Shown: piece by piece, positions 1 through 32,089 of the stretch
How the letters are laid out: each line of letters begins with the position of its first letter
How positions within the stretch are numbered: position 1 is the first letter of the stretch
Assembly: GCA_020345765.1 (NCBI GenBank)
Contig: CP070770.1
Span: forward strand, 3,082,115 to 3,114,203
Source of the DNA: Deltaproteobacteria bacterium
GTDB lineage: Bacteria > Desulfobacterota > G020345765
Direction of reading: 5' to 3'
DNA length: 32,089 nucleotides
The notes under the pieces: generated by a model
What the model was told of the DNA's origin: nothing
Databases searched by the model: none
What the model saw: only the letters and a program-made list of their open reading frames with translations
Position numbers and translations under genes: made by a program

Positions 1-97
1 CGCCGACATTGTAGATCCCCAGTATGCCGGCCAGGGCGACCAGGAGGGAAACCAGTAAAAACCCTCCGATAAGTTTGGTTCCAATGTTCATTCTCAT
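1..97 (-). CDS. Methyl-accepting chemotaxis protein, N-terminal fragment
   Basis: Only the first 32 residues lie inside the window; the gene continues past the left edge. The peptide begins MRMNIGTKLIGGFLLVSLLV, a short positively charged start followed by a hydrophobic helix. This is typical of the first transmembrane segment of chemoreceptors with a 4-helix-bundle or similar sensor. An AGGAGG ribosome site (105-110) lies 7 bases before the ATG at 97; a second in-frame ATG is at 91. The gene starts 30 bases after the outer-membrane protein gene and is the last visible member of the chemosensory operon, so it is probably the receptor for the CheA and CheW encoded upstream. Identification rests on the N-terminus and context; a histidine kinase with a similar N-terminal helix cannot be excluded. 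Confidence 0.72.
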   Translation of the reverse strand, partial: MRMNIGTKLIGGFLLVSLLVALAGILGIYNVG

Positions 98-127
98 CTC
101 TTATCCTCCTTTCTTTATTTTTCGCGC

Positions 128-991
128 TTACTCAAACGCGAAGCCAAATAGCATCTGGGCTACCGTGGCCAGTTCGGTGTTCTGCCCCAGGCCGGCAACA
201 TCCTGCTGCGCCAGCACGCAGACACCCACGGTCTCGTTCAGGCCGTAGGCGAAGCCCACGGTGGGGGTGATCTTCCAGGATGCGGTGTCTTCCTCGTCGT
301 CGGCTCGCTCCCAGAAACCGTTGAGCTCGGTAGCTACGGTCCACTTATCGGTCAGGTCCACGGCGATCCCGGCGTTGTAGGTAGCCCCCACCTCGGGGTC
401 TCCCGGCGAGGTCGCCGAGGTGAAGTAGCCGGTGGCGTCCGCATCCACTGACCACCTCTCTCCGATGGGCATGGAGTAGATCACACCCGCCTCCCAGACG
501 GCGTAGGATGCCTGGGATACCCAGGGCAGCCCGATCCCCCACTCAACGGCGAGGGCGGCCTCTTCTTCCTTGCCCCACACCTGGTATTTCCACCCGAGAC
601 CCAGGTCGGCGAGCGAGGTCTCGGACTCATCGAGGTCGGGGTTTTCGTCGTGATAGAAGTTGGCGCTCTCGATCCCGAATCCCACCCCCATCTCCAGGCG
701 CTCGATCAATCCCGTGGTGAACCGGAAGTCGATGGTAGTGACCTGCCAGCGGCCGTCCAGGGATACGCTTTCCCCGTCGAGATCCACCTCATCGAATGTG
801 GTGAGGCTTACCGCCGGCTCGAACTCCACACTGCCGGGAGACATGGTGCGGGCCCAGGGCATGCAAAGCTTGCCGCTGGATAAACCATCCACCGCATATA
901 GTGGGCCCGGAAGGGACAGGATCAAGATAGCCGTCACCAGCCCGATACAATGTGGGTACTTCCCACGATAGATAGTAAAAAACCATTTCAT
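128..991 (-). CDS. Outer-membrane beta-barrel protein (MetA-pathway/transporter-like)
   Basis: 287 residues. A signal peptide is visible (hydrophobic core about residues 17-30, likely cleavage after LYA near residue 33). The rest alternates polar and hydrophobic residues in short strands (for example WQVTTIDFRFTTGLIERLEMGVGFGI) with Asp/Glu-rich turns and ends with an aromatic strand finishing in Phe-Glu. This layout fits the phenol-degradation MetA-like outer-membrane family, monomeric barrels of poorly known substrate. The start at 991 has AAGGAGG 7 bases upstream and overlaps the CheW stop by ATGA, which implies translational coupling. Sitting between cheW and a chemoreceptor gene is unusual for a barrel; it could supply or sense a ligand for the receptor, but that is inference. 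The family call is by general resemblance; the barrel call is firmer. Confidence 0.7.
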   Translation of the reverse strand: MKWFFTIYRGKYPHCIGLVTAILILSLPGPLYAVDGLSSGKLCMPWARTMSPGSVEFEPAVSLTTFDEVDLDGESVSLDGRWQVTTIDFRFTTGLIERLEMGVGFGIESANFYHDENPDLDESETSLADLGLGWKYQVWGKEEEAALAVEWGIGLPWVSQASYAVWEAGVIYSMPIGERWSVDADATGYFTSATSPGDPEVGATYNAGIAVDLTDKWTVATELNGFWERADDEEDTASWKITPTVGFAYGLNETVGVCVLAQQDVAGLGQNTELATVAQMLFGFAFE

Positions 992-1698
992 AATACTGCC
1001 TCCTTTCCGACGATCTGCTCGAGATTAAGGAGTATGATCATCCGGTCTTCGATCTTGCCGACGCCCCTGATGAAGTCCTCCGGGAGCTTTACCACCTCTT
1101 CCGGGGCATCCTCGATCTGACTGGAGGAGATGTTGAGGACCTGGGAGACCCGGTCCACCATCATCCCCAGGATCCGGGGACCGTGCTCGACCACGACGAT
1201 CCGGCTGTCCTTATCGACCTGGGTCCCCCCCAACTTGAGCCGGTGCTTCAATTCGATTACCGGGACGATCTTCCCCCTCAGGTTGATCACCCCCATTACA
1301 TGCTCCGGGGAGTTGGGGACCCGGGTGATATCGACCACCCGGTTGATCTCCTGAACCTGGGAGATGGGAAGCGCATATTCTTCCTTTCCCAGATAGAAGG
1401 TGACTAACTTCATCAGGACCTCATCTGCGGACTCTCCGTTCCCGCCCGCAGGTTTGGGGGTCCCTTTGCTGGCGGAAGACTCTTCTTCCCCGGGACCGGT
1501 TCCCAAGATGTCCTCGGCCAGTCCGTACTGCGGCAGGGCCGATGATTCCTCGCCGGAGGCTGCCTTTTTCCCCTCGGATCCCTCTTCTCTGTCGGTCCCC
1601 GCCGATCCCAACTCCGGCTTACTTGCACTCAGAGAGGCCGGGATAATACCGTCCAGCGGGTCCTCTCCGATCGTTTTTTTAGTTTTTCTCTTTTTCAT
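988..1698 (-). CDS. cheW: CheW-like coupling protein with long disordered N-terminus
   Basis: 236 residues from the ATG at 1698, chosen because GGAGGG sits 6 bases upstream and because it leaves only a 20-base overlap with parA. Residues 1-94 are low-complexity and rich in Lys, Glu, Ser, Gly and Pro, hence probably disordered. Residues 95-233 are a CheW domain: LVTFYLGKEEYALPISQVQEI, then VPNSPEHVMGVINLRGKIVP, the hallmark NLRG segment. CheW joins CheA to chemoreceptors beneath the inner membrane. Ordinary CheW proteins are about 150-170 residues, so the extension is notable. ParP of Vibrio, encoded beside the ParA-like ParC, also carries a CheW-like domain after a long linker. Gene order here (parA then this gene) matches that arrangement, but the domain itself looks like a conventional CheW. 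Confidence 0.93.
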   Translation of the reverse strand: MKKRKTKKTIGEDPLDGIIPASLSASKPELGSAGTDREEGSEGKKAASGEESSALPQYGLAEDILGTGPGEEESSASKGTPKPAGGNGESADEVLMKLVTFYLGKEEYALPISQVQEINRVVDITRVPNSPEHVMGVINLRGKIVPVIELKHRLKLGGTQVDKDSRIVVVEHGPRILGMMVDRVSQVLNISSSQIEDAPEEVVKLPEDFIRGVGKIEDRMIILLNLEQIVGKEAVL

Positions 1699-2470
1699 AT
1701 ACAACCCTCCTTTTCTCTTGTCTGATAACCTCCCTGGCCAGGGCCCGGTAGTCCTCGGCACCGCGGCTCCGAGGGGCATATTGCGTTACCGGCAGTTTGA
1801 AAGACGGCGCTTCGGCCAGGCTGATATTCTCCCGGATGATCGTCTTGTAGAGGTATTTTCCACAGTGTTCGCGGATCTTCTCCACCACATCCAGGGCCAG
1901 ACGGGTTCTTTGGTTTACCCGGCAGGCCAGAACCCCCGAGATCTTCAGACCCGGATTGAGGCGTCCCCGGATCGTATCCACGGTCTGAAGGAGATGGGCC
2001 AGCCCGTAAAGCGCCAGAACCTGACCTTCTACGGTGATAAGGATCTCCTTTGCGGCGGCCAGAGCATTTATAGTAAGAAGTCCCAGAGAGGACGAACAAT
2101 CAATGAGAATATAGTCCCACGAATTGCCCTGCAGGTAGTCCCTGAATTTCTCCTGCAGGACAAGCTCCCCCCCGGGCTTTCCTAATAGGGCTTTCTCGAC
2201 TCCGATCAGCCACTGGGAAGAGGCTACGATCTCCACTCCCGGAACACCGGTATCCTGCACCAAATGAGCTAAGTCCCCCTCCTCAGTGAAAACTTGCAGA
2301 ATCCCTTTCCCCCCGTTCTTGATACCCAGCCAGAGTGAGGCAGCACTCTGCGGGTCCAGGTCCATTATAAGAACCCGCCGCTTCCGTTCACCCAAAGCGG
2401 CGGCCAGATTAACGGTGGTGGTCGTTTTTCCGCTTCCACCCTTCTGGTTAATGATTGCTATTGACCTCAT
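1679..2470 (-). CDS. ParA/MinD-family ATPase (ParC-like, in chemosensory operon)
   Basis: 263 residues. The deviant Walker A motif KGGSGKTTT is at residues 10-18, with the signature lysine (K10) and the catalytic lysine (K15). LIMDLDPQSAASLWLG is the A' segment and LIDCSSSLGLLTINAL the Walker B region, as in ParA/Soj proteins. Such ATPases form nucleotide-dependent gradients that position cargo. A GGGAG ribosome site lies 6 bases before the ATG. No ParB gene or parS-like site is next to it. Its partners in the operon are chemotaxis proteins, so its likely role is to position or segregate chemosensory arrays, as shown for ParC in Vibrio and PpfA in Rhodobacter. The length and motifs are complete, so it should be active. 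Confidence 0.93.
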   Translation of the reverse strand: MRSIAIINQKGGSGKTTTTVNLAAALGERKRRVLIMDLDPQSAASLWLGIKNGGKGILQVFTEEGDLAHLVQDTGVPGVEIVASSQWLIGVEKALLGKPGGELVLQEKFRDYLQGNSWDYILIDCSSSLGLLTINALAAAKEILITVEGQVLALYGLAHLLQTVDTIRGRLNPGLKISGVLACRVNQRTRLALDVVEKIREHCGKYLYKTIIRENISLAEAPSFKLPVTQYAPRSRGAEDYRALAREVIRQEKRRVVYEKEKN

Positions 2471-2490
2471 AGATTTCTCCCTTTAAAAAA

Positions 2491-2523
2491 GGATTCAAGG
2501 GTTCAAGGATTCGAGGATTCGAG
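2491..2523. repeat. Four tandem copies of an 8-bp repeat (GGATTCRA)
   Basis: The gap between the second cheY and parA contains GGATTCAA, GGGTTCAA, GGATTCGA and GGATTCGA directly in tandem, followed by G. The copies differ by one or two bases. The array sits 21-53 bases before the parA start codon, on the leader side, and lies outside any convincing gene. It may be a simple slippage repeat or a protein-binding array. Similar G-rich short runs occur at 18304-18336 and 27308-27345. Confidence 0.75.
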
Positions 2524-2582
2524 TGATTGTTTTCCTTTGAACTCTTTGATTTGACCGTCCAGTGCAGTTTCCATAGATTTAT

Positions 2583-2948
2583 TTAAGTAACCTTACCGAT
2601 CAGCTCATGGATCTGGGTTGGTGTCCACGGTTTCTTGATATAAGCCTTTGCCCCCAGGTCGAGTGCCCTTCGGATATCGTCGTCCTTGCCCTCGGTGCTG
2701 ATTACGATCACTGGTATATTGCCGTAGCCGTCGCGCCGCATGGTCTCCAGGAAAGTGAGACCGTTCATCTTGGGCATATTAATGTCCAGGACGATCAGAT
2801 CGATCTCCCCTTCGAGAACCAGCTGGTCCATGGCCTCAAGACCGTTCAGGGCAAATACCAGCCGGCATTCCGGGTATTTCCCGAATACCGTCCGGTACAT
2901 CTTGGCCTGCAGGGTTGAATCTTCGACGATCAGCACTTTTTTAAGCAT
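2583..2948 (-). CDS. cheY: Single-domain response regulator, CheY type (second copy)
   Basis: 121 residues forming one receiver domain. The acidic pair is in VLIVEDS (E9, D10), the phosphorylated Asp is D55 in LIVLDINMPK, the switch Thr is in VISTEG and the conserved Lys is in AYIKKPW. The ATG at 2948 was chosen because AGGAGG lies 6 bases upstream and the protein then begins MLKKVLIVEDS, like its paralogue at 4678-5070. The gene overlaps the end of cheA by 8 bases, so translation is probably coupled. It is expected to take phosphate from the CheA encoded just upstream. With no output domain it must act by protein-protein contact or as a phosphate sink. A substitution of Asp by Glu at the first acidic position is mild. 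Confidence 0.95.
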   Translation of the reverse strand: MLKKVLIVEDSTLQAKMYRTVFGKYPECRLVFALNGLEAMDQLVLEGEIDLIVLDINMPKMNGLTFLETMRRDGYGNIPVIVISTEGKDDDIRRALDLGAKAYIKKPWTPTQIHELIGKVT

Positions 2949-4626
2949 TTTGTGCCTCCTTGCTTTCTCCGCCATTACCATAAGTCCTGACCCTGTCCAT
3001 CAGGGCGGGAACATCCACGATCAGCACCACCCTTCCGTCGCCAAGAATGGTAGCACCGGCAATCCCCACGGAATCGCCGATATAATCGTCCAGGGCCTTG
3101 ATTACGATCTCTTGCTGCCCCCTGAGGGAGTCCACGACAATGCCCATCTGCCCGCCGGTGCCCTGGACGATGACGGTGTAGACACTTCCTCCGTTGGGAG
3201 AATGGGCGAGACCGAATAAATCGGTAAGCCGAACCAGGGGGAGGACATAGTCCCGGAACTTCGTTACCTCGCGGTTGTTGACCAGGTGGATCTCCTCGTT
3301 AGCTACCTTGATACTTTCGACCACGGAGGCCAGGGGGATAGCGTATTGCTCTTTCGAGGCCTCGACCATCAGGGCGGAGATAATCGCCAGGGTCAAGGGG
3401 AGTTTGATGGTAAACCGGGTTCCGACATTACGCTCGCTCTCCAGCTCGACGCTTCCGTTGATCTTGGCAAGGCTCCTCTTGACTACATCCATACCCAGGC
3501 CGCGGCCGGAGACCTCGGTCACTGTTTTTGCGGTGGAGAGCCCGGGAAGGAAGATCAGATCAATCAGCTCACGGTGACCGATCTCGTCCTTCGGGAGCAA
3601 ATCGGCCTGCCCGGCCTTCTTACGCAGTTGCTCTTCGTCGATGCCCCTTCCGTCGTCTTCCACGGTTATAATAATATGGCTCGACTCCTGATAGGCTCTG
3701 ATGAGGATCATTCCCTGCCGGGGTTTACCCAATTCCTCCCGATCTCCGGGATTCTCGATACCGTGGTCGATGGCGTTACGGATCAGATGCATGAGGGGTT
3801 CCCCGATCTCATCGATCACCGTCTTATCGAGTTCGTTATCCTCGCCCTCGAATTTGATCTCGATCTCCTTGCCCTTTTCCCGTGCCAGGTCCCGGACGAG
3901 GCGGGGAAAGCGCATGAACACCTGTTTGAGGGGAAGCATGCGAACCTTCATGATTGCCTCGTGGAGTTCGGTTGTGATCTTGCCGATCTGCTCCGAGGTG
4001 CTGCTGAGTTCCAAGCCGATGCCCTTTTCGCCGAAGGTCTCTTTGAACTGGGTATCGATCTGCCCGAGCCGGGTGCGGGAGATTACCAGCTCCCCCATTA
4101 AATTCATAAGGTGGTCCAGACGCTCGAAGTCCACCCTGATAACGTTTGTCTTCTTGGCAAACGGGCTGATTGATTCCTTAGAGGGTGTTGCTGCCCGCAA
4201 TTCCGGAGAGGTTAGCCCTGATTTCACATTCTCCGTGATAAATTGCTTCACGTCGGCTATATCTTCCTTCAGGTCCGGGCCCGCCGGGCTTTCGGGGGAA
4301 ATCTTTGAAATGGCGTTTTCAAGGATTCTCGCGCTTTGCATGGAGAATTCCGCCAGGGACTCGTTCAGGTTGATGGTTCCTGATTGGAGAGCCTTGAAAA
4401 GATCTTCTAATTTATGAGTGTATTTTTGGATGGAGGAATACCCCATCATTCCGGAATTGCCCTTGAAGGTATGGAGCAGACTGAGGACGTCGTTAATCAG
4501 TTGGGGGTCGGGCTCCTGATCAACCATCTGTTCCAGTTGCAGGAGCATGCTCTCGAATTCCTCGAGGAACTCCGTGGCTTCTTCTATGTATTCCTTGATC
4601 AGCTCGATTTGATCGCTAAATTCCAT
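2941..4626 (-). CDS. cheA: Chemotaxis histidine kinase CheA (no P2 domain)
   Basis: 561 residues. The P1 (HPt) domain carries the phosphorylated histidine at H52 in LLHTFKGNSGMMGY. P3 dimerisation begins near residue 160 (LMNLMGELVISRTRL). The P4 ATPase domain has the N box HLIRNAIDHGIE (280-291), G1 DDGRGID (324-330), the F-box region LIFLPGLST and G2 GRGLGMDVV (374-382). The CheW-like P5 domain fills about 410-550. Only about 50 residues separate P1 from P3, too few for a separate P2 CheY-docking domain, so CheYs must dock elsewhere. The ATG at 4626 has AAGGA 7 bases upstream. It starts 51 bases after one cheY and overlaps the next by 8 bases. All catalytic motifs are present, so it should be an active kinase. 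Confidence 0.97.
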   Translation of the reverse strand: MEFSDQIELIKEYIEEATEFLEEFESMLLQLEQMVDQEPDPQLINDVLSLLHTFKGNSGMMGYSSIQKYTHKLEDLFKALQSGTINLNESLAEFSMQSARILENAISKISPESPAGPDLKEDIADVKQFITENVKSGLTSPELRAATPSKESISPFAKKTNVIRVDFERLDHLMNLMGELVISRTRLGQIDTQFKETFGEKGIGLELSSTSEQIGKITTELHEAIMKVRMLPLKQVFMRFPRLVRDLAREKGKEIEIKFEGEDNELDKTVIDEIGEPLMHLIRNAIDHGIENPGDREELGKPRQGMILIRAYQESSHIIITVEDDGRGIDEEQLRKKAGQADLLPKDEIGHRELIDLIFLPGLSTAKTVTEVSGRGLGMDVVKRSLAKINGSVELESERNVGTRFTIKLPLTLAIISALMVEASKEQYAIPLASVVESIKVANEEIHLVNNREVTKFRDYVLPLVRLTDLFGLAHSPNGGSVYTVIVQGTGGQMGIVVDSLRGQQEIVIKALDDYIGDSVGIAGATILGDGRVVLIVDVPALMDRVRTYGNGGESKEAQNA

Positions 4627-4677
4627 AATGTTCCTTCTTTAAATGGCAGGGGACTCAAGGTAAAATAAGATTTTGCC

Positions 4678-5070
4678 TTACCCAACAGCAACTGCTGTCC
4701 CCTTTACAATGTCTTCAATCAGGTTATGGAGCATAACCGACTTGAAGGGCTTGACGATGTATCCCTTGGCCCCGAGTTTCAGACCCCTTTTGGTATCTTC
4801 TTCCTTGCCTTCGGTGCTGATAATGATAATCGGGATATGAGTGTACTTGCCTTCTTTTCGGATGTTTTCCAGGAAGCTGATGCCGTTCATCACCGGCATG
4901 TTGATATCGAGGAGGATCAGATCAATATTGTCTTCAACGATAAGCTTATTCAGGGCCTCCTTACCGTTCATCGCTTTAACCACTTCACACTCCTGATATT
5001 TTTTCAGTATCAATCGGTACATATTATGGATGAGTTCCGAGTCATCCACTACCAGCACTTTTTTCAGCAT
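4678..5070 (-). CDS. cheY: Single-domain response regulator, CheY type (first copy)
   Basis: 130 residues, a receiver domain only. It shows the acidic pair in VLVVDDS (D9, D10), phosphoacceptor D55 in LILLDINMPV, the switch region IIISTEGKEED and the Lys in GYIVKPF. The start was set at the ATG at 5070: GGAG is 6 bases upstream, whereas it abuts the in-frame ATG at 5076 with no spacing. It lies 17 bases after the PATAN gene and 51 before cheA. It resembles the copy at 2583-2948 closely in the N-terminus, the beta-3 strand and the ISTEGK loop, so the two probably arose by duplication and share the neighbouring CheA as kinase. Confidence 0.95.
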   Translation of the reverse strand: MLKKVLVVDDSELIHNMYRLILKKYQECEVVKAMNGKEALNKLIVEDNIDLILLDINMPVMNGISFLENIRKEGKYTHIPIIIISTEGKEEDTKRGLKLGAKGYIVKPFKSVMLHNLIEDIVKGTAVAVG

Positions 5071-5087
5071 GGTCATCTCCTTTTCTA

Positions 5088-6242
5088 TCAGTAAGATTTC
5101 CTTTGAAGGTGTTTTCGGAGAAAGGTGTTTTCGAAAATAAGCCCGGCCTGTCCGGCGGCGATCTCGAGAAATTCCAGATGGCAAGGCGGTTTGGCGAGAG
5201 ACCCGTTGTCTCCGTAGACCAGGCAGCTTACCCTCTCCACTCCTGCAATCGGGAGGAGCAACACCTCCGGCATTTCCGGTGGGCCAATCACGCGGTAGAT
5301 GTCCTTCAACCAATTCTGTGAAGGAGGAATCCCGCTAAACAGTGATCGGCTTTCAATGCAGTTCAGGAGGAGGGAGTCCGTCTCGAGGGGGATCCGCATA
5401 TTTTTTACCTTATTATTCAAAGAGCGATGATCGGTGGTCTGCCCGACTCCCCCCAGACCCAAAAGCTCACTTCTGCGGGCCAGGAAAAGAATGGCCCGCT
5501 CCATATGCTCGGAAAGAATTTTCAGGAAATGAACCGAGATCGATTGAGCTTGCCCGTTTTTTCTCCCCGCAAGCAGCATCTTCTTAAGGAGAGAAAAAGA
5601 TTGAGCAGGGTCATCGAAACCGGCGGTCGGTAAGGTTATTCCCTCCTTCTCTTCCCCAAAGGTTGTTTCGGCATCCAATTCCGGAGCCAGCGCATTGAAA
5701 GTCTCTAAAACCTCCCGGGCATCCTTTCCCTGATTTTTCATCTCGTCAAATATCCGCACCGCTTCGAGAAGGAGGGACTGGGTATCAATCTCTTCGGGCG
5801 GGACGACATCATCGGGAGAAACGGAGATATCGTCCAGAAACATATGATCTTCCAGTTCGAAGTGGAAGGAGCCTTCTTCCCAGCTGATCAGTTCATAGAT
5901 TACTCCCCCGATCTGCTGGATCATGGTATCCCGGAGTGTCTTATGGGTAATAATACCCTTCTCTTCCATAATCCTCCCCAACGGCTTTGCCTGGGGCATA
6001 TTCTTTTGGATCCGGACGGCTTCTTTCAAATCTTCTCGAGTAATCTGCCCTCGTTCGAGTAACAAATCGCCGATATTGATCATCTTCGGCCGCGTGGCAC
6101 GGACAATATGACCGTCCTGAAAATAAACCTGCCCGACTTCTTTCCAGTTCTGGAAATGCAGGATCCCACTCTTCTGGCTGGCATGAATATACTGCATGAT
6201 ATCGATCACCGGAAAATCCTCAATTTGCCCCGAGAAGCTCAT
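5088..6242 (-). CDS. PATAN (DUF4388) domain protein with C-terminal GAF-like region
   Basis: 384 residues. The N-terminus (SFSGQIEDFPVIDIMQYIHA, then SGILHFQNWKEVGQVYFQDG) is the PATAN/DUF4388 signature. It is followed by a helical module IGDLLLERGQITREDLKEAV and a second similar helical pair, LGRIMEEKGIITHKTLRDTM, resembling MshE-N/GspE-N helices. The last 160 residues read as a degenerate GAF-like fold (LLLPIAGVERVSCLVYGD, then AAGQAGLIFEN). PATAN proteins are common in PatA-type regulators and in motility or exopolysaccharide signalling of delta-group bacteria, where they mediate protein contacts. The ATG at 6242 follows an in-frame GTG at 6245; no strong ribosome site is seen, but the gene begins 12 bases after the GAF gene, so coupling is likely. 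Ligand and partner are unknown. Confidence 0.85.
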   Translation of the reverse strand: MSFSGQIEDFPVIDIMQYIHASQKSGILHFQNWKEVGQVYFQDGHIVRATRPKMINIGDLLLERGQITREDLKEAVRIQKNMPQAKPLGRIMEEKGIITHKTLRDTMIQQIGGVIYELISWEEGSFHFELEDHMFLDDISVSPDDVVPPEEIDTQSLLLEAVRIFDEMKNQGKDAREVLETFNALAPELDAETTFGEEKEGITLPTAGFDDPAQSFSLLKKMLLAGRKNGQAQSISVHFLKILSEHMERAILFLARRSELLGLGGVGQTTDHRSLNNKVKNMRIPLETDSLLLNCIESRSLFSGIPPSQNWLKDIYRVIGPPEMPEVLLLPIAGVERVSCLVYGDNGSLAKPPCHLEFLEIAAGQAGLIFENTFLRKHLQRKSY

Positions 6243-6254
6243 CACAATTATTTT

Positions 6255-7100
6255 TTACACCGAACCCGCTTTCGCACTGTCCAGCTTTAACAGCTTGATG
6301 AAGCCCTCGACGGTCCGGAGCTTCCTCTCCGTACGGCTGTAGAGGTTCGAGCTGACCAGTGCCGTGGCCGCATGATCGGCCAAAAGGCTGAGGAGCTCGT
6401 AATCGATGGTGGTGAAACCTTCCTTCTTGTGGTCCAGCAGCTTCGTGATCGAGATGGCTCCCACCACATCGTCCTTTACCTTCAGCGGGGTGCAGGCCAG
6501 GTGCGGTGAATTCGACTCACCTTCTTCCCGAAAATACACCTTCCCGTTATGCAAAACATCCGTCAAAACCGGATCAACCTTGGATAAACTCTTCGCGCGG
6601 ATGGGTCCCTCCGGACCTTCACCTGCAAGGATTATGGGCAATTTCCTTTTGTCGTCCTTCATGTAGACGAAATACTGCTCTGCCCCGATCAGGTTGAGGA
6701 TGATCTCCTCGATAACGTTTACCACCTCACTCGGATTCAGCGTGGAATGAAGCTGATAGCTGGCCACATAGAGGTTCAGAAGGTTGTCATTCTGGCTCTG
6801 GATCGCCACATAGCGCTGGGCGAAATCCTTGTTCTCCCTCTCCGTCTCGTCGAAGCGGGCCGACAGTTTCTCAAGTCTCTCCCGGAGCTCCCGGTTTTCA
6901 TCCAAAAGCTTGTTCAGGTGTTTCGGATCCGTCCGGGAGTGAAATTCCATTTTCTCCTTTTCGAATTTAAGCAATTGCATCCGGAGCCGTTCGTTCTCTT
7001 TCATCAGCTCCTCGGTAAATGCCTTGCCCTTTTCGAGATACCCGAGGAGCTCCTCGGTCCTGCGAAAACTCTCCGAGGCTTTTCTGGCATCCTTGCTCAT
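6255..7100 (-). CDS. Coiled-coil GAF-domain protein
   Basis: 281 residues. Residues 1-105 are strongly heptad-patterned (EELMKENERLRMQLLKFEKE, then LDENRELRERLEKL) and should form a long coiled coil. Residues about 110-265 are a GAF domain: LYVASYQLHSTLNPSEVVNV, EIILNLIGAEQYFVYM, ACTPLKVKDDVVGAISI and LLSLLADHAATAL. GAF domains bind small ligands or serve as contact surfaces; no kinase or output domain follows. The ATG at 7100 overlaps the preceding response-regulator stop as ATGA, so translation is coupled. In this operon it probably acts with the PATAN protein as a cytoplasmic input or scaffold for the CheA pathway. The ligand cannot be inferred. Confidence 0.88.
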   Translation of the reverse strand: MSKDARKASESFRRTEELLGYLEKGKAFTEELMKENERLRMQLLKFEKEKMEFHSRTDPKHLNKLLDENRELRERLEKLSARFDETERENKDFAQRYVAIQSQNDNLLNLYVASYQLHSTLNPSEVVNVIEEIILNLIGAEQYFVYMKDDKRKLPIILAGEGPEGPIRAKSLSKVDPVLTDVLHNGKVYFREEGESNSPHLACTPLKVKDDVVGAISITKLLDHKKEGFTTIDYELLSLLADHAATALVSSNLYSRTERKLRTVEGFIKLLKLDSAKAGSV

Positions 7101-7492
7101 GTTTGCGACATCGTTGCGAGATTGCTGACAATCCCGAGTTTCTTCAGATGGTCATTCAAGATCCTCAGGTCGATGGGCTTGTCGAAATAAAAATAGGCAC
7201 CCTTATCGTAAGCCTCCTTTTCGATCTCCTTGGACCCGTAAGCAGTCATGATAATCACCTTGGTCCCGGGACTTTTCTCCTGAATATACTCAAGAAGCTC
7301 AAGACCTTCCCGACCCAGGATACCGGTCAACCTGATGTCGGCAATCACCAGGTCAAAGAAGGTGTGATTGAGGGCGTATTCGGCCTCCTCGATCTTGGTT
7401 GCAGTAATTGTCTCCACATTATCCGACTTCAGGGCCTTGCTCAGGAGCAAGAGAACACTCTCTTCATCGTCCACAATCAAAATCTTTTTCAT
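7097..7492 (-). CDS. Single-domain response regulator heading the chemosensory operon
   Basis: 131 residues from the ATG at 7492, chosen because AGGAG lies 9 bases upstream and the sequence then opens MKKILIVDDEESV. This is a receiver domain with D8/D9, phosphoacceptor D52 in LVIADIRLTG, the switch Thr in IIMTAYGS and the Lys in YFDKPID. The tail after the domain is short (about 12 residues), so there is no output module. Its MTAYG motif is closer to NtrC-type receivers than to the two CheYs downstream, so it may answer to a different kinase. It is the first gene of the operon, about 73 bases behind the predicted sigma-54 start point. Confidence 0.93.
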   Translation of the reverse strand: MKKILIVDDEESVLLLLSKALKSDNVETITATKIEEAEYALNHTFFDLVIADIRLTGILGREGLELLEYIQEKSPGTKVIIMTAYGSKEIEKEAYDKGAYFYFDKPIDLRILNDHLKKLGIVSNLATMSQT

Positions 7493-7574
7493 TTCCGTTT
7501 TTCTCCTGTTAGTGTGTACCATCTCGCTTCACGTAAATTCCTACAGTAACAAAACCTACTTAGACAAAGGATAT

Positions 7575-7591
7575 AGCACATTGCGTGCCAA
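7575..7591 (-). promoter_or_regulatory. Sigma-54 promoter (-24/-12)
   Basis: On the minus strand the sequence reads TTGGCACGCAATGTGCT. The -24 element TTGGCACG is a perfect match, the -12 element is GTGC against consensus TTGC, and exactly 10 bases separate the invariant GG and GC. Transcription would start near 7565, giving a leader of about 73 bases to the first response regulator. Three NtrC-type regulators encoded in this window are candidate activators. Confidence 0.75.
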
Positions 7592-7682
7592 TTCCTTCAC
7601 CCCGACCAGTTCGGGATTCAAGAACGGGATAAGCAAGGATAGGAGCGACCGATCAGCGAGTCTGGTTGACGGTATTAGTCTA

Positions 7683-7702
7683 AGTGTTCCGGATGAGACA
7701 CT
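7683..7702. promoter_or_regulatory. Dyad AGTGT-N10-ACACT, candidate activator site
   Basis: A 5-base inverted repeat with a 10-base spacer is centred near 7692, about 104 bases upstream of the -24 element of the sigma-54 promoter. Enhancer sites for sigma-54 activators usually lie 80-200 bases upstream and are dyads, so both position and form fit. The repeat is short, so chance is possible. Confidence 0.35.
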
Positions 7703-7897
7703 GACTATAGTGGTGAATAATATGACAGTAGAATCAGGGAAAGATGGAAAAAGGATAGGTAAGACAATAACTTAGTATTAACTGTCGTCAAATGATACTA
7801 TCGCGAATTACAACACCTAAGTTTTACTGGGATTGTCGAAATTCCCGGGGATCGCAGGCTCAGGGCGGTTCATCGGGACATCAAACCGGGCAATATC

Positions 7898-9388
7898 ATG
7901 ATCTCCCGGGAGGGGAAGGTCAAGCTGATGGATTTCGGAATTGCCCGGGTTCGGAGTTCGGGGGAAGAATTGACGCTCCCCGGGGTCACCCTCGGAACCC
8001 CGGCCTACATGTCCAAGGAGCAACTAGATGGGATGATGGTTGACTGGCGGACTGACATCTTCTCTTTCGGGATAGTCCTCTACGAAATGCTCACCGGGGA
8101 GAGGCCCTTTAAAAGTGACGAGAAGGTTCGTGTTGAACAGAAGATCCGGAAAGGAGATTATATCCCACCCCGGAAGCTCAACCGGAAGATCCCGCGCCCC
8201 CTTCAGAGGTTGATAATAAGGTGTTTAGAGAAAAAACCGGGGAAGAGGTATCGCGGCACCTCCGATGTCCGCCATCACCTGGAAAGGCTTGCCGAGAAAA
8301 GAAATATAAAAGCCGAATATCAGGAAAGGCTCAAGAATTACCTCATAAAATGCGGGATATTTAAAGGGGTCGTAGTAGAGAAGACGGCAGTCAAAAAAGC
8401 AAAACCAGCGGCAGTCAAAAAAGCGAAGCAAGTGGTAAAGCCCAGGATTAATTGGCCGAGGGGTTTTTGGGTGACAAAGATTGCCCTCCTTGTTCTGCTC
8501 CCTGCCATTATCTTCAGTCATTTCCAGAACCCAGGGACTCTGATTCACCGGTTGAAAAAGGGGGAAACCCTTTCTGCCTTGGCTCAACATTATTACGGAG
8601 ACTACCAAAAAAGCGTTTACCTGACTAACCGTAACCGGATCCTCAATCCGGCCCGACTGCGCCCGGGAAGGGATATCGTAATTCCCCTGGTAACCATTCA
8701 TCAGGTTGAGATCGGAGACTCACTCCCGAGGCTTGCCAGAAGTTATTTAGGTGATGACGGGAAATCCAAGTTTATTGCGCAATTCAATGCGACTGATGAG
8801 CATTCCCCTATGAAGGTAGGTGACCGGCTCAGGATACCCTTTGAGCTTCAACATAGGGTTAAGCCGGGGCAAACTCTGGCCTCCATCTCCAAGCGGTATT
8901 ACGGGAATACGATTGGTTACCGGTTACTGATGAGTTATAATTCTATTGGCGATGTTCAGAGCTTGAAGGTAGGGGACACAGTGAAGCTTCCCATTACTGA
9001 CAGCAGGATTGTCAGGATAGGATGGATTCAGCGGGCACTTGATGTTTTTAAGGGTTCTCCGAAAGAGGGAAAATATACTGAGGATTTAAGGGAAGCGATC
9101 GAGCTTTACGATAACGAGGATTATCCCGGTTCCGCGGCGAAGTTAAGTTCCTGTCTGGAAGCCGTAGAGCCCGGGATAGAAAATCTGGTTCAAATTCGTA
9201 AATACTTAGCGTTTGCTCATGCCCGGATGGGAGAGAAAGAGCTGGCGGCCGAGCAATTTATTGCTTTGCTCGAACTGCAGCCTGATTTCAGACCGGATCA
9301 GGCGGAGACCACTACCGAGATTTTGGAGGTCTTTAATAACCTGGAACTAAAAGATGAAGAAGAAGAAAGTCCTCATCGTCGACAATAG
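7898..9388 (+). CDS. Truncated Ser/Thr protein kinase with TM helix, LysM repeats and TPR-like tail
   Basis: 496 residues from the only in-frame ATG. The kinase C-lobe is clear: DFG at 12-14, GTPAYMSKEQ activation-loop end at 33-42, and DIFSFGIVLYEMLTGERPF. The catalytic VHRDIKPGNIM lies in the same frame but starts 30 bases before the ATG, and the open frame begins at 7796 after a stop. No glycine-rich loop or ATP-lysine is found upstream, so the N-lobe is missing and kinase activity is unlikely. After a KKAKPAAVKKAK basic stretch comes a transmembrane helix (191-208), then three LysM-like repeats (about 217-264, 267-314, 318-366) and a helical TPR-like tail (390-490). LysM domains bind peptidoglycan, so the intact form would be a wall-sensing kinase. 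No ribosome site precedes the ATG. It overlaps the next gene by 35 bases. It may be a decaying gene or still express its C-terminal part. Confidence 0.75.
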   Translation: MISREGKVKLMDFGIARVRSSGEELTLPGVTLGTPAYMSKEQLDGMMVDWRTDIFSFGIVLYEMLTGERPFKSDEKVRVEQKIRKGDYIPPRKLNRKIPRPLQRLIIRCLEKKPGKRYRGTSDVRHHLERLAEKRNIKAEYQERLKNYLIKCGIFKGVVVEKTAVKKAKPAAVKKAKQVVKPRINWPRGFWVTKIALLVLLPAIIFSHFQNPGTLIHRLKKGETLSALAQHYYGDYQKSVYLTNRNRILNPARLRPGRDIVIPLVTIHQVEIGDSLPRLARSYLGDDGKSKFIAQFNATDEHSPMKVGDRLRIPFELQHRVKPGQTLASISKRYYGNTIGYRLLMSYNSIGDVQSLKVGDTVKLPITDSRIVRIGWIQRALDVFKGSPKEGKYTEDLREAIELYDNEDYPGSAAKLSSCLEAVEPGIENLVQIRKYLAFAHARMGEKELAAEQFIALLELQPDFRPDQAETTTEILEVFNNLELKDEEEESPHRRQ

Positions 9389-10955
9389 CAGATTATATGT
9401 TGAGTTCTTAAGCGAAACCTTAATCAAGGCTAACTACGATATCTGCCAGGCCTATAACGGTATGGAGGCACTGGAAAAGGTAGTTGCCGAACGCCCGGAC
9501 TATATTATTTTGGATATCATAATGCCTAAGATCGAAGGCGGAAGGGTCTGTAGATACCTGAAGAGCAACCCCGATTTTCGCGACATTCCAATAATTATCT
9601 TAACCGGGGTTGCGGCGGAATCTGCGGCTAAGGTCAAGGGATTGGGAGCGGATGCTTATATTGCTAAAGGGGCCATGGATGAAATCGAGGTGAACCTGCT
9701 CAATACTTTAAAGATACTGGAGAGACCCAGGAAGGCTCCTGAGGCAAAGAAAGAATTGATTTACGGGATCGAGGGAGTAATTCCCCGCGACTTAGTAGGA
9801 GAACTCCTGCTGAATAAAAAACACTATGAAACTATTTTTGAGAATATGGGAGAGGGAGTAATTGAAATTGATTCCGACAGGAAGATAATCTTTGTCAATC
9901 CTGCTGCCTTGGATATTATTAATCAGTCGGAGATAGAGGTTATCGGGAAAATGATAACTGATATATTTGATGATCGGAAAGGTAGTGATCTCAAGAACAT
10001 CCTTAAGAAGGTCTCGGGCGCAAGAGGCTTGGTCAATGAAAGGATAACTTATCAATACGGAGAAAAGATTCTCCAGTTGAATTTTTCCAATATCATCGAG
10101 GAGGGGGAGTTTAAAGGAGTATTCATTATAATTCAGGATATTACCGAGAAGGAAAGATTGGCGAGGGATCTGAAAAAGTATGCCCAGGAGCTGGAGCATA
10201 AAATAATCGAGATCGATCGCACCCAAATGGAGCTGATCAAGTCCGAGAAGCTGGCGGCCACCTCAAAGTTAGTTGCCGGGGTTGCCCACGAAATAAAAAA
10301 CCCCTTAAACTCTATCTCCCTCACCGCCGCCAACCTCGAGCATATCACCAATTCAAGCAAGCCCTTGCCGGAGATAAAACGCTTTTACCAGGAGCACATC
10401 GAGCTGCTGAAATCGGATATTGAAAGGGTAAAGGATCTGGTCGAAAACTTTATGCGTTTCACCCGACCCTCAGCGATCCATTTGAAGCTGAAGGATATTA
10501 ACGAGATTGTTGATTCCGCCCTGAAAAGCATCGCCCCTCAGGCCAAACAAAATAAGGTAAGGCTGATTAGTAGATACGATAAAGGGCTGCCTAAGATCAT
10601 GGTGGAGGAGGATGAGCTTTATCGCTGTTTTATTAACCTTTTCCTCAATTCCCTGGAGGCAATGGAAAAGGGGGGCAAGTTGACCCTGGAAACCCGCGGC
10701 TCAACGAAGGAAATAGCCATAACCGTTTCCGATACCGGCGGTGGTATTCCCCGGGAGATCCAGGATAAAATCTTTGATATCTTCTTTTCCACCAAGGACG
10801 GCGGGAAAGGGCTGGGACTATCCCAGGTCTACCGGACGGTGGAGGCGCTGGGAGGGGAGATCTCGGTCCACAGTAAGGTAGGTAAAGGGACAAAATTCAC
10901 CATAGCTATTCCCAAGAGAAGAAACCGTGAAAAAGCTCAACATATTAGTAGTTGA
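9354..10955 (+). CDS. Hybrid sensor histidine kinase (REC-PAS-HisKA-HATPase)
   Basis: 533 residues, no membrane segment, so cytoplasmic. The receiver domain comes first (acidic residues in VLIVDNS, phosphoacceptor D54 in IILDIIMPK, Lys in AYIAKG). A PAS domain follows at about 155-265 (HYETIFENMGEGVIEIDSDR, then FIIIQDITEKE), then a coiled coil. The HisKA H-box is GVAHEIKNPLNSI with H312, and the ATPase domain has N box NLFLNSLEA, G1 DTGGGI and G2 GKGLGL. The H-box and following helix are NtrB-like. It overlaps the next gene, an NtrC-type activator, by 29 bases, so the two form a cognate pair. The N-terminal receiver suggests input from another kinase. The start at 9354 has no strong ribosome site and may rely on coupling with the upstream gene. 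Confidence 0.94.
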   Translation: MKKKKVLIVDNSRLYVEFLSETLIKANYDICQAYNGMEALEKVVAERPDYIILDIIMPKIEGGRVCRYLKSNPDFRDIPIIILTGVAAESAAKVKGLGADAYIAKGAMDEIEVNLLNTLKILERPRKAPEAKKELIYGIEGVIPRDLVGELLLNKKHYETIFENMGEGVIEIDSDRKIIFVNPAALDIINQSEIEVIGKMITDIFDDRKGSDLKNILKKVSGARGLVNERITYQYGEKILQLNFSNIIEEGEFKGVFIIIQDITEKERLARDLKKYAQELEHKIIEIDRTQMELIKSEKLAATSKLVAGVAHEIKNPLNSISLTAANLEHITNSSKPLPEIKRFYQEHIELLKSDIERVKDLVENFMRFTRPSAIHLKLKDINEIVDSALKSIAPQAKQNKVRLISRYDKGLPKIMVEEDELYRCFINLFLNSLEAMEKGGKLTLETRGSTKEIAITVSDTGGGIPREIQDKIFDIFFSTKDGGKGLGLSQVYRTVEALGGEISVHSKVGKGTKFTIAIPKRRNREKAQHISS

Positions 10956-12318
10956 TGATCAGGAAAGCACCTGCAAGAGTCTATCCACCTTCCTTAGACT
11001 TCACCAGTTTCAGGTGAGCTCGGCCGAGAGTGGGAAGAGTGCCCTGGAAAAACTCCGGGGAGGCAGCTATCAGGTAGTGCTGACCGATTATCGGATGACG
11101 GAGATGGATGGGATCGAGCTGACGAAAAGGATTAAAGAGGACTATCCCCAGATGGCTATCCTGGTCATGACTGCCTACGGCACGATCAAAAATGCGGTAG
11201 AGGCGATGAAGGCAGGGGCCTTTGACTACCTGACCAAGCCTCTGAACCAGGACGAGCTGCTCCTGTCTTTGGAGAGGATCGGCCAGCAACTTGAGCTGGT
11301 AAATGAGCTTTCCCGTCTCCGGGAAAAGCTGGGGGAGAAATATCATTTTAAGAATATCATCGGTAACAGTGAGCCGATGCAGAAGGTTTACAAGCTCATC
11401 GAGCAGTCTTCCCGGAATGATGCAACTGTGCTCATCACCGGGGAGACCGGGACCGGTAAGGAACTGGTGGCAAGGGCGATCCATTTCAACAGTGAGAGAA
11501 AGAACAAGCCCATGGTGGAGGTTAATTGTGCTGCCCTGCCGGAGAACCTGGTAGAGAGTGAGCTTTTCGGTCATCTCAAGGGGGCATTCACCGGGGCCGA
11601 CCGGGATCACCAGGGCAAGTTTGAACTGGCCGATAAGGGAACGATCATGCTGGATGAGATCAGCAACATGTCATCCGGTACTCAGGCGAAATTGCTCCGA
11701 GTTCTTCAGGAGAAGAAATTCGAGCCGGTGGGTGGGACTAATTCCGTCAGCGTTGATATCCGGACAATTGCCCTCACTAATGAGGATCTGAAGCAGGCAA
11801 TACAACGGGGGGGATTCCGGGAGGATTTATATTACCGATTGAATGTAATCAATATCGATCTCCCTCCCCTGCGCGATCGGAAGGCGGATATCCCACTATT
11901 AGTGGACTATTTCGCCGAGAAATTCTCGGGGAAGAAAGGGACTGAAAAACCGAATATCTCTCCCAAAGTTATGGATATGCTTCTCCGCTACGAGTGGCCC
12001 GGGAATGTCCGGGAGTTGGAGAATGTGGTTGAGCGGATGCTTACCCTGAGCGAAGGCGATCTGCTGCCCGAGCACTTACCTCCCGAGATTAAAAGCCTGG
12101 GGGAGCTTGCCTGGAAGGAACCAAGTGAGAAGGTTTCCTTAAAGGAAAGGATCGAATCGCTGGAAAGCTATATGATTTCGGAGAAGCTCCGGGAAGCCGG
12201 GGGGCGTGTTCTGCACACCGCCCGTGAGCTTGGCATTCCCCTGCGCACCCTGCGACGGAAGATGGAGAAATATAATTTGAGAAAGGAAAGTTTTAAAAAA
12301 CCTGGATCCTCGAGATAA
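10927..12318 (+). CDS. Sigma-54-dependent response regulator (NtrC family)
   Basis: 463 residues starting at GTG. The receiver domain has D10/D11, phosphoacceptor D54 in VVLTDYRMTEMDG, MTAYG and TKPL. The AAA+ domain has Walker A GETGTGKE (172-179), the sigma-54 contact loop GAFTGA (219-224), Walker B GTIMLDEI (238-245), arginine fingers in FREDLYYRLN and WPGNVRELENV. A Fis-type helix-turn-helix ends the protein (LHTARELGIPLRTLRRKMEKYN). Every catalytic feature is present. It should activate sigma-54 promoters when phosphorylated by the kinase encoded just upstream. Target promoters are unknown; the minus-strand sigma-54 promoter at 7575-7591 is the nearest candidate. Confidence 0.96.
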   Translation: MKKLNILVVDDQESTCKSLSTFLRLHQFQVSSAESGKSALEKLRGGSYQVVLTDYRMTEMDGIELTKRIKEDYPQMAILVMTAYGTIKNAVEAMKAGAFDYLTKPLNQDELLLSLERIGQQLELVNELSRLREKLGEKYHFKNIIGNSEPMQKVYKLIEQSSRNDATVLITGETGTGKELVARAIHFNSERKNKPMVEVNCAALPENLVESELFGHLKGAFTGADRDHQGKFELADKGTIMLDEISNMSSGTQAKLLRVLQEKKFEPVGGTNSVSVDIRTIALTNEDLKQAIQRGGFREDLYYRLNVINIDLPPLRDRKADIPLLVDYFAEKFSGKKGTEKPNISPKVMDMLLRYEWPGNVRELENVVERMLTLSEGDLLPEHLPPEIKSLGELAWKEPSEKVSLKERIESLESYMISEKLREAGGRVLHTARELGIPLRTLRRKMEKYNLRKESFKKPGSSR

Positions 12319-12321
12319 AAT

Positions 12322-14502
12322 ATGTATGTATTCAAGAGATGTTTTGCCACCTTCTTGCTGATTACGTTATTAACCCTAATACCTTCCGTCGGCTATTCCT
12401 ACATCGACCCGGGGACTACCGGGTATGTCTTTTCTGTCCTGGCCCCGATCCTTTCCGGCATTCTCTTGGTGTTGGTCTTTTTTTACCGGCAGATAAAGAG
12501 GGGTTTTTATTTTGTAATCAATGGGCTGAAGAAATTTCCGATGCTCTCTGCCGTTTCTGGTATAGTTCTTATTTCTATCGGCACGGCATCCTATTTTCTG
12601 TCCCGGGAAACAGAGGTAGATAAAATGAAGAAATATAAGTTTGAAAGAGTAATTTTGCTGGGTATCGACGGTATCGATCCGAAAATCCTGGAGGATATGA
12701 TGGCAGGAGGAGAACTACCCAACTTCTCCCGGCTCCGGGAGATAGGAGGATTCGCTCCCCTTCAGACCAGTATTCCTCCAGAGAGTCCGGTGGCCTGGTC
12801 GACGATTGCTACCGGCGCCAATCCGGGATACTTCGGGATCTTCGATTTCATTCTGCGCAATCCCAAAAACTATCTCCCGGATCTTTCCATACTTCGGATA
12901 GATACCAAGGCCCTGGCTGCCCTGAAAGGCTCCTCCTTTCTGCCTGCCATGAAAGGGACTCCTTTCTGGGAGATTACTGCCCGGGCCGATATCCCCACCA
13001 CGGTTATCCGCTGGCCGGTTACCTTCCCTCCGGTTGAGTGTTCCGGTCCGATCAAGCTCCTGTCCGGCCAGGGGGTTCCGGATCTGCGCGGCACCCTGGG
13101 ACGCTATGGGTTTTATACCACCGGGAGTATTCCCGAGGATCAGGAGGGTAAAGAGAAGGTCACCTGGGTAAGTTTTAATGATGATGGGTTTATCGAAACC
13201 TCCATCTTCGGGCCGGTCGTCTCCCGGATTACCGGAAGAAAGCCGGCGGAGATCCCGATGAAGCTCCGACCCGATTATGAAAACTCGGAGATAGGCATTA
13301 AGATTGACGGCAGTTCCTACCGGGTGAATGAAGGGGAGTGGAGTTCCTGGATACCCCTGAAGTTCGATCTCGGTCTTCTCCAGCATGCCAACGGCATCTG
13401 CCGCTTCTATCTCACCCGACTGAAACCGGAGCTTGAACTTTATCTTTCTCCCATCCAGATAGATCCTAGCGATCCCACTTTTATAGTTTCCTACCCGGAT
13501 GATTATTCAGCCGAACTGGCCCGGGCTATTGGAACCTATCATACCCTGGGAATTCCCGAGGATACCAATGCATTGGTGGAGAACCGATACGGCGAGGAGG
13601 CGTTCTTAAAGATTTGCGATGAGCTGATGGATGAAAGGGAAAAGATGCTCTGGTTTGAGCTAAAGGAACTTAAGAAGGGGTTATTGGCGATTGATTTCGA
13701 TACCACCGACCGGATCCAGCATATCTTCTGGCGGAGCCGGGACCCGGAACACCCCTTTTACCAGGAAGATTTTGCCCGGAGATACGGAGATGTTATCCCC
13801 GGGTATTATCGGCGCATGGATAAAGTTCTGGGTCGTCTCCTCGAATATGCGGATGAAAAGACTACGGTTATTGTATTCTCCGATCACGGATTCACTACAT
13901 TCCGGAGGGCGTTTCACCTGAATTCCTGGCTGGTTGAGCACGGGTTTATGACCCTGAAGCCTTCATCCTCGCGCCAGGAGGGGGTCGGCGAGTTGTTTGC
14001 CAATGTAGACTGGCAGAACACCCGGGCCTACGCCTTGGGCTTCGGCAGTATCTACCTTAACCTTAAGGGAAGGGAAGGGAAAGGGATAGTGGAGAAGGGT
14101 GGAGAGTCGCGTCGAGTCAAGCAGGAGATCGCCGAGCTTCTGACCCAGCTGAAAGACCCCAAGACCGATGAGTTGGTAGTGAAAGCAGTTTATGCCCGGG
14201 AAGATATCTATCGGGGTCCTTACCTGGAGGATGCACCGGACCTGATTGTGGGTATGCGGCGAGGGTACCGGATGTCATGGCAGAGCGCAATCGGCGGCAC
14301 ACCCGAAGGGCTGTTTGAGGATAATATGAAGAAATGGACCGGCACCCACATTATTGATCCCTACTATGTCCCGGGGATCCTCCTAATGAATCAGCGTATA
14401 AACGTCGAAAACCCCCGCTCAATTGATATTGCTCCCACTGTTCTTGCCTGCTTCGGCCTGTCCCGCCCTGCGGAAATGGAAGGGACTTCCTTGTTAAAAT
14501 AA
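12322..14502 (+). CDS. Membrane-anchored alkaline-phosphatase-superfamily phosphodiesterase
   Basis: 726 residues. An N-terminal signal or anchor is followed by YIDPGTTGYVFSVLAPILSG, a motif usually seen in small two-helix membrane proteins near such enzymes, and a further helix at about 75-93. The catalytic domain starts near 108 with ILLGIDGIDPKIL (metal Asp) and SPVAWSTIATGANPG, which holds the likely nucleophile at Ser160/Thr161. Further metal ligands sit in DFDTTDRIQH, VIVFSDHGF and GTHIIDPYY. This is the type I phosphodiesterase/nucleotide pyrophosphatase class. The substrate is unknown; related enzymes act on lipid or glycan phosphoesters outside the inner membrane. It begins 3 bases after the NtrC-type gene, so it is co-transcribed and may be part of the response to that pathway. 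Confidence 0.88.
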   Translation: MYVFKRCFATFLLITLLTLIPSVGYSYIDPGTTGYVFSVLAPILSGILLVLVFFYRQIKRGFYFVINGLKKFPMLSAVSGIVLISIGTASYFLSRETEVDKMKKYKFERVILLGIDGIDPKILEDMMAGGELPNFSRLREIGGFAPLQTSIPPESPVAWSTIATGANPGYFGIFDFILRNPKNYLPDLSILRIDTKALAALKGSSFLPAMKGTPFWEITARADIPTTVIRWPVTFPPVECSGPIKLLSGQGVPDLRGTLGRYGFYTTGSIPEDQEGKEKVTWVSFNDDGFIETSIFGPVVSRITGRKPAEIPMKLRPDYENSEIGIKIDGSSYRVNEGEWSSWIPLKFDLGLLQHANGICRFYLTRLKPELELYLSPIQIDPSDPTFIVSYPDDYSAELARAIGTYHTLGIPEDTNALVENRYGEEAFLKICDELMDEREKMLWFELKELKKGLLAIDFDTTDRIQHIFWRSRDPEHPFYQEDFARRYGDVIPGYYRRMDKVLGRLLEYADEKTTVIVFSDHGFTTFRRAFHLNSWLVEHGFMTLKPSSSRQEGVGELFANVDWQNTRAYALGFGSIYLNLKGREGKGIVEKGGESRRVKQEIAELLTQLKDPKTDELVVKAVYAREDIYRGPYLEDAPDLIVGMRRGYRMSWQSAIGGTPEGLFEDNMKKWTGTHIIDPYYVPGILLMNQRINVENPRSIDIAPTVLACFGLSRPAEMEGTSLLK

Positions 14503-14534
14503 GATTTTTAACGGAACAAAGTGCATAAAAAAAG

Positions 14535-14607
<73 letters not shown>

Positions 14608-14722
14608 ACATTAAGCGTCTTAAATATTAGTGTTAACTATATTTATTTTTTTCAGCTTAGTCAAGCAGATTTTTCAGGGGTTTTGGAATTCCCTCTGTTG
14701 ATTATTAATAGGAGGATATATA

Positions 14723-14767
14723 ATGATTATGGTGGATAACAGGGCGACGGCCGGGTCTTATAATTAA
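14723..14767 (+). CDS. Possible 14-residue leader peptide
   Basis: A short frame MIMVDNRATAGSYN is preceded by a strong GGAGG (14711-14715) at 7 bases spacing, better than the ribosome site of the dehydrogenase that starts 21 bases after its stop. It may be a translated leader or chance. There is no recognisable attenuator hairpin, and no runs of one codon. Confidence 0.25.
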   Translation: MIMVDNRATAGSYN

Positions 14768-14788
14768 AATGGCGTAGCAGAGAAGAAC

Positions 14789-15607
14789 ATGGGAATTTTC
14801 GCGGATAAAGTTGTTATCATCACGGGCGGCGCTTCGGGCATCGGTCGGGCGCTCGCGGAGGAATTGTCACGCCGCCTAGCCCGGTTGGTGCTGGTCGATG
14901 TTAACACTAAACTGCTTGAAGAGGTCACCGACTCGATAACGAAAACAGGTGGACGGGCAAAAGCGGTAACAACTGATGTTTCCGATTTCGAGATGGTGAA
15001 AAGATTGGTAGGCGATACCGTGGCCGAGTACGGGCGGCTGGATTATATTTTCAATAACGCCGGCACCGCGGTCGGCGGCGAAGCCCGGGATTATTCCTAC
15101 GACGACTGGCGCCGGGTTATCGATGTCAATCTTTACGGCGTCGTCAATGGTGTTGCCGCGGCCTATCCGATTATGGTAAAGCAAGGCTTCGGGCATATCA
15201 TAAACACCGCATCCTTGGCGGGACTGATCCCGGCAGTGGGGGAAATATCCTACACCGCGAGCAAGTACGGGGTGGTGGGTCTCTCCAATGCACTGCGGGT
15301 GGAGGGTGCGGACCTCGGTGTGAAGGTCAGTGTGGTCTGTCCCGGAATTATTGAGACGCCGATCTTTTCTACCATCAAGTTTGTCAATTGCGATCGCGAG
15401 AAGATGATCAGACTGATGCCCAAGGGCATACCCCCCGAGAAATGCGCCCGGCTGATTCTGTGCGGTGTCGAGCGTAACAAGGCGACCATCGTGGTAACAA
15501 CATTAGCCAAGTTTTTCTGGTTGGTTCAGAGAATTAGCCCGGGATTGATGCTCCTGATTTGGAGACGGGGCATAAGGAAAATGAGGGAAGCGCGGATCGG
15601 GGATTGA
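14789..15607 (+). CDS. Short-chain dehydrogenase/reductase (SDR)
   Basis: 272 residues, classical SDR. The cofactor motif TGGASGIG is at 12-19, and VLVDVNT ends beta-2 with an Asp at the position that usually favours NAD(H). NNAG is at 89-92, and the catalytic Asn114, Ser142, Tyr155 and Lys159 are in SYTASKYG. CPGIIETPIF follows in the substrate region. The C-terminal 50 residues are hydrophobic and basic (FFWLVQRISPGLMLLIWRRG), which suggests membrane association as in SDRs acting on lipids or retinol-like compounds. The substrate is not predictable. It precedes atpD by 144 bases with a promoter in between, so it is probably not in the ATP synthase operon. The ribosome site is weak (GAGAAG). 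Confidence 0.92.
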   Translation: MGIFADKVVIITGGASGIGRALAEELSRRLARLVLVDVNTKLLEEVTDSITKTGGRAKAVTTDVSDFEMVKRLVGDTVAEYGRLDYIFNNAGTAVGGEARDYSYDDWRRVIDVNLYGVVNGVAAAYPIMVKQGFGHIINTASLAGLIPAVGEISYTASKYGVVGLSNALRVEGADLGVKVSVVCPGIIETPIFSTIKFVNCDREKMIRLMPKGIPPEKCARLILCGVERNKATIVVTTLAKFFWLVQRISPGLMLLIWRRGIRKMREARIGD

Positions 15608-15677
15608 TCCTCATATTAATACAAGCTGCCATGCTCCTTCCGGGTATTGCGAAAGATATAAAATCGGTGTTTTTGAT

Positions 15678-15706
15678 TTGACAAACAGCGGTTTATAAAC
15701 TATATC
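15678..15706 (+). promoter_or_regulatory. Sigma-70-type promoter of atpD-atpC
   Basis: A perfect TTGACA (15678-15683) is followed after 17 bases by TATATC (15701-15706), four of six matching the -10 consensus. Transcription would start near 15713, about 40 bases before the atpD ATG. A run of A/T lies between, followed by a GAGGAG ribosome site. Confidence 0.65.
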
Positions 15707-15736
15707 TAAATTATAACGATTTTTAATAGTTTTTAA

Positions 15737-17167
<1,431 letters not shown>

Positions 17168-17170
17168 ACG

Positions 17171-17578
17171 ATGGCCGACGAGATATTGCTGGAAATAATT
17201 ACTCCCGAGGGGGTAGTAGTAAAAGAAAAGGTCGAGGAGGTTAAAGCTCCGGGCTCCCTGGGGGAGTTTGGTGTCCTTCCCGGGCACGATATTTTCATGA
17301 CCACCCTTAAGATCGGGATCATAAAATATCGCCAGAAAAAGGAGTTTAAATATCTGGCGGTAAATACTGGTTACGCCGAGGTGGGCGCAGACCGGTTTAC
17401 CGCTCTGGTAGAGACTGCTGAGCTTCCTTTTCAGATTGACCTTGAGCGGGCGAAGGCTGCCCGGGAAAGGGCACAGCAGAGGCTTAAGGACCGGGGCAGG
17501 GAAGATGTGGATTTTGCCCGGGCCGAAGCGGCGCTCCAACGGGCACTGACCCGGATAAAAGTTTCTCAGGGAGAATAA
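17171..17578 (+). CDS. atpC: F-type ATP synthase epsilon subunit
   Basis: 135 residues. The N-terminal beta-sandwich shows LLEIITPEGVVVKEKVEEVK and GSLGEFGVLPGHDIFMTTLK, the family signature, and YLAVNTGYAEVGADRFTALV. The C-terminal helical part (IDLERAKAARERAQQRLKDR, then AEAALQRALTRIKV) is present, so it can act as the inhibitory and coupling subunit of F1. It begins 3 bases after atpD and is the last gene of the pair; the next gene converges from the other strand after 10 bases. No clear terminator hairpin is visible between them. Confidence 0.97.
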   Translation: MADEILLEIITPEGVVVKEKVEEVKAPGSLGEFGVLPGHDIFMTTLKIGIIKYRQKKEFKYLAVNTGYAEVGADRFTALVETAELPFQIDLERAKAARERAQQRLKDRGREDVDFARAEAALQRALTRIKVSQGE

Positions 17579-17588
17579 TAAATAGCTT

Positions 17589-18149
17589 TTAATTCTTGGG
17601 GATTGCCTTTAGCTTAGTCTTTCCCGCCTCGATAACCACCTTAAAATCAACATCCTTACATTTGTATTTCTCTTTTATCTGAGTTGTCTGGTGCTGGAGG
17701 GTACTGGTCAATTTTTCCAGGGAGAGGCTGGAGGTATCCTCTTTACACTTTTTCTTGGCCTCGAGGTACTGTTGGTAAACATCCTGGAATCCTCCTGCCG
17801 GGGCCGCACGCCCTTCTTTATCACTCATACCGGGAGATGCAGGGGAGACAAGTTTTTGTTTAAGCTGGCTCCGGAACTTGTCCCGCTGATAGGTTCCTTC
17901 CTCGATCTGACGGACAATCCGGATCCAGTACTGTAAATAGGTGTTGTAGCGGGCGGTCAGGGCGCTCAGCCTGAACCTAAGCGCGGTATTACGGATGACC
18001 CGGGTGCTGAGAGTCCGGATGAAACGCTCGACATTCTCCCGCTTCTTGATGGGCTCGATCTTCTCCATCCCCATGAAATACTGCTCGTATTCGAATTTCA
18101 AATGGTTTATGTCGTTCTCCAGCCTGGATATATCTTCTTCGTCTCCCAT
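17589..18149 (-). CDS. Coiled-coil protein resembling the MXAN_5187 C-terminal domain
   Basis: 186 residues from the ATG at 18149 (GGGG 8 bases upstream; a TTG at 18155 is an alternative). It begins with acidic and helical sequence (EEDISRLENDINHLKFEYEQ), then ERFIRTLSTRVIRNTALRFR and YNTYLQYWIRIVRQIEEGTY. These segments match my memory of the MXAN_5187 C-terminal family, a delta-group protein of unknown role. The C-terminus ends with a short beta-like stretch, VDFKVVIEAGKTKLKAIPKN. There is no signal peptide or membrane helix, so it is cytoplasmic. It converges with atpC. The family assignment is from recall of motifs. Confidence 0.7.
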   Translation of the reverse strand: MGDEEDISRLENDINHLKFEYEQYFMGMEKIEPIKKRENVERFIRTLSTRVIRNTALRFRLSALTARYNTYLQYWIRIVRQIEEGTYQRDKFRSQLKQKLVSPASPGMSDKEGRAAPAGGFQDVYQQYLEAKKKCKEDTSSLSLEKLTSTLQHQTTQIKEKYKCKDVDFKVVIEAGKTKLKAIPKN

Positions 18150-18303
18150 CTCCAATTCCCCTTCTGCTTAAGATTTTCCTTTAAGTTACCAAAAAATACT
18201 CTTGAAGTAAAGGAAATCTTTACCTAGTAATTTGACATGAGGAAAAGATTTAGAATAAATTTTAATAGGCACAATGCAAGAAAAAATGAAAAATAAATTA
18301 ATA

Positions 18304-18336
18304 ATTGGGTTTTTGGATTTGGTCATTGGATTTTGA
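18304..18336. repeat. Degenerate GGATTTG-type short repeat
   Basis: The gap 18150-18322 is A/T-rich. At its hydrolase end it contains GGGTTTTTGGATTTGG, then TCATTGGATTTTG, which reads as imperfect repeats of a TTGGATTT unit. The run overlaps the last codons of the hydrolase gene. I see no promoter or hairpin of note in the rest of the gap. Confidence 0.45.
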
Positions 18337-19096
18337 TTGAAGTAAACCACTTGAGGGCGGATTCAATAACGCGGTTGTCAATTCGGAGCCGGTGCTCGGC
18401 TCCCTCAATGATCCGGATCTCCTTGGGCTCCCGGGCGAGTTGGTAAAGCACGTGAGCATCGGCGACATCGATTACCGAGTCTTGGCTGCCGTGAATTATC
18501 AGGATTGGCCGGGGGGAGATCGAGGCTACCCATCTGCGGGGGGCAATTTCCTTAAAACCCCTTCTCCACTGATCGAGTGATGGGGGGAATTCACTGTCCC
18601 GGATAATCCCGATCCGGCGGAATTCATTAATGAAGTCCGTAGCCATACCTTCATTTCCGAGAAACTCAAAGCTGGCCGGGGAGGCACAGGAGATGATGAA
18701 AGAGATCCGCTGATCTTGGGCAGCAGTATAGATGGCCACTGCCGCCCCACCGCTGAAGCCCATAACCGATAGGTGTTCACGGTTGATACCAGTGTGCTGC
18801 CAGAGGTAATCCACCGCTGCCTTTAAATCCTCGGCCCACCCGAGGATATCGAAATTGCCCTCGCTCTCCCCGGTTCCCCGGAAGTTAAAGATCATTACGA
18901 TAAATCCCTCAGCGCAGATCCTCTCTGCCAGGCCGGGATAACCGGGATCTTGGGGGTCGGAATTTCCTCTCGGAATACCATGGCAGAGGATCAATGCGGG
19001 AAGATTGGGATTCCCGTAGGACCCCGGAGTAAAGATCTCGCCCTTGATAGTTATTCTTTTTACCTTAAAGCTAATAGATTCCCTTTTTATTTCCAT
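18323..19096 (-). CDS. Alpha/beta hydrolase
   Basis: 257 residues from the ATG at 19096, which leaves a 10-base gap to the upstream gene. An earlier ATG at 19144 would overlap it by 38 bases, and neither start has a clear ribosome site. The fold markers are ALILCHGIPRG (oxyanion region), NFRGTGES, the nucleophile elbow GFSGG with Ser115, the acid Asp206 in HGSQDSV and His235 in GAEHRLR. All three triad residues are therefore present. It resembles serine aminopeptidase/acyl hydrolase proteins of the S33/DUF-type group with soluble cytoplasmic location. The substrate is unknown. It is downstream of a DUF6504 gene in a run of minus-strand genes with short gaps, so it is probably co-transcribed with nitroreductase and MFS genes. 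Confidence 0.9.
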   Translation of the reverse strand: MEIKRESISFKVKRITIKGEIFTPGSYGNPNLPALILCHGIPRGNSDPQDPGYPGLAERICAEGFIVMIFNFRGTGESEGNFDILGWAEDLKAAVDYLWQHTGINREHLSVMGFSGGAAVAIYTAAQDQRISFIISCASPASFEFLGNEGMATDFINEFRRIGIIRDSEFPPSLDQWRRGFKEIAPRRWVASISPRPILIIHGSQDSVIDVADAHVLYQLAREPKEIRIIEGAEHRLRIDNRVIESALKWFTSIKIQ

Positions 19097-19106
19097 GTGG
19101 TTAGGC

Positions 19107-19373
19107 TCACGGGAGGAGAAACCATTCCTCATTTTTTTCATCATAAAAGATAGTAAAGGTTTGATTACCTTCTGCCTCTATTTTGAAGTAAACCCTTCTC
19201 CCTTCCTCCGGGTTGATCCATTCCTGCTTCCATGAATCTACGATCCTTTCTATCGATAACTCATTTCCCTCAAGAATGAATGAGATCGGTCTCTCTTCGG
19301 CCTTATATCCGGAATAGGAGTGAACCCTTATTGGTTTGAGACTCCTTATCCTATTATTACTTTCTTCAACCAT
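19107..19373 (-). CDS. DUF6504 family protein
   Basis: 88 residues. The core PIRVHSYSGYKAEERPISFI, followed by IERIVDSWKQEWINPEEGRR and TIFYDEKNEEWFL, matches the small DUF6504 family: a few beta strands with an SYSGYKAEERP motif and a final Trp-rich strand. Function is not known. The gene starts 3 bases after the nitroreductase stop and ends 10 bases before the hydrolase, so it is in the same transcription unit. It has no signal peptide. Confidence 0.82.
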   Translation of the reverse strand: MVEESNNRIRSLKPIRVHSYSGYKAEERPISFILEGNELSIERIVDSWKQEWINPEEGRRVYFKIEAEGNQTFTIFYDEKNEEWFLLP

Positions 19374-19376
19374 AAC

Positions 19377-19910
19377 TTACTTTATTACCTTCATGACTTC
19401 GTTCTGGCTTCTTCTCGGCCTTGCTGTGGGACTCTCCTTTGAGTGTCCCAGGGCAATAATGGCCACCGGCCTCAAGCCCTGCGGAAGGTTGAGGACATTT
19501 CTTGCCTCTTCCTCATCGAATGCCCCGACACAGCAGGTGCCCAGTCCCAGGGCCGTTGCGGAAAGCATGATATTCTGGATGGCAATAGCGGTATCCTGGA
19601 GGCAGTAAAGCTCCCTACCTCTGTTTGCATATTTCGAGCCTGATCGGTCCGGATCAGCGCAGACCACGATATTCACCGGGGCCTCAGCCAGGAATTCCTG
19701 TCCGTAAGCCGCCTGGACTAATCCTCTTCTTATCTTCTTGCTCTTAACCACATAAAAGAACCAGGCCTGGAGGTTACCGGCCGAGGGGGAGAGGGTTGCC
19801 ATCTTCATGATCTTATCGATTACATCTTCCGGCAGTTCCCGGGTCGAGTCATAGCGGCGAATACTCCTCCTACTCTCAATTGCCTCCCAGAGACTCATCT
19901 CCTGCTTCAT
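19377..19910 (-). CDS. Nitroreductase family FMN protein
   Basis: 177 residues, a typical length for the family. The N-terminal ESRRSIRRYDSTRELPEDVI holds the FMN-phosphate contact Arg-Arg-Ser region, followed by ATLSPSAGNLQAWFFYVV. Later, AIQNIMLSATALGLGTCCVG is the conserved helix and FMN-binding glycine segment, and PVAIIALGHSKE is the C-terminal strand. It acts as a dimeric flavoprotein reducing nitro, quinone or similar substrates with NAD(P)H. A GGGG ribosome site lies 7 bases before the ATG. It begins 3 bases after the MFS transporter stop. The true substrate is not predictable. Confidence 0.95.
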   Translation of the reverse strand: MKQEMSLWEAIESRRSIRRYDSTRELPEDVIDKIMKMATLSPSAGNLQAWFFYVVKSKKIRRGLVQAAYGQEFLAEAPVNIVVCADPDRSGSKYANRGRELYCLQDTAIAIQNIMLSATALGLGTCCVGAFDEEEARNVLNLPQGLRPVAIIALGHSKESPTARPRRSQNEVMKVIK

Positions 19911-19913
19911 TTT

Positions 19914-21095
19914 TTATCCCCTTTCTTTAATCAATATCGTCATTAATCCAGCGGATATTAGCCCCAGGCCAGCGCCGAAACAGAAAGCGATGCCCGGCCC
20001 GAATAGCTGCCAGAGAAAACCCATCAGCAAGCTGGCGGGTAAAGCGGTAATCCCCACCGCGAAATTGTAAAGCCCATAGGCCGTCCCCAGCTTTTCCCGG
20101 GGAACCAGGTCCGCGACCAGAGCCTTCTCTGCTCCTTCGGTTAAACCAAAATAAATCCCGTAAACAGCGAATAACAGCCAGATATGGTAGGTCTTCGTGC
20201 AAGCAGCCAGTCCCAGATAGACCAGCCCATAAATGATCCAGCCGGCAATAATGACCTTCTTGCGCCCAATACGATCGGACATTATGCCCCCGGGCATCGA
20301 AACCGCACTCTTAACCACATGCAGAATGAGCCAGAGGAGAGGGATATGGGTGAGGGTAATCCCCTGTTCATTTGCCCGGATGATCAGGAAGGCATCACTG
20401 GAATTGCCCAGGGTGAAGACAATCATGATGAGCAGGAATGTCTTGAACCTACGATCAAAGGTTCTCAGGTTTAACTTCGGGGCAGGAGCGGAAGACTCTC
20501 GTAAATCCTTTTTCTCGGTAACAAACCATTTGATCAAAATCAGGGAAAATATTGCCGGGATTGCTGCCAGCAGGAAGATAGTCCGGTATTTACCTCCCAG
20601 GGTAGCAAGAAGAAAAAGAAGTATTAACGGCCCTACAACGGCCCCGAGATGATCCATCGCCCGCTGGAAGCCGAAGGCTCTTCCTGTCCAGGCAGGCTCG
20701 GTTGATTCCGCGATCAGGGCATCCCGCGGGGATGTCCTTGCCCCCTTACCGGTCCGGTCGAGAAACCGGATGATCAGGATGTGCCATCCCGAGGTTGCCA
20801 AGGCGATTATCGGTCTCGTTAAAGCAGAAACCGTGTATCCCCCCAGAACCAGAGACTTACGCTTCTTCAGCCTATCGGAAAGCCAGCCGGAAAAAGCCTT
20901 CAGGATGCTGGCAGTGCTCTCGGCTACCCCTTCGATTAAACCCACAAAGGCCGTCCCCACTCCCAGGATACTGGTCAGGAAAAGGGGAAGGAGGGGGTAG
21001 ATCATCTCGCTGCTTACATCGTTGAGGAAGCTGACCCACCCTAAGGTCCAGACATTTCTACTGATCCCCTCAGGCTGCAATCTTTCTTTATTCAT
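19914..21095 (-). CDS. Major facilitator superfamily transporter
   Basis: 393 residues with about 12 hydrophobic helices. The A-motif region reads GWLSDRLKKRKSLVLGGY, with GGIMSDRIGRKKVIIAGW as the second-half equivalent. LDRTGKGARTSPRDALIAES is a conserved cytosolic loop seen in a subgroup of MFS proteins near metal or drug efflux genes. The N-terminus is short (about 15 residues) before the first helix. It heads the run of nitroreductase, DUF6504 and hydrolase genes with 3-base gaps, so the transported compound may be a nitro- or quinone-like toxin or a metabolite handled by those enzymes; this is inference. Substrate unknown. Confidence 0.94.
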   Translation of the reverse strand: MNKERLQPEGISRNVWTLGWVSFLNDVSSEMIYPLLPLFLTSILGVGTAFVGLIEGVAESTASILKAFSGWLSDRLKKRKSLVLGGYTVSALTRPIIALATSGWHILIIRFLDRTGKGARTSPRDALIAESTEPAWTGRAFGFQRAMDHLGAVVGPLILLFLLATLGGKYRTIFLLAAIPAIFSLILIKWFVTEKKDLRESSAPAPKLNLRTFDRRFKTFLLIMIVFTLGNSSDAFLIIRANEQGITLTHIPLLWLILHVVKSAVSMPGGIMSDRIGRKKVIIAGWIIYGLVYLGLAACTKTYHIWLLFAVYGIYFGLTEGAEKALVADLVPREKLGTAYGLYNFAVGITALPASLLMGFLWQLFGPGIAFCFGAGLGLISAGLMTILIKERG

Positions 21096-21130
21096 TAAGG
21101 GAAGACCCTATTGCCAGTCTCTGAAAAGTA

Positions 21131-21346
21131 TTAGCGCTCGATCTCGATTTTCTCGACGCTCTCCACTTCCGGCTCCATCGAGATGAGCGCCGTGCTGGCT
21201 ATGGGAAGGTGGGATTCATAAAATTTTCCCTGGATTTCAAGGGCAATCTCATAGAATCCCTGGGAATTTATCCTAATCAGTCTTCCGTGTCCTCCCTTGA
21301 TCCCGACCGCCTCGTTATAAACCCTAACTACGCTTCCTGATTGCAT
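21131..21346 (-). CDS. Small hypothetical protein
   Basis: 71 residues. GGGGGAG sits 5 bases before the ATG, so it is likely translated. The sequence (VVRVYNEAVGIKGGHGRLIR, FYEIALEIQGKFYESHLPIA, then an acidic tail) looks like a small beta-barrel of SH3 or Tudor type. No cysteine or metal motif. I do not recognise a family. It lies 35 bases before the MFS gene on the same strand and may share its transcript. Confidence 0.7.
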   Translation of the reverse strand: MQSGSVVRVYNEAVGIKGGHGRLIRINSQGFYEIALEIQGKFYESHLPIASTALISMEPEVESVEKIEIER

Positions 21347-21415
21347 ACATTCTCCCCCTTCTGCCTAAAGGCGAATTATAGATTGGAAATTCCAAAATGC
21401 AACTGTCCTTCTCAA

Positions 21416-21443
21416 GGGATTGTTTCGTGGGGCTCGCAATGAC
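21416..21443. repeat. REP-like palindromic element fragment
   Basis: GGGATTGTTTCGTGG then GGCTCGCAATGAC has the form of the widespread bacterial element that reads GATTGCTTCG...CTCGCAATGAC, with the ATTG and CAAT arms complementary. It lies in the gap (21347-21465) between yjbQ and the 71-residue gene. This copy is degenerate. Confidence 0.5.
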
Positions 21444-21465
21444 ATTAAAATAAGGTCATTTATTA

Positions 21466-21858
21466 TTATCCCATTACCTTAACCAGGATTGTCCTTGACC
21501 TCGGCCCATCGAACTCGCAGAAAAAGACGGACTGCCAGGTCCCTAAGCTCAGCCTTCCACTATCTACCGGAACAATCTCGGAAGGACCGATAATGCTGGC
21601 CTTGATGTGGGCAGCAGAATTTCCCTCCCGGTGCTGGTAATTATCATCCAATGGGATATTCTTGTCCAGTTCCTTCAGAATGTCGCTTCTGACCGAGGGG
21701 TCGGCCCCCTCATTTATAGTTACGGCGGCGGTGGTATGGGGTACGAAGAGATAACATACTCCCTCGGTTACCCCGCTCTCCTTGACCATCTTTTCGATCC
21801 GGGAGGTAATGTCAAGCATCTCGATCCGGGAGTTAGTGCGGACGCTTAATTTCTTCAT
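21466..21858 (-). CDS. YjbQ family protein (UPF0047)
   Basis: 130 residues, normal length. The diagnostic motifs are FVPHTTAAVTINEGADPSVR (His and Asn/Glu near the active site), YQHREGNSAAHIKASIIGPS with a second histidine, and LGTWQSVFFCEFDGPRSR at the C-terminus. Family members are small trimeric proteins; E. coli YjbQ has thiamine-phosphate synthase side activity, but the true role is unsettled. It lies 77 bases after the radical SAM gene on the same strand. Confidence 0.95.
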   Translation of the reverse strand: MKKLSVRTNSRIEMLDITSRIEKMVKESGVTEGVCYLFVPHTTAAVTINEGADPSVRSDILKELDKNIPLDDNYQHREGNSAAHIKASIIGPSEIVPVDSGRLSLGTWQSVFFCEFDGPRSRTILVKVMG

Positions 21859-21935
21859 CAGGGATTTCCCTCCTAAGATGGCCTAACCGAGTTTTTTGGA
21901 TGATACCAGTAATCTCGCCCATACGCAATAGTTCG

Positions 21936-23690
21936 TTATATTACCTGTTCCTTTTCGACCGATGACCAACTACACACACCGCAGCGGGAACAATCTCCCG
22001 GCGCGCAAGGCGGAGAGAGGAGACCTTTCATTCCCCGCCGATATTCCTCGGATAAATACTCCTTTTCGATCCCGTGATCGATAAAATCCCAGGGGAGGAT
22101 CTCTGAATGCTCTATTTGTCGGTAAACATAAAAATCGGGTTGGGGTTCTGCTTCCCGCAGGGCACTGCGCCACCCATGCTGATGGGCAGCGAGCAGTATT
22201 TCCCCTGCCCTCCGGTCTCCCCGGGAGAGGAGTACCTGAAGATAGCTGGATCTCAGGGATTCGCTCTTTACCACCACATTCCCTTCTCCTTTGAGTCTCT
22301 TTTTTATGATCTCTAACTTCTCCCTGAGGGAAAGAATATCCTCAAGGCCGTGCCACTGAAAGGGAGTGGATGCTTTGGGGATAAAGGGATTGATACTCAG
22401 GGTCAAGGTCCCCAGTCGGCGGCTCCGGCCATATTTCAGGATCTGGCTTTTAATCATTCCGGCCAGAGCGACGATGGCATCGATATCCCGGGAGGTCTCC
22501 CCGGGGAGCCCAATCATAAAGTAGAGCTTGAGGTTAAAGATGTCATTCTTGATTATCTTTTCCACTGTCTTGAGGATCTGCTCGTCGGTAAAACCCTTAT
22601 TGATCACCTTTCTGAGTGTTTCGGAGCCGGTCTCCGGCGCCAGGGAGATCGTCTTATGCCCGCTTTTTTTCAGGTAAAGCAGGGTCTCTTCCGAGAGGAG
22701 GTCAAGTCTCAAGGAAGGAGCCGATACGTTGCTGCCCCGAGCAATTATTGAACTCATGACTTCCTCCAGTCCCGGGCTACCGGAGAACTGGGAGCTTATT
22801 AAACCGACCTTCACTTTTCTATCCTCAGGGATTACCTCTTTAACCCGCTCTGCCGGGTAGTTTCTCGGAGGCAGATAAACGTAGCTGTTGGCGCAGAAGC
22901 GACACCTCCAAGGACATCCGCGGCCGAGCTCCACCAGGAACATCCCCCCAAGCTCGGTAGCGGGAGTGGAGATCCGGGAATGAGCAGGATTAGTCTCAAG
23001 TTTCTTGATCAGTCTTCTTTTGATTTTCACCGGGGCTCCGTTTAGGGCCTCAAAACCGCTGATCGGACCATCGTCGTAATAGGAAGCCCGGTAGTTTCCG
23101 GGAGCGTAAACTCCTTCTAACCGGCCCAGCCGGGAGATAAGCTCCCCGCGGTGAAGGCCGGAACCGGAGTAACTTTTGTAAGTCTGCACGAGCTCGGGCA
23201 TGACCTCCTCGGCCTCCCCGACGATAAAAAGATCAATGAAATCGGCCAAAGGCTCGGGATTGAGGAAACAGGTAATTCCCCCGGCGATGATGAGGGGGTC
23301 GGAATCGTTTCGATCCTCTCGCTTTAAAGGGATCTTTGCCAGATCGAGGATCTTGAGCACATTCAGGAAGTCCTCCTCGTAAGAAATGGAGAATCCCAGG
23401 ATCTCAAACTCCCTCAGAGGTTGCTGGGATTCCAGAGAGAATATTTGGTAGCGGGATCGATAAAGCGCCTTTAAATCCTCCTTGTCGGGGAGGAAGGCCC
23501 GCTCGCAGAGTAAGGAGGGGTGCTGGTTAAGCAGGGAATAGACGGTCTGGAAGCCCAGACTGCTCATCCCCACCCAGTAGCGATTCGGATAAATCAAGGC
23601 GAAGGTAGTCTTGCCCCCCCGGGGCTTGAAGACTGTTCCTTCCTCCTGCTCAAGGAGTGATTTGGCCTTTTTCTTAAGTTTCCATGCCAT
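21936..23690 (-). CDS. B12-binding-type radical SAM protein (TIGR03960-like)
   Basis: 584 residues from the ATG at 23690. The N-terminal region (KTTFALIYPNRYWVGMSSLG, then FEILGFSISYEEDF, PLIIAGGITCFLNPEPLADF and LFIVGEAEEVMPELV) is a cobalamin-binding-type fold without the DxHxxG motif. The radical SAM domain has C259, C263 and C266 in GRGCPWRCRFC, LAPETGSETLRKVINKGFT and YFMIGLPGET. The C-terminus has a second cysteine cluster, CAPGDCSRCGVC. The arrangement matches the TIGR03960 family, often encoded near rRNA/tRNA processing genes and of unknown reaction. The start overlaps the preceding gene by 17 bases without a clear ribosome site. Confidence 0.87.
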   Translation of the reverse strand: MAWKLKKKAKSLLEQEEGTVFKPRGGKTTFALIYPNRYWVGMSSLGFQTVYSLLNQHPSLLCERAFLPDKEDLKALYRSRYQIFSLESQQPLREFEILGFSISYEEDFLNVLKILDLAKIPLKREDRNDSDPLIIAGGITCFLNPEPLADFIDLFIVGEAEEVMPELVQTYKSYSGSGLHRGELISRLGRLEGVYAPGNYRASYYDDGPISGFEALNGAPVKIKRRLIKKLETNPAHSRISTPATELGGMFLVELGRGCPWRCRFCANSYVYLPPRNYPAERVKEVIPEDRKVKVGLISSQFSGSPGLEEVMSSIIARGSNVSAPSLRLDLLSEETLLYLKKSGHKTISLAPETGSETLRKVINKGFTDEQILKTVEKIIKNDIFNLKLYFMIGLPGETSRDIDAIVALAGMIKSQILKYGRSRRLGTLTLSINPFIPKASTPFQWHGLEDILSLREKLEIIKKRLKGEGNVVVKSESLRSSYLQVLLSRGDRRAGEILLAAHQHGWRSALREAEPQPDFYVYRQIEHSEILPWDFIDHGIEKEYLSEEYRRGMKGLLSPPCAPGDCSRCGVCSWSSVEKEQVI

Positions 23691-24477
23691 AGTAGAGCTT
23701 GATAGGATCACCTTTGCCAAGAGATAGAGCTTGGGATGCATTCCCCTGATTCACCGAGATCTCCAGAAACCCGGAGCTCCCGAAGATGGCCAGAACCCCT
23801 CCCTTTTTGACCTCGGAATAATAACGGCTGATCCGGGAGAGCCTCCGGCCGCCGATAGTTATCTGACAGCCTTTGCCCCCAAAAAGGTCTCTGGTCCCCT
23901 CCTCGGTTATGTTTGAAATAAGGTTACCGAACCTGTCGATATGGATTATCTCTCCTTTTATCTCTCTTCCTTTTTTCCTTGGTCTTGGAATTCGGAGCCT
24001 CCGATATTTCTTAATTGGGCTTCCAAACTCCCGTGGATCGACTCCCCGGGTGAGGTAAGCGGCGACCGGGGCAAAGATATCACGGCCGTGGAAGGTGTCG
24101 CTTATTCGGGGAAGCAGGTATTTCGGCTCGGAAATTTCAGTAACCCTTTTGATTACACTAAACTCGGGGATAAGACTAAATGATCCGTTGTCGGGTCCAA
24201 CAAAATAATAATCTTCGGTCTCCATCAGGATCGGCTTCCGCTTGCTACCAACTCCGGGATCGACAATTACCAGATGCACACTACCCCGGGGAAAGAACCG
24301 ACAGGCTGCGGCAAGCACAAAGGCGGCCTCGAAGACATTATGAGCCTCAATCTCATGGGTGATATCAATGATTCGGACCTTGGGATTGATCCGGAGGATA
24401 ACACCCTTCAGTGCCCCCACATAGCCGTCTGCGAGACCAAAATCGGTGATCAGGGTTATTATTTGTGGATGAGACAT
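23674..24477 (-). CDS. SAM hydroxide adenosyltransferase (DUF62/chlorinase-fluorinase fold)
   Basis: 267 residues. The N-terminus LITDFGLADGYVGALKG is the family signature, followed by HEIEAHNVFEAAFVLAAA, IVDPGVGSKRKPI, VGPDNGSF and TFHGRDIFAPVAAYL. Asp73, Arg80 and His130 fit the Asp-Arg-His triad known in hydrolytic members that split S-adenosylmethionine into adenosine and methionine. The residues and spacing favour the hydroxide-type enzyme rather than a halogenase. The C-terminal beta-barrel is complete (HIDRFGNLISNI, LEISVNQGNASQ). It overlaps the radical SAM gene by 17 bases, so the two are co-translated. Confidence 0.93.
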   Translation of the reverse strand: MSHPQIITLITDFGLADGYVGALKGVILRINPKVRIIDITHEIEAHNVFEAAFVLAAACRFFPRGSVHLVIVDPGVGSKRKPILMETEDYYFVGPDNGSFSLIPEFSVIKRVTEISEPKYLLPRISDTFHGRDIFAPVAAYLTRGVDPREFGSPIKKYRRLRIPRPRKKGREIKGEIIHIDRFGNLISNITEEGTRDLFGGKGCQITIGGRRLSRISRYYSEVKKGGVLAIFGSSGFLEISVNQGNASQALSLGKGDPIKLYYGMET

Positions 24478-24558
24478 GGATGATTGCCTAATCAGGATAT
24501 GAGGAGAGACGGGAAGAAAGATAACAAATTAGCGAATAAGGTGTAAATTTGGCCCGGT

Positions 24559-24972
24559 TCAATAGTTTGATTCCAGATACCACTGTCCCTGAATAAACAA
24601 CCACTCCTGCTCCTGGATTTCCTTCCGCTCGATTACCGAAGGGAGCAGGAAAAATGTGCGTTTGACCTGGACTTTTGCCCGGGAATCGTTGTCCCGGAGC
24701 GTGACCTTGCCGATTTGGTAATCATTGATATTTAGCTGTTCCATCAGTGGTTCTACTTCCTCCAGGTATTTCTCCCTTTTGTCGGGCTTGACAAAGATAC
24801 TTGCCTCCTCCACCTTTTTCCAGCGGTAGAGGCGGTTGTAAGTCTCTGCCCGCTCCCGCAGGCTCGCTTCCCGGTCCTCCCGACAGCCTAAAAGAATGAC
24901 AGAGAGTAATGGTAGAAGGAACAGTAAAGATACCTTTATTAATGTCCCTTTATTTCTCAGATATTCCAGCAT
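24559..24972 (-). CDS. Small lipoprotein of unknown function
   Basis: 137 residues from the ATG at 24972. Residues 11-29 are hydrophobic and end in the lipobox VILLGC (Cys30), so it should be lipidated and membrane-anchored. The mature part is charged and short (ETYNRLYRWKKVEEASIFVK, then VQVKRTFFLLPSVIERKEIQ, EQEWLFIQGQWYLESNY), a pattern close to NTF2-like or SnoaL-type domains that end in a Trp-rich strand. AGGAGG directly abuts the ATG, which is poor spacing, so an upstream start at 25005 is possible. It overlaps the diguanylate cyclase gene by 23 bases, so the two are probably translated together and may be functionally linked. Confidence 0.78.
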   Translation of the reverse strand: MLEYLRNKGTLIKVSLLFLLPLLSVILLGCREDREASLRERAETYNRLYRWKKVEEASIFVKPDKREKYLEEVEPLMEQLNINDYQIGKVTLRDNDSRAKVQVKRTFFLLPSVIERKEIQEQEWLFIQGQWYLESNY

Positions 24973-26677
24973 CCTCCTCAATGACCCATACCCGGTTTCG
25001 GCCATAATTTTTTGCCTGGAACAGGGAGCGGTCGGCTTTCTCCATAATCAGCTTATGATCTAAAAGCTCCTCTCTGTCAGTGGTGGAGATACCCAGGCTG
25101 AGGGTTAACTTCAAGGGATCTTTCACCCCTTTAAAGTCGTAATTCTCTACCGTCCGCCGGAGCCTTTCGGCTACATCCCGGGCACCGCTAAGATCGGTCC
25201 CCGGCAAGATCAAGGCGAACTCGTCTCCCCCGTAGCGAGCAGGGATGTCGATGTTACGAAGATTATTCTTGATCAGCTTACCCAGTTCCGCTAAGATCCT
25301 GTCCCCCTGAAGATGCCCTAATCGGTCGTTGATCTCCTTGAAATTGTCGATATCAATGAAGACTACCGAGAGGGGAGTCTGGTATCTTTTGGCCCGCTCG
25401 ATCTCGTTATCCAGCATTTCATGGAAGTGGCGGTGGTTGTGAAGCTGGGTAAGTCCGTCGGTTATGGACAGAAGCTCTTTGTCCCTGAACAGCTCGGCAT
25501 TTTCGATAGCGATGGCGGCCTGGTTGGCAATGGAGTTCATCGTTTCCAACTCTCTTTCGGTCGGCATTCTTCCCTGGGGCTCGATCTCCGCCATAATCGC
25601 TCCGATCCCTCTCCCTTTCGAGATCAGGGGAAAGCAAAAAAGACTGTCTCGGGCCACTAATTCCTTGTCCTCAAAAGCCTGCTCAAAGATTTCTTGGGGG
25701 AAATCCTCCCAATTTTTTTGCACATCCCCGGAGGAGACCGATAATTTTACCTCGGAGCCGTCAGGAAAGTTTGCGAGAAATATGGATATTTCAGAAAAGC
25801 AGAGGTCATTAGCGATCTCTGTGGCCAGGGAGGAGAGAAGCTTGTCAATCTCCAGGCTGCTGGTGAGGATCTTGCTGGTTTCGTAGAGACTGACCAGACC
25901 GAGATTGGCGCGGGCGAGGTTTTCCTTCTGGATCTCAATCTGCCCGGTTAAACCTACCAGATTCTCATTGGTTGCTGCCAGTTCCTGGTTGATCGTACTG
26001 AGTTCTTGGTTTGCTTTTTCCAGCTCCTTATCTTTGATCTTTAACTCCGAGGCGATGTGGCCGCTGTAAAAGGTAATTACCGTCATGACTAACAGGATGG
26101 TCAGCGGCCAGCCGATCACGAACATAAAATTTTTATAGAGACCGGGGTCGTAACCATCGGAGGAGAAAGGAATATGGTTTATCAGACCGGAATATTCCAG
26201 GTATGCTAATCCCCCGAATAAAAAAGTTCCCAGGATAATGACCATGAGGGAGGTTGGATAATCATGATGGATTCTTGCCCTCAATGCCAGGACAGGATAA
26301 ATAAAAATGAAGAAGCTTTCCACCCCACCGGAAAAATGAACCACCAGAGTGGCGGTACAGAGATCGGTAACAGCAGATACCCGCGCAACCGAGGTTAAAG
26401 TAGTGCGGTGCTTGAAATACCAGTAATAGAAGCGGTTTAAGGCACTGTTAATGAGTCCGATCGTTAAGATAATGATGACCGGTTTTACGCCAAAGAAACC
26501 CAGAGAAAGCAAGATGAATAAGAGGATACCCACAAGGATCGTTGCCTGATCCCGGGAAACCGTTGACCAGAGGAGCAGTTTTCTCCTCGCCTGAAGATTA
26601 ATCCCAGTGAGATTTTCCATTTCTTTGTCTCTAAGTTCAGCTATTTTACTGCTATGATATTCTTTAATATTTATCAT
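24950..26677 (-). CDS. Membrane GAF-GGDEF diguanylate cyclase
   Basis: 575 residues. About six membrane helices occupy 46-206, followed by a coiled coil (about 208-262: KDKELEKANQELSTINQELA), a GAF domain (about 262-400) and a GGDEF domain (about 403-565). The active motif YGGDEFALI is intact (GGDEF at 483-487), with the inhibitory site RNID (R474-D477) five residues before it. It should therefore make cyclic di-GMP and be feedback-inhibited. FIDIDNFKEINDRLGHLQGD holds the metal-binding Asp. No EAL domain. The ATG at 26677 lacks a ribosome site; a later ATG at 26620 (MENLTG) is an alternative. It is divergent from queD. Confidence 0.94.
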   Translation of the reverse strand: MINIKEYHSSKIAELRDKEMENLTGINLQARRKLLLWSTVSRDQATILVGILLFILLSLGFFGVKPVIIILTIGLINSALNRFYYWYFKHRTTLTSVARVSAVTDLCTATLVVHFSGGVESFFIFIYPVLALRARIHHDYPTSLMVIILGTFLFGGLAYLEYSGLINHIPFSSDGYDPGLYKNFMFVIGWPLTILLVMTVITFYSGHIASELKIKDKELEKANQELSTINQELAATNENLVGLTGQIEIQKENLARANLGLVSLYETSKILTSSLEIDKLLSSLATEIANDLCFSEISIFLANFPDGSEVKLSVSSGDVQKNWEDFPQEIFEQAFEDKELVARDSLFCFPLISKGRGIGAIMAEIEPQGRMPTERELETMNSIANQAAIAIENAELFRDKELLSITDGLTQLHNHRHFHEMLDNEIERAKRYQTPLSVVFIDIDNFKEINDRLGHLQGDRILAELGKLIKNNLRNIDIPARYGGDEFALILPGTDLSGARDVAERLRRTVENYDFKGVKDPLKLTLSLGISTTDREELLDHKLIMEKADRSLFQAKNYGRNRVWVIEEDAGISEK

Positions 26678-26805
26678 AATTTAGTCATTTAAGTCAACAA
26701 TTTTTTATTCTGCCGATTCAGGAACGGTAGGAAGAAAATATTGTATTCCCCCGGATTTCCTTCAAATTATTGGACACTAGTCCGCTGCCTGTCCGTCACG
26801 CAATT

Positions 26806-26834
26806 TTGAAAAAATACCTTATTTCTGGTATTAT
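26806..26834 (+). promoter_or_regulatory. Sigma-70-type promoter of queD
   Basis: TTGAAA (26806-26811), a 17-base spacer and TATTAT (26829-26834) give a good -35/-10 pair. Transcription would start near 26841, leaving a leader of about 47 bases without a clear ribosome site. I see no preQ1 riboswitch fold in it. Confidence 0.55.
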
Positions 26835-26887
26835 GAATGTGTTGCGGAAATTGCCTGCCAAAATAGTGTTACCATATATTCTTAAAT

Positions 26888-27262
26888 ATGTATAAATTAA
26901 CAATAAAAACCCAATTTTCCGCTGCCCACCAACTCCGGGGCTACCGGGGGAAATGCGAAAACCTGCACGGGCACAACTGGAGGGTGGAGGTTACGATCGC
27001 CTCAGAGAAGCTGGATGATCTCGGTATGGTTATCGACTTTAAAGAATTGAAGCAGAGGGTAGGTGAGATTCTCGAAGAGCTTGACCACCAATTCTTAAAT
27101 GAACATCCCCCCTTTCAAGAAGTCAATCCCTCCTCGGAAAATATAGCCCGACATATCTTCGACCGATTATGCGAGGGAATAACCGAACCCCACCTCCAGG
27201 TCGATCAGGTAGCAGTCTGGGAGTCGGATACCGCCGGCGCCGTTTATTACCGGAAGACATAA
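26888..27262 (+). CDS. queD: 6-carboxy-5,6,7,8-tetrahydropterin synthase
   Basis: 124 residues. The zinc ligands are His14 (FSAAHQL), His27 and His29 (CENLHGHNW), with the catalytic Cys23 in the same motif. VIDFKELK, LDHQFLN (His67) and WESDTAGAVYY complete the family pattern. This QueD-type enzyme converts 7,8-dihydroneopterin triphosphate to 6-carboxytetrahydropterin in the queuosine/7-deazaguanine pathway; the CxxxHGH form supports QueD over eukaryotic PTPS. No queC, queE or queF lies nearby. It is a single gene divergent from the diguanylate cyclase. Confidence 0.96.
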   Translation: MYKLTIKTQFSAAHQLRGYRGKCENLHGHNWRVEVTIASEKLDDLGMVIDFKELKQRVGEILEELDHQFLNEHPPFQEVNPSSENIARHIFDRLCEGITEPHLQVDQVAVWESDTAGAVYYRKT

Positions 27263-27278
27263 AAGATAAATTGTAAAC

Positions 27279-27345
27279 GATACCCGGAGCAACAGCGAAG
27301 GGTCTCGAGGGATTAAGATTCGGGATTTGAGATATTGGGATTTGG
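27279..27345. repeat. REP-like fragment followed by GGGATTTG-type short repeats
   Basis: In the convergent gap after queD, CCCGGAGCAACAGCGAAGGG then TCTCGAG resembles the common bacterial palindromic element with a GAGACCCTTCGC arm. It is followed directly by GGGATTAAGATTCGG, GATTTGAGATATTGG and GATTTGG, an imperfect short tandem series. Similar G-rich runs occur at 2491-2523 and 18304-18336. No gene is seen here. Confidence 0.5.
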
Positions 27346-27352
27346 CCAAGCC

Positions 27353-28120
27353 CTACTTGACAGTCAATGTGCCATCCTTATCCAGGGCAAAGTCGAAATG
27401 AACGGTAAACGGCACCTCTCCTACCAGCATAGCATTAGCGTCAATTATGGCTTTGATCGGGACAGAAAACACTTCATCTATCGGAAGGCTTGCCTTAACT
27501 TTCAGGTCAAGAGGAACATCCAGTTTCTTCTTTATGTGAAAGGTAAATTCTTTTTTTAGCTTGAAATCCACTACATCTTTTACATGGATGGCCCTTTTAA
27601 ACGGAACCTCTATGTTTACCGGGAAAGTCCCTTTTACCGGCAGGCTTACCTCCCCGAGCCCCCAGATCTGGGTCTTTACCTCCGCGGCGTCAATTGTCAG
27701 GGTAGTGGATAGGGCTATTACATCATCCACAAAGATATCCTGATCCACCGGGACCTTGAGTTCGAGATCTACCGGGACAGTAAAATCTTCATCGACCGTA
27801 AAGCTCAATGTATCCTTGAAGGGAACATTGGTATTCAGGGTCTTCTGCAAATGGACGTGGACTACCTGATCGATATTCGCTTTTACCGGAATCCAGGTTT
27901 CCGCTGAGGCTCTGACCTCCTTGTCCAGCGAGAAGTTCAATAACTCCCGGGGCAATCTTTCATACAGGTATTTAAAAACCTCGATCGAAACCACAATCCC
28001 GACGCCGCTCATTACTACGAGCAAAATGATGGCCAGAAATATCTGCTTTTTATATCTTACTGCTGATTCCCTTATTAGTGGAAGAATGTCAGAGAGTTTA
28101 AGATCCTTTAATTTTCCCAT
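27353..28120 (-). CDS. Membrane-anchored repeat protein of unknown function
   Basis: 255 residues. A short cytoplasmic start is followed by one membrane helix (about 27-46, IFLAIILLVVMSGVGIVVSI). The remainder, outside the inner membrane, is built of strand-like segments with repeated Val-Pro-Val/Ile pairs: VPVDLELKVPVDQDIFVDD, LPVKGTFPVNIEVPF, LDVPLDLKVKASLPIDEVFS. This implies a beta-rich repeat or stacked sheet. AGGAGGT lies 5 bases before the ATG. It starts 10 bases after the exchanger gene, so the two form one transcript. I do not recognise a named family. Possible roles include a periplasmic scaffold or a lipid-tunnel-like protein; both are speculation. Confidence 0.8.
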   Translation of the reverse strand: MGKLKDLKLSDILPLIRESAVRYKKQIFLAIILLVVMSGVGIVVSIEVFKYLYERLPRELLNFSLDKEVRASAETWIPVKANIDQVVHVHLQKTLNTNVPFKDTLSFTVDEDFTVPVDLELKVPVDQDIFVDDVIALSTTLTIDAAEVKTQIWGLGEVSLPVKGTFPVNIEVPFKRAIHVKDVVDFKLKKEFTFHIKKKLDVPLDLKVKASLPIDEVFSVPIKAIIDANAMLVGEVPFTVHFDFALDKDGTLTVK

Positions 28121-28130
28121 TTTTTACCTC

Positions 28131-29084
28131 CTATGAAAAAATTTGCCCAAACAAGTAACCGACAAACCCTAAATAACCAGCGGTTAGAATCGCCCCCTCG
28201 ATCCGGCTTATTGTCAAGCCTGTTTTCATTATGGGGTAGAGGGCCAGCCCGAAAATTATCATTACCGGAAATTCGAGCTTTAAGGTTTCACTGCTGACTT
28301 TTAGAGGACTGATCATTGCCACGATTCCTATTACCATCAGAATATTAAAGATATTGCTGCCGATCACATTTCCGATACTGATATCTGACTCTTTACGGAA
28401 GGCGGCAACCATGGATGCGGCCAATTCGGGCAGGGAGGTTCCGAGAGCAACTACGGTCAGTCCGATAACCAGCTCACTGATACCGAGTTCCCTCGCCACA
28501 AATATTGCCGATCTGACCATAAGCTGGGCACCGCCGACGATACCCGCCAGACCCAGGGCAATCAAGAACGCTTGCTTTTTCCTTGTTCCCTCGACTTTCA
28601 GAGACTCAATGTCGGTAATTTTAGCGGATCCGGCCCCACTCTTAGCAGAATAGTAACTCAAGGCGTTAAAACAGATAATGCCCGCAAAAAGAAACGCCCC
28701 TTCAATGAAGCTTATCCTTAAGTCCAGGGACATCCAGTATATAACTAACGAAACCAAGAGCATTATGGGGAGTTCCCTTTTTAAGATATCCGGATTAATC
28801 TTCAAGGGAGAAATCAGAGCCGATAATCCGAGGACTAATCCGATATTAGCGATATTACTTCCGATAATATTTCCCAAGGCGATATCATCAACCTTCTTTA
28901 ATGCGGCACTCATGCTCACTACTAATTCCGGGGAGGAGGTCCCAAAGCCGACCACGGTAAGCCCAATGATCAGGGGAGTGATCCCTAATAATCTTGCCAT
29001 CCTTACCGAGCCTTTAACCAGCCACTCGGCCCCGAGGTAGAGGATAAGAACACCTAATAAGAATAAAATAATATTGGTTAGCAT
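28131..29084 (-). CDS. Na+/Ca2+ exchanger family antiporter
   Basis: 317 residues with about ten membrane helices in two inverted repeats. The ion-binding alpha repeats are VVGFGTSSPELVVSMSAAL with GNIIGSNIANIGLVLG in the first half, and VVALGTSLPELAASMVAAF with GNVIGSNIFNILMVIG in the second. Both signature Glu residues (SPEL, LPEL) are present. It belongs to the prokaryotic YrbG-like calcium/cation:sodium antiporter group in the inner membrane. No ribosome site is obvious. It is the first gene of a two-gene unit with the membrane repeat protein. Ion specificity is not certain. Confidence 0.95.
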   Translation of the reverse strand: MLTNIILFLLGVLILYLGAEWLVKGSVRMARLLGITPLIIGLTVVGFGTSSPELVVSMSAALKKVDDIALGNIIGSNIANIGLVLGLSALISPLKINPDILKRELPIMLLVSLVIYWMSLDLRISFIEGAFLFAGIICFNALSYYSAKSGAGSAKITDIESLKVEGTRKKQAFLIALGLAGIVGGAQLMVRSAIFVARELGISELVIGLTVVALGTSLPELAASMVAAFRKESDISIGNVIGSNIFNILMVIGIVAMISPLKVSSETLKLEFPVMIIFGLALYPIMKTGLTISRIEGAILTAGYLGFVGYLFGQIFS

Positions 29085-29200
29085 GTGGGATTAAGTATCT
29101 ACTTTACCCGGTGATCGAGCTATGATGTAACTCTATCTAAAATACTTCGTGATGGCAAGCATTAAGTTCAAAGTAAAGGCCTGCCCCCCGATAACAAGAT

Positions 29201-29236
29201 AAAAAAGAGCACGACATTCAGCCGTGCCCCTTTTTT
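29201..29236 (-). terminator. Intrinsic terminator, probably bidirectional
   Basis: The stem GCACG/CGTGC (29209-29213 with 29223-29227) has a 9-base loop. It is flanked by A6 on one side and T6 on the other, so an uninterrupted T tract follows the hairpin in either direction. On the minus strand it lies 53 bases after the end of the NtrC-type gene at 29289. Confidence 0.75.
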
Positions 29237-29288
29237 ATTTTACAGCAATTAGGGGATGCTAATGCAATTGAAGATCATCACTGTTTGA

Positions 29289-30638
29289 TTATGATTGCAG
29301 GCTATACTTCTTGATCTTCTTAATTAAGGTGGAGCGGTGTATTCTTAATATCTCGGCAGCCTTGGAACGGTTGTTATTGCAAGCGGCAAGCACCCTCTCG
29401 AGGTGTCTCCTCTCCATGGTCTCCAGGAGCCAATTTTCTTCGGTAGGCAGTTTGGGTGAGATTTTCCTGCGTCTTAGATTATCGGGCAGGTCTATTGTTT
29501 TAATTACACTGTCTTCACAGAGAAGAACCGCCCGCTCAATTACATTCCTCAACTCCCTCACATTTCCGGGCCAGGGATAATAAAGCAGCATCGCCTCCGC
29601 TTCCGGAGAGATGCCGGAAACATCTTTGACGAACAGCCGCTTGAAATCCTCCAGGAATATGTTGGCCAGGGGAAGGATGTCCTCGCTCCGGCCCCGAAGC
29701 GGGGGCAGGGATATGGGCATCACATTCAAACGGAAATAAAGATCCTTCCTGAACCTGTTCTCCTTCACCGCCCTCTCGAGATCGGTATTGGTAGCCGCCA
29801 TAATCCGAACGTCCACCTCAATGTTGGTGGTTCCGCCCAGCCGGCGGAAGTTCTTTTTCTCGATGACCTTCAGCAGCTTGGCCTGCACGGACAGGGACAT
29901 TTCCCCGATCTCGTCCAGAAAGACACTTCCCCCATTGGCGATCTCCAGGAGTCCCCGTTTAAAGGCCTTGGCGTCGGTAAAAGCGCCTTTCTCGTGACCG
30001 AAGAGCTCTGACTCCAGCAGTTCGCTGCTCAACCCGGCACAGTTGATCTCCACAAACTGGCCGTTGCGCCGGTTGCTCAGTTCGTGGATGGTATTGGCGA
30101 CCAGGCCCTTGCCGGTGCCGGTTTCGCCCAGGATCATCACATTGGTGGAGGAGTTGTCCGCCAACAGCCGGATCGCATGGTATACCTCCTCGGGCTGCCT
30201 GAGCATTTTGAGAAGGGTAGAGCCCTCCAGGCGGGATACCTTCCGCTTGAGATAATGAACCTCTGCCTGGGTGCGGTAGCTCTCCAGGCTCTTATCCACC
30301 ATGGCCTCCAGCCTCTCCAGGTCGATGGGCTTGAGAACAAAATTATCGGCCTTTATCTGGATAGCCTTCACTGCGATCTCCACATCGCCATAGGCGGTGA
30401 TGATAATCACCCCCGTGCCCGGGGAGTCGCTCTTGATAGCCTTCAGGACGTCCAGTCCGTTCATGTCCGGAAGTTTGAGATCCAGGAGGACCATATCCAT
30501 CGGAGTCCTTTGACAAAGCTCGATCCCGCTTTTGCCAGTGTAAGCTATCCGAACATCGAATCCCTTTGCCCCGAAATACTTCTTCAGATTGTAGCAAATG
30601 AACTCATCATCATCCATGATCAGCATTGAGTTAAACAT
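29289..30638 (-). CDS. Sigma-54-dependent response regulator with GAFTDA variant
   Basis: 449 residues. The receiver domain has D9/D10/D11, phosphoacceptor D53 in MVLLDLKLPDMNG, ITAYG and LKPI. The AAA+ domain has Walker A GETGTGKG (171-178), GAFTDA (218-223) in place of GAFTGA, Walker B GSVFLDEI, arginine fingers in FRKDLYFRLN and WPGNVRELRNV. A Fis-type HTH ends the protein (CNNNRSKAAEILRIHRSTLI). The Gly to Asp change in the sigma-54 contact loop occurs in some natural activators and need not kill function. No sensor kinase is adjacent. It is divergent from the partial regulator at 30908 across a 269-base gap. Start at 30638 lacks a ribosome site. Confidence 0.95.
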   Translation of the reverse strand: MFNSMLIMDDDEFICYNLKKYFGAKGFDVRIAYTGKSGIELCQRTPMDMVLLDLKLPDMNGLDVLKAIKSDSPGTGVIIITAYGDVEIAVKAIQIKADNFVLKPIDLERLEAMVDKSLESYRTQAEVHYLKRKVSRLEGSTLLKMLRQPEEVYHAIRLLADNSSTNVMILGETGTGKGLVANTIHELSNRRNGQFVEINCAGLSSELLESELFGHEKGAFTDAKAFKRGLLEIANGGSVFLDEIGEMSLSVQAKLLKVIEKKNFRRLGGTTNIEVDVRIMAATNTDLERAVKENRFRKDLYFRLNVMPISLPPLRGRSEDILPLANIFLEDFKRLFVKDVSGISPEAEAMLLYYPWPGNVRELRNVIERAVLLCEDSVIKTIDLPDNLRRRKISPKLPTEENWLLETMERRHLERVLAACNNNRSKAAEILRIHRSTLIKKIKKYSLQS

Positions 30639-30711
30639 TTTTTACCGGCGGCGGATTAAAAGGATAATAAGAAAACTCTATTTCTGATAATGTTTGACTT
30701 TCATTATATTT

Positions 30712-30739
30712 TGTATAATAATTAACGGTAACATGTCAA
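30712..30739 (-). promoter_or_regulatory. Sigma-70-type promoter for the GAFTDA regulator
   Basis: On the minus strand TTGACA (30734-30739) is followed after 16 bases by TATACA (30712-30717), an acceptable -10. Transcription would start near 30705, about 67 bases before the start codon. The region is A/T-rich, so other -10-like sequences exist. Confidence 0.5.
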
Positions 30740-30907
30740 TAGAAAAATGTTAATAATTACAAATACTTATAGCTAATATTCTGTCCATTTTCGACTAATT
30801 TTTACAAGTGATGGCTAATACAGCACCCATTGGTTATAAAAACATAATGGTTTCCTGATGTTGCCCTTGAGAGCTTTTGTATAATCTAACGGCAAAAAAA
30901 TAAAACG

Positions 30908-32089
30908 GTGAAAAAAAATAAAACAAAAATCCTAATAGTGGATGACGATGAAGGTATGAGGGATACCCTGGAATCCATTCTCCGGGATTATTACGATGTA
31001 CTTAAGGCCGGGGACGGAGAGAGGGCTTTAGAAATGTTAGAGAAGAATGATGTAAATATCGTATTGCTTGATATTCTCTTGCCGGGTATGGATGGTCTGA
31101 CGGTCTTAGAAAATATTAGGGAATACCACAAAGATATTGATGTTATCGTGGGAAGCGTGGTTAAAAAGACAGATCATATAGTAAGGGCAATAAAGCTTGG
31201 CGCCTATGATTATCTAACTAAGGATTTTGACTACGATGAAATTAGACTTAAGATAAACCGCTTGGTCGAGCACCGGAAAAGAGAGAGGGAGTTGGTCTCA
31301 CTCCAGGAGAAGATCGGAGCTCGGATGGAGAATGAGTTTATCATCGGCAAGAACTCTGCCATTCGGATGGTATGGGAGACGGTAAAGTCATTCTCAAAAT
31401 CTGATTTACCGATATTTATCTCGGGAGAGCCCGGAACGGGAAAGCGGCTCCTCGCCCGAGAGATCCACGAGTTGAGCGATAGGACGGGCTATCCCTATGT
31501 CCCGGTAAACTTACATCTCATCCCTAAAAATTCCGTCAATTATATCCTGTTCGGCAGGGGATGTGCTTCCCCCTCTGTCCTGAATGGTTCTCCCGTCAGC
31601 AAAATCGAGCGCGCTGGCCAAGGAACATTAGTTTTATACGGTATCGAGAGTCTATCAAGGAAAAACCAACAAAGATTGCTGACCGTGCTCGAGGACAGGA
31701 AGCTTGAAAGAACCGGCAGGGAGAGGCACCAAAAAATTGATTTCCGACTTATAACCGTTTCCGAAAGAACCACCGATATTTTATTTGAGGATGCTAATTT
31801 CGACCCAAGGCTTCTTACTAAAATAAGTAAGATTAAGATTGAACTGCCCCCGTTAAGGGAGAGGTTCGAAGACATTCCCGAACTGACAAGGTATTTTATT
31901 AAAAAATACTCGGGTGAACTAAATAAAAGCCCAATTACAATTAAAATACAGGCTTTGAATTCACTCCTGAAATATCACTGGCCGGGAAATGTAGCGGAAC
32001 TGGAGAACCTAATGCAAAAATTAGTCATCACCGCTTCCGGTCCTAAGATTACGAAAAACGACATCCCCTTGGAATACGTAGCAATAAAC
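30908..32089 (+). CDS. Degenerate NtrC-family regulator (pseudo-ATPase), right end cut
   Basis: 394 residues from GTG at 30908, open to the window edge, so a C-terminal DNA-binding domain may lie outside. The receiver is near-normal (VDDDEG, phosphoacceptor D55 in VLLDILLPGMDG, Lys105), though MTAYG is replaced by VGSVV. The AAA+ part keeps Walker A GEPGTGKR (173-180), LPPLRER and WPGNVAELEN. However, the GAFTGA loop is gone (the region reads NYILFGRGCASPSVL), Walker B reads GTLVLYGI so both acidic residues are lost, and the FRxDLYYRL arginine-finger segment is FDPRLLTKI. It probably cannot hydrolyse ATP or contact sigma-54 in the usual way. It may bind DNA or heteromerise. The frame is intact, so it is not simply a decayed gene. 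A -10-like TATAAT lies at 30880-30885. Confidence 0.85.
   Translation, partial: MKKNKTKILIVDDDEGMRDTLESILRDYYDVLKAGDGERALEMLEKNDVNIVLLDILLPGMDGLTVLENIREYHKDIDVIVGSVVKKTDHIVRAIKLGAYDYLTKDFDYDEIRLKINRLVEHRKRERELVSLQEKIGARMENEFIIGKNSAIRMVWETVKSFSKSDLPIFISGEPGTGKRLLAREIHELSDRTGYPYVPVNLHLIPKNSVNYILFGRGCASPSVLNGSPVSKIERAGQGTLVLYGIESLSRKNQQRLLTVLEDRKLERTGRERHQKIDFRLITVSERTTDILFEDANFDPRLLTKISKIKIELPPLRERFEDIPELTRYFIKKYSGELNKSPITIKIQALNSLLKYHWPGNVAELENLMQKLVITASGPKITKNDIPLEYVAIN

Follow-up and report, generated by a model that had tools for sequence, protein, structure and literature searches.

The gene at the end of the window (the whole 32,089-nucleotide stretch that we analyzed, G000:C1:3082115-3114203) encodes a response regulator of the NtrC family in which the receiver domain and AAA+ fold are retained and the motifs for ATP hydrolysis and sigma-54 engagement are replaced. 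It belongs to a family of five degenerate copies, spread over two sister species, that evolves under purifying selection; judged by that selection, the feature is real and functional. From the sequences, we think it fairly likely that the protein, controlled through its receiver and unable to hydrolyze ATP, binds DNA and regulates sigma-70-type promoters, that of its own gene included.

Results

The reading frame begins with GTG and runs for 394 codons without a stop. At 30890-30910, the ATG used by its relatives is lost, and the apparent GTG start lies a few codons downstream. Features of the gene are as follows.

30908-32089, + strand: degenerate NtrC-family response regulator, receiver (REC)-pseudo-AAA+-lid, with the C-terminal helix-turn-helix (HTH) removed by an assembly gap (ORF list, Pfam, PspF alignment)
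30929-31255, + strand: REC domain, amino acids 8-116 (Pfam PF00072, Response_reg; alignment)
31340-31843, + strand: AAA+ Sigma54_activat domain, amino acids 145-312 (Pfam PF00158, fold)
31424-31444, + strand: Walker A GEPGTGK, kept (PspF alignment)
31565-31582, + strand: site of GAFTGA (L1 loop), here ASPSVL (PspF alignment; low model confidence at the site)
31637-31642, + strand: site of the Walker B Asp-Glu, here Tyr-Gly (PspF alignment)
31802-31822, + strand: site of the RxDxxxR arginine-finger motif, here DPRLLTK (PspF alignment)
31856-32077, + strand: AAA+ lid, AAA_lid_14, amino acids 317-390 (Pfam PF25601)
31994-31996, + strand: site of the sensor II Arg (GNVRE), here Ala (PspF alignment)

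The receiver domain (95 bits to PF00072) has everything expected of one: the phospho-acceptor D55, the acidic pair that completes the triad, the Ser/Thr position and K105 (VDDDE, LLLD, GSV, TK), with KDF in place of the usual KPF. The AAA+ domain scores 106 bits against PF00158, well above the cut-off of 20.2, compared with 218 bits for the intact neighboring regulator. Aligned residue by residue with E. coli PspF, our reference, the protein keeps the Walker A Lys (K42) and the switch Asn (N64). Walker B is replaced (D107 to Y, E108 to G), as are the arginine-finger motif (R162 to D, D164 to R, R168 to K), sensor I (N149 to E) and sensor II (R227 to A); the L1 loop is of unchanged length, though its sequence is gone, as is every catalytic residue. 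These alignments bear out the original prediction, made from the letters of the window, of an uninterrupted 394-residue frame in which Walker A and the AAA+ layout persist while GAFTGA, the Walker B Asp-Glu, the arginine fingers and the GNVRE Arg are replaced. In PspF, D107A, E108A, R162A, D164A and R168K each reduce ATPase activity to ~0.1-0.2/min from 39.5 (PMC3419264). Since any one of these substitutions leaves PspF with almost no activity and the same residues are lost here, the comparison supports a protein unable to hydrolyze ATP. An AlphaFold2 model has a confident NtrC-like fold (mean pLDDT 81.8) in which the replaced L1 loop is disordered (residues 219-228 <50); the closest solved structures are NtrC1 (1ny5), NtrX and NtrC4, and FleQ and VpsR match as well.

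Four other genes carry the same losses, which is more than chance would give. Two of these paralogues, L020 and L018, lie in the genome of the window (G000) and are 61-65% identical to the window copy; the other two, C555 and C174, come from the independently assembled genome of a sister species (G001; JAUWWP01, deposited as 'Deltaproteobacteria bacterium CSMAG_2661'). GAFTGA is absent from all five copies and the Walker B Glu is Gly in each, with the Asp position variable (Y, S, K, N, N) and the arginine-finger positions also varying. All three complete copies (L020, of 463 amino acids, C555 and C174) end in a C-terminal Fis-type HTH (HTH_8). In a tree, the five copies group together as a single clade (support 100/100). 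The nearest intact relative of the window protein is a paralogue of a type that we call L011 (40% identical), and the other near intact relatives are mostly acidobacterial regulators (37-41%; both groups together, 37-43%). These response regulators share the architecture and the unusual KEF/KDF receiver signature of the degenerate family, but their catalytic motifs and GAFTGA are all intact, so the losses arose after a duplication inside this lineage. The degenerate family was found in none of 297 genomes of the phylum outside the genus and, among the matches listed in a scan of GTDB contigs with chosen patterns, only in the sister genome.

The regions upstream of four family copies can be aligned over ~200 bases; the L018 leader has hardly any match to the others. 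The leader of the window copy contains three candidate elements.

30694-30722, + strand: promoter-like TTGACT-N17-AATAAT where the conserved leader begins (leader alignment; not above chance by scan)
30767-30790, + strand: degenerate first palindrome, candidate operator 1 (leader alignment)
30809-30832, + strand: second palindrome, TGATGGCTAATACAGCACCCATTG, candidate operator 2, with 2 mismatches to TWATGGST-N8-ASCCATWA (pattern scan)

Across the aligned leaders there is a promoter-like TTTGACT/TATA stretch, which likewise does not exceed chance by scan, and two palindromes ~31-46 bases apart with the consensus TWATGGGT-N8-ACCCATWA. Both mismatch-free sites in the two genomes (n = 2) fall within leaders of the family; of the four one-mismatch sites, two belong to the leaders of truncated family remnants, which thus keep their palindromes too. 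These are 5′ remnants of family copies, at G001:C555, about 4140-4480 on the minus strand, and at G000:1401013-1401268 (L163:1501-1790). Because paralogous leaders share ancestry, conservation of the palindromes is suggestive and is partly explained by descent. We also considered that the palindromes form RNA hairpins and rejected this reading; pairing is broken in several copies, which favors operators.

When both genomes were scanned for a regulon, matches with 1-2 mismatches outside family leaders were at chance level (29 and 11 for the control pattern), those that were checked lay mostly inside ORFs, and no convincing unlinked target of the palindromes was found. One operator-like palindrome with 2 mismatches, at G000:1957452-1957475 (L154:1501-1524), lies ~80-100 bp upstream of a gene for a 977-amino-acid multi-PAS histidine kinase; it is unmatched in the sister genome, and is a weak lead that may be due to chance. 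A scan of the window for sigma-54 promoters gave 7 matches against 8.6 expected, a chance level, and none was in the leader.

On the other side of the leader is a second regulator.

29289-30638, − strand: divergent NtrC-family response regulator with GAFTDA, Walker A/B, arginine fingers and HTH (ORF list, Pfam, sister-species comparison)

Besides GAFTDA, this protein has GKG after Walker A (the PspF E43 position) near the AAA+ start, and its match to PF00158 starts only at profile position 9; it is somewhat unusual and otherwise complete. In its sister-species orthologue (L137:5518-6864, G001:C174), Walker A reads GEIGTDK, with the last Gly of GxxxxGK replaced by Asp, and LPPLRDM stands in place of LPPLRER. 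With these substitutions, this orthologue too may be on its way to losing the ability to bind ATP. PilZ-domain genes lie near both sister-species copies of the degenerate gene (L138:1787-2158 and 5338-7338; L137:7582-7800), and downstream of one there is a gene with a Wzz/GNVR domain. On this circumstantial evidence, the family may be linked to c-di-GMP or exopolysaccharide; the PilZ genes are not repeated near the copies in the genome of the window.

Could the degenerate protein be a dead subunit that assembles with this neighbor, or with the L011-type paralogue, into a mixed ring and so tunes or poisons sigma-54 activity? The head-to-head pair is kept in the sister species with a partner that is 78% identical, an intact L011-type paralogue sits on the other side of the degenerate gene there, and sigma-54 is present in both genomes. 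There are also precedents, since hetero-oligomeric enhancer-binding proteins are known (HrpR/HrpS, FleQ/FleT, VnfA paralogues; PMC9542535) and PspF mutants in Walker B and in the arginine fingers complement each other in trans (PMC3419264). However, the divergent partner is just 27% identical to the window protein and is not its nearest intact paralogue, and L020 and C555 have no adjacent activator in the flanking sequence examined. Moreover, the ATPase interface is lost on both sides (R162, D164, R168, Walker B), which leaves no half-site that a mixed ring could complement, and a pure poison would need neither an HTH nor conserved leader palindromes. We regard such a subunit or anti-activator as unlikely. 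A more specific version, in which dead subunits gated by phosphorylation would join rings of the L011-type paralogue or of the divergent partner, their stoichiometry would determine the sigma-54 output and the several dispersed copies would make control graded, seems rather improbable.

The copies might instead be dispensable duplicates that are losing function, with the window copy on its way to becoming a pseudogene. Truncated remnants do exist (G001:C555:4146-4471, G000:1401013-1401268), and together with solo leader fragments (G001:C338:1024, G001:C452:3120, G000:2269973) they show the family both spreading and decaying in the two species. The longest branch belongs to the window copy, which also has GTG in place of its relatives' ATG. 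Pairwise dN/dS between degenerate copies is 0.19-0.30 (NG86) or 0.32-0.56 (YN00); the NG86 values for single domains are 0.15 (REC), 0.27 (AAA+) and 0.31 (lid), compared with 0.15 for REC and 0.17 for AAA+ in the intact L011-type pair. Thus, the AAA+ fold of the degenerate copies is still under selection, less strongly than in living ATPases. Although the higher AAA+ value would fit decay, REC is as constrained as in the intact paralogues, five long frames stay open across two species, the HTH is kept, and 57 columns are invariant across the family and differ from both L011-type paralogues. We consider general decay quite improbable.

The window gene itself lacks an end. The original prediction had proposed looking past 32089 for a Fis-type HTH; the assembly there has exactly 100 N followed by unrelated sequence, so the frame is cut by an assembly gap and not by a frameshift, and what lies past the N is no evidence for a neighbor of the gene. 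A contig starting at ~G000:921161-921162 (L139:5162-5350) opens with the terminal codons of a family member, encoding an HTH that is 64% identical to L020 residues 419-462. After this HTH come a small convergent Cro/C1-type HTH gene, then an intact regulator of the L011 type and then a TonB-dependent receptor. The same three genes follow the complete degenerate gene in G001:C174, which on its other side is flanked by the divergent orthologue of the 29289-30638 regulator. Given this conserved gene order, the window gene almost surely continues on the G000:921162 contig, with ~67 bases unsequenced between. L018 is likewise cut by a join and lacks its end, yet gene order points to the window copy as the source of this HTH.

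The 100-N join could suggest an artefact of assembly or sequencing, but the replaced motifs all precede the join, and the four other genes have lost them too, two of these in an independent assembly; we dismiss this explanation. A sequencing error, a frameshift just beyond the window and a lack of orthologues had each been named as grounds on which the original prediction might fail; the recurrence of the losses in the second assembly, the gap and the existence of relatives with the same substitutions remove all three. Its pseudo-activator is now well supported by those relatives, by purifying selection and by the Fis-type HTH of the complete copies.

Discussion

E. coli DhaR, which is controlled by DhaK and DhaL, resembles the window protein most closely in its losses. 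It keeps the Walker A Lys (K42) and switch Asn (N64), lacks GAFTGA and differs from PspF by DE to EK, R162S, D164Q, R168A and R227F, nearly the same set, and has a Fis-type HTH as in the complete family copies. Its N-terminal sensory part is of another kind, whereas the window protein has a receiver domain, and the two are remote relatives (159 bits against an NCBIfam DhaR cut-off of 551 bits). DhaR is reported to be sigma-70 dependent (PMC3162934), and by analogy the degenerate family probably works in a similar way. E. coli TyrR is also a sigma-54-independent NtrC-family regulator without GAFTGA. However, it keeps Walker B, R162, D164, R168 and R227, all lost in the window protein, and among the motifs compared GAFTGA is its sole loss, apart from sensor I.

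The NtrC proteins of Rhodobacter capsulatus and Caulobacter are receiver controlled and lack GAFTGA, with L1 deleted in both, and act at sigma-70 promoters; the R. capsulatus protein needs ATP binding, and the Caulobacter protein depends on residues of both Walker A and Walker B (PMC10274813). The window protein differs from them in keeping the length of L1. Vibrio cholerae VpsR is described, in work cited in PMC10274813, as a receiver-like domain with a degenerate enhancer-binding domain and an HTH that acts with sigma-70 and has no need of ATP. Its structure (7v2b) matches the window protein at lower similarity (TM 0.55, 23% identity). The effector of VpsR is c-di-GMP. With NtrC-family origin, loss of GAFTGA and a Fis-type HTH in L020, C555 and C174 (for the window copy, we infer it from the G000:921162 contig), the family is a genus-limited form of the already known class of sigma-54-independent NtrC-family regulators, the class of DhaR, TyrR, HupR and VpsR, and not a new category.

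How might such a protein function? These genus-specific, multi-copy response regulators descend from sigma-54 activators. A histidine kinase would phosphorylate the intact receiver and thereby alter how the pseudo-AAA+ domain dimerizes or oligomerizes. Given its lost motifs, this domain is predicted neither to hydrolyze ATP nor to engage sigma-54. It would serve instead as a scaffold, perhaps still able to bind nucleotide at Walker A. The C-terminal HTH would then bind the paired palindromes at sigma-70-type promoters, the family's own leaders among them, where it could repress or activate. Three roles had been proposed for the pseudo-activator: an anti-activator, a heteromer partner of the divergent regulator and a DNA-binding regulator of sigma-70 genes. 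The DhaR-like pattern of losses, the conserved palindromic leaders and the lack of a sigma-54 promoter nearby make the last the best supported; for the other two, the evidence comes down to the conserved head-to-head synteny.

For genes of this kind, annotation as a 'sigma-54-dependent regulator' from PF00158 alone is wrong. The family presents five receiver-controlled AAA+ regulators without an ATPase engine, maintained by selection in genomes that also contain intact paralogues. This natural series allows one to ask what use an AAA+ fold has once hydrolysis is lost, be it dimerization, nucleotide sensing or the poisoning of rings.
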